DNA of 46,571 nt, taken from IMG/VR virus record IMGVR_UViG_3300021513_000005, positions 1 through 46,571 of that record; one strand, 5' to 3'. Positions within the stretch are counted from its first letter, which is position 1. The number at the start of each line of letters is the position of its first letter. Made by a program: the position numbers and the translations under genes. The stretch is from a virus. The notes under the pieces are model-generated. The model ran no database searches, was not told the DNA's origin, and worked only from the letters and a program-made list of their open reading frames with translations. Of the stretch, positions 1-46,571 are shown piece after piece.

Positions 1-15
1 ATCCCTAAAAAGGCT
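1..15. repeat. Terminal overlap, left copy
   Basis: ATCCCTAAAAAGGCT is identical to the last 15 bases of the window. It lies inside a frame that stays open across the join, so it is best read as the overlap left when a circular assembly is linearised, not as a phage terminal repeat. Confidence 0.85.
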
Positions 16-380
16 ATGTATAACTCCGCAAAGAACTTCTCCTTCTTACGCCTAAAATATCGGGAATGCCTCCGTGCCGCTACTTTCTTATCTCTACCAA
101 TGATATATCTCGCACCCTCTACATCCCCTACTGTGAATTTCTTTGTCTTATGAGTGTAAGACTTCTTAATCGTCCTATATATCCTTCCCCCTTTGTCATA
201 CCCCCTCGATATTATCGACTTCCCTAATACCTGAATTACATATCCATCATCAGTTAATATCCAATCCCCCTTCTCAGGATCACTATCCCATCTCTTATAC
301 TCTATTCCCGCCTCCCTCGCCTCCGACTCCGTGTATACTATATACCTCTTTCCTTTCCGCTTACCTTCAATTATCTCCAC
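1..380 (-). CDS. Terminase small subunit, N-terminal part (continues at 46571)
   Basis: This is the first 126 or so codons of the small terminase gene, which runs off the left edge and re-enters at 46571. I read the minus strand from GTG at 380: the site AGGAAG lies six bases upstream, and no ATG occurs in this stretch. The frame has no stop down to base 1. It encodes a basic protein with the motif GDWILTDDGYVIQVL near residues 38-52, which resembles DNA-binding N-terminal segments of phage terminase-like proteins, followed by a Lys/Arg-rich helical stretch. Joined to 46142-46571 it gives about 264 residues. The start overlaps the end of the upstream 48-residue gene by 14 bases, so the two are translationally coupled. 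It lies directly upstream of the terminase ATPase, as expected for TerS. Confidence 0.8.
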   Translation of the reverse strand, partial: MEIIEGKRKGKRYIVYTESEAREAGIEYKRWDSDPEKGDWILTDDGYVIQVLGKSIISRGYDKGGRIYRTIKKSYTHKTKKFTVGDVEGARYIIGRDKKVAARRHSRYFRRKKEKFFAELYIAFLG

Positions 381-513
381 TGTCTTCCTGCATGATTTGT
401 AAATTTAACCTCATAATCATTAAATCATCTACAAACTCATATAACTCCCATAAATCATCATCATTTAACCCACTAATCAACTCTTTCAACCGCCCCACTA
501 AATTCTTCTCCAT
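367..513 (-). CDS. Small acidic protein upstream of terminase
   Basis: A 48-residue acidic protein of unknown function. I place the start at the ATG at 513, one base after the stop of the upstream gene, because GAGG lies six bases before it; longer in-frame starts have no ribosome site. It looks like one or two amphipathic helices with the acidic run LNDDDLWELYEFVDDL. It overlaps the GTG start of the small terminase, so it belongs to the late operon. No family is recognised. Confidence 0.6.
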   Translation of the reverse strand: MEKNLVGRLKELISGLNDDDLWELYEFVDDLMIMRLNLQIMQEDSGDN

Positions 514-514
514 C

Positions 515-679
515 TCAATCCTCATACTCTTGCAATACATCGTGAATGAATCCACGCACCAATTCATATACCTCATCCCTCGTCAACTCATTGGGCGACT
601 CCGCATCATCTAACTTCTTTCCCACATTCTCTACCAACCGCCCTATTACCTGTACTACCTCTCCTTTGGTCAACGCCAT
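515..679 (-). CDS. First small gene of the late operon
   Basis: A 54-residue charged helical protein, unknown family. The ATG at 679 is preceded by GGAGGG with a spacing of eight bases. In-frame ATGs farther upstream (694, 736) lie in the leader hairpin and have no ribosome site, so they were not used. It is the first gene downstream of the candidate leftward promoter at 905-932. The next gene starts one base after its stop, so the pair is coupled and both probably act with the terminase genes or in late control. Confidence 0.6.
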   Translation of the reverse strand: MALTKGEVVQVIGRLVENVGKKLDDAESPNELTRDEVYELVRGFIHDVLQEYED

Positions 680-709
680 CTTTCTACCCTCCATGTTTAT
701 TATTACTCT

Positions 710-756
710 CCGCCCAGCCCACGGGAGGTCTACCATGAATACCGTGAGCCAGGCGG
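710..756 (-). ncRNA. Strong leader hairpin upstream of the terminase operon
   Basis: CCGCCCAGCCCACGG (710-724) pairs with CCGTGAGCCAGGCGG (742-756). Read as minus-strand RNA all 15 positions pair, with mismatches of the plus strand becoming G-U wobbles and a loop of 17 nt. That bias indicates a structure kept in the leftward transcript. It is GC-rich in an AT-rich setting and has no following T-run on either strand, so it is not an intrinsic terminator. A leader control element, or a packaging recognition site near TerS, are possible roles. Confidence 0.65.
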
Positions 757-904
757 AACTTTCTACTAACTTACTGCTTTTTATAACTCCCTAAATCCCA
801 AAAACTGCTAAATTTTGTGAGTGGGGGATATATCAATCAACCCCCGTCATGCTTTAGGGTGCATGGGTCAATTTTTCTGGCAAAATTCTCAAATTCTAGG
901 TTGA

Positions 905-932
905 AGTATACATAATGTATCTTATGTGTAAA
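905..932 (-). promoter_or_regulatory. Candidate leftward promoter for the terminase/late operon
   Basis: On the minus strand TTTACA, 16 bases, then TATACT: each hexamer is one base from the sigma-70 consensus. It points toward the genes at 679 and 380 and leaves a leader of about 220 nt that contains the hairpin at 710-756. It is weaker than the other four promoters in this window. Confidence 0.45.
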
Positions 933-993
933 TCTTTGTTGCTGGGAATTGTGGAATTTTCTGTCGGTTTTGCTGTGCGTCGTTGACTCTTAT

Positions 994-1020
994 GGGGTGC
1001 GACTATTTCATTCGCACCTC
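994..1020. repeat. 9-bp inverted repeat
   Basis: GGGGTGCGA and TCGCACCTC pair (one G-T) around a 9-base loop. There is no T-run after it, so an operator or RNA hairpin is more likely than a terminator. Confidence 0.45.
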
Positions 1021-1033
1021 CTATCTTGGTGTT

Positions 1034-1088
1034 GTTTCACATTGGAACAGGGTTTCAATTATGAAACGTGATGTTTCAGATTTGAAAC
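1034..1088. promoter_or_regulatory. Three tandem operator-like palindromes (GTTTCA-n-TGAAAC)
   Basis: Sites at 1034-1048 (GTTTCACATTGGAAC), 1052-1067 (GTTTCAATTATGAAAC) and 1073-1088 (GTTTCAGATTTGAAAC). Their centres are about 18.5 and 21 bp apart, close to two helical turns, which suits cooperative binding of a dimer. The half-site TGRAAC(G) is the same as in the iterons at 16186-16329 and at the ends of the element at 7625-7731. They resemble parS (TGTTTCACGTGAAACA), but the central spacing is 3-4 rather than 2 and no ParB gene is present. Confidence 0.6.
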
Positions 1089-1423
1089 GTTGTTGCTACA
1101 TTATATTGTTTACGGCTGAGGCTGTGATTTTGTTTTGATTTATAATTTTTATTGAAACTGGTTTTTTAGATTTCAGGTTTTCTAACAGCTCTGGTTTTTT
1201 ACTTATTGCTGTAAGTGATTTAGAGTGATTAGTTGTTTAACACTAATAGTTAGATAAGGTATTATTAATCAAATGCACTTCTATATATAGAAAAAATGGG
1301 CCCTTTTCGTGCTTAAACATGGAGCATTTGTATTTTTTCACTAAAGAAAATGCTAAACATGTCGATATATATATTGTAGATTGTTATATATATAATGTAG
1401 AACAATAAAAAGCGGAGGCTACT

Positions 1424-1582
1424 ATGTTAAACAAAAAAGAAAAGAGATTATTAGAAGCTCTGAATAAAGAGCTTGCTTGTGCAATGTTAAAAGAGTGCGA
1501 CAAGCTAATAGCAGAAGTGCACAGCTTTTGTGATAGATTTAAGAACTTTGACAAAGACAAAAACAAATTCGCAAAAAATTAG
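1424..1582 (+). CDS. Small early protein, 52 residues
   Basis: A Lys/Glu-rich helical protein of unknown function. The start is well supported by GCGGAGG six bases before the ATG. It is the first rightward gene after the control region and is separated from the main early operon by about 230 bases that contain a nested inverted repeat and the strong promoter at 1731. It may have its own promoter in the TATAAT-rich stretch at 1370-1396, but I see no good -35 hexamer there. Confidence 0.65.
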   Translation: MLNKKEKRLLEALNKELACAMLKECDKLIAEVHSFCDRFKNFDKDKNKFAKN

Positions 1583-1638
1583 TTGTAAGTCTAATAATTA
1601 CATAGAATTATAATTCTAATATAAACAATAACTTACAA
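1583..1638. repeat. Nested inverted repeats after the first early gene
   Basis: TTGTAAGT (1583-1590) pairs with ACTTACAA (1631-1638), and inside it lies the perfect 16-bp palindrome TAGAATTATAATTCTA (1603-1618). It starts directly after the stop codon. It is AT-only in the core and is not followed at once by a T-run, so a binding site or weak attenuator is as likely as a terminator. Confidence 0.45.
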
Positions 1639-1730
1639 GCAATATAAAAAAGTTTTTTAAGGGTTTTATAAGGCTGTGTAATTATTAACGTTACAAAGAG
1701 AAAAAAATTTGATGTTTTTTTATTTTTTAC

Positions 1731-1759
1731 TTGACAATGTATATATTATAATGTATATT
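1731..1759 (+). promoter_or_regulatory. Strong sigma-70 promoter of the early rightward operon
   Basis: TTGACA, 17 bases, TATATT: a perfect -35, ideal spacing and a -10 one base from consensus. The first gene starts at 1813. The same architecture is seen at 7591, 16938 and 20098. Confidence 0.85.
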
Positions 1760-1812
1760 GTATATGTAATTAACAGAAGTAATAACTAACAAACTAACAG
1801 CGGAGGTCTAAA

Positions 1813-2040
1813 ATGGATTACTTTAAAGACGTGTTAACGTTTCAAGAGTGGATCGATTTAATAGAAGAACTTAACCCCGACCCCGATCCATATCTTTTAG
1901 AAGAGGGATATGCACATTACATAGCATCTATTTTAGGACAAACGCCGTCAAAGGCGGAACTGAAGCGGATCGGAAACATTCACATGCTAATGTGCGAAAC
2001 AGAATGGGAACTTAAAGCAAAAGAAGCTAAGGAGGTCTAA
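1813..2040 (+). CDS. Early acidic protein, 75 residues
   Basis: First gene behind the promoter at 1731. The ATG is preceded by AGCGGAGGTC. The protein is acidic, with the Asp/Pro run NPDPDPYLLEEGY near residues 21-33 and a helical C-terminus. Small acidic first-expressed phage proteins are often host-takeover factors, but no specific function can be read here. The next gene begins two bases after its stop and its ribosome site lies inside this gene. Confidence 0.7.
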   Translation: MDYFKDVLTFQEWIDLIEELNPDPDPYLLEEGYAHYIASILGQTPSKAELKRIGNIHMLMCETEWELKAKEAKEV

Positions 2041-2041
2041 A

Positions 2042-2248
2042 ATGGATAAGAAAATCAAAGACGACGAAATAATACTTTGTGAATATCCTGGGTTTCGGCG
2101 GCGGGCTGTCTTGCGTGACAAGACAATTGAGATTATAGACGAGTTGCGCAGCTTTGAGAAGAAGCGCTGGGAATATGCGTTGTGGTATCTTTTGGATGTT
2201 GAAGAAATTCATAAGCTGTCAAAATGGTTAAGAGAAATAGGGAAATGA
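2042..2248 (+). CDS. Early protein, 68 residues; paralogue of the gene at 8000-8209
   Basis: Start fixed by AAGGAGGTC six bases before the ATG. It aligns along its length with the minus-strand protein at 8000-8209: both share the pattern I.L..YP..R.RA.LR, then .RW, and end in KLSKWL(R/K)E(I/L)G. This pair shows duplication and inversion within the genome, or separate acquisition. Family and function unknown; the conserved Arg/Trp pattern could be a nucleic-acid or protein interface. Confidence 0.7.
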   Translation: MDKKIKDDEIILCEYPGFRRRAVLRDKTIEIIDELRSFEKKRWEYALWYLLDVEEIHKLSKWLREIGK

Positions 2249-2256
2249 GGTGTATT

Positions 2257-2544
2257 ATGGGACGTTCACGCTTAGCAGTATTTGAGTTGCAGCTTCAAAC
2301 AAAAAAGGGGGTGTTGTGCACTGGAGTTGATTCTTTTAGAGAGGCAAAGGAAACAGCAGAGAGACTATTAAATAATAAGAGTGACGATGAGTTCACGGGG
2401 AAAGTCTATCTTTGGGGTAACAGCGGACGAGGTAGAAGCATTATAGAAAACAAAGGAGGTGATTATTTAGAAGCTGACTTCTTTTCAGAAGATAAGAAAT
2501 TCAAACCACGGCGGATAATACCACCAGAGTTTTTGGAAAATTAA
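2257..2544 (+). CDS. Early protein, 95 residues, unknown
   Basis: I use the ATG at 2257 because GAGGT lies six bases upstream; an earlier in-frame ATG at 2224 lies inside the preceding gene and lacks a site. The N-terminal half looks like an alpha/beta fold (AVFELQLQTKKGVL...FREAKETAERLL), followed by a Gly/Arg loop and a basic, Pro-containing tail. No family recognised. It sits in the tightly packed early operon. Confidence 0.65.
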   Translation: MGRSRLAVFELQLQTKKGVLCTGVDSFREAKETAERLLNNKSDDEFTGKVYLWGNSGRGRSIIENKGGDYLEADFFSEDKKFKPRRIIPPEFLEN

Positions 2545-2559
2545 AAAACGGAGGTCAAA

Positions 2560-2802
2560 ATGACAATCTGGACATCTGAAAGCATCGACGATGGACTTGT
2601 TAAATATGAGTTCTACGATGATGGTTCAGTCCGTTGCGAATGCAATCGAGGGGGAAAAGATGTTGATACATTTATGAGAGGCGACAAGCGGGCACAGGAA
2701 CACATAAAAGACTGGAAGCTGGAGCTCGAGGTACACAAAGACTATAACAACAAGGCGGCTATTGAAAGTATTAATCAATTGTTGAGTCTTTTAACTAAAT
2801 AA
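2560..2802 (+). CDS. Early protein, 80 residues, unknown
   Basis: Preceded by ACGGAGGTC. The N-terminal half predicts a short beta meander (TSESIDDGLVKYEFYDDGSVRCE), the C-terminal half an amphipathic helix. No catalytic motif is seen. Part of the early rightward operon. Confidence 0.65.
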   Translation: MTIWTSESIDDGLVKYEFYDDGSVRCECNRGGKDVDTFMRGDKRAQEHIKDWKLELEVHKDYNNKAAIESINQLLSLLTK

Positions 2803-2819
2803 TTAAACGGAGGTGTACC

Positions 2820-3110
2820 ATGAGAAAAATATTACATAACAACAGCGGGGGCGTCAACACAGCACAGGAAGCTTTGCACTTTGTTCGAGAACACAAGAAC
2901 GTATTTTCTACTTCCACCAGGCGGTATGTAGTTAATTCAGTGCCGCCTGTCATCAAGGAAATTGACCGTTACAAAGACAACGTTCGTTACTGGTTTTGGT
3001 GTTTCTTCCCTTGGTTAAATAAAAGAATCATTTACCAGTTTAACCACAAGCCGAGCAAGGGGGAATTAGCTGAGATGTGGAAAGACTGGGAAGAAAACGG
3101 AGGTCTATGA
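2820..3110 (+). CDS. Early protein, 96 residues, aromatic-rich
   Basis: Preceded by ACGGAGGTG. It has a basic N-terminal half and a very aromatic middle (YWFWCFFPWLNKR around residues 60-72) that could be a membrane-interacting or buried helix, then a charged C-terminal helix. No family recognised. Its stop overlaps the next start (TGATG). Confidence 0.65.
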   Translation: MRKILHNNSGGVNTAQEALHFVREHKNVFSTSTRRYVVNSVPPVIKEIDRYKDNVRYWFWCFFPWLNKRIIYQFNHKPSKGELAEMWKDWEENGGL

Positions 3111-3244
3111 TGAAAATCATTTATTTCTTAAAAGGTGACCCAAAGCCTTATGTTTATAGGGGCTCATTAAAAGAGTGGAAACAAAAAATTGAGAGATTGG
3201 AACATTTGGAAAAATGGGAAATTGAAAGGAGGTCAACAAAATGA
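3110..3244 (+). CDS. Early small basic protein, 44 residues
   Basis: A 44-residue gene between well-supported neighbours. GGAGG lies six bases before the ATG at 3110 (an in-frame ATG three bases earlier is possible but too close). The stop overlaps the next start as ATGA. The sequence is Lys/Glu-rich with a Trp-containing helix. Tight coupling on both sides supports it as real; function unknown. Confidence 0.65.
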   Translation: MKIIYFLKGDPKPYVYRGSLKEWKQKIERLEHLEKWEIERRSTK

Positions 3245-3498
3245 GAAAACAAGATTTAAGAAAAATCGTTGCAGCGGTTCGTAAGAATCGCTGGGATGGG
3301 GGCTCCGTCGAGGTAATGCTCGACAAAGACGATAATTTAATCAACTTAACATCCCGCCCGACGCCTTGCGAAATAAAATATAAAAGCATCCCGCCCGGGG
3401 CGGTGATTGTACGATTTGACGCAAAAGAGAAGTTCATTTCACACGCCGACATTAAGGAACGGGTGAAGTGGACACGGGCGGAGGGTTACGTACATTAA
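3241..3498 (+). CDS. Early protein, 85 residues, unknown
   Basis: Start supported by AAAGGAGGTC and an ATGA overlap with the previous stop. A basic N-terminal helix is followed by beta-rich sequence with a Pro-rich turn (TSRPTPCEIKYKSIPPG). No recognised domain. Confidence 0.65.
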   Translation: MRKQDLRKIVAAVRKNRWDGGSVEVMLDKDDNLINLTSRPTPCEIKYKSIPPGAVIVRFDAKEKFISHADIKERVKWTRAEGYVH

Positions 3499-3513
3499 AC
3501 ACGGAGGTGTGCT

Positions 3514-3738
3514 ATGAGAATTTACGCAGTTGAAAAAAAAGTTGCTGACTTCAACGAGATTCACTCTTGCCTGCGCTGCGGACAGAGATTTGGACAGTGC
3601 GATGAAAGAGTCATTGAGGTTTATTTTGTTGAAAATCGGCTTAATTACCCCCAGGAGGGGGCGGTGTTCTGTAGCGAAGAATGTGCTGCAGAATTTTACG
3701 GAGCAAGAGTAGATGAAATTGAAGTTAAGAATGATTAA
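3514..3738 (+). CDS. Small zinc-binding protein (treble-clef-like)
   Basis: A 74-residue protein with CLRCG near residue 19 and FCSEEC near residue 53, the spacing of a treble-clef or MYM/TRASH-type zinc site in which two Cys pairs hold one zinc. Such small zinc proteins often bind protein or RNA. The start is fixed by ACGGAGGTG. It precedes a gap with two GC-rich hairpins, so it may end a sub-operon. Confidence 0.7.
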   Translation: MRIYAVEKKVADFNEIHSCLRCGQRFGQCDERVIEVYFVENRLNYPQEGAVFCSEECAAEFYGARVDEIEVKND

Positions 3739-3747
3739 TCAACCAAC

Positions 3748-3807
3748 CCCTGCGGCTTGCATAACACAGCCCGCAGGGTACTAATTAACGCTGGCATTGT
3801 GCCAGCG
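3748..3807 (+). ncRNA. Two GC-rich hairpins in an early intergenic gap
   Basis: CCCTGCGG (3748-3755) pairs with CCGCAGGG (3771-3778), and CGCTGGC (3789-3795) with GCCAGCG (3801-3807). Both stems are perfect. Neither has a T-run, so they are not standard terminators. They sit in the leader of the gene at 3827 and could be a processing site, attenuator or mRNA stabiliser. Confidence 0.5.
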
Positions 3808-3826
3808 AGGTAAAGAGGAGGCTATT

Positions 3827-4072
3827 ATGAAAGATTGGGAATTAGAAGTCTTGAACCAAAAAATCGACCATATTGTCGATTACTGGCTCGAGGAGATAAT
3901 GCAGTCGAAAATTATCCAAAGAAGCCCTTACCTAAATATGCGGCCAGACGTTCAGGTTGTGGGTGTGTGGCTTCTTAAAAAAAGCCTGGCACTACTAAAA
4001 ATGAGATTAAAAAAACTGCTGGCTAACGAGGTAAACAAAGGAGGTCACTATGGAAATCAAGGTGAAATTTGA
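3827..4072 (+). CDS. Early protein, 81 residues, helical
   Basis: I use the ATG at 3827 because GAGGAGG lies just upstream; an earlier in-frame ATG lies in the second hairpin. The protein is mostly helical, with a Lys/Leu-rich C-terminus. Unknown function. It overlaps the next gene, whose ribosome site lies within its end. Confidence 0.65.
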   Translation: MKDWELEVLNQKIDHIVDYWLEEIMQSKIIQRSPYLNMRPDVQVVGVWLLKKSLALLKMRLKKLLANEVNKGGHYGNQGEI

Positions 4073-4433
4073 GGATGCGAAATATTTAAAAGGATTCCCA
4101 GATGAAAATTTAGAATTCATTAAAGCTACTGCAAGTATTTACCTTCCAGCGGAAGAGGATCGGTCACTTAAAAAAGAACTCCGTTTTGGTGAATTCTTTA
4201 TGGGTGAACCGTTAACAAAGGACTGGGGGTGGTATCATCTGAGAGAAAAAATGAGATTTGTAACAGTGGAAGAAATTGATTTCTCACATGAGAAAACAGC
4301 TCAAAAACTTCTTCGTGAAATCCTCTCTGAAGTAAACAAAGAAGTAACTAAATTGCAACGAATTATAGCAACAAAAAAGGGCAAAGACTTAATAGTTATA
4401 AATGTTATATTAAATTTAACATCAACTAACTAA
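4050..4433 (+). CDS. Early protein, 127 residues, unknown
   Basis: Largest gene of the rightward operon. AAAGGAGGTC precedes the ATG. Predicted beta-rich N-terminal half and helical C-terminal half. No motif recognised. It overlaps the preceding gene by 23 bases, indicating coupled translation. Confidence 0.65.
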   Translation: MEIKVKFEDAKYLKGFPDENLEFIKATASIYLPAEEDRSLKKELRFGEFFMGEPLTKDWGWYHLREKMRFVTVEEIDFSHEKTAQKLLREILSEVNKEVTKLQRIIATKKGKDLIVINVILNLTSTN

Positions 4434-4456
4434 CGAGGTAAAGAAGGGAGGTCATC

Positions 4457-4687
4457 ATGGAGTATCATATATTAATTGAGCAGGATGATGTCAAAACCGC
4501 CGTCGCTGTAATAAATGCAGACGGTTATGACATCTCTGAAGAGTGTTTTGGAGTTTGGGATAAGAGCACATTCCCAAAATTCCAGGCTCTCGAAGTTCCA
4601 AATGCAGAGGTGTTAGAAGACTACATAAACGCTCTGCAAATGGCAAATATTAAATTTGAAATTCGTAAACAAAGGAGGACAAAATGA
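4457..4687 (+). CDS. Early protein, 76 residues, alpha/beta
   Basis: Preceded by AAGGGAGGTC. It begins MEYHILIEQDDVKTAVAVI and alternates strands and helices, like a small ferredoxin-like fold. No active-site motif. Its stop overlaps the next start by ATGA. Confidence 0.6.
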   Translation: MEYHILIEQDDVKTAVAVINADGYDISEECFGVWDKSTFPKFQALEVPNAEVLEDYINALQMANIKFEIRKQRRTK

Positions 4688-4848
4688 GTGAATTAAAAAA
4701 AATCTCCACCGTCGCCCGTGAGAAAGGGGTTAGCAGGGGGGCGGTATATCAGAAGATAGCATTAAGAAAGTTGAATTCCCAAATCATCGATGGCCAGGTG
4801 TTCGTGGTTGCCGATGAGAAATATGAGAAATGGCAAAAGAAACGTTAA
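4684..4848 (+). CDS. Small helix-turn-helix protein (MerR/excisionase-like)
   Basis: A 54-residue protein with an AGGAGG ribosome site and an ATGA overlap with the previous gene. It reads ISTVAREKGVSRGAVYQKIA, a helix-turn-helix, then IIDGQVFVV, the small wing typical of AlpA/MerR-type DNA-binding proteins. It is the last gene before the terminator. A role as an early regulator is likely; its operator is not shown by the sequence. Confidence 0.7.
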   Translation: MSELKKISTVAREKGVSRGAVYQKIALRKLNSQIIDGQVFVVADEKYEKWQKKR

Positions 4849-4857
4849 AAACCACAC

Positions 4858-4880
4858 AGCCCGCTTCGGCGGGCTTTTTT
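4858..4880 (+). terminator. Intrinsic terminator of the early operon
   Basis: AGCCCGC, the stable TTCG loop, GCGGGCT, then six Ts. It separates the rightward operon from the converging leftward genes. Confidence 0.9.
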
Positions 4881-4891
4881 ATTAGCAAACC

Positions 4892-5242
4892 TCACTTCCT
4901 ATTAAGCCAGCGGCGGATTGTGTGGCGATGCACCCCAAAAAGCTGGCTCAATCTTATTACCCCGATTCCCTCGAAACCATTTATCCCTTTATGCAACAGT
5001 TTCACCCAGCGGATTTTCTCATCTCGGGGTAAATCCATAAAAATATTATGGTTATTGAGAGGCTTTAGAGGCTTTTGTGCAACACTGTCCAGCCATGCGG
5101 GATCACAAACCCGCTCTCGGGGAGCAGGCCGTGTCTCTTCGCTATCGAGGTAACGTTGAAACTTCTCCACTTCCGCTGCTGGCAAATATTCACAATTTTC
5201 TATCAGCCACTGGCGTAATTTATTTAGGAAATAAGTGCTCAT
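4892..5242 (-). CDS. DNA-binding protein with C-terminal HTH
   Basis: A 116-residue protein whose last 26 residues ([23 protein letters not shown]) form a clear helix-turn-helix of the resolvase/transposase-like type. The N-terminal region is helical and has no obvious catalytic motif. Its ATG overlaps the methyltransferase stop by ATGA, so the two are translated together. It may be a regulator or a specificity partner of the methyltransferase. It is the last gene of the leftward early/middle region. Confidence 0.65.
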
Positions 5243-6204
5243 TTGCTTGATTTTGTCTTATCAAATAGTGAAGGCTGCAAGTATGGTGACAGTCTTTTGC
5301 GAGCCATTGCTACATATTCAGGATTCAACTCTATACCTATAAACCTCCGCCCCGCACGGAGGGCAACCACTCCAACTGTGCCGCTGCCCATGAATGGGTC
5401 AAGCACAATTCCATCAATCGGAGGACATCCTGCTTTAATCATCGGTTCTACTAATTTCTCACTGAAAGTGGCAAAATGGGTTTCTGGAAATGGTTGGGTT
5501 GGAATTTGCCAAACATCGCCAGGGTTTTTGCCGAGGGGATGTAATTGTCTTGGCATTTTAGGATAATTCCCTCCACGATAATCTCCTCTAACTCCTGTAT
5601 GCCCTGTTGGGTTTTTAATTTGTTGTGGCACCCTCACTGCATCTAAATCAAACCAATATTCCTTATTTTTAACTAACATAAATACAGGCTCATAAGCGTT
5701 GGTAAATCTATCTTTTACGCTCGAAGGCATGTGATTGGGCTTATGCCAGATTATTATGTTCCTCAATATCCAATCCTGCTCATCTATCATACGAATTATT
5801 GCTCGAAAGTTTTGGAGAACAAGGCATTTTTGCGGAACTTTTAGTTTATACTCTATTTTGAAATGTGGGATATTATAATATCCTTTTTCTGCTCTATGCC
5901 AACCACTCTCCGCATATTTTCCTTGTGAATAATTATCTCCATGATTCCAGAACATTATTCCAGTTTTTTTCAATACTCTCTTTAACTCCGCAGTAATCTG
6001 AAGCATGTGTTCAATATATAAGTCCAAAGAAGGCTCTAATCCAATTTCTTTTACTTTGTCAGGATGTTCCTCAGGTAAATATGAGCGAAGTCCCCAATAT
6101 GGGGGTGAGGTAATTATACAATCTACCGATTCATCTGCTAATATTTTAAGTACCTCAAGACAATTACCTATGTATATCTTACATTTATCAGCTTGTTCCA
6201 CCAT
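5239..6204 (-). CDS. DNA methyltransferase, beta class, SPPY type (probably m4C)
   Basis: A 321-residue SAM-dependent DNA methyltransferase. The catalytic motif IV is TSPPYW at residues 32-37, and the SAM-binding motif DPFMGSGT lies at 269-276, so the order (catalytic, target recognition, SAM) is that of the beta class. SPPY at this position is usual for N4-cytosine enzymes, although adenine targets cannot be excluded. No restriction gene is nearby, so it is an orphan enzyme that probably protects phage DNA or marks it for regulation. GAGGC lies about eight bases before the ATG, and the preceding gene ends two bases upstream. Confidence 0.88.
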
Positions 6205-6206
6205 AT

Positions 6207-6584
6207 TTATACGCCTCTATTATCCAGAATCTTTGCAATCAAAAATCCAATCAGCGAGGCAGTTTTCTCTATCGTTCTTTCCGTACCCTCAAGCTCATCA
6301 AGATAACAATGCCCAACCTCATGTGCTAACCCTAATTTTATATAATGTTTAAACCCATCCACCAGCCCCTCGCTGGGCATTTCATTAAAGATATTTTTAT
6401 AAACATAAAACTCAGCATAGAAATTTACTGTCTGATACACAATTGTAAACTCTCCTCCGTGCGAATTTGAATCCCTATCCTCATATTTAATCTCATAAGC
6501 CTGTATGAGCGGAACAAAAGTGCTTATTTCGGAGACTACTTTTCTAATATAATCTTTAACTTCCTTCTCCCTATTTTTCTTCAT
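6207..6584 (-). CDS. HExxH metallopeptidase-like protein
   Basis: A 125-residue protein with HEVGH at residues 88-92 and conserved Glu residues 10-14 positions later (ERTIEK), the layout of a small zincin active site. It resembles the compact ImmA/IrrE-type peptidases that cleave phage repressors, but the family is not certain. The start is the ATG at 6584, which follows AAGGAGG and overlaps the upstream stop (TAATG). It may act on a host or phage regulator in the cytoplasm. Confidence 0.65.
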
Positions 6585-7042
6585 TAATCCATCCTCCTTA
6601 ACCAATATCGTCCAATTTGCACCGCACAGCAGATGTCTTCTGTCTGCGCTTTTGTGTATTTCTCAAGATTAATATTCTCGCTCAATTGAGTAATCTTTAC
6701 CACCGCTGGTAAATACGCCTTGCGAGGTGGCCAGCCCTTCCGCCACCGCATAAATGCCTTCGTCCACTCTCTTGCAGGAATCAGCCTCACTCGCACATCC
6801 ATGTATTTCAACAACTCCACCAATCCCCCCGCCACCTGAGCAAGCTTTAACCCCGCTCGCATGTTTTTGGCAATATGTTGATCTTCTATCACTGCCATTT
6901 CGGGTTGTCGGGTCATCACTAAATAATTTAACTCTTCACAGTTACGAATCAAGCCGTAATCGACAAGTTTGTCATCTTTAAAGAGAGCGTACGCATGAGG
7001 TTTGCTTGCGCCAGGATCGATAGCAAGTAATGTTTTAGTCAT
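6584..7042 (-). CDS. RuvC-like Holliday junction resolvase
   Basis: A 152-residue RNase H-fold nuclease. LAIDPG puts the first catalytic Asp at residue 9, VIED gives the second acid (Glu53), and TEDICCAV near 134-141 supplies the last acidic pair. Length and motif order match bacterial and phage RuvC. It would resolve branched DNA made during recombination-dependent replication or before packaging. It is transcribed with the methyltransferase and follows GGAGA at its ATG. Confidence 0.85.
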   Translation of the reverse strand: MTKTLLAIDPGASKPHAYALFKDDKLVDYGLIRNCEELNYLVMTRQPEMAVIEDQHIAKNMRAGLKLAQVAGGLVELLKYMDVRVRLIPAREWTKAFMRWRKGWPPRKAYLPAVVKITQLSENINLEKYTKAQTEDICCAVQIGRYWLRRMD

Positions 7043-7046
7043 TATA

Positions 7047-7319
7047 TTATTCTCCGTTAATATATATTACTGGTCGTGGGTATACCTCTAAATTACAATA
7101 TTTACACTTCAAAAATCCATCCTTCCGTGGTATCACAAATTCGTGATGTCCAGTAGGATGTGTACCTATCATATCTGCTGATGCGAACTTTCCACATTTT
7201 TTACATCTTCTCATTTTGTGATAATAGCTTCCAGCAAAGAAAAATACTTCTGTGATCTCCTCTTCGAAATCATGTTCACAATTACCATCAACCCATTCTA
7301 TTTCATTTTGTGTTATCAT
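7047..7319 (-). CDS. Zinc-ribbon protein, 90 residues
   Basis: Two Cys pairs, CKKC near residue 39 and CKYC near 73, with His residues between them, indicate a zinc ribbon. The N-terminal part is acidic (EHDFEEEITEV). GGAGGTC precedes the ATG. It overlaps the upstream gene by 17 bases. Possible DNA- or protein-binding accessory factor; no family assigned. Confidence 0.65.
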   Translation of the reverse strand: MITQNEIEWVDGNCEHDFEEEITEVFFFAGSYYHKMRRCKKCGKFASADMIGTHPTGHHEFVIPRKDGFLKCKYCNLEVYPRPVIYINGE

Positions 7320-7563
7320 CTTTGACCTCCTGTTTTAACTGTTCCACAAACTCATCTCTTAATTTCAGCCATTTCTCCGCATCAATTTCATCTCCTAATC
7401 TATGATATTTCTCCGCCTCATTAATTTCTCTTATAACAAGCTTTTTAGCCAGCGGTGATAATTTCGCTATTCGCAAGAAATTACTCATCACGTCCACAAT
7501 ATAACTCCGCCGCCCCAATGCGTAGCGGAAGGCACATAAATATATTAACTCTTCATTACGCAT
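7303..7563 (-). CDS. Conserved phage protein, helical, 86 residues
   Basis: Helical protein starting MRNEELIYLCAFRYALGRRSY. A similar FRYALGR...Y pattern recurs in small phage proteins of unknown role. AAGGAG lies eight bases before the ATG. The region just upstream holds the divergent promoter and structured element at 7591-7731. Confidence 0.65.
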   Translation of the reverse strand: MRNEELIYLCAFRYALGRRSYIVDVMSNFLRIAKLSPLAKKLVIREINEAEKYHRLGDEIDAEKWLKLRDEFVEQLKQEVKDDNTK

Positions 7564-7590
7564 TTTAAAGCTCCTTGTTAATAAAAAAAC

Positions 7591-7619
7591 TTGACAAATC
7601 CAATTTAAAATACTATATT
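7591..7619 (+). promoter_or_regulatory. Strong rightward sigma-70 promoter inside the leftward operon
   Basis: TTGACA, 17 bases, TATATT, identical in both hexamers and spacing to the early promoter at 1731. It points against all neighbouring genes, straight into the inverted-repeat element at 7625-7731. No plus-strand gene follows, which argues for a non-coding transcript. Confidence 0.8.
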
Positions 7620-7624
7620 AATAG

Positions 7625-7731
7625 TGAATTGAAACGTGGAGCGAGGGTCGTCCTCCCGAGTCATCAAGGCTTTCGAGCTTTTTAGAACAGGTTCGCTGGT
7701 GAATTGACATCAGTCCCGCCGTTTCAATTCA
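7625..7731 (+). ncRNA. Candidate structured small RNA closed by a 12-bp terminal stem
   Basis: TGAATTGAAACG (7625-7636) pairs perfectly with CGTTTCAATTCA (7720-7731). Inside are three further hairpins: GAGG/CCTC (7643-7655), AAGGCT-TTCG-AGCTTT (7666-7681) followed by a T-run to 7683, and CTGGTG/CATCAG (7696-7713). The expected transcription start of the promoter at 7591-7619 falls within a few bases of 7625. The RNA could be the full 107 nt, or about 58 nt if the UUCG hairpin and T-run terminate it. The 3' arm overlaps the end of the minus-strand membrane protein, so it would also be antisense to that mRNA. No known RNA family was recognised. Confidence 0.65.
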
Positions 7732-7874
7732 TCCAATATTTCCAATATTGCTAACACAAATTTTTTAAACAATCCAATAAACTCCATGCCAATAAAAATC
7801 ATTATACATAACACTGTAACTATCCCAAATATTACAATAGCAGACGGAATTATTGTTTCAATTATTTCACTCAT
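7710..7874 (-). CDS. Small single-pass membrane protein, 54 residues
   Basis: Too short for routine calling but well supported: AAAGGGG lies six bases before the ATG at 7874. Residues 8-33 form one long hydrophobic segment, followed by a charged amphipathic tail ending in ELKRRD. The shape resembles small membrane subunits such as OadG-like proteins, without a firm match. Its last seven codons form one arm of the structured element at 7625-7731. Confidence 0.65.
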   Translation of the reverse strand: MSEIIETIIPSAIVIFGIVTVLCIMIFIGMEFIGLFKKFVLAILEILDELKRRD

Positions 7875-7904
7875 AATTACCCCTTTCATTTTAGCTTTTT
7901 TAGC

Positions 7905-7995
7905 CCCATAGACGCATTTTCTCCGCCAATTAATGATATTCCATACCTCAGCCCCTTAAAATGCATCCAGCGGGCTAATTTCAGCCTTCTATGGG
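7905..7995 (-). ncRNA. Inverted-repeat leader element
   Basis: CCCATAGA (7905-7912) pairs with TCTATGGG (7988-7995), enclosing AGCCC/GGGCT (7950-7976) and, in the minus-strand sense, a GGCT/AGCC hairpin with a GAAA-containing loop. It fills the gap between two small leftward genes. A 26-codon frame crosses it but lacks a clear ribosome site. Probably a structured mRNA leader. Confidence 0.45.
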
Positions 7996-7999
7996 ATTT

Positions 8000-8209
8000 C
8001 TACAAAACTCCGAGCTCTTTTAGCCACTTGGAGAGTTTACGAATATTCTTAATTTCCAGAAAAGTCGTTGAGATATGATCCCATCTCTCGAGATCTACAT
8101 TCCACAACTCTTTTACAAGCTCGACGCTATTTCCTCTCAAAAAAGCTCTCAACCTTAATGAAGGATATTTAAAAAGTGTTATTTTATCTATTTTGAATTT
8201 CTTATACAT
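8000..8209 (-). CDS. Paralogue of the early protein at 2042-2248, 69 residues
   Basis: I start at the ATG at 8209, one base after the upstream stop, with GGGAGAG before it; the longer frame upstream lies inside the previous gene. It shares KITLFKYPSLRLRAFLRG and the ending KLSKWLKELG with the plus-strand early protein. Two copies, one in each early operon, suggest a function needed at two times or two diverged partners. Function unknown. Confidence 0.7.
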   Translation of the reverse strand: MYKKFKIDKITLFKYPSLRLRAFLRGNSVELVKELWNVDLERWDHISTTFLEIKNIRKLSKWLKELGVL

Positions 8210-8210
8210 C

Positions 8211-8525
8211 TCACACTCTCCCATTATGCCTTTTCTTAAAATTCTCCCACGCTGGACAATGCCAACTACACTCACATTGCGCACCGTGAGAGCAATAATT
8301 CCAGATACTTCTGGAAATTCCACATGGCAATCGCTCCTCCTTTTGCCGCCGCCGACTCTGTAAAACAATATGCCTTACTTCAGTTTTTAGCTGCCTGTAA
8401 TTCTTAAAGTGCCGCCCAATCCTCGTCCGAGTTTTCGACCCCGCCGCCTCCAGTGAGGGAAAACGCCCGTGCGTCTTGTAATACTCTAAAAATTCCTCTA
8501 CTAAACTCTCTTGCTCTTCAGTCAT
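8211..8525 (-). CDS. Cys-rich protein with helix-turn-helix-like N-terminus
   Basis: 104 residues. The first half (VEEFLEYYKTHGRFPSLEAA...) looks like a small helical DNA-binding module; the second half is rich in Cys/His (CGISRSIWNYCSHGAQCEC), consistent with zinc binding. AGGAGG precedes the ATG. Possibly a regulator or an endonuclease-associated domain; not assigned. Confidence 0.6.
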   Translation of the reverse strand: MTEEQESLVEEFLEYYKTHGRFPSLEAAGSKTRTRIGRHFKNYRQLKTEVRHIVLQSRRRQKEERLPCGISRSIWNYCSHGAQCECSWHCPAWENFKKRHNGRV

Positions 8526-8540
8526 AGTAGCCTCCTAAAC

Positions 8541-8888
8541 TTAAGTCATATTCTCCTCTTCTAAGCATAGCTTTATATCTCTTAACAATTCTTTGCCTTT
8601 CTCGGTCAACCACGAACATCTTACAGTCGATCCGTGTTCAGCGAAACCTTTATCGTTAGCCCAGTACACAAAAAACATATACGGCTTGTCTTCATATTTG
8701 CCCCAATTTTTAGAATCAAGCTTTTCCAACATTTCTTTCACGTATTCCATTATTTCATCTGGATTGCCACAACTACAAAGCCCTATAATTTTAATCTGAA
8801 GATAGGATGACTTTGATTTCCAAAAACAACCGTCCTCATCTTTGTAGGGCATATCTTGAATATTAGTTTTTATTAGTTTTTCAATCAT
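8541..8888 (-). CDS. Hypothetical protein, 115 residues
   Basis: Mixed alpha/beta protein with a central acidic helix and CSCG and RCSW motifs. The frame is long and open, but no ribosome site is visible before the ATG at 8888, so the start is uncertain. No family recognised. Confidence 0.6.
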   Translation of the reverse strand: MIEKLIKTNIQDMPYKDEDGCFWKSKSSYLQIKIIGLCSCGNPDEIMEYVKEMLEKLDSKNWGKYEDKPYMFFVYWANDKGFAEHGSTVRCSWLTEKGKELLRDIKLCLEEENMT

Positions 8889-8904
8889 ATTTCACTATTT
8901 CAAA

Positions 8905-9264
8905 TTAAACCCATGTGATTAACTTCTTTGCTTCTTCTACTAACTTTTTAATCTGTTCCCGTGCTTCCTTATTATCTCCTTCCTCCCAGTTCACATCAGT
9001 CTCACTAAGAGTAAACCAGAATCTTCCTACAATCTTCTCTATCCATCTAACACAACCAACCATTCTTTTAATTCCAAATTTCCCAAACGGACAAGATGTG
9101 CACCTTTTCTGTCCCCAAAAGTAATTTGAGCAAAGCTTACATTTTCCCTCAATATAATACAGCTTCCTATCTCCAAACACTTCATATTTTACTCTTTTTA
9201 AATCAAACCGCCTCTCCAATGATCTCTTAAACTTTTTTGGTATCTCTACCCTTAAATCTTCCAT
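8905..9264 (-). CDS. Zinc-binding protein, paralogue of 13243-13596
   Basis: 119 residues. It begins LRVEIPKKFKRSLERRFDL and contains CKLCSNYF and CTSCPFGKFG, ending in KKLITWV. The gene at 13243-13596 shows the same start, CxxC pairs, PFGKFG, a GC(V/M)(R/Q)W motif and the same end, so they are paralogues. Two Cys pairs suggest a zinc site. Function unknown. Start supported by AGGAGG. Confidence 0.7.
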   Translation of the reverse strand: MEDLRVEIPKKFKRSLERRFDLKRVKYEVFGDRKLYYIEGKCKLCSNYFWGQKRCTSCPFGKFGIKRMVGCVRWIEKIVGRFWFTLSETDVNWEEGDNKEAREQIKKLVEEAKKLITWV

Positions 9265-9273
9265 AGTAGCCTC

Positions 9274-9660
9274 CTAAATATATCTAATAATCCACCCAAT
9301 TCCCCCCATAAAAGCTAACAAATATAACACTTTCAATTTCCAGCCCCAAATTCCTTTCAATCCTGGGATAGCATGCTCATTGTGCTCTCTTGAGAAGTCT
9401 AAGAATTTACTGTATCTCCAACCGTGATAAATCATCTCAAACCATAACCACAGCAGCGGAATTAAGCCAATCTGCCATATATTAACTCCTGCTACTGCTA
9501 AAAACATTCCCGCTAAAATAAAATAAATAATAGCTATAAAAGTTAGCGCATGATAGCTATTGTGATTTATTTTCTTATCCTTTGAAATTGCCTCCCAAAG
9601 CTCGGCTTCTCGAATTGCCCGAATAGCCTGCGCTGTAAATAAACATATCACGAATTCCAT
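9274..9660 (-). CDS. Membrane protein with about three transmembrane helices
   Basis: 128 residues. Hydrophobic segments lie near residues 40-60, 62-80 and 110-127, with a charged loop (RYSKFLDFSREHNEH) between the second and third. An AGGAG site lies before the ATG. Early-region phage membrane proteins often act in superinfection exclusion or on host transporters, but nothing specific can be read here. Confidence 0.65.
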   Translation of the reverse strand: MEFVICLFTAQAIRAIREAELWEAISKDKKINHNSYHALTFIAIIYFILAGMFLAVAGVNIWQIGLIPLLWLWFEMIYHGWRYSKFLDFSREHNEHAIPGLKGIWGWKLKVLYLLAFMGGIGWIIRYI

Positions 9661-9696
9661 TTTGTTTCTCCTATTATGCTACAAAACATAATGCTA

Positions 9697-9912
9697 TTAA
9701 ACATAATCATCTTTTATTGGTTCAAAACGTATCCCCCATACATATAAATTTCCAGGCTTATTTTCGCACTCAATAATTATATCTCCAGTTACTACATCTC
9801 TCCAAGCTGTAGCAAAAGTATTATTTTCAAATATTGCTCGCTCTATTATTTTACTATCTGGTAGAGGAAAACGATTATCTTGAGAATGTATTAATCGCCA
9901 TCTTTTTAACAT
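9697..9912 (-). CDS. Hypothetical protein, 71 residues
   Basis: Beta-rich small protein with GAGAGG before the ATG. It lies just outside the left inverted repeat of the cassette at 9931-10801. No family recognised. Confidence 0.6.
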   Translation of the reverse strand: MLKRWRLIHSQDNRFPLPDSKIIERAIFENNTFATAWRDVVTGDIIIECENKPGNLYVWGIRFEPIKDDYV

Positions 9913-9930
9913 TTTACCTCTCCTATTTCA

Positions 9931-9962
9931 TTTTTAGAGTGATTTAATGTAGTTTAGATTGG
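9931..9962 (+). repeat. Left inverted repeat of two-gene cassette
   Basis: Starts TTTTTAGAGTGATTTA and ends GTTTAGATTGG. It matches the reverse complement of 10770-10801 over 31 bases, with one A missing. The copies are 807 bases apart. Confidence 0.85.
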
Positions 9963-9977
9963 CTTGTCTAGACACAA

Positions 9978-10505
9978 TTATTTCGTTTCTACATTCTGAG
10001 ATGTTGTTAGTTTATTTTTTATTCTAATCTCTAATAATACAGGTACCATCGGCGCTGTTGTCACAACTGCAAACTGGACAGGGTCACTCTCTTTTGAATA
10101 CTTACCGTTCTTATCCACAACTCTCACCGCCACTTCCCACCAGCCCGCTTTTAAATAAATACTCTGTGTATAACTCACTTCCGCTGTATCAATAAATGTA
10201 TTCCAAACTACTTTTTCAATCGGCACCTTTAACTTTATCGATTCCCCTGTACGGGAGCCAATCTCGGGATCGGGCTGTTCTTCAAACTTCTGCCGACTCA
10301 TCGGCTGTACCCATTTAAGATTCAGCGTATCGCCAAAAGCAAAAACAAGCCCTTCTGTATTAGATTCAGCAAGACGATAGAATGTAATCTCATAATAATC
10401 AATATCTGTCTTACTTAATGTTTGCGCCCAGCCCCACGTACACCACACCACAACAATCATTACCACAACAGCTGCTATATCTCTAATTAGTTTTAAATAT
10501 TTCAT
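9978..10505 (-). CDS. Exported fibronectin-III-like protein
   Basis: About 175 residues from the ATG at 10505, which follows GAGAGGAGG and overlaps the previous stop (ATGA). The first 27 residues are a signal peptide or anchor (hydrophobic run ending WGWAQ). The rest is a beta sandwich with the pattern IDYYEITFYRL ... WWEVAVRVVDKNGKYSKESDPVQF, typical of a fibronectin type III fold. The protein would act in the periplasm or on the host surface. It lies with one upstream gene between the inverted repeats. Confidence 0.65.
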   Translation of the reverse strand: MKYLKLIRDIAAVVVMIVVVWCTWGWAQTLSKTDIDYYEITFYRLAESNTEGLVFAFGDTLNLKWVQPMSRQKFEEQPDPEIGSRTGESIKLKVPIEKVVWNTFIDTAEVSYTQSIYLKAGWWEVAVRVVDKNGKYSKESDPVQFAVVTTAPMVPVLLEIRIKNKLTTSQNVETK

Positions 10506-10747
10506 TGCTTTTCCTCCTCTCTTATCCATTCTTTAATAACTAACATGAGACTTTTATCATAAGATTCATTTCCATATTGCCCATATCGTCTCACCCAACC
10601 ACCTTCACAAAGTCCAAAAGACCCGTAATAAAACTCCACTTTATTTTCTCGTTCCTTTATTGCCCTTAAAATATTTCTCTCAAACTCATTCTCAGGCTGC
10701 AAAATAATTTGCTGTATCCCATCCTCAATATAGATTGCTGTTTTCAT
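10502..10747 (-). CDS. Cassette protein, 81 residues
   Basis: Small alpha/beta protein; GGAGA lies eight bases before the ATG. A Gly/Arg-rich aromatic middle (FYYGSFGLCEGGWVRRYGQYG) precedes a charged C-terminal helix. Coupled to the exported protein by an ATGA overlap; the two are the only genes between the inverted repeats. Function unknown. Confidence 0.6.
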   Translation of the reverse strand: MKTAIYIEDGIQQIILQPENEFERNILRAIKERENKVEFYYGSFGLCEGGWVRRYGQYGNESYDKSLMLVIKEWIREEEKQ

Positions 10748-10769
10748 TTTAGCATCTCCAGAACATAAA

Positions 10770-10801
10770 CCAATCTAAACTACATTTAAATCACTCTAAA
10801 A
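10770..10801 (-). repeat. Right inverted repeat of two-gene cassette
   Basis: Reverse complement of the left repeat at 9931-9962, 31 of 32 positions matching with one inserted base. The outer 15 bases match two more motif copies just outside (10816-10830 and 10837-10851). Confidence 0.85.
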
Positions 10802-10851
10802 CAGTGCGTCAAGAATTTTAGACTGATTCATATCGTTTTTAGAATGATTCA
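10787..10851. promoter_or_regulatory. Cluster of TTTTAGANTGATTYA motifs
   Basis: Copies at 10787-10801 (reverse), 10816-10830 and 10837-10851 (forward, exactly 21 bp apart), plus 9932-9946 in the left repeat. A related TTTAGAGTGATTAG occurs at 1219-1232. Spacing of two helical turns suggests a protein-binding array. Confidence 0.5.
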
Positions 10852-10861
10852 AAAACATTGA

Positions 10862-10930
10862 TTAACACGTACACCAAGCCATAAAAAATATTATTACCCC
10901 CCACAGTAACAACCACTGCCATAGCTTCAT
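10862..10930 (-). CDS. Micro-protein, single membrane span, 22 residues
   Basis: A 22-codon gene with a consensus GAGGAGG six or so bases before its ATG and an ATGA overlap with the preceding stop. Almost all residues are hydrophobic (MKLWQWLLLWGVIIFF...), forming one membrane helix. The ribosome site and coupling make it credible despite its size. Confidence 0.55.
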   Translation of the reverse strand: MKLWQWLLLWGVIIFFMAWCTC

Positions 10931-11241
10931 TTTTTGCCTCCTCGATTTTGTTCATCCTTTAATTTATGTTCCCGCCAAAGCTGGTACATATACTCCTGAA
11001 AATCTGCATAACAAGAATCACAAAGCACATGCTTTCCATAAAAACCAAGTTCCACGCCCTTCCTACCACAAATCTCACATGTGCCTGTAATTCTTGGCTT
11101 ATCAATATTCATTTCTAAATTTTGTTTAAATTGTTGTATTTCTTTTTGACGTTTTATTCCATAAACCGTTATTAATATTAATATAGTAATCGTTATAAGA
11201 AAGATTTGCATCCTAACCTCACCATTTAATTTTATTCTCAT
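10927..11241 (-). CDS. Membrane-anchored zinc-ribbon protein
   Basis: 104 residues. Residues 10-27 form a transmembrane helix. A four-Cys zinc site follows (CEICGRKG near 54, CDSCY near 74), then a charged helix. The ATG at 11241 has AAGGAGGTC; a second in-frame ATG at 11211 also has a site. The zinc domain would be cytoplasmic if the N-terminus is outside. Confidence 0.65.
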   Translation of the reverse strand: MRIKLNGEVRMQIFLITITILILITVYGIKRQKEIQQFKQNLEMNIDKPRITGTCEICGRKGVELGFYGKHVLCDSCYADFQEYMYQLWREHKLKDEQNRGGKK

Positions 11242-11251
11242 TTTGACCTCC

Positions 11252-11803
11252 TTACTTTAATCCATCCCACCGCCAAAACCAGCGCTTGTGTGGACGGCGG
11301 GGAAACTCTTTTGGTAATTGGCATATTTCAATTTTCCGCCATTTTAACACTTTTGGCCATTTTAATATTTTCGGCCAATCCACATCTCTCGGAGAATGAC
11401 ACAGTGCCCGAATCTGCTGGCGACAATCTATCAAAGCCTCACAATAGCCTTTTAGAAAATAATATCGTTGCCAGTCTTTTCGCTTTTTTGCTTCTTTCTT
11501 TTCCTTTTCTATTCTCTCAATCTCATCTTTCCAACGATGTTTGAGTGAAATCAACAATCTCCGTACCCGAAACCATTTATTCACGCCTCTGAACTTCAGA
11601 ATCCTGCGAATCAAATCAAGATCAACTCCCGTTATAAATCCTATATCCCGCACAATCAGCTCAGGGTGATTCTGTCGCCAATTGTTGATATCATCTTCTT
11701 CTTTTTTTATCGTGACACTACTCCAACAATGCGCTTGATTATTCACAGTAGAGCTGGGTCTATAAGCAGGAATAACATCTTTGTACGTGCTACTTGCTTC
11801 CAT
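11252..11803 (-). CDS. Basic helical protein, 183 residues
   Basis: A long Lys/Arg/Glu helix (about residues 85-120) suggests a coiled coil or nucleic-acid binder, and the C-terminus has the short repeat WPKILKWPKVLKWRK. AAGGAGC precedes the ATG. No known family. Confidence 0.6.
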   Translation of the reverse strand: MEASSTYKDVIPAYRPSSTVNNQAHCWSSVTIKKEEDDINNWRQNHPELIVRDIGFITGVDLDLIRRILKFRGVNKWFRVRRLLISLKHRWKDEIERIEKEKKEAKKRKDWQRYYFLKGYCEALIDCRQQIRALCHSPRDVDWPKILKWPKVLKWRKIEICQLPKEFPRRPHKRWFWRWDGLK

Positions 11804-11826
11804 TTTTAGCTCCTTATTTTATGCAA

Positions 11827-12045
11827 TTACCACTCAAGATCATAAAATTCTCCATCAACTTCAGCCCAAAAAATTAATCCAAGCTCTTTTACTTTTATAG
11901 GCTCAGTATTTACTTTTAATCTATAAATGTCACCCCCACAACCCACTTTCAACTTCTCATTTTGAAATACAAACTCATATTTATAATATGACACAAATTT
12001 AACTTCTTCTTCACCATACTTTTCAACAAATTCTTCACAAGTCAT
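11827..12045 (-). CDS. Hypothetical protein, 72 residues
   Basis: Small beta-rich acidic protein; AAGGAGG precedes the ATG, which overlaps the previous stop (ATGA). Unknown. Confidence 0.6.
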   Translation of the reverse strand: MTCEEFVEKYGEEEVKFVSYYKYEFVFQNEKLKVGCGGDIYRLKVNTEPIKVKELGLIFWAEVDGEFYDLEW

Positions 12046-12260
12046 ATTTTTCCTCCTTTTTTTAGCTCCTTATCCTTATTCTCAAACCATTGCTTACAAA
12101 ATTCAATTAATTGGCAATCTAAACGTCTCTTTAACAAAGCTACCCTCCGATTCCATTCTTTTTTAACTTCAGAGTCATCAAACGGACATTGCAGCCAGCC
12201 TGACAAAACGCTATGTGTCAACTCAAAAATTTCTTTTTTAAGTTCATCAATCTCTTTCAT
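12042..12260 (-). CDS. Hypothetical helical protein, 72 residues
   Basis: Two-helix protein with a PFDD loop between the helices; AGAGGC precedes the ATG. Coupled to the following gene by ATGA. Unknown. Confidence 0.6.
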   Translation of the reverse strand: MKEIDELKKEIFELTHSVLSGWLQCPFDDSEVKKEWNRRVALLKRRLDCQLIEFCKQWFENKDKELKKGGKI

Positions 12261-12271
12261 TCTTGCCTCTT

Positions 12272-12538
12272 TCAGAAATCATTAATATTTTTCCGAAGCC
12301 TCTTCTTGACTTCTCTCGAATACTTCCACCAATGCAAATACGCATCCGCCCAAAGTATCCACCTTTTTACTCGATGATAGCCCTCCGCTACCAAAATAAC
12401 CGCCAGCGCTCCGCATGATGTTATAGCGGGCGTTAAGATAATCTAAAGCCACATTGGCATAAGATAAGTGCTTAAGTTTACAATAATCCAAACTGCCAAC
12501 ATGATTACTGCTAACACTCCCCATGTTATTGCTCCCAT
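12272..12538 (-). pseudogene. Two-span membrane protein interrupted by an in-frame TAG
   Basis: From the ATG at 12538 (AAGGAGGTC upstream) the frame encodes a 31-residue membrane peptide and stops at TAG (12443-12445). The same frame then continues for 56 codons as credible protein: a second hydrophobic span (ITSCGALAVILVAEG) and a basic Trp-rich tail, ending at TGA 12272. A different frame (12282-12524) is open over the same bases but is Gly/Ser-rich and looks like a shadow. Either a point mutation split the gene, or the 31-residue peptide alone is made. Confidence 0.55.
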
Positions 12539-12539
12539 T

Positions 12540-12725
12540 TTAGACCTCCTTATTTTTAGTTGTTTGTATTCTCCTCTTCAGCATCTCATTCACATACTCA
12601 CTGCCAGAGATAACTATCCCAAACTTCCTGCTCGCCCAAAACAGCAGCCAAATCCCCACTCCAACTCCGCTCAACGCACTAAAGAGGATTATTGCTAATA
12701 ATAAAACTGCCATGTTAGTGTCCAT
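12540..12725 (-). CDS. Single-pass membrane protein, 61 residues
   Basis: Start at the ATG at 12725 with TGGAGGTTATC before it; an ATG four codons earlier lies on the ribosome site itself. Residues 5-33 form one transmembrane helix, followed by a basic cytoplasmic tail. Confidence 0.65.
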   Translation of the reverse strand: MDTNMAVLLLAIILFSALSGVGVGIWLLFWASRKFGIVISGSEYVNEMLKRRIQTTKNKEV

Positions 12726-12738
12726 GATAACCTCCATA

Positions 12739-13242
<504 letters not shown>

Positions 13243-13596
13243 CTAAATCCATGTGATTAACTTTCTCGCTTTACGTTTTAACTCTTTAATTTGCCTTCGT
13301 GCTTCTTCATCGAATCCTTCCCACCATGCTACATAACGAACACGAAGCCAAAAATAAAATCTATCTCCTACAACTTCCCACATCCATTGCATACATCCTA
13401 ACCTTCCATCTTCTTTCCCAAATTTTCCAAATGGACAGTACCCACAATTATTTCTATAATACTCACAGAGCTCACAGCACTGTGAGATTACGCAATATCT
13501 CCCACTTGCACCAATCATGCTTCTCGCCTTCCGTAAATCAAAACGCCTTTCGAGCGATTCCTTAAACCTTCTTGGTATCTCTACTCGTAAATCCAT
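13243..13596 (-). CDS. Zinc-binding protein, paralogue of 8905-9264
   Basis: 117 residues; shares LRVEIPRRFKESLERRFDL, two CxxC pairs (CELC, CGYC), PFGKFG and KLITWI with the gene at 8905. AAGGAGGTC precedes the ATG. Its start overlaps the end of the next upstream gene. The second copy shows internal duplication in the early region. Function unknown. Confidence 0.7.
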   Translation of the reverse strand: MDLRVEIPRRFKESLERRFDLRKARSMIGASGRYCVISQCCELCEYYRNNCGYCPFGKFGKEDGRLGCMQWMWEVVGDRFYFWLRVRYVAWWEGFDEEARRQIKELKRKARKLITWI

Positions 13597-13807
13597 AATG
13601 ACCTCCTTGTTTAAAATGTGGACAGCGTGTCATTGCATACGCAACATTATGCACTTTACAGAACTCAAACCCTTTCTTAGCAATCTCACAGCTTTTTAGT
13701 AAGGCACAATTAAGGCAAAGACACTGTGATTTTCGTAGCTTATCCATCACTGGATGCTGCCAAACAACCTGTCCATATTTCTTGATTTGCACTACTTTAA
13801 ATTTCAT
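13562..13807 (-). CDS. Cys-rich protein, 81 residues
   Basis: Contains CLCLNC, SCEIA, FCKVH and RCPHF: enough Cys/His residues for one or two zinc sites or an iron-sulphur cluster. It overlaps the downstream gene by 35 bases, which is unusually long. GAGG lies about nine bases before the ATG. Confidence 0.6.
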   Translation of the reverse strand: MKFKVVQIKKYGQVVWQHPVMDKLRKSQCLCLNCALLKSCEIAKKGFEFCKVHNVAYAMTRCPHFKQGGHYGFTSRDTKKV

Positions 13808-13823
13808 TAGCTATTTCCTCACC

Positions 13824-15050
13824 TTAAATCAAATCCTCAAATTTACCTATTCTCAAATCCCCCCTCACCTTCAGCCGCTTTCGTGGACCATCACGCTGCT
13901 CGACGTTCAGATAAATCAAAGGCTTAGGATTGTCCTCATGCCTTATTCGTGCCATATTATTCCATACGATTATACAATCAACGCCCTCTGCAATCCCACC
14001 ACTATCACGGAGATGCCCGACATTCGCTAATTTGCCTTCAGCATCGTTTGAGACTTGACATATAAATATTGCACTCTTATTAGCTCGTTTGGTAGCATCC
14101 GCCATTCGAGCCACCCCTTTAGAAATTTGTGTCGCATAATTCTCACTGCCGTTATAAGTCATCCGTTGAAGGAAATCAAGTAAGATGATTTCTTTGTCCG
14201 TTTTCTCAATTTCATAACAAACTTCATCAACCGTTAAGCCAGGGCGGGTATTAACTGTAATCAGCTTCTCATTCTCTTTAAACCACCATTGTGCTTCTTT
14301 AACAATTGCCAACTCCAGCTCACTCAATTCTCTCAACTTTATCTTTAAAGAATCAATCTCCACCAACCTTGACAAAATCCACTGGAACACTGATTTCGCT
14401 CCCATCTCCAAACTTAAGAATAACACTCCCACCTTACTGTTTACACAGTTCACTAACAAGTCGATGAAGAATTTCGATTTCCCCGATTTCTTTAATCCAC
14501 CCAGGACGTAGGTTTTCCCCTTTTCTATCCCGCCTGTGACATCGGTAAGTGATTGTAAATTCCATTTATGAAAAAAATCCTCCTTTGGCGAATTGAATGA
14601 TTCTAAATATTCTTGATACAACTGCGTCATCGGGCGGTGGAACTCCCCGTTCATAGGGACTGTAGTCAGCTCATTTAACCTCTCGATGATTTCAGATGCT
14701 TTTTGGGGCTTACTCTTTAAATGCAGGGCTAATTCTTTAATCTTTTTTTCTCTATAATGCTTCTGTAAACGTAACAAACAAGGCGTGATGTCACCCGTAA
14801 AATCATAATCCAGATTAAGCAAGTACGGTAAAGTCAAATCAGGATCAACCTTGATTACCGCCAGCATATCAACCCCTAAACCACTATTCTTTGCCTTCCA
14901 TAAAGCTCTGGCAACCTTTTTGTAGACTGGAAACCATTCAGGAGTAACACTAAAACGCTCAGCTAAATCCCAATCCTGATTTGTCATTAAGCGATTTAAG
15001 ACAACCGCCTCATCGTCCGCTGTCTGTAAGAAAGTATAATTTTCAGCCAT
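13824..15050 (-). CDS. DnaB-like replicative helicase
   Basis: 408 residues. The N-terminal 150 residues are helical, like the DnaB collar. The RecA-like domain has Walker A GGLKKSGKS (184-192), the SLEM motif near 213-216, and Walker B IILLDF (288-293), ending in an RIGKFEDL tail typical of DnaB proteins. It would be loaded at the phage origin by the initiator encoded two genes upstream and unwind DNA for the host polymerase. No ribosome site is evident, but the ATG overlaps the previous stop by eight bases, indicating coupling. Confidence 0.88.
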   Translation of the reverse strand: MAENYTFLQTADDEAVVLNRLMTNQDWDLAERFSVTPEWFPVYKKVARALWKAKNSGLGVDMLAVIKVDPDLTLPYLLNLDYDFTGDITPCLLRLQKHYREKKIKELALHLKSKPQKASEIIERLNELTTVPMNGEFHRPMTQLYQEYLESFNSPKEDFFHKWNLQSLTDVTGGIEKGKTYVLGGLKKSGKSKFFIDLLVNCVNSKVGVLFLSLEMGAKSVFQWILSRLVEIDSLKIKLRELSELELAIVKEAQWWFKENEKLITVNTRPGLTVDEVCYEIEKTDKEIILLDFLQRMTYNGSENYATQISKGVARMADATKRANKSAIFICQVSNDAEGKLANVGHLRDSGGIAEGVDCIIVWNNMARIRHEDNPKPLIYLNVEQRDGPRKRLKVRGDLRIGKFEDLI

Positions 15051-15531
15051 TATCAGTGTAGTTTAAATTTTTTAAGTTCTGTTCGCAGCGGTTTAGTTGC
15101 TTCGCTAAACGATCATATAGAACAACGTTGACTGTCGCAGCTAAATTCATGCAACCATGTGTTGGTATATAAACAATATCCTTACACCAACTTAATATCG
15201 ATTCATCAAGTGCACCATCCTCAGGGCCAAAAATATAAAATGCTCGCTCTGGATGTTTGTAACTATGTAAGGGTATCGCATTGTCTATTAATTCTACTGC
15301 AACAGGAACACAATCATAAGGAATAACTGATTTTAAATCTGTAACTTGCAGTAATGGTAAGTGTCTATATGCTTTCATCGTGTCAGTTGACGCTTTTTTA
15401 TATTTAAATTTCGTTCTATCACCAGATACAGCTACAAATGAAGCCCTATAAACACCAGCGGCTCTCAATACAGCACCAACGTTAACTAAATTTTTAGGAC
15501 TGAATAATCCAATAACGGCATATCCACGCAT
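15043..15531 (-). CDS. SpoU/TrmH-family RNA 2'-O-methyltransferase
   Basis: 162 residues with the three SPOUT motifs: N(L/V)N.G...R..G near residues 14-26, FGPEDGALDE at 101-110, and CMNLAATVNVVLYDR at 127-141, where the methyl donor is held in a knot. Length and motif set match TrmL-like tRNA enzymes. It probably methylates a ribose in tRNA (host, or the phage tRNA-like gene) or rRNA. It sits between initiator and helicase, a place where no RNA-modification gene is expected. AAGGAAAC precedes the ATG. Confidence 0.85.
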   Translation of the reverse strand: MRGYAVIGLFSPKNLVNVGAVLRAAGVYRASFVAVSGDRTKFKYKKASTDTMKAYRHLPLLQVTDLKSVIPYDCVPVAVELIDNAIPLHSYKHPERAFYIFGPEDGALDESILSWCKDIVYIPTHGCMNLAATVNVVLYDRLAKQLNRCEQNLKNLNYTDNG

Positions 15532-15543
15532 GAATGTTTCCTT

Positions 15544-16722
15544 TTAGTTAAGATATTTCCACTGTGCAGCAAATTTATTCCAATTCGCCTGCAGCGCTCG
15601 GATGCTGTAATCACCTTTCCAGTATGGATCATCCCGAAACCGAAAATCAGTTAAAAACTCATTAATGATTCCCTTAATTGTTTCCACATCTCCCTTGTAC
15701 ATCTTCAGCCAACCTTTGATGATTTTCCGCTCCATTGCATAACCCTGTACCATGTATTCGACTTCGTGGACTTCCTTGTATCGTTGACGGAAATAATCGT
15801 GGATGAGCTTGATATTGGGATCAGGCTTCTCTTTGGGCTTCTTGGCTTTTTTAAGTTTTTTCTTTCTTTTTTCAGCAAGGAGCTCTAAAAGATCATCTTT
15901 AACAGGAGGAGAATCGGTGGGATTCTCAGGCTGGTTAGTAATAGGGGAGTTTGTGGTTTTTTTATCAGTAGCGGGAAAAGTATCGACAAATAAAACTTTA
16001 GTTTTATTTAAATCATTAGTACTAATAGTACTATTTAATTTATTAGTATTATTATTATATATATTATATATATGCGGTACTTCTTCTTCATCGTTTTGCT
16101 CTCGCGTAACAATTGTTTGTGATTGCTGTTGTTTAAGTTCTTGATTTTCTATTGTGTTATCTTGTGTGTTTTGCCGTAACAATGCCGTTTCATTTGCGTT
16201 CCAATCCCGTTCCAATTGCGTTTCATTTGATTGAAATAAGTATTGTGTAAATTGTTGATTTTCTACTGAATTATTACCCCCATTTTTGCGTTTCATTTCC
16301 TGTTTCAATTGCGTTTCATTTGCGTTCCAATTATAGCTAATTGAGCTTTGGTAAGCCTCATAATTACATATCTTTATGTGCGTTCCATAAGCGTAACAAT
16401 TTATAGTGATATATCCTTCCTCTTCTAATTTATGTAAAATTCTAAATACTCTTGTTTTTGGTATCTCTTTTAATCTACCTCGCCGCATATATTTATTCTC
16501 CTCTGCAATATGAGATAAACTCGTAACAAGCTCTCCCCGTTTCACCTCGAATCCTGGATATTTTTTAGGCTGAGCGTGGGCATTACCTATAAGCCATAAA
16601 AAGATTTTTAATACATATAAATCTTCGTGCCAAATAGCGGATTCAAAAATTGATCGTGGAATAATAAAATAATCTCCGCCATTCTTTTGTGCCTCTAATG
16701 AATTAGATTTGTCCTTACTCAT
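15544..16722 (-). CDS. Replication initiator (O/DnaD-like) with embedded origin
   Basis: 392 residues. Residues 15-130 form a winged helix of the phage replisome-organiser type (FIIPRSIFESAIWHEDLYVLKIFLWLI...). Residues 130-250 are Asn/Gln-rich and low in complexity; they are encoded by the iterons and AT-rich tract described separately. A Lys-rich linker (KKKLKKAKKPKEKP) leads to a C-terminal domain (about 300-392) likely to contact the helicase. This architecture and the embedded repeats match lambda O. The gene follows the promoter at 16938 and the structured leader at 16749-16836; GGAAGGG lies 12 bases before the ATG. Confidence 0.8.
   Translation of the reverse strand: MSKDKSNSLEAQKNGGDYFIIPRSIFESAIWHEDLYVLKIFLWLIGNAHAQPKKYPGFEVKRGELVTSLSHIAEENKYMRRGRLKEIPKTRVFRILHKLEEEGYITINCYAYGTHIKICNYEAYQSSISYNWNANETQLKQEMKRKNGGNNSVENQQFTQYLFQSNETQLERDWNANETALLRQNTQDNTIENQELKQQQSQTIVTREQNDEEEVPHIYNIYNNNTNKLNSTISTNDLNKTKVLFVDTFPATDKKTTNSPITNQPENPTDSPPVKDDLLELLAEKRKKKLKKAKKPKEKPDPNIKLIHDYFRQRYKEVHEVEYMVQGYAMERKIIKGWLKMYKGDVETIKGIINEFLTDFRFRDDPYWKGDYSIRALQANWNKFAAQWKYLN
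16010..16073. other. Candidate DNA-unwinding element of the origin
   Basis: About 64 bases almost free of G and C inside the initiator gene, ending in a run of TATATATTATATATA. It contains the repeated AGTACTAATAGTACT. It lies downstream of the iterons in the direction of the gene, the same order as in the lambda origin. Confidence 0.65.
16105..16400. other. Candidate replication origin: phased iterons
   Basis: On the plus strand CGTTYCA starts at 16186, 16197, 16208 and 16219 (exactly 11 bp apart), and again at 16289, 16301 (as TGTTTCA), 16312 and 16323 (12, 11, 11). GTTTCATTTGCGTTCCAAT is repeated exactly at 16187-16205 and 16313-16331, and CAATTGCGTTTCATTTG at 16213-16229 and 16306-16322. 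CGTAACAAT occurs at 16105, 16175 and 16392. Further half-sites are at 16381 and 16538. Eleven-base spacing breaks the codon phase, so this is a DNA-level pattern. Confidence 0.75.
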
Positions 16723-16737
16723 CTTGACTTTCCCTTC

Positions 16738-16872
16738 CTAAAATACAAAACCCATCCTTTCTGGGGCGGAACCACACCGCAAAAAGCGGCTGACCTGGCT
16801 GAGCGAACCGGTCAAACTCCCCAGAAAAGATGGGTTCTGGATTCTAAGATTAATATTTTTTCTTGCGCTCAT
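16738..16872 (-). CDS. Leader micro-ORF, 44 codons, spanning the structured element
   Basis: ATG at 16872 follows AGAAGGGAACC, and the frame runs through the whole inverted-repeat element to TAG at 16738, ending RCGSAPERMGFVF. It may be a translated leader peptide that controls folding of the element, or a chance frame through an RNA; the ribosome site is fair. No homologous family recognised. Confidence 0.4.
   Translation of the reverse strand: MSARKNINLRIQNPSFLGSLTGSLSQVSRFLRCGSAPERMGFVF
16749..16836 (-). ncRNA. Structured leader element of the replication operon
   Basis: AACCCATCCTTTCTGGGG (16749-16766) pairs with CCCCAGAAAAGATGGGTT (16819-16836): 18 positions, with the single plus-strand mismatch becoming a G-U pair in minus-strand RNA. 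Inside are a CCGC/GCGG hairpin with a five-base loop (16777-16789) and a GACC/GGTC stem (16792-16813), giving a three-way junction. It lies between the promoter at 16938 and the initiator start at 16722. Likely a cis-regulatory RNA; no known riboswitch class was recognised. Confidence 0.65.
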
Positions 16873-16909
16873 GGTGGTTCCCTTCTGTTAATAGTTGTCG
16901 TCTTCAAAT

Positions 16910-16938
16910 AATATATTACATTCATTTTGGAAAGTCAA
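16910..16938 (-). promoter_or_regulatory. Promoter of the replication operon
   Basis: On the minus strand TTGACT, 17 bases, TATATT. It drives the structured leader, initiator, methyltransferase and helicase. Confidence 0.8.
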
Positions 16939-16954
16939 GAGTTTTTTGAAGGAT

Positions 16955-17950
16955 TTATTTGTTATCACCAATGTGCTTTCGATAGCCATCCAGTACCACA
17001 TCCATCTTGACCCAGAACTCCGCTTTGTCTTCTTTCCACTCCTCATGTAGCTTCTTTGCTTTGCCATACGTAGCCTGCAGGCGCTTGCCTTTTAATTCGC
17101 TGAGCGTTGAAATGCCTTTTACCACCGAGCCATTGTCAGCTTCAAAACTTGATACCCATTCCAGCACATCACGGGCACGTATAACGTCGCCCTCGGTTAT
17201 CTCCAGAATCAAATCACCTAACTTCTGGCGGATTTCTTTTTCGGTTGTCTTGCCGTTTGTCTTCTCTGAAGTTTTACTTGAGGCTGGCTTTGTTTTTACT
17301 TGAGTTTCAACTGATTTAGAAGATTGCTGATCTTGTTCTACCCATGGCCAGGTATTGATCGGAGGATCGGTTTTTTTACGCCACAGCTTTCGTTTCTTAC
17401 CTGTCTCTTGATTAATACACCATACGCTCACAGCGTATTTATCAAGCCACTTTTTAACGAAGACAGGATCCCACAGATTCCAGGCAATCCCCAAATCCTT
17501 GCAGCACCGCACAAGGCAATTACTCTTTGCAGCCTCAGCCGCAGTGGCATAGCTCATTTTGGGATTAGTAGGAAAATATTCCTGCTCTCCGATCGTTTCA
17601 GCAACGAATTTACCGTTAATATACAGCGCCCCCTTGTAACACATAATATTCTCGTGAATCTCGATTCCCCGTGGTTGAATTGCCCACTTGCCAGGGCCAA
17701 ACACTTCATTCAATAGCTTCCGATACCGAATCTCAGGATAGTAAATTAATCCATCTGGCCTCAATTCAACGTCATCATCTTTTATTTCTTTGGCCAGCAC
17801 TTTTTTCTGTTCTTCTGTAAATTCTAATGTAGCAATCCCCTGATAAGGTTCAATTTTAGGGACAATCCCCTGTGAGGGCTCTTCCCTTTTCGGCTCTGGT
17901 AAATCTGTGTCTATTATTGCAGGCAGATTGTCTTTCTGTTTGTGTTCCAT
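16955..17950 (-). CDS. Mgm101/Rad52-like single-strand annealing protein
   Basis: 331 residues. The core (about 55-205) carries the pattern RYRKLLNEVFGPGKWAIQPRG ... MSYATAAEAAKSNCLVRCCKDLGIAWNLWDP ... LWRKK, which I recognise as the Mgm101-type Rad52-superfamily annealing domain. The C-terminal part is Lys/Thr-rich and probably flexible, ending in a helical region. It would anneal complementary single strands in phage recombination, together with the exonuclease and the RuvC-like resolvase downstream. AAGGAGG precedes the ATG. An 18-bp AT palindrome lies just upstream. Confidence 0.82.
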   Translation of the reverse strand: MEHKQKDNLPAIIDTDLPEPKREEPSQGIVPKIEPYQGIATLEFTEEQKKVLAKEIKDDDVELRPDGLIYYPEIRYRKLLNEVFGPGKWAIQPRGIEIHENIMCYKGALYINGKFVAETIGEQEYFPTNPKMSYATAAEAAKSNCLVRCCKDLGIAWNLWDPVFVKKWLDKYAVSVWCINQETGKKRKLWRKKTDPPINTWPWVEQDQQSSKSVETQVKTKPASSKTSEKTNGKTTEKEIRQKLGDLILEITEGDVIRARDVLEWVSSFEADNGSVVKGISTLSELKGKRLQATYGKAKKLHEEWKEDKAEFWVKMDVVLDGYRKHIGDNK

Positions 17951-17964
17951 GATAGCCTCCTTAA

Positions 17965-17982
17965 AATGAATAATTATTCATT
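17965..17982. repeat. Perfect 18-bp AT-rich palindrome
   Basis: AATGAATAATTATTCATT, in the gap before the annealing-protein gene. Could be an operator or a weak RNA hairpin. Confidence 0.45.
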
Positions 17983-17992
17983 ATTTGAATAT

Positions 17993-18229
17993 TTAATCTT
18001 TGGATGGTTCCCATTCTGTCCAATCTTTTAATTGTATTTTATTTTTATCCGCAAATATTTCTGGTGTCCCATCATCTCTTACCCGTAATTCAACTAAGAC
18101 ACTTTTAAGAATATACCGATTTGGTTTATATTTTTCTCTTTCATCTATTAAACAGACGGTGAGTGTTTGCCCCTTTTGGACTGTAATTTCATTTATTTCT
18201 TTCCGTATTTCTAAGGTTATTCCACGCAT
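17993..18229 (-). CDS. Hypothetical beta-rich protein, 78 residues
   Basis: AAAGGAGGTC precedes the ATG. The sequence alternates strands (ITLEIRKEINEITVQKGQTLTVCLI) like a small OB- or SH3-type barrel, but no family can be named. It lies directly upstream of the annealing protein, so a DNA-binding accessory role is possible. Confidence 0.6.
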   Translation of the reverse strand: MRGITLEIRKEINEITVQKGQTLTVCLIDEREKYKPNRYILKSVLVELRVRDDGTPEIFADKNKIQLKDWTEWEPSKD

Positions 18230-18262
18230 GATTTGACCTCCTTTGTTAGGATAAATTCACTA

Positions 18263-18508
18263 CTACTTACTCCATCCCACCCTATTCTCCAGCGCTGCAA
18301 TGTTCTGCTCATAGAACTCCCCAGGATGATCGGCTTGGCGCTGTAAGAATTCCTCGGTCTTCTTTCGCTCACGGCGGATTTGTTCCTGGGCTATTTCGTA
18401 CTGGAGTTTCTTCAGATTTTCCAGCTCGGAGTGGGTTTGTAAGAATTGTTTGGCAGTTTCTTGGCTTAGTTGCCAGAGTTTTTCATCGGAGAGATTTTCT
18501 AATAGCAT
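18263..18508 (-). CDS. Coiled-coil protein, 81 residues
   Basis: Charged and Gln-rich, with a heptad-like coiled coil over residues 10-65. AAGGAGG precedes the ATG. Just upstream lies the CCCCAGCA/TGCTGGGG hairpin. Unknown function. Confidence 0.6.
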   Translation of the reverse strand: MLLENLSDEKLWQLSQETAKQFLQTHSELENLKKLQYEIAQEQIRRERKKTEEFLQRQADHPGEFYEQNIAALENRVGWSK

Positions 18509-18530
18509 GTTAGCCTCCTTGTTATATTAT

Positions 18531-18716
18531 CCCCAGCATCCTGGCCTGCTGGGGCTCCCTTTTTTCTTTTCTCTCTGTCTCTATTTCTATCTTAGGCTTG
18601 CCGTACTATTGATAAGCCAGGATCACAATAGCCGTGCAAGCTTGCAGGCCTCTCCTTTTTGTTTATTTTGATCGCCATTCCTAATCCTGCGGGAGTACAG
18701 AATTAGGCGAGAGGCC
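18531..18716 (-). ncRNA. Inverted-repeat-rich intergenic region
   Basis: Three nested or tandem structures: CCCCAGCA/TGCTGGGG (18531-18554), the palindrome TGCAAGCTTGCA (about 18635-18646), and GGCCTCTC (18647-18654) with GAGAGGCC (18709-18716) enclosing CCTAAT/ATTAGG (18680-18707). On the plus strand the first hairpin is followed within six bases by TTTTTT, so it could terminate rightward RNA. It lies between the tRNA-like gene and a coiled-coil gene and is probably a processed spacer. Confidence 0.45.
18592..18678 (-). CDS. Possible micro-ORF, 28 codons
   Basis: ATG at 18678 has AGGATTAGGA just upstream; the product is MAIKINKKERPASLHGYCDP... It lies inside the inverted-repeat region, so it may be a leader peptide or chance frame. 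Weak support. Confidence 0.3.
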   Translation of the reverse strand: MAIKINKKERPASLHGYCDPGLSIVRQA

Positions 18717-18763
18717 ACCTCGGGCTTCGTGTTTATTTTAAATTAAATTATTTTTACTATTTG

Positions 18764-18895
18764 TGGTGGAGGTGGGATTCGAACCCACACGGTAGCTTTA
18801 CAACTCCTGATAGGGCATCGCACATGTACTTAACGTACAACTCTCCGCCCGTAAGTAGCTACCTTCTGCAAGCGTCTGCATTCCGCCACTCCACC
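18764..18895 (-). tRNA. tRNA-Leu-like gene with an expanded, non-standard middle
   Basis: The minus strand starts GGTGGAG and ends CTCCACC plus A, a perfect 7-bp acceptor stem. It has TG-GCGGAAT...GCAGACGC, the tRNA-Leu-type D arm (with D-loop bases missing), and a perfect T arm, GTGGG-TTCGAAT-CCCAC. Where anticodon and variable arms should take about 32 nt there are 82 nt, folding as GGTAGCT/AGCTACC, TTAC/GTAA, GGGC/GCCC and GTAC/GTAC stems with no clear anticodon loop. Total 132 nt, CCA not encoded. It could be an intron-bearing tRNA, a decayed tRNA or a tRNA-derived RNA. Confidence 0.6.
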
Positions 18896-19035
18896 ATATT
18901 ATTTCCTTCTCTCAAAATCCTCCGTTCGACTTTTTGCCAGAACGCTATTTTCTGTTCCAGCCATTTATTTGAGCCCCGTCTGCCATTGATATGGCTGCGG
19001 TGGATTCGGAGTTCCCTAAAGTCAGATTTGCGCAT
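18859..19035 (-). CDS. Small basic protein overlapping the tRNA-like gene
   Basis: 58 residues from the ATG at 19035 (AAGGA nine bases upstream). Very basic, with HRSHINGRRGSNKWLEQKIAFWQKVERR, possibly an HNH-like or nucleic-acid-binding fragment. Its last 12 codons run into the 5' half of the tRNA-like gene, so its true end is doubtful; a protein shortened by insertion of the RNA gene is one explanation. Confidence 0.45.
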   Translation of the reverse strand: MRKSDFRELRIHRSHINGRRGSNKWLEQKIAFWQKVERRILREGNNMVEWRNADACRR

Positions 19036-19258
19036 TTTTCTTTTTCCTTGCCAATAAAATCCCCTGATGCGCAGCCTGCACAGCTTCATTATTCCAGCCA
19101 TGTAGCCGCACATTGGTGATTAGTTTCTTGATAGCATCACGGTAGGTATAGAGGGGAAGTTCTTTTAGAAAAAGATGCAGTTCATTGCTGAATTGTCCAT
19201 TATAGTCCTTAACTATTTTTTTTATTTCCCTTTTCGACAGTCGTCCCAGCATTTGCAT
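19022..19258 (-). CDS. Hypothetical helical protein, 78 residues
   Basis: AGGAGG lies nine bases before the ATG. Multi-helix, basic, ending in ILLARKKKNAQI. Overlaps both neighbours, indicating coupled translation. Unknown. Confidence 0.6.
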   Translation of the reverse strand: MQMLGRLSKREIKKIVKDYNGQFSNELHLFLKELPLYTYRDAIKKLITNVRLHGWNNEAVQAAHQGILLARKKKNAQI

Positions 19259-19532
19259 TTGGCTTTCCTCCTGATTTTTCTTCGGTGGGTTTATTTATAG
19301 AGAAATGCTTCTCAATGTCGTCAAGATAGAAATCAATAAATTGTATCCGACGCCACTGATAGGAATCTGGGTCAAAGAAGATTTCTTCGATATAATCCTC
19401 AAGGTGAGTTAGAAATTGAAAGCGAAAATCACTCCAGGGAAGTTTTAATTCAAAGGGACAGAAAAGGCAACCAATGATAATCTTATCATCCATTTTACCT
19501 GCTATGTAGATATCGTGTTCATGTTCTTTCAT
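19209..19532 (-). CDS. Hypothetical protein, 107 residues
   Basis: Preceded by AAGGAGATGCT. Contains HEHD near the N-terminus and CLFC, perhaps metal ligands, then an acidic helical region and a Gly/Asn/Lys-rich disordered tail. Unknown. Confidence 0.6.
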   Translation of the reverse strand: MKEHEHDIYIAGKMDDKIIIGCLFCPFELKLPWSDFRFQFLTHLEDYIEEIFFDPDSYQWRRIQFIDFYLDDIEKHFSINKPTEEKSGGKPNANAGTTVEKGNKKNS

Positions 19533-19541
19533 AGCATCTCC

Positions 19542-19805
19542 TTAATCTTGTATTTTCTTGAGCCCTTTACGCCTATCTATCTTATACCACTGAATCAGCA
19601 TCCGCCCGAAAGGACTATTGTACACATCACTATTAAACAAAAAACGACGACCGATACGATGCCCTGTGAGAATACACGCATCAACGCCAGCGTTTTTTAG
19701 CTCATCTTTATATTTTAGCCCCCATTCTCTGTCCTCACGTGATATTAATGCCCTTGTCACGGCAATATAATCTGTCTGTCCACTCTTAAGCCAGTCTTCT
19801 ACCAT
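19542..19805 (-). CDS. Hypothetical protein, 87 residues, alpha/beta
   Basis: I start at the ATG at 19805 because AAGGA lies six bases before it. The sequence YIAVTRALISREDREWGLKYKDELKNAGVDACILTGHRIGRRFLF looks like a small Rossmann-like or nucleotide-sensing fold. No family named. Confidence 0.6.
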   Translation of the reverse strand: MVEDWLKSGQTDYIAVTRALISREDREWGLKYKDELKNAGVDACILTGHRIGRRFLFNSDVYNSPFGRMLIQWYKIDRRKGLKKIQD

Positions 19806-19807
19806 AA

Positions 19808-20005
19808 TCATTCCTTTTCTAATAAGAATTTTATAGTATCTGCAAGAGCTGCGATTGCTGCTCCCTGACACCCAAAATATTCAGCTACTGTCCTACCATT
19901 AAATTCTTGTCCATCGAATCGCCTTGCATCTTCTTTCATGTCACTTATTATCATTTCCATTCGCTTAACATGAGCATCAACCTGATTTTGTTCAGTCTTT
20001 TCCAT
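19808..20005 (-). CDS. First gene of the middle operon, 65 residues
   Basis: Start at 20005, after AAGGAGGTC; an earlier ATG overlaps the ribosome site. Helical, with a Gly-rich turn (GCQGAAIAALADTIKFLL). It is the first gene downstream of the promoter at 20070-20098 and its stop is two bases from the next start. Confidence 0.6.
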   Translation of the reverse strand: MEKTEQNQVDAHVKRMEMIISDMKEDARRFDGQEFNGRTVAEYFGCQGAAIAALADTIKFLLEKE

Positions 20006-20069
20006 AATGACCTCCTTATTTCTTTTTACCAATATATTATTGTTTTCTTATGTTTTCTTACTTTTAAAC

Positions 20070-20098
20070 AATATACGATACCATCTCGAATTTGTCAA
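20070..20098 (-). promoter_or_regulatory. Leftward sigma-70 promoter of the middle operon
   Basis: On the minus strand TTGACA, 17 bases, TATATT: same hexamers as at 1731 and 7591. Confidence 0.85.
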
Positions 20099-20187
20099 GG
20101 AAAAAATTCCATTAATGCATTTACTTTAAGAAAATAGCAACTTAGTGCAATTTAGTTAGAAAATTGGCTATATTCCCGCACAAATAG

Positions 20188-20215
20188 AAAAGCCCCAGCA
20201 TAATCTACTGAGGCT
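20188..20215 (-). terminator. Terminator of the late operon
   Basis: Minus strand AGCCTCAG, nine-base loop, CTGGGGCT (one G-U), then TTTT. It separates the late genes from the middle promoter. A second weak hairpin, AAACACT/AGTGTTT, lies upstream near 20262-20282. Confidence 0.7.
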
Positions 20216-20308
20216 CTGAAATCTATTATCTACATTCTCAATCTTATACACCAAAGTAAACACTAATAATAAGTGTTTAATTCACTATAAGAAATAAAAT
20301 TCTTAATA

Positions 20309-21175
20309 TCAAAATTTATCCAAACAAACCCCCCGTGATTCTGTTACATCTACTTGATGGTTTACTATGCTTATAGTTGCGTATCCATGTTGGAACATCT
20401 CATAACGGGAATGGGCGTTTGTTTGCAATAAAGTATAATCCAAATTTGGGCACAAGCAGCCAGTCTCAATCGTCCATATTCCCTTGTACATTATCCCACC
20501 CGTAACTCGATGATTATGTCCTTGAATAACGCAGCGGCTTGGCTGGCCTTCAAGCTCTTTATATCTCTCCAAACTCATCACATGATCCGCCGCCCAGGTG
20601 GAGGTGCGCCCATGGATAACACTTGCCTTTTCAAAATGGCAGAATGTAGCATCATCCATCTTGAACACATGGAAAGGAATTCTGGTGATATTGCTGAGGC
20701 CATTTATCGACCATTCTAAAAACGAGCCCACCGCCATAATATCATCTACAAGGTCGATAGGCAATAAGCGTCGTAGATATTTTTCAGGCCGCAAGTCATG
20801 GTTACCTGTCAGCACAAATATCCTCCAGTGCTTTGACAATAACTCCAGCACTTTTTTTGATTGAGTAATAGCTTCCAATAACTCCGATTTCCGCCAACGC
20901 AGGAAAAAGCTAAATTCGTCGAATTGATTAAGGTCAGCGCCGACAATGATATATGTAATAGGCGGAAGGTGCGTCTTTTTAAGTTCAAGCTCAATAGCCT
21001 CCTGGAGTAGTTCGCCCTGGATGTAAGGAGCATGTAGGTCTTGAAAATTCAGAATCCGATAGTCGCTTTCTGCTGGAGAAAAGACAATTTTATCTTTAAT
21101 ATCATCAAAGCGTCGGGGAATTGGTTTTATTTTTTTAAAGAGCGGTAAATCTTTTTCAAGTTCTATAAGCTTCAT
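20309..21175 (-). CDS. Calcineurin-like metallophosphoesterase
   Basis: 288 residues with the full metal-binding set: DLH (46-48), GAD (79-81, in place of GD), GNHD (124-127), IHGR (187-190) and GHNH (219-222). Such enzymes use two metal ions to hydrolyse phosphodiesters; in phages they may act on nucleotides or DNA ends. It is the last gene of the late operon and overlaps the gene before it by 20 bases. Confidence 0.85.
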   Translation of the reverse strand: MKLIELEKDLPLFKKIKPIPRRFDDIKDKIVFSPAESDYRILNFQDLHAPYIQGELLQEAIELELKKTHLPPITYIIVGADLNQFDEFSFFLRWRKSELLEAITQSKKVLELLSKHWRIFVLTGNHDLRPEKYLRRLLPIDLVDDIMAVGSFLEWSINGLSNITRIPFHVFKMDDATFCHFEKASVIHGRTSTWAADHVMSLERYKELEGQPSRCVIQGHNHRVTGGIMYKGIWTIETGCLCPNLDYTLLQTNAHSRYEMFQHGYATISIVNHQVDVTESRGVCLDKF

Positions 21176-21422
21176 CTAACTCTTTCATTTTTCTTATTGC
21201 AGTTTCACTCCCAAAGAACCATAACCTCCGATTTTGTAGCTTGTATTTATTTGTATTTGGTATCTCTCGGCGTAGGCGTCGTTTGTCTTTTTCTGCTAAT
21301 GTATCTAAATTCAAGTAATCAACAAGCTCTGCAAGAGTAAATACTTCATCATCTTTATCAGCTACAAAATCAAGTATCTGTTTTACGACAGCGTCTCTCG
21401 TAAAAATCTGTTCAATCGTCAT
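21156..21422 (-). CDS. Small winged-helix-like protein, 88 residues
   Basis: Helix-turn-helix-like core (VFTLAELVDYLNLDTLAEKDKRRLRREIP) followed by a short beta wing (YKLQNRRLWFFG). ATGA overlap with the upstream stop. Perhaps a late regulator acting with the phosphoesterase. Confidence 0.6.
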   Translation of the reverse strand: MTIEQIFTRDAVVKQILDFVADKDDEVFTLAELVDYLNLDTLAEKDKRRLRREIPNTNKYKLQNRRLWFFGSETAIRKMKELDEAYRT

Positions 21423-22132
21423 TTCTTCTGTGCCTTCATTTTGTTCAAAATCAAGCTCAAGATTTCAAGTATAATATCCACCCAGGTTCGCTTGGGAGAT
21501 TTGCGGGCTTTCACAGCAGCGTGCCCCAGGCCAACAGCTCCAACACCACCACCCAGGATTATTAATCCCTGGCCAATTGCTGCGGTAGGGGGATTTAGAG
21601 ATAAAATACCACCAGTAATAAGTAACACAGCACCCGCAATTCTTTTAACACCATTGCGTTTGTACCACTTCATCTTTAACTCCAGTTTTGGTAAGTTCAT
21701 TGTTTTCTCTTCTTTTAAAACTACTTCGGGAGGTTCGGGTATGCGTAAATGAGGTTGTTCGTGTAATTCTATTTTGGGGTCAAATTCAATATGCACATGG
21801 TTTTTTTCTTTCACTACATCGTACATTTGAGAAGGAAACAGCTCATATACATCTTGCAGCCACTCTTCAAAATCCTTCTTGGGAATGTTCCAAATCCGAA
21901 TATCAATGGCGCTGTTTAAGTAGTGTTTAGAATTACTAATCTTGCGAACTTCTTCTTCACTTAGCTCCCGCCAGTTTTTGGGTTTCTTTGTACTGCCCCA
22001 ATGAATAGAATCGTTCCCGCTGGTTATCCAGAGCTCAGCGCCATACTTCTTATAAATATTATCCAGCTCATCAAGCTTATCCTTAAGAAAGGGGTTAAGT
22101 TGCTTGATATTCACGCCTTTTTTGAGTTTCAT
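21419..22132 (-). CDS. M15-type peptidase endolysin fused to membrane helices
   Basis: 237 residues from the ATG at 22132 (AAAGGA upstream; an earlier GTG lies in the previous gene). HYLNSAIDIR (70-79) and NHVHIEFD (111-118) are the zinc and catalytic motifs of M15 D-Ala peptidases, which cut peptidoglycan cross-links. The C-terminal third has hydrophobic segments at about 164-180 and 185-207 and a further amphipathic one at 218-230. An endolysin tethered to the membrane, or fused to a holin-like part, is unusual. Confidence 0.75.
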   Translation of the reverse strand: MKLKKGVNIKQLNPFLKDKLDELDNIYKKYGAELWITSGNDSIHWGSTKKPKNWRELSEEEVRKISNSKHYLNSAIDIRIWNIPKKDFEEWLQDVYELFPSQMYDVVKEKNHVHIEFDPKIELHEQPHLRIPEPPEVVLKEEKTMNLPKLELKMKWYKRNGVKRIAGAVLLITGGILSLNPPTAAIGQGLIILGGGVGAVGLGHAAVKARKSPKRTWVDIILEILSLILNKMKAQKK

Positions 22133-22163
22133 TTCAAGCAGTCCTTTAATAAGTAGATTTACT

Positions 22164-22394
22164 TTAATGAGAACCACTAAAAGCAGAATAGATTATTCTA
22201 CTTGCCAGCCCCAGGATAGCGCCCCAGATAGCTACAAGCCATTTATTAAATCCTTTGCGAAACTGCGTGTTATCGTGAACTTCAAGAACCAGGCCGTTCT
22301 CAAAAAGCTTCTGATTTAGCTTATCCACTTTTTTATGGAGTAGCTGAATATCTTTTTTGATGTATTCCAATTCAGTGTGCAGTTCCTTTTCCAT
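22164..22394 (-). CDS. Holin- or XhlA-like protein, 76 residues
   Basis: From the ATG at 22394, which overlaps the previous stop (TGATG). An N-terminal coiled coil (YIKKDIQLLHKKVDKLNQKL) precedes a C-terminal transmembrane helix (KWLVAIWGAILGLASRIIYS), the arrangement of XhlA-type lysis proteins. It lies in the lysis cluster next to the peptidase. Confidence 0.65.
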   Translation of the reverse strand: MEKELHTELEYIKKDIQLLHKKVDKLNQKLFENGLVLEVHDNTQFRKGFNKWLVAIWGAILGLASRIIYSAFSGSH

Positions 22395-22639
22395 CACAGT
22401 ATTCCCTTGATAATAACTCCTGTTAAGATTCCTAAACCATCTGCTATTAAATCGGCTACTGTATCTTTCCACCAGTAATATTTCAGTGAGCCATAGTGTC
22501 GATAGAATGCCTCAGCTTGTGTGCCCTCTATCGTTAATGCCATAGTCGTGCCTATTTGCCATCCCAGAGCCAGCGTCACTAAAAAACATAGAATAAAGTG
22601 CTGTATTTTGTCCTTCACGGTAACCATCTTACTACTCAT
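22394..22639 (-). CDS. Membrane protein of the lysis cluster (YfiM-like)
   Basis: 81 residues from the ATG at 22639, which overlaps the upstream stop. It has a KDKIQHFILCFLVTLALGW first span and ends WWKDTVADLIADGLGILTGVI, a pattern like the DK.QHF...KD..AD..G motif of YfiM-type small membrane proteins found in phages. Likely a holin or lysis accessory protein. Confidence 0.6.
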   Translation of the reverse strand: MSSKMVTVKDKIQHFILCFLVTLALGWQIGTTMALTIEGTQAEAFYRHYGSLKYYWWKDTVADLIADGLGILTGVIIKGIL

Positions 22640-24063
22640 TTCTTTTGTTTCAACTCTGCAACTTCTTTCTCCAATACTGCCACTCTGTGACGGAGGTCTC
22701 TTATCGCTTCCCACATTACCATCATCACTTCATTCCAATTTATTTTCTCCGCATTCTTTCTACCCAGAATCTTTCCAAAATCCTCCGCTATCAATCCTAC
22801 GTGCTTTTTATTTGCTTCCTTCTGCGCCCGTGCCACTTCCTTTTTAATCCAAGCAAGTCTGATTTTATCCCGCTGAGCCACAGTCAACGTGTCCCAGCCA
22901 GCAATCTTTCCAGGATCGAACTGCTGCACAATCTTGTCAAATCTAAAATTAAACTCTACCGCCTTAACTGAATCTATCATTGCCAGATTGATTTTACTTC
23001 TCACAGGCTTAATATTCTCTTTTATCTTCTTTGAACTCGAAGTGGTAAACTGTGCCTCTCCAGCATCAAGTTCAGAATAAGTAGCTCCATTTTTAATTTC
23101 AAGATGATGATCGCCTTCAGTAAAAGTGCCATCAACATCAATCGTAACTCGTCCGCCATTAACGGCAAGCTTGCTGGTGGTGCTTGTTGCATCAATACTG
23201 ACATTACCCTTTAGAAGCGTTTTAGTAATATCATCATTCCCCAAAACAACGCTATTACTTCCTGCTCCAACAGCATTATAGCCAATCACAATTTCATTCG
23301 CATCAGTATTACCATTCGCTTTTGTATTCGTGCCAAGAAAAACAGACTGAGATAGCTCCTGAGCTGGAGTTGAGCCATCAGCCAAATATCGGCCAGCTGA
23401 GTATCCCACAGCAGTATTAGAAGAACCTGTGGTATTAGAACGACCCGCATCTTTCCCTATAAAAGTATTAGAATTACCTGTGGTATTAGAACGACCCGCA
23501 TTCATGCCAAAAAAAGCGTTATAATAACCTGTATTGTTAGAACGACCTGCATCATACCCAATGAAAGTGTTAGAATGTCCCTCTGTATTTGAGATTCCAG
23601 CACTAACCCCCAAGAAACTATTATTATACCCAGTAGTATTATAATAACCAACGTTTACCCCAACGAAAGTGTTAGAATGCCCTGTGGTATTAGAGCGACC
23701 TGCATCATATCCAATAAGGGTATTATAGCTCGCATGATATGTCTCAGTCGCTGTTGATCCCATTGTCAAATTACCAGCATGAACACCTATAAATAGATTT
23801 TTCCCACTGGTAGTTACCGTACCATTATTCCCATAGTTGAAGTCTGAAATAAAAGGATCATCACTCTTGTAAATTATGCCTGTTAAATTGGCATGAGTAG
23901 TATTTTCTAACTTGATGGAATTGTAAATCATCAACTTCACCCCAACCCCAGAATAGCCGATCTCGGTGAGATGGGGAGCGGTATAAATATCAGGCCCACC
24001 AAATTGCGCCCATCCCAATAATGGGATTAAGAATAACAAGGTTGTTAATGTTAGTCTCTTCAT
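22636..24063 (-). CDS. Exported repeat fibre with S74 chaperone domain
   Basis: 475 residues. Residues 1-20 are a clear signal peptide (ending LLGWAQ). Residues about 95-240 hold eight or so repeats of about 16 residues with the core NTTGxxNTFIGxxAGRS, like the head repeats of trimeric surface adhesins. Residues 345-475 form an S74 intramolecular chaperone domain (SKKIKENIKPV, HVGLIAEDFG) ending in a coiled coil. Trimeric fibres mature by cleavage at this domain. A signal peptide on a phage fibre is odd: it may be displayed on the host surface rather than the virion. AAAGGAG precedes the ATG. Confidence 0.8.
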   Translation of the reverse strand: MKRLTLTTLLFLIPLLGWAQFGGPDIYTAPHLTEIGYSGVGVKLMIYNSIKLENTTHANLTGIIYKSDDPFISDFNYGNNGTVTTSGKNLFIGVHAGNLTMGSTATETYHASYNTLIGYDAGRSNTTGHSNTFVGVNVGYYNTTGYNNSFLGVSAGISNTEGHSNTFIGYDAGRSNNTGYYNAFFGMNAGRSNTTGNSNTFIGKDAGRSNTTGSSNTAVGYSAGRYLADGSTPAQELSQSVFLGTNTKANGNTDANEIVIGYNAVGAGSNSVVLGNDDITKTLLKGNVSIDATSTTSKLAVNGGRVTIDVDGTFTEGDHHLEIKNGATYSELDAGEAQFTTSSSKKIKENIKPVRSKINLAMIDSVKAVEFNFRFDKIVQQFDPGKIAGWDTLTVAQRDKIRLAWIKKEVARAQKEANKKHVGLIAEDFGKILGRKNAEKINWNEVMMVMWEAIRDLRHRVAVLEKEVAELKQKK

Positions 24064-24077
24064 CGTATTCTCCTTTC

Positions 24078-27000
24078 TTATTTTAATGACAAGATAGGTA
24101 TTCTACCTGTTGGCAAATCACCTGCCCATAATTCAATACCTTTAATAAACCAACTCTCTTTTCTACCCGAAAATTCTTGCCAATATTCAATATTTCGCCA
24201 ATAATTATCCAATACCTCATCTCTACCTTTTTTTGTTAATGGTTCATACAATAACTTTGCTGCACAATCAGATCGTGCCTTAAGCATCTTTATCATAGCT
24301 AATGTTTGTCTATCCAGCGGCTCTTTGCGAGTATATTTATAAAGTCCTAAATGATACATTACCTTCGCTTCTGGCGGTTGTTCATATTTTTGCTCTCCTA
24401 TTGTGTATTTATACGCTCCCCAAGGGGCTGCTAATGTGCGTAATAGAAATGCAAACATCTGGCTACGCTTTACGGGATCTGAAGCATTTTTATCATAGAT
24501 TTCTTTACCTCGCCAATCTCTATTTTCATACAACGCAATTAAGGCACTTATAGGAACATTTAAGTTTATAATCAATGTCCGCAATAGTGGCCGTCCCATC
24601 CATTTCTCTAATTCAAAAACAGGACCAGGCAGGGTAATTACATCTTCTTTTCCCCCTTCTTTCCGATGAGCAACCCGATAAAATTGTGTATATACCCACG
24701 CTCCTCCAGTTATATAACCAAGTGACTTTAGAAATAGCTTAGTCAATAAATAAATAGCCAAACTCTCTCTTTCTTTTACTGGATGCCGTAACAAGTGCCC
24801 CCATAACCGCAACATACTTATTCGATAACGAGGTACTAAAAAGAAATCAGCCATCCCCCTTGCTGTTCTATTTGGAATTCTACTATAATCAGCTAAAAAT
24901 AATTTCACTCTATCCACAGCATCCTCTAAAGACAATCCCCTTTCCATTAAAGTTGTAACGCCCAATACTCGTTGGAATTCGTCAAAAGTCCAGGCTGTTT
25001 TGCGAATATTTTTAAATAAATCCACTGAGACGGGCTTCATATATTTACGCCATATCTTAGCCAGATTGGGCTCAGTAGCATCCAATCCTTTTGCAAACTC
25101 CTGCATTGTCTTTACTATATTTTGCTGTTCAAACGTAGGATTACTAAACAACCCTAAATCCCGCATCTCTCTATAAAAGTCGCCCTTATTTACCAATATA
25201 TTAACTGCCTTAGGAATATGCTCAACAGCATTACCAAATGGCAATAATCTCCACGGTCTTTTAAGCGCTCCTTTTCTTGTAGGGCTATAAACCCCAGCCA
25301 AAAGACTTTGTTCAATATCATTAAGACCTAATCGGAGAGGATTGTAAAACACTAATGTTTTGGTGACGAATAATAATTTCCGCCATGCTCGTAATACTGG
25401 CCCAGCCCGTGACGAGCCTGAGATGTATTCATTAATGGCATCAGCAAAACTGGGTTCAAATCGGGGATTTGTGAACTCCTTACCTAATATTTTCTGCCAA
25501 TTGAAGCCTTGTATTTCTACCCAATCTTTTGGGGCTGGATTATCTTGAGTATGGGCAGGATGTACTAATCCAGGATCGTTACGCACGCTCTTCAGAAAAT
25601 CTGAAATCGCCCATTTTTTCATACTGAGCATTAATCTCCGTGAAGAGTTTACTAATGGGTCAGTGGATAACTCAAGACCATGCTTATTTGCCCATTCTAT
25701 TGCTTCTTCTGGGGTAACGAATTTTCTTCCCACAAATCCAGTTGGGCGTTTAGATAATTTTTCTTTTAAAGTCCTCCGTTGGAATAATTTCACTACCTTA
25801 TCAAGAGCATCTTCAGTAAGAACATAAGTCCGATGTATATATCCCATGTCCTTTACTGTATTACGAGTAGCTATTAATTTCTCTAACTTTTGCCGATGTT
25901 TCTCAATCGCTTTCTTTTGAGTTAGCTTCTCAATATATTTCTGTTCTCTTTTTATCTCAGAATCTAATCTGGCCAACAAAGCATCTGGGAATTTCTCATA
26001 TTCTACCCCTTTTTCTTTATCTGTCTTCAAGATGAATTTATTCATATCCTCTTCAAAAGCTGCCGCCTCTTTTTCGGCATCAGTCTTGGGGGCAAATTCT
26101 TCTTTGGTGGGGTACTCTCTGTGAAAATGTAATTTCCGCCTCTGTTCTCTACTGAGTTTAATCCAGGGACTATTTTTATATATTTGCATTGCATCGACGC
26201 CACTAAAAACCACCTTGTTCTCAAACCGAGTAAAGATACGGCGTCTCTTATCATCTAATCTACCATACTTATCAAATATTTTACTTATTCCCTGATGGAC
26301 TTTACGTCCAGTAATTAATATATCTTCCGTAGATGTAGGCCCGCCATAAAGTTTATCTAAAGGTACTCCTGCTTGTTTAGATTGCTCAATTACCCGATTG
26401 ACTGCTGCCTCTTCTTCCATATTCTTGCCAATCTCAGGTTCAACTTTTTTCGCTGTTTTGAGCTGTTCTTTTAAAACTGATTGCTTCAGTTCTTCATATT
26501 CTTTAAAGGAAATTTTTAAACCTTTAGCTCTCATTTTTAGATGTTTACGCCATGCTACCTTTGCTTGATCTTCTGCCCAACCTTCAACTCTGGGGAAGTT
26601 AGAGGCTATTTCCCCCACCATAGCAGCAGTAGTTTCTTCTATTGGAATTACCCCCTCTGGTTCTTTTTGAATCTCCTTGCTTATTTTTTCAACTTCAGTT
26701 GCTACTTTCTTTCCTTGTGCTTCTACCACAGTTTTTATTAGACGCTCACCCTGTTGGCTAAATGGATCAATTCCAGCTTCATGCAATCGTTGTGCAACCT
26801 CAGGAGCTTCTTGTATCCAATTAACTAACGTAGCTGCTGGGACACCTAAAATAATACCAATCCCCCCCGCTTGCCATGTGCCTTGTAATAGATTTAGACT
26901 TTTATCCCATCCTATTTTAGTAATTATATTTTGAGCAAATTGTTGTGACCATTCCTGAAGCCCTTCTGTACCGCCTTTTAAAGCAGCATTTACTATCCGA

Positions 27001-27761
27001 TTACCAAAACGACGCCCAAATAAAATATCTAAACCAAGATACTCTAAAGCACCCTCAGCTAAACCGCCTAATGTACTTAATTGACTGGCTTTTTTAGGAG
27101 CTACCCCAGCCTCACGTGCCTGCTGGTATAGCTGAGCTTTTTGAAGAGCTCCAAACGCCACTGCTGCAGCTCTGGGATTTCTGGTTAAATAAGTTAAACC
27201 AATAGCTGCCGCCAGCGACGCAACGCCTGAACCAAGATTGAATAAGAAATTCTCTACGGGGTCTCGCCCTGTTGGAGTTAATTTAGTCTCCTTTAAAAAT
27301 TGTTGATTTCCTTTTATTATCTTTTTTGCTTTTTGAACTACTACTCTATCTGCACCTGTTTTTTTAGCGGTTGAGCGTAATGTATATTTCGCTATTAATT
27401 GAGATTGAGTGAGTGGATCGGTCAGCGCCCATTTCCAAAAATCTGGCTTTTCTCCCATCCGTTCCCCAAACTCTTGTGCTAAACTACCAGCAACTTGCGG
27501 GAGAGATAAAATAGTATAAGCTGCACCTTTAGGTACAGCAAGAGCACGTTTTGTCCAATCGGGTTTCCCATAATAAGCTCCTACTCCGTAACTTCTTCTT
27601 TGGGGTTTTTTAGATGGAGCTGCCGCAGCGAGTGCCATCAAACCCATTTCCCCAGCGGCAGTTTTAGGCGGGGCACTTGCAGCAATTGCCATTAAGTCCT
27701 GGGCTTGCGTAGCTTGTTTTTTAACAGGAGCTTGCTGTGCTATTTTAAGTAATTCATTCAT
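24078..27761 (-). CDS. Large internal/ejection virion protein
   Basis: 1227 residues, the largest product. The N-terminus has three copies of a short motif (LLKIAQQAPVK, LMAIAASAPPK, LMALAAAAPSK), then Ala/Gly-rich amphipathic helices (about 165-310), a long Lys/Glu coiled-coil region (about 370-660), and a C-terminal domain with LADYSRIPNRTARGMADFFLVPRYRISMLRLW, like large polyvalent phage proteins (LPD38 type). This fits podovirus core proteins that are packaged in the capsid and ejected to span the envelope. The start has only a weak site and follows the previous stop directly. Confidence 0.75.
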   Translation of the reverse strand: MNELLKIAQQAPVKKQATQAQDLMAIAASAPPKTAAGEMGLMALAAAAPSKKPQRRSYGVGAYYGKPDWTKRALAVPKGAAYTILSLPQVAGSLAQEFGERMGEKPDFWKWALTDPLTQSQLIAKYTLRSTAKKTGADRVVVQKAKKIIKGNQQFLKETKLTPTGRDPVENFLFNLGSGVASLAAAIGLTYLTRNPRAAAVAFGALQKAQLYQQAREAGVAPKKASQLSTLGGLAEGALEYLGLDILFGRRFGNRIVNAALKGGTEGLQEWSQQFAQNIITKIGWDKSLNLLQGTWQAGGIGIILGVPAATLVNWIQEAPEVAQRLHEAGIDPFSQQGERLIKTVVEAQGKKVATEVEKISKEIQKEPEGVIPIEETTAAMVGEIASNFPRVEGWAEDQAKVAWRKHLKMRAKGLKISFKEYEELKQSVLKEQLKTAKKVEPEIGKNMEEEAAVNRVIEQSKQAGVPLDKLYGGPTSTEDILITGRKVHQGISKIFDKYGRLDDKRRRIFTRFENKVVFSGVDAMQIYKNSPWIKLSREQRRKLHFHREYPTKEEFAPKTDAEKEAAAFEEDMNKFILKTDKEKGVEYEKFPDALLARLDSEIKREQKYIEKLTQKKAIEKHRQKLEKLIATRNTVKDMGYIHRTYVLTEDALDKVVKLFQRRTLKEKLSKRPTGFVGRKFVTPEEAIEWANKHGLELSTDPLVNSSRRLMLSMKKWAISDFLKSVRNDPGLVHPAHTQDNPAPKDWVEIQGFNWQKILGKEFTNPRFEPSFADAINEYISGSSRAGPVLRAWRKLLFVTKTLVFYNPLRLGLNDIEQSLLAGVYSPTRKGALKRPWRLLPFGNAVEHIPKAVNILVNKGDFYREMRDLGLFSNPTFEQQNIVKTMQEFAKGLDATEPNLAKIWRKYMKPVSVDLFKNIRKTAWTFDEFQRVLGVTTLMERGLSLEDAVDRVKLFLADYSRIPNRTARGMADFFLVPRYRISMLRLWGHLLRHPVKERESLAIYLLTKLFLKSLGYITGGAWVYTQFYRVAHRKEGGKEDVITLPGPVFELEKWMGRPLLRTLIINLNVPISALIALYENRDWRGKEIYDKNASDPVKRSQMFAFLLRTLAAPWGAYKYTIGEQKYEQPPEAKVMYHLGLYKYTRKEPLDRQTLAMIKMLKARSDCAAKLLYEPLTKKGRDEVLDNYWRNIEYWQEFSGRKESWFIKGIELWAGDLPTGRIPILSLK

Positions 27762-28544
27762 TTATTCTTTTAATCCTAAATACTTAACTGCCTCATTTAA
27801 AGTATAACCCTTATCCAACAGAATAGAGAGAGCTTTCTTTAAACTAATGAAATCTATCTTCTTTTTTTGCAAATCCTTATCTCTAATACCCATCTGGAAA
27901 AGTTTATGCTTTAGGAGGTATTCTTTATGCAAGGCTTCCATTTCAGCATCAGGATATTCCCATCGTCCCTCATCTCTCCGAAACGGATCCATCTTCGGCG
28001 TAGTAGTTGTAATCCCTGTCCGTATCTGTGAAGCCGTTTCCCCACCTAATGTTTTACTGGGAGATGTTGAAGATGCTCCACCTCTACCACCGCTGGGTAT
28101 TGGTGTAATAGCCGTAGCTGGTATTGGTTGTTGGGTAATACCCCTTGCTCGTCTCTCTAATTCTCCCCGAAGCCATTCAGACCTTGTATAAGCACCACCG
28201 CTTTCCGCTGCTTTCCATTGTTGCTGTAGCCAATCTTTGGCTTCCTCTCGTTGTGCTTTAACAGCTTCCCCTAAAGTAGATTCTAATTCTGGTACTGACG
28301 CTCCCTGTAATTCTTTAGTCCACTTTCCTAATTTAATCAGCATATTTCTCAGCTCTTCAGCTCGCCGTTCCCGTTCTTTCCTTTCCAACCAACTTCTCTC
28401 TTCCATCTTCTCCGCCTGCCGAGCAGCATGCTCTGCCTTCTGTACTGCAAGCTGGAATTGCATCTTTCTTATTGTCAGCAACGCATTAGCCAAATTCTCT
28501 AACCCCGTTCCTATGACTTGTCTTGCCCCTCTGGAAATCGCCAT
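27762..28544 (-). CDS. Coiled-coil internal virion protein
   Basis: 260 residues. A long coiled coil over about residues 25-130 rich in Ala/Glu/Arg, then a Gly/Ser/Thr-rich linker and a helical C-terminus ending KYLGLKE. AAAGGAG precedes the ATG. Position before the ejection protein suggests a capsid-core or ejection component. Confidence 0.65.
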   Translation of the reverse strand: MAISRGARQVIGTGLENLANALLTIRKMQFQLAVQKAEHAARQAEKMEERSWLERKERERRAEELRNMLIKLGKWTKELQGASVPELESTLGEAVKAQREEAKDWLQQQWKAAESGGAYTRSEWLRGELERRARGITQQPIPATAITPIPSGGRGGASSTSPSKTLGGETASQIRTGITTTTPKMDPFRRDEGRWEYPDAEMEALHKEYLLKHKLFQMGIRDKDLQKKKIDFISLKKALSILLDKGYTLNEAVKYLGLKE

Positions 28545-28581
28545 CGGAATTCTCCTTTATACCTTAGTTAAAACAAATTCT

Positions 28582-29289
28582 CTATAATAAAAAAGGTAAT
28601 ATTTTAGCCCCACTACTAATCAGACTTTGCCACCACTCCCGTTCCTCTGCTTTTTGTTGAATCCTGCGCTGTTCTAAAAACTGTTCCCACATAGTAGCTC
28701 TTTGTTGAGCGGCTAATCTCTCCTGCGCAGTCATTAAATCCCACTGTTCTTTTAATCTTTCATTCTCTTGCTTTATGCTATTTAATGTATCTATTGCTCT
28801 TAATTTCGCTTCTTCGTCTTGCTCTGCTATTGCTTGGTTTAATTTAGCCAATGCTTTCTGTTTCTCGAATTGTATCTCCCGCATACGGCGAGCAACAAAA
28901 CCACTTTTACTCACTCCAGTACGATATTGCAAACCACCTAATCTACGCTGTGCAACAGCGGCTTGAGTAGATAACGGTTCACCGCCAAGAGCATAATGTG
29001 CCCGCTCCCATTCTCTGCTATACCCCTCCTCGGCCATTGTACTTAACCAATCAGGAATATTTATTTGATAAGGCGTGCCTGGAGGCTTGCGTTCCCGAGA
29101 ACGTCCCCCATCACCAAAATCTCTTCTATCAAAATCTCTCCCCCCGCCATTCCCAAAATCACCATTGCCATGATCAACATTGCCAGGTTGTCTCTCGCCT
29201 GGGGGTTTGCGCTCCCGAGACCCATTCGACCCTCTTCTTCTATCGCTATCTGTACCAAAAATATCATAACTATAAGATAAGTACCCCAT
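28582..29289 (-). CDS. Internal virion protein with basic Gly/Arg repeats
   Basis: 235 residues. Residues 15-75 repeat RERKPPGE and GRDFDRRDFGDGG-like units, disordered and rich in Ar/Gly. The C-terminal half is a coiled coil (about 135-220). AAAGGAG precedes the ATG. Likely packaged with the neighbouring internal proteins. Confidence 0.65.
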   Translation of the reverse strand: MGYLSYSYDIFGTDSDRRRGSNGSRERKPPGERQPGNVDHGNGDFGNGGGRDFDRRDFGDGGRSRERKPPGTPYQINIPDWLSTMAEEGYSREWERAHYALGGEPLSTQAAVAQRRLGGLQYRTGVSKSGFVARRMREIQFEKQKALAKLNQAIAEQDEEAKLRAIDTLNSIKQENERLKEQWDLMTAQERLAAQQRATMWEQFLEQRRIQQKAEEREWWQSLISSGAKILPFLL

Positions 29290-29303
29290 TTCCTATTCTC
29301 CTT

Positions 29304-29840
29304 TTATGCATACCAATCTCTTGGCCCCGACGGCATCTCCGCTGGCTCTGGAACATTAAGACTCCTCAACCAATCCAACCAATCTTTCTGCGCACTTTCT
29401 ATTCCTCGTTTCGTAGCATAGCTTCCAGCAAAGTTCATTAAACCTTCCCCCAAAATCTCTAACCAACTGGGAATATCCTCCTCCGCCCATTTTAATCTCT
29501 TTTCTCCCATCCGTTTCTGCAACTCGAACTTTTTCCTCAACTCCGCCAATCGTCTATGAGCCATAGCAGTAGCCTGTTTCTGCTCTACCCCTCGCCGTTG
29601 ATATTGTAACTCCAGAAAACTACGTGCCAAGTCCTGCAATTGATTGGCTATAAGACTACGTAACTTTATGAACTCCTGAAGCCGTCGTTGATAAACCGAA
29701 CTCGTTGTTGACTTTGGGGGAGTAGATACTGGAATCTGACGTGGAGGCGTAAGTCTCTTGTAGGGGCTTTCAATTGGCCCTTCACCACCAATCCCTATTG
29801 TTATTGGCGTTGGGTCGAATATTGGTTCTCCGTTAGGCAT
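29304..29840 (-). CDS. Coiled-coil virion protein, 178 residues
   Basis: A Pro-rich N-terminus leads into a long coiled coil (about 50-125) and an aromatic C-terminus. ATAGGAG precedes the ATG. The first of four consecutive coiled-coil genes that probably build the internal core or tail plug. Confidence 0.65.
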   Translation of the reverse strand: MPNGEPIFDPTPITIGIGGEGPIESPYKRLTPPRQIPVSTPPKSTTSSVYQRRLQEFIKLRSLIANQLQDLARSFLELQYQRRGVEQKQATAMAHRRLAELRKKFELQKRMGEKRLKWAEEDIPSWLEILGEGLMNFAGSYATKRGIESAQKDWLDWLRSLNVPEPAEMPSGPRDWYA

Positions 29841-29857
29841 AACTTACTCCTATTAGA

Positions 29858-31486
29858 TTAATAAATTTCACATATACAAAATCCTGCGCATGTGCTTGTT
29901 CCTGGTGCTGAACTTGTGATCTGTACTTGAACACGTTTACCACCAGCTACCGTCCAGCCTGTCTCAAGATAATAATCTGTGGTAGAACACACATCCACCG
30001 AATCGGTAACATTCCGAACTTTTATTGTCATATATGTTGCTGATGGCTGCCATGTTGATCCAATTGCCCGTATATATAAAGTTTTACCACTGGGCACAAC
30101 AAAATCATAGAATGTTATAGTTGAAGTTCCCCCTATTGATGTTTGTGGTATTGAAAGAGTAAATTGTCCACCTTTCTGTCCCTTAATTCGGTGGCCATCC
30201 TGGTCAAGGTCTCCAGAGGCTTTACGGTTACCATCATTATCAGTAACATAAGTTCCCCCAGTTAATTCATCAGGAACTATCAATATATAATCTACATATT
30301 TATACCCCGTCTGACCTGCCTTCCCCATAAATATATAAACATTATCATCATCATCCCAATCCGCCTCAAAACTACCTACATATATCGTCTTATATGTCGT
30401 TGTAACAGAGCTGGTAAAATCATTATCTGCTAAAGGATAAGTTCCATCAGTACTGTTGTAAATACCCATAACGAATCCAGTAGCGCCACTCTCCATCCTA
30501 ACACGGGCATACATGTGATACTTGCGAAAACGATGCGGAAAACCGTAAGAAGTTCCTATTAAGTTCGTCCTACCTGTCCAGCCACTCACAAATCGAAATG
30601 CTGTGTCATATGTGGCAGCGGTATCTGTTACGTAATAGGTGCTCTTATCATGTATTCGTTCATTCTTTCCAGGACAAGCAAAAAATACTGGGAAAATATC
30701 TTCAAGGGGCTGATTGGATTTCAAAAGAGCATTTCCATCACCCCTTAACCACATAGCTAACTCTTGACGATCCGCCTCAGTTGCTCCACCATAATTTCCG
30801 TTGCTTACATAAAACTCAAGTTTATTATTTCTCCTCGAAGTCGAGGGAGTATGGACAATTTTAGCAGGATAATAGGGACCTGCTGCATCTTCTTCAGTTG
30901 TGTGGATTCTTAAAGCAGGTGGTTCAATCGCTACTTGACTTGATCCTGACTTGATATTGACTAAATAGTTTTCTGAAGCATAATTAACAACAAGCTTATC
31001 TACAAGTGTTGGCCCCCCACTGAATTTTGCTTTTTTACCACTCCCAATTTGTACTACAAATGTATAAGTATCGGGTTGGGGACAAACAACGTTTACGTTA
31101 ACAGCATTATAGTCTGCCTGTACAACAAGTATATTCTCATCGCTACTGTTATAAATCCGTACATCGCCCTTGCTTGAAAGCGGAAAACTCGGGTTTGGAA
31201 CATTTATGCCGAGTTTATTGGTAACGTAAGCAATATCAGTGTTTACTTCAGCACTGTATAATTGATTTGCGGTTAACCTCCGTTTGATAGATAAATTTCC
31301 GTCAAGATCACCAATTGGGATTGCATACCACTCCGTATCAGTCTTAATACACCAATAATAATAACCATCTACATATGAAATAACAGGATCGCCTATTCGC
31401 CCTTCTTTGGCCGTAGGAAAGCGCCTCATTATCTTCTTTGGCCGTTCTATTGTCAAATCCCGAAGGATTGCTAACTCACGATCCAT
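29858..31486 (-). CDS. Tail fibre or receptor-binding protein
   Basis: 542 residues, mostly beta, Asn/Thr/Gly/Tyr-rich. The C-terminal half has jelly-roll-like sequence (RFVSGWTGRTNLIGTSYGFPHRF...) and a terminal Cys-containing segment. No enzyme motif. Its position after the tail nozzle protein suits a fibre. Ribosome site AGAGGG, about ten bases before the ATG. Confidence 0.65.
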   Translation of the reverse strand: MDRELAILRDLTIERPKKIMRRFPTAKEGRIGDPVISYVDGYYYWCIKTDTEWYAIPIGDLDGNLSIKRRLTANQLYSAEVNTDIAYVTNKLGINVPNPSFPLSSKGDVRIYNSSDENILVVQADYNAVNVNVVCPQPDTYTFVVQIGSGKKAKFSGGPTLVDKLVVNYASENYLVNIKSGSSQVAIEPPALRIHTTEEDAAGPYYPAKIVHTPSTSRRNNKLEFYVSNGNYGGATEADRQELAMWLRGDGNALLKSNQPLEDIFPVFFACPGKNERIHDKSTYYVTDTAATYDTAFRFVSGWTGRTNLIGTSYGFPHRFRKYHMYARVRMESGATGFVMGIYNSTDGTYPLADNDFTSSVTTTYKTIYVGSFEADWDDDDNVYIFMGKAGQTGYKYVDYILIVPDELTGGTYVTDNDGNRKASGDLDQDGHRIKGQKGGQFTLSIPQTSIGGTSTITFYDFVVPSGKTLYIRAIGSTWQPSATYMTIKVRNVTDSVDVCSTTDYYLETGWTVAGGKRVQVQITSSAPGTSTCAGFCICEIY

Positions 31487-31488
31487 TA

Positions 31489-33615
31489 CTATTTAGCCCT
31501 CTTCTGAAAATACTCTATGGCTATCTCCCGAAGTTCAAAGTCAATAGGAGTATATAGTGTATATACTTGAACCTGTATCGTCCGCAATGTGTAAGGTATA
31601 GCTATTTTCGTTCTTGTTAACGAAGATGTAGAAGATATTGTTTTCACCGTTATAGGTGACTCCCCATCTTTAGAAATTCTTACATATAATTCTTTTCCAT
31701 CATTTTTAGCAGTAAGGTATAAATATTTTGTTCGTTTATATGTATCAAGTGACCCATCTAAAGTTAAATGTCCTGTATAAAGTGCTTGAGCAGCACTGGT
31801 TAAACCACTTGTTCCTGAGCCTGTATGATAGAAAAATTTATGCTTCGAGTCAGTCGAATCATTAATTACAAAACAGATTTCTTTTTTAGGCCCATGAAAA
31901 TAATTAAGTACTTTATATTGACCAAGAAGATCAATTAAATAACTATCTGCCCGACTTGTTATTGTTCCTGTTCTAACATGACATATACAAGTACCAGAAA
32001 TAGCACGATTCGCAGTAATATCCGCTGCATAATTGTCGTTACATATAAAATACTCATCATATAATGGATCATATATACTATATAAAGTATTCCCATCCTC
32101 AAATGCTATAAACTCATCTCTTACCTTTCTACTTAATTCAGTCAAAGTCCCATCAAGAGCCAATAACCACGCTCCTTTATTATTAGCAAACAAGACACCG
32201 TAAGGACATTGGGCGATGGCATTGACGCTGTTTGCTCCCATTGGGTAGGTTCGTTCTTTAAACCAATTTAATTCGTTAGCTGAGGAAATATTATATAAAT
32301 AAGTATGATTGGATTTAAAGACAACTACCCGAGTTCCTAACTGGGCAAGGGCAACAATAGCATCACCATCACCAGTGCCTAATTCAACATATCTATCTTC
32401 AGGAAAGCAATCAAACCAGCCCGCTGGGGATATATATAATCTATCATTGTAAACAGTGCCCATCTTTTTAACATTGCCACAAATGCAATGCCCCTGGGCA
32501 ATGATTGCTGTTTTCCATTTAATCTCTAAATCATGTTCATCACCAACAACAGGATCGGGATCACCTCCGTTAGCATAGGTATTATATAATTCATAGCCTG
32601 TTCTCGCCGAATAAGATTCAGTTAAAACCGCTCCATAATCATGTATTGGACTTATTTGCATATAATAGGGATCAAGACCTTGTTCACTCCAATTCCGAGT
32701 TGTATCACTATCGTCCGTTATTCCTGTGTTTATATCCACCCGCTTCCAAAAATAAAAGTCTCCGCCATTTAAACTCCGATAGATATTAATAGCCGAAATT
32801 CTCTCATTAATTCCATCATAAGGCCTACCAGCCGCCGTACCTGCAAGAACATTCAGTTCCAATTGAATTTTATCATTATCAGCAGTAGCAGTAATTACTT
32901 TATCACTGACCGATAATAAGCTTTCCTGTCCAGTTCCTTCACCAGTAGGAGAACCATCATATTCAAATGTAAAACCATATTGTACTGTATCTCCGCTACT
33001 TAATTCCCCACTTCCTGCCGAAATGCTATAACTAAATCCCAGCTCATATTCACCATCAGGAGTAGTATCTCCATAGTCAAGAATAGGATGCTGAATTTTT
33101 GCATTAGTGAATACTACCCCATCTAAGGTATAATTACCGCTATTATTGAATCTTTTCTTATTATCAAAGTTATAATATATTTTGGTTTCTTTAGAATGGC
33201 TGCCGCCTATTCTAACATTCCCAGACTCGACCAAAAAACTGGGTGTATCAGTTGTCAAAGAACTCCATAAAGTTTCCTCAGCACCATCCCAGCTAAAGCT
33301 TGTAAGACTGCCATACCCTATTTTAGCTTTTGTATCACTTCCACTTGTATATGTAGTGAGTATCCGCCAATTATCATCTATATCAAAAAAATCAACACAG
33401 CCTTTACAAGTATTATTAGAATGGGAAGTAATTTGAGCAACTCCCTCCCGATTGACTAATCTTCCTTCTTTAGGTCGGACATTTTGATAAACTAACCCTT
33501 CATTTGGCGCTAAATTAGTAGGATCGGTTTCAGTATTAATTCCTCCACTAAAATCCGTTATCCGATATAATTTCCTGGGATTTCTGGGATTTCGCAGCAT
33601 GTTGACTATCCACAA
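31489..33615 (-). CDS. Tail nozzle / beta-propeller protein
   Basis: About 708 residues, beta-rich. The start RITDFSGGINTETDPTNLAPNEGLVYQNV is typical of podovirus tail tubular proteins of the gp12 (nozzle) class, followed by propeller-like repeats (for example ALAQLGTRVVVFKSNHTYLYNI). It forms the tail end through which DNA leaves. The given start is TTG at 33615; the ATG at 33600 is equally possible, as no clear ribosome site is seen for either. Confidence 0.7.
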   Translation of the reverse strand: MWIVNMLRNPRNPRKLYRITDFSGGINTETDPTNLAPNEGLVYQNVRPKEGRLVNREGVAQITSHSNNTCKGCVDFFDIDDNWRILTTYTSGSDTKAKIGYGSLTSFSWDGAEETLWSSLTTDTPSFLVESGNVRIGGSHSKETKIYYNFDNKKRFNNSGNYTLDGVVFTNAKIQHPILDYGDTTPDGEYELGFSYSISAGSGELSSGDTVQYGFTFEYDGSPTGEGTGQESLLSVSDKVITATADNDKIQLELNVLAGTAAGRPYDGINERISAINIYRSLNGGDFYFWKRVDINTGITDDSDTTRNWSEQGLDPYYMQISPIHDYGAVLTESYSARTGYELYNTYANGGDPDPVVGDEHDLEIKWKTAIIAQGHCICGNVKKMGTVYNDRLYISPAGWFDCFPEDRYVELGTGDGDAIVALAQLGTRVVVFKSNHTYLYNISSANELNWFKERTYPMGANSVNAIAQCPYGVLFANNKGAWLLALDGTLTELSRKVRDEFIAFEDGNTLYSIYDPLYDEYFICNDNYAADITANRAISGTCICHVRTGTITSRADSYLIDLLGQYKVLNYFHGPKKEICFVINDSTDSKHKFFYHTGSGTSGLTSAAQALYTGHLTLDGSLDTYKRTKYLYLTAKNDGKELYVRISKDGESPITVKTISSTSSLTRTKIAIPYTLRTIQVQVYTLYTPIDFELREIAIEYFQKRAK

Positions 33616-33619
33616 TGTC

Positions 33620-34108
33620 TTAATGAAACCAAACTTCGCTTGTTACTGAAAAGGTATCTGCGGCAGCATTCTCACTTTTCCATACTAATCTAATGCCGGG
33701 ATGGACAGTATAGCCACTTAAATTGTCTAATCTATACCATTTTATTTTGCCATCTGTCCAATCCCATAAACTCACCACTACCGTCGAATCTTCACTGGCT
33801 ACCCCGTCAAGGTCTAATTTGTACAATAAAATGGTTAAACTATCGCTATCTGTGGCATGCAAGCTATCTACCTTTACTTTAACAGATGAATATCCATCAT
33901 ATTTGGTAGGCGATGTGCGGGAATTGCCACTATTGAAATAGAAATCCCTCGTTACTCTTGCATTTGCTCCTTCTAAAGTGTCAATATAAGCTACATTTCC
34001 TACCCGCCGAAGCATGTGCTGAGCTTCAGGATTATCAGTACTAACTATCCACAACAATCCCAACATAATCGCCACAAATCCCAACTTAGAAAAGATTTTC
34101 CAGAACAT
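33620..34108 (-). CDS. Virion or exported beta protein, 162 residues
   Basis: An N-terminal hydrophobic segment (residues 8-24) like a signal peptide is followed by a beta-sandwich sequence (YSSVKVKVDSLHATDSDSLTILLYKLDLDG). AAAGGAG precedes the ATG. It lies among tail genes but looks exported, so it may be a surface protein or a tail decoration. Confidence 0.6.
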   Translation of the reverse strand: MFWKIFSKLGFVAIMLGLLWIVSTDNPEAQHMLRRVGNVAYIDTLEGANARVTRDFYFNSGNSRTSPTKYDGYSSVKVKVDSLHATDSDSLTILLYKLDLDGVASEDSTVVVSLWDWTDGKIKWYRLDNLSGYTVHPGIRLVWKSENAAADTFSVTSEVWFH

Positions 34109-34127
34109 AGCTTCTCCTTTGCTTTTG

Positions 34128-34469
34128 TTAATAATCCCACTGTACTATTCGTTTCGGGCCTCCTATCTTGCTTCTCCTCGCCCTCTTTACAAAATCTTCA
34201 TACCGTGAATTATGGTACAAAGATTTGGTTGTATCGCCCTCTTGAGCAAAGATATAGGAAAGTACTTTATGAACCAACGCATAATGATAGGCAGAATTCC
34301 ACGACGGAGAATCACTATCATCGGAGAGGTCTGAATCTCGTTTGTAATAGTGGTAACGGAGTGTCCCAGCAACATCAACAGGATTTACTGCCCCATCACT
34401 TGTTACTACAACAAGCCCAATCTTATCCGCCGAAATGTAATAATAATACTCACTTGTGCTTGTAGACAT
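34128..34469 (-). CDS. Head-tail adaptor, C-terminal half (split gene)
   Basis: 113 residues starting one base after the stop of 34471-34782, with AAGGAGAG seven bases upstream. It matches the layout of the C-terminal halves of the two adaptors upstream (beta strand, then helices such as SAYHYALVHKVLSYIFAQEGD). Together the two genes total 216 residues, equal to the adaptor at 35490. The split falls between the domains. Confidence 0.6.
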   Translation of the reverse strand: MSTSTSEYYYYISADKIGLVVVTSDGAVNPVDVAGTLRYHYYKRDSDLSDDSDSPSWNSAYHYALVHKVLSYIFAQEGDTTKSLYHNSRYEDFVKRARRSKIGGPKRIVQWDY

Positions 34470-34470
34470 A

Positions 34471-34782
34471 TTAACTCTCCTTTACATGTTCCAACATATC
34501 TGACCGCACTCTACCTATCTGTACGCCATCAAAATCAGACCCAGTTCCACCGCTCGAATCCCATTCGACTCGACGGACTGCAATGCAATCATCGGCAAGA
34601 TCGTAACGTTCTTTCCCCGCCGTGGTAGTTACTTCTTTATAGCCCAAAAGAATCAACGTATCCTCACAGAACTCGTCTTTGGCTATATTTATGAGTCGAT
34701 TGAGATGGGGGGCTTGGTAACGGTCTTGTCCTAAATCTTTACAAAAAGACCGAATCTCATCTCGTAATTCTTTTAATGTCAT
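34471..34782 (-). CDS. Head-tail adaptor, N-terminal half (split gene)
   Basis: 103 residues: a helical start (LKELRDEIRSFCKDL), NRLINIAKDEFCEDTLI, as in the other adaptors' N(E/I)(G/A)Q.D segment, then beta strands. The ribosome site is weak (AAGAG). Same place and size as the N-terminal half of its paralogues. Confidence 0.6.
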   Translation of the reverse strand: MTLKELRDEIRSFCKDLGQDRYQAPHLNRLINIAKDEFCEDTLILLGYKEVTTTAGKERYDLADDCIAVRRVEWDSSGGTGSDFDGVQIGRVRSDMLEHVKES

Positions 34783-34783
34783 T

Positions 34784-35497
34784 TTATCTTACTCTTGGTG
34801 TTTGGATTCCAGCCTGTTCTTCTATCTGCATCATCTGGGTTTCAACTCCAAATGACCGCTCTATATCCCTTATTCGTGCCGAAATATCCCTATCAATATC
34901 TTCTTTCGGAGTCATAAGTCGTAATTTACCTAATGCCTTTGATAACGCTGTCATAATTACTAAATCAGCATATTCATCAGGTAAATCCATAGTATCCGAA
35001 TCACTGGTCAGCTCATCAGGTTTCCGTAAGTAGTACATGTGAAGGACGCCCTGGCTCAAGGATAGACTGGAACTAAAATAGGTATATAACTTCTCACCCC
35101 AGAAACAACAGGCGTAATCGTAATTGGAATTACCTTTAACAGCATAAACTTCTCCCAGAGTTTCCACAATAGGGATCACCTTATCTTCAATATCCGCCTG
35201 TGTATCTCCAATCACAGCATCCAGTCTGTAAATATCCGCTGGCTTTCCAGGATTCTGACTACTTAAATCGTGAGCGGTCACTGAGCCAGCCATGCTTTCA
35301 GTCAATGAAATACTGGCTGATTGCTCTCCGTACCATCTACCGATAAATGGTACAAGACGCACAAAGACGTCAAACTGAGCGATATTAATCCATTGATTCA
35401 GCTCTGGATCGGTAAACTTATCAGGAGCAACCTCATTAAGCCGAGCTCGAAGGTCGTCCCTCAAAGTCGCTCTGGTGATCGATGATAAATTAGACAT
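34784..35497 (-). CDS. Head-tail adaptor/connector, 237 residues
   Basis: Second of three tandem adaptor-like genes. N-terminal LRDDLRARLNEV and LNQWINIAQFDVFVRLV, a beta core, then helices (YADLVIMTALSKALGKL). Similar order and spacing to 35490-36140. Such proteins sit between portal and tail in P22/T7-like phages. GAGGAG precedes the ATG, which overlaps the gene before it. Confidence 0.65.
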   Translation of the reverse strand: MSNLSSITRATLRDDLRARLNEVAPDKFTDPELNQWINIAQFDVFVRLVPFIGRWYGEQSASISLTESMAGSVTAHDLSSQNPGKPADIYRLDAVIGDTQADIEDKVIPIVETLGEVYAVKGNSNYDYACCFWGEKLYTYFSSSLSLSQGVLHMYYLRKPDELTSDSDTMDLPDEYADLVIMTALSKALGKLRLMTPKEDIDRDISARIRDIERSFGVETQMMQIEEQAGIQTPRVR

Positions 35498-36140
35498 TTT
35501 CTAATCTCCTCTGTGTTGCTTGTCGATTGAGTACTGCAATATTTATAAGATAATTCTTATAAAGTAACATCGCTTGATCGAACTGTTCATCTTGTATCTT
35601 TGCCTGAATAACGGCATAATCTACTACTAAATCTTCTAAAAAAGCTGGCAATTCACATTCAGTGCCATCTGCGCTCAGCGTGTCTGGTTCACGTAAATAA
35701 GTTACCACAGCGTCTCCACCACCTACTGCGTCAGCAGTAGGATAGAAAGCTAAATTTCCATTTTGAACCGATACAATAGGATCATCAGAGGTAGGTTTTA
35801 AGAAATCACCTGCTCGGACTAATGCACTATGTGAATAAGCATCGACAATCTTACAGGGTCGGTCGGTATCAGTAGCACTTGCGGCATAACGGCAGGCAAT
35901 CAACTTAATAAATGGCTTTGATAGTGACGATAACGCAAACGTCTCATCACCAGCGTTGATATTAATACTCTCAACTTCAATCAAGTCTGGAGCTAATTGG
36001 GGATGTATTTTTCTTGCTACATCCAATTGCCCTTCATTAAGCCATTGCTGCACTTGAGTATTAGAAGGGATACTATTAGCATCAATAGTTAAGCCAAGCT
36101 TATAACCTACCTGATCTTCAAGCTCAGATCTCGTTGCCAT
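35490..36140 (-). CDS. Head-tail adaptor/connector, 216 residues
   Basis: First of the three. It shows LEDQVGYKL, QQWLNEGQLDVARKI, a beta core and C-terminal helices (DLVVDYAVIQAKIQDEQFDQAMLLYKNYL), the usual pattern of phage adaptors that bind the portal ring. AAGGAAA precedes the ATG; it overlaps the upstream gene by 17 bases. Confidence 0.68.
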   Translation of the reverse strand: MATRSELEDQVGYKLGLTIDANSIPSNTQVQQWLNEGQLDVARKIHPQLAPDLIEVESININAGDETFALSSLSKPFIKLIACRYAASATDTDRPCKIVDAYSHSALVRAGDFLKPTSDDPIVSVQNGNLAFYPTADAVGGGDAVVTYLREPDTLSADGTECELPAFLEDLVVDYAVIQAKIQDEQFDQAMLLYKNYLINIAVLNRQATQRRLENV

Positions 36141-36450
36141 TATCTATTTCCTTAATTGCTGTGATAATATCATTACGTTTCATAGTTGTTTTTAACTGAA
36201 CACCTTTTTCTTTAGCCAATTTCCGCAGTTGAATCCAGTCCAGTTGTGATAAATCGACATCATCTGTTTTCTTAACTTCCTTAACATTATTCTCAGATAC
36301 ATCTTCAATGTCGTCAGGAATTTCCCAGAATCTCGTATTGAACCATGCCGATTTTTTCAACTTCTCGATTTCAGCAGGATCGTTAGTCTCATACATTGGC
36401 CTAAATGCAATTCCCTCAATTCGCTGTGAGCGCTTTGCTAAAAATTTCAT
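36124..36450 (-). CDS. Small head protein with SAP/HeH-like C-terminus
   Basis: 108 residues from the ATG at 36450, after GAAAGGA; an earlier ATG lies in the glycosyltransferase frame. An acidic middle leads to DLSQLDWIQLRKLAKEKGVQLKTTMKRNDIITAIKE (about 70-105), a SAP/LEM-like helix-extended-loop-helix that often binds DNA or protein in phage head-completion proteins. Confidence 0.65.
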   Translation of the reverse strand: MKFLAKRSQRIEGIAFRPMYETNDPAEIEKLKKSAWFNTRFWEIPDDIEDVSENNVKEVKKTDDVDLSQLDWIQLRKLAKEKGVQLKTTMKRNDIITAIKEIDNGNEI

Positions 36451-37834
36451 TGTTAATCCTTTCGTAAATGTCCTCAAAGTTATGGTTTGTTTTTACCCAT
36501 TCTCTATATGTCTCAGGCTGCCATTCGACAGCTAAGATTCGCTTAACATCATCTAATGTCCGCCATATCCATCTCTTATCATAAATCTCATTAGCACCTA
36601 TCCAATCGTAAACCAATGGTTTGAGACCAGCAGCCATTCCTTCCAAAACCGTCACTGGACATCCTTCTCTTGCAGAAGTATTTAAGATATAGCTCTTGCC
36701 CTCAAAGAATTTATCAAGATTATATTGCCAAGGATATAAAATTACATTATCGGGCTTTTTTGTCTGGAAAAACTGAGCTATATCGGCTTCTTGAAATTTG
36801 CCAGCTACATGAAATCTATAATCTGGAAGATGAGCAGCAAGAAAGAGTAAAAGCTGAACTCCCTTTTTCCTGCTAATATAACCTGCCCACGCTATATCTT
36901 TATTCCGATTATGCTTAACTATTTTGTATTTGTTAAGCTCTACTCCGTTGGGAATAACAACTGCATTTTCTAATTTACCGAACTTGTCCTCTGCATATCG
37001 TTTTATGTGATCCGCCACAAAGAGAATCTTATCAAATGCCCTAAGGTCTATATAATCAATATACTTATCATAGACCTCATAAGCATGAATCCTTAATATC
37101 TTCTTCGCTTTGCACTTATATTTTGACGCTAATATAGCATTCTCATCAGCCCACTCACACCAGATTATTTTCGCTTGATCAGCAACTCTGGCATCAAATC
37201 TGTCTAATGTTAAAAACACAGAATGTTGCTGTTGGAGTCTCTGAGCTATTGGTGCTATGAAACTGCTATATTTAGCTAATATGTAAATATCGCCTTTATC
37301 GGTAAATTTGATTTTACCAGCACATGAGTAATCGTCATGCTTCCGATAATAGTATCCATAATGATGTGGAATAACAACAGCGTTGTCCCCACGTTTAACT
37401 GCCTCTTCCAAATATTCACGGTCAACGCCACTTTTAAGCTTCTCATTAAAGGGATACTTTAACAGGTATTCTCTCCGCCACATCCCCGTACAAGGTCGCT
37501 GTAAAGGCGCACAATATCCAGTCTTATCATCTAATGCCATCATATAGGTGGTGATACACTGTGTCCGCCTATCAGCTAAATCTTCTACATAGCTTGTGAG
37601 AGTGGACAAATAGTCTTTGGAGATATAATCATCATCTCCAAGAAAGAATACCCATTCTCCCTTTGCTTTTCTTACGGCCTCATTGAAGCATTGACCAATG
37701 GTTTTTTTGCGGGCCCGATTGTTTATAACAATCAAATCAATATCTAATGGCTGAGATTTGACACTATCTAAACATGTTTGTACCCAATCTGGATGTCTAT
37801 CCCCACGACTATCAACAACAACAACGCTAATCAT
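36416..37834 (-). CDS. Fused glycosyltransferase: GT-A (family 2) plus GT-B (family 4)
   Basis: 472 residues. The N-terminal 190 have a GT-A fold: MISVVVVDSR, CLDSVKSQ, and the nucleotide-sugar/metal motif LGDDDY (65-70). The C-terminal part (about 195-470) is GT-B: VVIPNGVELNKY near the middle, and NTSAREGCPVTVLEGMAAG (about 385-404) where family-4 enzymes bind the donor. The two enzymes together could add two sugars in turn. It lies between the capsid decoration protein and the head-completion gene in the same direction, suggesting that virion proteins are the acceptors. No ribosome site is visible before the ATG. Confidence 0.82.
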   Translation of the reverse strand: MISVVVVDSRGDRHPDWVQTCLDSVKSQPLDIDLIVINNRARKKTIGQCFNEAVRKAKGEWVFFLGDDDYISKDYLSTLTSYVEDLADRRTQCITTYMMALDDKTGYCAPLQRPCTGMWRREYLLKYPFNEKLKSGVDREYLEEAVKRGDNAVVIPHHYGYYYRKHDDYSCAGKIKFTDKGDIYILAKYSSFIAPIAQRLQQQHSVFLTLDRFDARVADQAKIIWCEWADENAILASKYKCKAKKILRIHAYEVYDKYIDYIDLRAFDKILFVADHIKRYAEDKFGKLENAVVIPNGVELNKYKIVKHNRNKDIAWAGYISRKKGVQLLLFLAAHLPDYRFHVAGKFQEADIAQFFQTKKPDNVILYPWQYNLDKFFEGKSYILNTSAREGCPVTVLEGMAAGLKPLVYDWIGANEIYDKRWIWRTLDDVKRILAVEWQPETYREWVKTNHNFEDIYERINNEIFSKALTAN

Positions 37835-37865
37835 CTCGGGCCCACAAAAAATGATTGAGATTTCA

Positions 37866-38252
37866 TTACTTCCTCACAAGAATAGTGAGGCCTATTGTAT
37901 CAGTTTTCTTCTGGACACCATCGGAGTCAATGAATATCTTGTAATACGGTGCTTCACCATAAGCGGATACATCATAAAACGCAGCAGCGACTTTATTATC
38001 AATACTGGTAATCAAATCATCTTTCAATAGCGCATAAGTACCATCAGAAGTTGAAGCAACCTTAATCGCAACATCAGCATCAGAACTCAGATTAGTAGCA
38101 CCAGTATTGGCTAATATAACAAAGTCTGTTCCTGGAGGAATGAAATCAATCGCAGAACTTGTTAGATCTTGTCCCGCTGCGTCTGAAGTTTCCACAGTAA
38201 GAGTTTCAGTATAGACTCCATAATGTCCTTCAGTTGTTCCAGTCCAAGCCAT
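37866..38252 (-). CDS. Capsid decoration or head-associated protein
   Basis: 128 residues, beta-rich and Thr/Ser/Asp-rich, directly downstream of the major capsid gene. Composition and place suggest a capsid-stabilising or decorating protein exposed on the surface, and a possible target of the glycosyltransferase. AAGGAG precedes the ATG. Confidence 0.6.
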   Translation of the reverse strand: MAWTGTTEGHYGVYTETLTVETSDAAGQDLTSSAIDFIPPGTDFVILANTGATNLSSDADVAIKVASTSDGTYALLKDDLITSIDNKVAAAFYDVSAYGEAPYYKIFIDSDGVQKKTDTIGLTILVRK

Positions 38253-38277
38253 AGCTATTTCTCCTTAAATTAATTTT

Positions 38278-38293
38278 ATGGGGACGTCCCCAT
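38278..38293. repeat. Palindrome between major capsid and decoration genes
   Basis: ATGGGGACGTCCCCAT, a perfect 16-bp palindrome. In the minus-strand RNA GGGGAUGUC also pairs with GACGUCCCC (nine pairs, one U-G), so two alternative hairpins exist. No T-run follows. Possibly an RNA processing or stability site. Confidence 0.45.
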
Positions 38294-38318
38294 TTAGGAG
38301 ACATCCCCTATTTTCCTA

Positions 38319-39520
38319 TTATTTGAATTCAAACAAACCGTGAGTTTCAATTAAAGTCATACCCAAACCGAGATCGGATAGGTATTGCTCTTTAATTCCA
38401 TCACGGTCGTTCTCTTGAATGTTGGTCTGATAAACAGTTGGACGATATTGGACTAACTGAATATTAGCTGGGTCTACTACCAACATCGTATCAGCATAAG
38501 GCCCACGCAGTAAGGGATTCCATACTAATTCCAGACGTCCAAATGGATGGATCAAAGTCCGAACATCAACTCCAAACTGTTTAGTCGCTTCGGGATTGGC
38601 TTCCAACTTTAAACCGCTGTTATACAAGAAACCACCAGAAGCAGTGGCCTTGGAGAAGAATGCCAATGCGGAACTACCGATGAAGCCATATTTAACCCTT
38701 TCCATATTGACATACTGATACAATGCTTCCATATCATCTACAAAAGCATCGTAATCATAAGTCGCCTTGGTAACCGAGAAGTAATTCTCTTCGGAAGTTC
38801 CGTAATCACGAATAGCAGTGATCGCACCAAGAGTTGTACGAACTGGCTTAGAATCCTCATCTGTAACTGTGTTAGCTGGAGCACTCTGGCCATTTCGACG
38901 CTTACCAAAAAGTAAACTACGTTCGATCTGTACCTTGTGCTCTTTCATAGCCTCAGCTCTCAAAAATGCCAACTCATTAGAGTAACCTCTTAAAGCAGCC
39001 CTACGAAGTGATTCAGAAATCTCAACAGCAGTCTTATGGGTCTGGCATGAATTCCACACAACTTCCAGTTCTGTTTGTGCAGACTCGGGGCTACGGCTAC
39101 CTTCACCCATTGCCGAACCGATGACGTAAATCTCATCACCATCAGCAATATTAGTTGGCGAAGATTGAAGAGCTTTGACCTTGATACTTTGCTGGTCAAT
39201 TACTTTGGTAATAACGCCAACAGCATTAATTACCGAAGTATCAGCAGCATCACGGAATTCTAAAACCAACCCAACTCGCAAATAATTAACATCATCACTG
39301 CCACCTTTGGTTTTCTCTACGGTTAAGTCGGAAATAACCCCACTTGACCACGTACCAGTACCCCCAGCATAGAATTTGAACCCATCAAGCCATTGACTGC
39401 GGTGTTCGAATAGTTTGAAGTCAGGGTCTGGGGTACTGATAACTTTTAATTTCGACACAAATGTCGTAAATGGTGCAACCGTTGGGAATAACTCCGATAC
39501 GGTTTTCGGCTTAATATACG
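38319..39520 (-). CDS. Major capsid protein, exon 2
   Basis: From the inferred 3' splice site the frame reads YIKPKTVSELFPTVAPFTTFVSKL and continues without a stop for 400 residues to TAA at 38319. A naive call would start at the GTG at 39458 and lose the N-terminal segment. The sequence resembles HK97-fold podovirus coats: an N-arm, a helix (SAQTELEVVWNSCQTHKTAVEISESLRRAA), and a C-terminal region with RLELVWNPLLRGPYADTMLVVDPANIQLVQYRP. Exon 1 (61 bases) and exon 2 add up to 420 residues. Confidence 0.85.
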
Positions 39521-40613
39521 CTCTGTTACCTCCCGTTAAAAACGGGCGGGCAAGTCATTTCTGCTTGCCTCTCGTATTTTCATACGAGTCCAGACTATCT
39601 CTTCGCTGATTTCTCAGCGCTCAACGTATAGTCGTTGGGGCTTCTCGCTCTTGTTTAATAGTCTTAATCTTTTTCACGAGTGCAAGTTCAGTATTAGAGT
39701 AAGGTCGATGCTTATTAAGCTGTCTTGATTCTATAAATTTACTTGTCAACTGAGCCTCTTGCCGTTTTGTTATCAAATAGGGTAATAATGCCGTAAGAAA
39801 CGGCTTGATTCTTGTACTACCAACCGCCGATACAGAATAGTAAGCTGGAGCTTTCCCTTTAGCTTTTCTATATGTTTTAGAGACTGAAAGACCTAAACCA
39901 TTTAATAATTCGCCTAAATATTCATACGTCGCCTGCGATGTTGTACCAATACATAATCGGGGAAGTAATTTGTGCTTATGGTCACGATAGATTCCTATAC
40001 TTCCATCTCCATCTACAAATCCAGCAAGCCACGCTAATTTATTAATTTTCCGATCCATCCCTAATGGCCGCCTTTCTGATTTTAAATCAGATATTTTACC
40101 TACAATCTCTAATTCTCGCTCTGTATACGGCGAATTATGTGGTTTAGACAAACGACTATCAATAAATTCAGCCATAAGATTTGCTTCTTCTCTTTTGATA
40201 ACAATAAACGGCAAAATTGTTTGAAGACAAGTATTACATCTTTTTATGCCTTGCACTCTTATTACATATTGTAATTTCCCCCTTCGGGGTCTGCGACAAT
40301 AGAGATAATGTCCTATTTTATGTTCCTTTAAAAGGTTGTCTATATGGATAAATGTTTGTGGACAAATTCCATTTATCCATATTCCAGGAATGTATCTCAC
40401 TGTTCGCTTTTCTGGTTTAGGATGAATTCCTAACGAACCATCACTATCAAGAAATCCACCCAACCAACTTAATTGATCAAGAGCTACTTTGCCTGCGGAT
40501 TGTCTCGATGTATTCATTGTTTTTACCTCAGAAGTAAATGAATCTTTTCAAGAGTTTCCCGCCATTAGTTGAGTTTAATGACTCCTATTACTAAAAGTCT
40601 CTTCGATCCGTAT
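39521..40613 (-). ncRNA. Group I self-splicing intron in the major capsid gene
   Basis: About 1,093 nt. The upstream exon ends ACTCT and pairs with GGAGT inside the intron (40585-40581), with the U-G pair at the splice site (P1). The core has AATGGCGGGAAACTC (P3-P4 region), GACTA (in CAACGACTATACG) and its partner TAGTC in GAAGAGATAGTC (P7), and a P8 hairpin GCTGA-GAAA-TCAGC. P9 hairpins follow, including CTCGTAT-GAAA-ATACGAG. The last intron base is G. Splicing here keeps the capsid frame. Boundaries may be off by a few bases. Confidence 0.82.
39621..40517 (-). CDS. LAGLIDADG homing endonuclease in the intron
   Basis: 298 residues with two LAGLIDADG motifs: LSWLGGFLDSDGS (16-28) and LAWLAGFVDGDGS (161-173), each ending in the metal-binding acid, so it is a monomeric enzyme with two half-domains. 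Each half is followed by the same pattern (IKRxEAxLxxxFIxSR, YxxxELxxVxKI), showing internal duplication. It would cut intronless capsid genes and spread the intron. TGAGGT precedes the ATG. Its end overlaps the P7 strand of the intron core. Confidence 0.9.
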   Translation of the reverse strand: MNTSRQSAGKVALDQLSWLGGFLDSDGSLGIHPKPEKRTVRYIPGIWINGICPQTFIHIDNLLKEHKIGHYLYCRRPRRGKLQYVIRVQGIKRCNTCLQTILPFIVIKREEANLMAEFIDSRLSKPHNSPYTERELEIVGKISDLKSERRPLGMDRKINKLAWLAGFVDGDGSIGIYRDHKHKLLPRLCIGTTSQATYEYLGELLNGLGLSVSKTYRKAKGKAPAYYSVSAVGSTRIKPFLTALLPYLITKRQEAQLTSKFIESRQLNKHRPYSNTELALVKKIKTIKQEREAPTTIR

Positions 40614-40674
40614 AGAGTATTCCACTGGTTCCACCAGTTGTAAGCAGCCTCTGTCCTACATTGTCATAAGCCAT
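40614..40674 (-). CDS. Major capsid protein, exon 1
   Basis: ATG at 40674 with AAGGAGAG upstream, encoding MAYDNVGQRLLTTGGTSGIL and one further base before the 5' splice site. Without splicing the frame stops at TAG after seven more codons. This start is typical of podovirus coat proteins. Confidence 0.82.
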
Positions 40675-40713
40675 TGTTACTCTCCTTATTTTTTATCCCC
40701 CTAATATTGGCAC

Positions 40714-41619
40714 TTAGTACTTCCGTTGAGTGCCAATCTTTAGGAGGCCTACGTTAAAGTCAAGGTTTTCATCTAACTGCTCAGTCGCAGATTGAGCTGA
40801 GACAGCAGTAACAGAAGGAAGTGGTTTCTTTGTTCCTGCTATCTTTTTACCCAATCCACCACCAGTCTTTTGTTTATAGAAGTTGTACCAATCATCAACA
40901 GTAAGTTCCTTGCTCGCTGTCTTTGCCCATTCCTTGAAACGGTCGAAATCAGTAACTTCTGGATGCCGTCTCAAGAAATCTTCTTCGATCTTCTCAGCTT
41001 TAATTTGTTCCAGCGTCTTCTTTTGCTTTTGCTCAATCTCATCAAAACGAGAAAGTATCTCATCTTTCAAAGATGAAAGTTTCTGTTCGACAAGATTAGC
41101 TTGATACTCCTGCATTTGCTGCCAATACCTTCCAGACGGCGTGTTAGGATCATGCATTTCCAACGGGTCAAAGTCTGGAGGCGGCACAGGAGCAGCCATT
41201 GGCGCTTGTTGTTGCTGAGTTTTCACGGACTTACTTAATCGGTTGTTGACAATTGATAACAACTCTGGATCATTTAGCAGAACTTCTTGCAAGTAAGTTA
41301 GAGGCTTCATCTCCTCTAACTGTTGCTCGAGCTCCGCAATTTTGGCTTTAGCCTTATCGGCTTGTGATTGCCAATACTGATAACGAACTTGCTCGTTATC
41401 ATCTGTTTGAGGTTCGGCAGTTTCCTGAGTTTCTTCAGCTCCTTTTGCCTGTTCTGTTTCCCCCTCAGCCCCCTGGATTCCTTCTGTATTCTGTTCAGGC
41501 TCAGCTGAAGAAAGATCAGAATTACCTTCCTCAAACAACTCAACAGTTTGTTCTTCTTGTTGGGGTGCTCCCATTTCAGGGGGAGGCCCATTCACTCCAC
41601 TAAAATCTCTGCGTGCCAT
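40714..41619 (-). CDS. Scaffolding protein
   Basis: 301 residues from the ATG at 41619 (AAAGGAG upstream; an ATG five codons earlier has no site). Acidic, Gln/Glu-rich and disordered at the N-terminus (about 1-80), then a long coiled coil (about 85-215), and a basic C-terminal region. Composition and place before the major capsid gene are typical of P22-like scaffolds that guide shell assembly and leave. Confidence 0.75.
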   Translation of the reverse strand: MARRDFSGVNGPPPEMGAPQQEEQTVELFEEGNSDLSSAEPEQNTEGIQGAEGETEQAKGAEETQETAEPQTDDNEQVRYQYWQSQADKAKAKIAELEQQLEEMKPLTYLQEVLLNDPELLSIVNNRLSKSVKTQQQQAPMAAPVPPPDFDPLEMHDPNTPSGRYWQQMQEYQANLVEQKLSSLKDEILSRFDEIEQKQKKTLEQIKAEKIEEDFLRRHPEVTDFDRFKEWAKTASKELTVDDWYNFYKQKTGGGLGKKIAGTKKPLPSVTAVSAQSATEQLDENLDFNVGLLKIGTQRKY

Positions 41620-41677
41620 AATTTCTCCTTTCAAATTTTGGAAGTCCTCATATAGAGGAGTGTCCCAATTGAATTAA

Positions 41678-41726
41678 TAAAAAAGCCGATTCTAAATGAC
41701 GCAAAAGCGCCAAATAAGAATCGGCT
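41678..41726 (-). terminator. Intrinsic terminator between packaging and capsid genes
   Basis: Minus strand AGCCGATTCT pairs with AGAATCGGCT (10 bp) around a loop with a small GCGC/GCGT hairpin, then TTTTTT. It follows the Com-like gene and precedes the scaffold, splitting the late operon. A second small hairpin (AGAGCTCTTCGAGAGC region) lies just before it. Confidence 0.8.
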
Positions 41727-41763
41727 ATCGGATAGCTCTATTTATTAAGGCTCTCGAAGAGCT

Positions 41764-41898
41764 CTATTTTTCTTTATTCTTGAGGTTATCTATCTTATTA
41801 AGATAACCACACTTCCTACACTTTATCTCTCCCTTAAAAAGCCCTTTTAGTAGTAGGGCATTACATTTTTTACAACGAACTTCAGGTAATTTGTTCAT
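41764..41898 (-). CDS. Com-like zinc-ribbon protein, 44 residues
   Basis: Starts by ATGA overlap with the previous stop. VRCKKCNALLLKG (8-20) and IKCRKCGYLN (26-35) give the two-pair zinc ribbon of phage Mu Com-like proteins, which bind mRNA and activate translation of a DNA-modification gene. Here it ends a sub-operon just before a terminator, so an RNA-binding control role is plausible but unproved. Confidence 0.7.
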   Translation of the reverse strand: MNKLPEVRCKKCNALLLKGLFKGEIKCRKCGYLNKIDNLKNKEK

Positions 41899-42173
41899 TT
41901 TACAAATAAGAAGTAAATATATCCACCACTAATATTAAATGAATGTATCTTATAACCCTTATGCAGTGCCTCCATATACCGCTCTTCCCAAATAGGCTCA
42001 GTGAACATCTTACCAGTTACCTTAGTCTCAACATACTGTAAAGGAACTCCGAGCCAATCATATTGAGGTATTTTAGACTCTTGAGTTTTTGGTTCTTCAG
42101 GCTTTAGACTCTTTGCTTGAGTTAAATTAACAGTTCCCTTTTTAGACTTCATAGTCTTTTTTGAGCTTCCCAT
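41895..42173 (-). CDS. Hypothetical structural-region protein, 92 residues
   Basis: A Lys/Ser/Pro-rich N-terminal half followed by a folded beta-containing C-terminal half (VTGKMFTEPIWEERYMEALHKGYKIHSFNISGGYIYFLF). AGAGGA precedes the ATG. Function unknown. Confidence 0.6.
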   Translation of the reverse strand: MGSSKKTMKSKKGTVNLTQAKSLKPEEPKTQESKIPQYDWLGVPLQYVETKVTGKMFTEPIWEERYMEALHKGYKIHSFNISGGYIYFLFVK

Positions 42174-42186
42174 AACTCATTCCTCT

Positions 42187-42354
42187 TTACTTTTTTTTCT
42201 TCTTTCTCTTACGCTTTTTCCCCACAATTGATGTGTAGCATACTGCATAACAATTATAGCGTCCCTTAGCCTTACCACCTTGGCGAGTTCTACACTTCCT
42301 TACACAGCGCTCCATCTTTGGCCACTTTGATTTAGGCACATTAGAATACGGCAT
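42187..42354 (-). CDS. Small basic Cys protein, 55 residues
   Basis: AAAGGAG precedes the ATG at 42354. It has C-x3-C and C-x3-C pairs (ERCVRKCRTRQ..., YNCYAVCY) and a Lys/Arg tail of ten or so residues. Basic minor proteins near the portal may bind packaged DNA. Confidence 0.65.
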   Translation of the reverse strand: MPYSNVPKSKWPKMERCVRKCRTRQGGKAKGRYNCYAVCYTSIVGKKRKRKKKKK

Positions 42355-42355
42355 C

Positions 42356-42484
42356 TTACTTTCTCCTTTTAGGGCATTTCTTTCCTGCCTTACGCCTACG
42401 CCCTATTTTCCCACCTTGTTTCCGAATATAAGATCCTTTGTAAGGGCCTGTACCATCACGTACACCTTTTCGATTATAGCCCAT
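42356..42484 (-). CDS. Small basic protein, 42 residues
   Basis: TGAGGA precedes the ATG at 42484. Gly/Lys/Arg-rich with KQGGKIGRRRKAGKKCPKRRK at the end; shares the QGGKxxG stretch with the next gene (42187). Probable DNA-binding virion or assembly protein. Confidence 0.62.
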   Translation of the reverse strand: MGYNRKGVRDGTGPYKGSYIRKQGGKIGRRRKAGKKCPKRRK

Positions 42485-42496
42485 GTTAAATCCTCA

Positions 42497-42697
42497 TTAT
42501 TTTTTTTTGCTTTTCCGCCCCCGCTTAGGAAGGCTTATTAAATTTTTACGAAGATTGCAACGCCGTTTAGTCTTTGTCCTAATATTCTTCTGAGCACAAT
42601 ATTCATCTATGCTCATTCCCGCTCTTTTCGCAGCAGCCGTCAAAGAACCAGGTTTCTTAATAGCTCCCTGAATCCATTTCTTCTTCTTCTTTACCAT
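42497..42697 (-). CDS. Small basic protein of the WIQ.AIKKPG type
   Basis: 66 residues with WIQGAIKKPGSLTAAAKRAGMSIDEYC, a motif I recognise from small conserved proteins next to phage portal genes, whose role is unknown. A Lys/Arg-rich C-terminus. It starts three bases after the portal stop. Confidence 0.7.
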   Translation of the reverse strand: MVKKKKKWIQGAIKKPGSLTAAAKRAGMSIDEYCAQKNIRTKTKRRCNLRKNLISLPKRGRKSKKK

Positions 42698-42699
42698 GG

Positions 42700-44616
42700 T
42701 TACTCTCCCTTTTCCTGCTGTTTCATTCCTTGTAATATATCTATAAACTTCTTTTTCTCCTCAACTTCCATTTCTTTTAGAGTGCTCTTGAATTTCTCTA
42801 CATCTCTTGATTCTCGGGCTTCAATTAACCTACTCCGCAATTGTTCATATTGACTCTTCAACATCTTATTTTCTTCTGCCAAAGCCTGCACCTGCTGCTG
42901 CAACTGACTATATTCACTAAATCGCTTTATTAAACCTTCCCGATCTATAATATCGGTCTTTTTCCAAAACTCTACTTTGTCAATTGCTCCTATCTCCAGC
43001 ATCTTCATATAATATTCCAATTCAGCCCACCGATTAGACGGCAGCATAGACCCTGGAACGACAATTACATCATATTCTCCAACAGATACATCGTTAATTC
43101 TCTCAATTTCCTCAGCCGTAAATTCATCGTACGTAGGCATATTAAGTCCAATAAAACGTGGTTTTTCTAAAGCCTGTTGGTCAGGATTGACAATTCTAAT
43201 TATTCGCCGACTTGTGTAATAACCCTGAATAAAATCAATAATTACCTTCCCCACTCTTTTAAGTGCATATTCTAAAGCCTTCCCTCGCAGTGCTACTCTC
43301 CGATTTCCCCACTCTTCAATTGCCAGAGTTCCTTTAAACGTCGGATGGGCTTCTCTGGCACTACCCATACTCTGGGCAAAAGTCCCTAACAAATACTCAA
43401 TATCATATTTAGCCTCCATCTCAAGTTGATAAAGAGCAGTGGGGAGAGGTTGAGGCTCAAGGGGCTTCATTCCCTCAATAGAATTGACTTCAGTTACGCC
43501 TCCAGGCCGAGCCCTATCAACTTCAAATTGCTCAACATCATCAACAACGCCCTTCTCAATTAATAAATGAGGCACAGTGCTGGAAGTGGCATGTGCAATC
43601 ATCAAAGAACGTCGTTTATTTATCTCTTGCTGTAATCCCCTCACCTTCCTTACAGCTCCAATAGCATAAGGATTACCAGCATGGGAATAGAACACAGGAA
43701 TAAGCGGATAAATCGAAGTCGGTAGATACTCCGTCCCTATTTTTAAAGTCCCACAAATAACTGTTTTCTTTACCCTTTTGCGATAAATCTTTTTATGCTC
43801 AAATTTAGTCTCCGACTTCTGGAGTTCCTTAAACGTTGCCTCATCAACTGTTTCAACTTCACCTGTCTCTGGATCAGCTATTTGGTAGTATGGCAAAGAA
43901 ACAAGCTCATATTGTTCAATCCAACGAATAGTTTTCCGATCTGGGTCGATAACTTCGTCCCAAACCTGCTGGTCTTCTTCAGCATGTAATAAAGTTCCAG
44001 GATAATTACTATCTTCATCACTAACAAGTGCCCTAATTTCTTTCTCTCGGTCAGGTACAAGCCTAACAGCCTGATCTATCGTCAGCATATTAGAAATAAA
44101 CACACAATCGGCATCCCGACAATCCAATTTCCTTGAGTGCGGATCAGGGAAAACATCAAATGGATTAACAGATTCTAATATTATCTCACCTTCCCCGTCA
44201 GATTCATAAGGATCAAAGCGAACATAAAACCACCCTACCCCCATAACTATTTGATGTTCAACAACTTCGGAGACTACCATGTCTCCGTCATTGACATAAT
44301 AAATATGGCTAAGTAAGTCAGAGAATATCTTCGCCTTGCGAACATCATCATCGGTTCTACCGATAACCCTAAATCCAGGGGCTCGGGCGATCAATATGCT
44401 TTTTTGAGTCTCAATCGCAGGGGAAATCCGATCTATAACTAATGGCGCTTGTCCTCTCTCTTTAAGGTCTTCTTCTTGATCTTTCGTCCATTGCTTGAGT
44501 AATACCCCAAAATCCCAATCCTGGGCAGCCTGTTCAGCCCACTTTTCCCGCAAGCTCTTATAGTTCCTGAACTTATTAACAATCTTTGTAACTTCTGGAC
44601 TTATTGTCTGTTCCAA
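42700..44616 (-). CDS. Portal protein (P22-like)
   Basis: 638 residues. The N-terminal part (QAPLVIDRISPAIETQKSILIARAPGFRVIGR), the central VNPFDVFPDP motif and SSTVPHLLIEKG...GVTEVNSIEG segment match podovirus portal proteins; the last 90 residues are a coiled coil (barrel-like). Twelve copies would form the DNA channel. The start is TTG at 44616 with AAAGGA eight bases upstream; no ATG is better placed. Confidence 0.85.
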   Translation of the reverse strand: MEQTISPEVTKIVNKFRNYKSLREKWAEQAAQDWDFGVLLKQWTKDQEEDLKERGQAPLVIDRISPAIETQKSILIARAPGFRVIGRTDDDVRKAKIFSDLLSHIYYVNDGDMVVSEVVEHQIVMGVGWFYVRFDPYESDGEGEIILESVNPFDVFPDPHSRKLDCRDADCVFISNMLTIDQAVRLVPDREKEIRALVSDEDSNYPGTLLHAEEDQQVWDEVIDPDRKTIRWIEQYELVSLPYYQIADPETGEVETVDEATFKELQKSETKFEHKKIYRKRVKKTVICGTLKIGTEYLPTSIYPLIPVFYSHAGNPYAIGAVRKVRGLQQEINKRRSLMIAHATSSTVPHLLIEKGVVDDVEQFEVDRARPGGVTEVNSIEGMKPLEPQPLPTALYQLEMEAKYDIEYLLGTFAQSMGSAREAHPTFKGTLAIEEWGNRRVALRGKALEYALKRVGKVIIDFIQGYYTSRRIIRIVNPDQQALEKPRFIGLNMPTYDEFTAEEIERINDVSVGEYDVIVVPGSMLPSNRWAELEYYMKMLEIGAIDKVEFWKKTDIIDREGLIKRFSEYSQLQQQVQALAEENKMLKSQYEQLRSRLIEARESRDVEKFKSTLKEMEVEEKKKFIDILQGMKQQEKGE

Positions 44617-44632
44617 TTTAAGTTCCTTTAAA

Positions 44633-45190
44633 TCAACGGGTTAACCAATCGAAAAATCTTCTCTCTCGTTTTTTGGCAATATTTCTTTCTAATTGTTTAT
44701 TAGGGAAATAGGCTATGCTATCAGCATAAACTAAAGCATCAAGTAAATCTCGCCTCTTTCCTTTAGGAAAATTCATTAATTGAGTAATTAAATTAGTTTG
44801 AGTACGTCTAATATATAATTTCCCAGATTCCTGAAGTGGCTGAAGTCGTCCATAAATTCGGTCTTCTTTCTTCCCTATTGGCCTAAGTTCCTTTCTATTT
44901 CTGGCTAATGGTAAGAACTTATTCATTTCTAATTGTTTCTCATAGATCCAATCTGCTAATATCTGTTGCATCCCGACTTCTTCTATACCTATTAATTGGG
45001 GATTCCAATAATCATTAAGCTCAAATAACTTCTGGACAATAACAGAGGGCTTAAATAACCCCGAAATAGCAGCTAATACATACCTATTTTTTTGCCAGTC
45101 CACACCTAATACTATAATTCCAGTTTCATCACCCTCTGGATGTCCCATCGAGGGGTCTACTCCTATAAATACATAAAGTGGTCTGTGCAT
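44633..45190 (-). CDS. Terminase nuclease (C-terminal part of TerL as a separate gene)
   Basis: 185 residues with the RNase H-like nuclease set: VFIGVDPSMG (Asp12), LIGIEEVG (Glu70) and RRDLLDALVYAD (Asp148/151). This is the cutting domain of large terminases. The ATG lies five bases after the ATPase stop, in another frame, and has its own GGAG site. ATPase plus nuclease total 505 residues, the usual TerL length. Confidence 0.85.
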   Translation of the reverse strand: MHRPLYVFIGVDPSMGHPEGDETGIIVLGVDWQKNRYVLAAISGLFKPSVIVQKLFELNDYWNPQLIGIEEVGMQQILADWIYEKQLEMNKFLPLARNRKELRPIGKKEDRIYGRLQPLQESGKLYIRRTQTNLITQLMNFPKGKRRDLLDALVYADSIAYFPNKQLERNIAKKRERRFFDWLTR

Positions 45191-45195
45191 AGCTA

Positions 45196-46158
45196 CTACT
45201 CCGCAGTGTCCACCAATCGACCATTATCGTCCTCTTCTAATACCCAATATCCATCTTGTTGCTTTAATTCACCGTCAAAATATTTTATCCCCAAAAATAC
45301 CCGCTGTTCATCAGGAATGGGGATATTCATATATTCTTGATAAAAAGCTGCCAACAATCCTCTATTCTCATAACTTCTCCGCACCCGTTCCAATTTAGAC
45401 AACGGCCACATATCTGGCCAAATAGATTCCCCATTTTCAATTGCCTGACGATATATTACCTCCCAATCTCTGTTCCCATTATCATACGCCTGTTTAACAC
45501 TCCACAAGATAGTATCATAATGAACAATATTTCCAATTGCAATCAACGATCCCTCCGTATGAAGTGCTGGCTCAGTATCCTCCGAAAACCATTTCCTATT
45601 TTCCGCCCGCATCTCACTTGTGGTTGTATTCTTTCTCGACTCAAAATCATCTAACAATATCTTAGTTGGCCGTACATTTTCCCACATAGCCCCCCGAATC
45701 TCCTGTCCAGTACCCAGTGCCAATATCGACATCCGATGACCAGTAGAACGATGTCTAATGATTATCTCGTGCTCCGTATCCTTCTCAAAATCATATTCCC
45801 CAAAGAAATACTTAAAATGCTCTCCGTACTTCATCACCGCCTTAATTGCCCGCAAATCTTTAATAGCCTGTGTCTCCGTCTTCTTGATAATTATAACAAA
45901 CCGTTCTAAATCAAAGGCAATATCATGCAAAGTCCCTATTGTCGATGCTGTGCTGGTCTTACTGAATCCTCTCGGTGCAATTATTGCAGCCCGCTCTGGC
46001 TTTCTATATAAAATATCAAAAATCTGTTCATGCAAAGAACAATAATTTCTATAAGCTATCTGAGGAGTAGCTAATTTACCAAACTCACCAATATTAAAGA
46101 ACATCCGCTCATAAGCATTCTGTCTGTCTTCTGGTGATAAATTAATCTTTGTTTGCAT
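45196..46158 (-). CDS. Terminase ATPase (N-terminal part of TerL as a separate gene)
   Basis: 320 residues. Walker A APRGFSKTS (61-69) and Walker B ILLDDFE (167-173), then IGNIVHYDT, the coupling motif. It powers DNA translocation into the head. It ends VDTAE with two TAG stops just before the nuclease gene. The ATG overlaps the small terminase by 17 bases and has GAGG nine bases upstream. Confidence 0.88.
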   Translation of the reverse strand: MQTKINLSPEDRQNAYERMFFNIGEFGKLATPQIAYRNYCSLHEQIFDILYRKPERAAIIAPRGFSKTSTASTIGTLHDIAFDLERFVIIIKKTETQAIKDLRAIKAVMKYGEHFKYFFGEYDFEKDTEHEIIIRHRSTGHRMSILALGTGQEIRGAMWENVRPTKILLDDFESRKNTTTSEMRAENRKWFSEDTEPALHTEGSLIAIGNIVHYDTILWSVKQAYDNGNRDWEVIYRQAIENGESIWPDMWPLSKLERVRRSYENRGLLAAFYQEYMNIPIPDEQRVFLGIKYFDGELKQQDGYWVLEEDDNGRLVDTAE

Positions 46159-46571
46159 TATCTACTTCCTCGTAATCTACTTCCTCTACTGAAGAGCCCT
46201 TCAAAGCACTCCGCTTCATCTCTTTTAAAGCCTTCAACTGCCCTTGAGTTAATTCTATGGTCTTAGTCTCTTTTAAGCTTATCTTCTGGGAGCCGACTCC
46301 CAAAAATGGGGCTGCAAATTTTAACCCCTCAAGTTGTGTTTTCTCATCCCCCTTCTCTATTAATTTCTTTAATTGTTTGAAATACCACTCCTTTGTCATT
46401 CCTACTTTTTCAAGTGTATCTTTTAATTGCTCCATAATCGTCTCACGTACTACCTTACGCTTTAATAATGCCTTTAATTTTGTATTGCATTCCTTCTTAT
46501 CTATTCCCTCTTCTTCTGGAAACGCAGCTATATAAGCCTTATACCACCAATCTGGCATCCCTAAAAAGGCT
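46142..46571 (-). CDS. Terminase small subunit, C-terminal part (continues from base 1)
   Basis: The last 143 or so codons of the small terminase gene; its N-terminal part is at 1-380. An ATG at 46558 exists but has no ribosome site, and the frame is open far beyond it. The sequence holds the terminase-small-subunit-like order: a helix-turn region (EECNTKLKALLKRK with MEQLKDTLEKVGMTKEWYFKQL), GDEKTQLEGLKFAAPFLG and a C-terminal acidic tail, as in TerS proteins of P22/T7-like phages that recognise the packaging site. Confidence 0.82.
   Translation of the reverse strand, partial: AFLGMPDWWYKAYIAAFPEEEGIDKKECNTKLKALLKRKVVRETIMEQLKDTLEKVGMTKEWYFKQLKKLIEKGDEKTQLEGLKFAAPFLGVGSQKISLKETKTIELTQGQLKALKEMKRSALKGSSVEEVDYEEVDNANKD
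46557..46571. repeat. Terminal overlap, right copy
   Basis: Identical to bases 1-15. Joining the two copies makes a continuous small-terminase gene and an inferred circular length of 46,556 bp. Confidence 0.85.

Follow-up and report, generated by a model that had tools for sequence, protein, structure and literature searches.

A predicted phage replication origin with iterons at an 11-bp pitch inside its own initiator gene, and related arrays in homologous genes

Origins within initiator genes and the present locus

The origin of phage lambda lies in the middle of gene O, where iterons made of 19-bp inverted repeats stand beside an AT-rich region (PMC7466680). The replisome organizers TP901-1 ORF13 and Tuc2009 ORF16 (rep) bind repeats in their own genes, and these are shown origins (PMC8965321). 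In gene 18 of the Salmonella phage L, six imprecise 11-bp repeats, TGTCCAACGGA, form a proposed origin (PMC8022706). The phage L iteron core, TGTCCAAC, is also present, in two blocks, in the O genes of HK106, mEp506 and ST-87; in HK106 and mEp506 a helicase-type P gene comes next after the O gene.

The window analyzed here is the whole of IMG/VR virus record IMGVR_UViG_3300021513_000005, 46,571 bases. Like phage L gene 18, it contains several 11-bp direct repeats within an initiator gene. The initiator of phage L, HK106, mEp506 and ST-87 is distantly related to the window family; the window differs from this group in motif (TGRAACG versus TGTCCAAC) and recognition helix, and has more sites and a longer linker. 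Tuc2009 rep shares with the window repeats at 11 bp (CAACCA, p=0.01), but has repeats also at 10, 20 and 25 bp. TP901-1 ORF13 is without an 11-bp signal, and neither of these two genes is followed by a DnaB-type helicase gene as in the window.

The preliminary description of this DNA had called the locus lambda-like. The likeness extends to iterons inside an initiator gene beside an AT-rich region. It does not extend to the iterons themselves, because those annotated in lambda O are 19-bp inverted repeats 20-24 bp apart (20/23/24) with no 11-bp signal, whereas the sites here are short, non-palindromic direct half-sites (TGNNACG) at an 11-bp pitch; a lambda-type array was rejected on pitch and symmetry. 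Lambda also provides a helicase loader (P), whereas the window has a helicase gene, and the initiator gene of the window is not directly followed by a lambda-style P gene. The suggestion that the binding mode may be new has lost weight, since 11-bp iterons were already reported in the O-like gene of phage L and are present in Tuc2009 rep; a one-turn pitch is therefore not new. The arrangement itself was known before in one Salmonella phage, and its commonness in related initiator genes is the addition made here.

The initiator gene, its repeats and the AT-rich tract

The genes around the array are as follows.

13824-15050, minus strand: DnaB-type replicative helicase gene (PF03796, E=1e-22; phrog_19, E=4e-35), the expected client of the initiator
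15043-15531: SpoU-type RNA methylase gene, flanked by those of the initiator and the helicase
15544-16722, minus strand: initiator gene, 392 aa, with a winged-helix part (residues ~20-125), a long linker and a helical C-terminal part
16955-17950, minus strand: Mgm101-type single-strand annealing protein gene (PF06420, E=1e-57), next upstream of the initiator gene

Downstream of the initiator gene the order is thus SpoU-type methylase, then DnaB-type helicase, and the Mgm101-type gene and the initiator gene sit in one replication/recombination module. Between these last two genes lies a 31-nt imperfect inverted repeat (84%; 16736-16766 and 16819-16849), possibly a terminator or a regulatory hairpin. 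Elsewhere in the window, a LAGLIDADG-type homing endonuclease gene was observed at 39621-40517.

The initiator protein matches the profile of phrog_2514 (DnaD-like helicase loader) with E=1.1e-12 over residues 17-167, and that of phrog_7498 with E=3e-7. The AlphaFold model, with a pLDDT of 84-97 over residues ~21-120, shows a winged-helix domain in which residues 89-101 form the predicted recognition helix and residues 105-118 the wing. Foldseek searches with this model returned generic winged-helix proteins only (E 0.01-0.08), and PDB sequence searches turned up regulators and unrelated proteins, all as weak matches. No close relative of the window initiator gene was found by blastn and protein searches, and in a late viral scan the window query itself was the sole match.

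The linker-coding part of the gene houses the iterons and the AT-rich tract. The features read from the sequence are listed below.

16002-16071, no strand: AT-rich tract, 6 G/C in 70, downstream of the array in the coding direction; candidate DNA-unwinding element
16105-16111, minus strand: single TGTTACG box between block 1 and the AT-rich tract
16175-16225, minus strand: iteron block 1, five TGNNACG sites at an exact 11-bp pitch (16175, 16186, 16197, 16208, 16219)
16289-16329, minus strand: iteron block 2, TGAAACG (16289), TGAAACA (16301), TGAAACG (16312) and TGGAACG (16323), at a pitch of 12, 11 and 11 bp
16381-16398, minus strand: outlying pair 11 bp apart, TGGAACG (16381) and TGTTACG (16392), in the winged-helix coding part
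16095-16345, minus strand: segment with a probable partial in-frame duplication of about 100 bp behind both blocks, from peptide and DNA local alignment

The coding strand of the initiator gene contains 14 TGNNACG sites and one degenerate copy (TGAAACA, 16301), mostly 11 bp apart; those outside the two blocks are at 16105, 16381, 16392, 16522, 16538 and 16626. The eight half-sites of the preliminary description are confirmed in their places: written on the plus strand, they are CGTTTCA or CGTTCCA at 16186, 16197, 16208, 16219, 16289, 16312 and 16323, and TGTTTCA at 16301. To these are added CGTAACA at 16175 (in 11-bp phase with block 1), 16105, 16392 and 16522, CGTTCCA at 16381, CGTTTCA at 16538 and CGTGCCA at 16626. 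The longer form CGTAACAAT has three copies in the gene (16105, 16175, 16392). The nearly GC-free tract that had been described downstream also exists, and 16002-16071 holds the lowest-GC 64-base and 70-base stretches of the whole window.

The sites are strongly concentrated. Within the initiator gene CGTNNCA occurs 14 times on the plus strand and never on the minus strand, at 15 times the density seen elsewhere in the window. Codon-preserving shuffles of the gene gave a mean of 4.3 TGNNACG sites, against 14 observed, and a mean of 0.19 pairs of sites 11 bp apart, against 6 observed; none of 20,000 shuffles reached either the observed site count or the observed pair count.

The peptides encoded by blocks 1 and 2 align in frame (NWNANETQLK...VENQ and DWNANETALLR...IENQ), with a local score of 70 for the duplicated segment versus a shuffled maximum of 46; the corresponding DNA score is 74 versus 42. 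Repeats of 17-19 bases had been noted earlier, and matches of 20 bases (ATTGGAACGCAAATGAAACG, coding strand) and 17 bases were indeed found. The simplest reading is that an iteron-bearing segment was partly duplicated in frame, and that the two blocks arose from this in part. The earlier statement that the repeats cannot come from a repeated peptide accordingly needs to be divided: it holds for the 11-bp pitch, as steps of 11 bp shift the reading frame, and fails for the blocks, part of which goes back to this duplication. A wider form of the same idea, in which coding constraint or tandem duplication in a low-complexity linker produced the repeats incidentally, draws on the duplication and on the repetitive linker peptide. 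The frame-changing 11-bp steps exceed all 20,000 codon-preserving shuffles and in homologues the pitch persists alongside different motifs and linker peptides (see below), which makes this explanation very improbable.

The 11-bp geometry in homologous initiator genes

Homologous loci, 67 in all, were collected by a tblastn-based scan that used a phrog_2514 relative. For 65 genes, that of the window included, all periods of 7-25 bp were tested against codon-preserving shuffles (significance at p<=0.0133). A period of 11 bp was significant in 49 of the 65, 22 bp in 39 and 12 bp in five, and 10 bp in none, in a sample that may be biased because the scan pattern NKNDKNDK lies just after the array. 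In the homologues the array almost always starts immediately after the winged-helix coding part. When genes were instead chosen by the N-terminal domain alone, the 11-bp signal had p<0.02 in eight of nine.

Named phages were taken from matches to the window protein or to its phrog_2514 relative, and Tuc2009 by accession. The 11-bp signal reached p=0.003 in HK106, SAP33, Lc-Nu, Orisa03, Pony, Vibrio 1.165 and EH-TP1. HB10c2 showed a weak signal (p=0.023) away from the linker, and in jenny 12G5, TP901-1 rep and lambda O the signal was not significant in the periodicity test. Among nine further named phages 11 bp had p<=0.02 in eight; the ninth, vB_LmoS_P7, had p=0.06 at 11 bp and p=0.003 at 22 bp. 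Prophages collected from bacterial genomes by wider profiles had p<0.05 at 11 bp in one of ten (phrog_2514) and three of seven (DUF1376). On these periodicities the 11-bp array is common in this winged-helix initiator family and not universal among phage initiators. In two prophage initiator genes, L395 and L394, the strongest period was 12 bp and 10 bp, respectively, not 11 (both p=0.003).

Two properties of the homologues accompany the pitch. The consensus motif differs between phages while the 11-bp geometry stays, so the check proposed earlier came out in favor of the repeats: genes chosen by their protein keep the geometry while motif and linker peptide change. In addition, AT content rises to 13 points over the locus mean at 60-100 bases downstream from the array start, an increase due in part to the richness of the linker there in Asn and Lys codons.

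Viral contigs were also scanned at the DNA level, independently of protein, for four CGTNNCA at 11 bp. This gave 74 stretches, at least 38 of them in genes of initiator-type protein clusters, including DUF1376 and Phage_rep_org_N. A scrambled motif at the same spacing (four GCTNNAC) also found initiator genes, with iterons such as GTCCAGC; it was dropped as a clean negative control, as it had matched initiator genes with another iteron. The pitch is thus shared and the motif is not. With a 12-bp control, repeated peptides dominate among the matches listed, as 12 is a multiple of three, and some initiators are present too.

The iterons could bind the initiator mainly as an autoregulatory or copy-control operator, with the working origin elsewhere. 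Bound iterons in coding DNA could block transcription, and the start of replication at the array is a prediction. On the other side, an origin would fit both the adjoining AT-rich tract, the extreme of the window, and the rise in AT content that homologues show downstream of their arrays; the repeats inside Tuc2009 rep are a mapped origin. An operator without origin function is accordingly held to be unlikely.

The cumulative GC skew, which had been proposed as a check, proved uninformative: the curve declines steadily between 5 kb and the right end of the window, tracks the gene strand and has no minimum at the array. Among the minus-strand genes a change-point in skew lies at 14.5 kb, both at all sites and at fourfold sites, about 1.7 kb from the array and not coincident with it; the coding-strand skew is 0.38 left of 15.5 kb and about 0.13 right of 17 kb. 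The direction of this step fits a nearby origin, but could equally reflect a gene-module boundary, which would look alike.

Recognition helix, motif and the proposed initiation

Motif similarity, scored register-free, was compared with protein identity in 58 non-redundant genes. It correlates with identity in the recognition helix when the rest of the domain is controlled (partial Mantel r=0.18, p=0.0002); among 10-column blocks of the domain the helix ranks first for motif similarity. The effect persists in pairs of <=40% identity (p=0.001) and <=30% identity (p=0.03), and without the largest helix class (p=0.002). Inside that largest class, with linker-peptide similarity also controlled, it is gone (p=0.61); this may be over-control, as the iterons themselves encode the linker peptide. 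The helix effect on the motif appears modest (partial r about 0.2).

Proteins of the largest helix class have R three residues past the key position. In subclasses of it, set after inspection, the residue at the key position goes along with the iteron: all 22 proteins with Q have AACMA, all three with R have GACCA, and three of the four with K have GGCA, GGGCA or GGGCCA. The window and the loci L071 and L011/L020 have a common helix, K-x-[RK]-V-x-R, and the common motif TGRAACG. It seems that the iterons and the protein region reading them vary together. That a rule holds for the family, with an 11-bp array right after the winged-helix part, its base sequence set by the recognition helix and a partial code readable, is put at roughly even odds. 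If it is true, sequence would allow prediction of origins and of the phages or satellites able to share one. Neither a family-wide 11-bp rule nor the helix covariation was found stated in the literature consulted, which included few subscription papers.

A host protein, and not the phage initiator, might bind the sites: TGNNACG is short, and 11-bp CGTTNCA arrays occur also outside initiator genes in bacterial genomes, e.g. of Prevotellaceae. The motif, however, varies between phages and tracks the recognition helix encoded by the same gene, and a host protein as the binder is considered extremely unlikely.

On the evidence of sequence and one structure model, the array is best read as a phage replication origin that sits within its own initiator gene, in the part coding for the linker, with a rough probability of 0.86. 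The earlier proposal, which placed an origin within the gene of the initiator and its iterons next to an AT-rich tract, is supported. Several lines of evidence point to it. The gene is of initiator type, beside an annealing-protein gene and one gene from a DnaB-type helicase; repeats and pitch lie far above the codon-preserving shuffles. Homologues show the 11-bp periodicity, the AT rise downstream and the covariation of motif and helix, and the CGTNNCA scan, made without reference to protein, landed in initiator-type genes in at least 38 of its 74 stretches. The mapped origin of Tuc2009 has 11-bp CAACCA repeats, and the 11-bp repeats of phage L were proposed as an origin. Counted against the origin are the missing 11-bp signal in jenny 12G5 and in TP901-1 rep, which is a mapped origin, the poor fit of the wider-profile prophages, the possible bias of the 65-gene sample, the modest helix effect and the position of the skew step off the array.

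In such an origin, initiator monomers would bind successive 11-bp iterons through their winged-helix domains, all on one face of the DNA, each unit consisting of TGRAACG or TGTTACG and four spacer bases. The resulting head-to-tail complex would strain the helix, so that the AT-rich tract at 16002-16071 opens, and the C-terminal part of the initiator would recruit the phage DnaB-type helicase. The window adds one more predicted self-embedded phage origin, and the comparison brings the separate reports on lambda, Tuc2009 and phage L together as a regularity that can be tested in an initiator family: a conserved pitch, and a motif that changes as the recognition helix does. Should this be confirmed, sequence would suffice to locate origins, and origin specificity between phages and their satellites could be predicted and tested.

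A scan of bacterial genome contigs gave almost no initiator arrays and mostly other 11-bp repeats. Imperfect 11-bp arrays of CGTTTCA/CGTTCCA were observed outside initiator genes, on several contigs per genome, in Prevotellaceae/Bacteroidales (loci L237, L261, L264, L275-L277, L279, L284 and L291) and in Clostridia/Lachnospiraceae (L250, L257, L258, L281 and L282).
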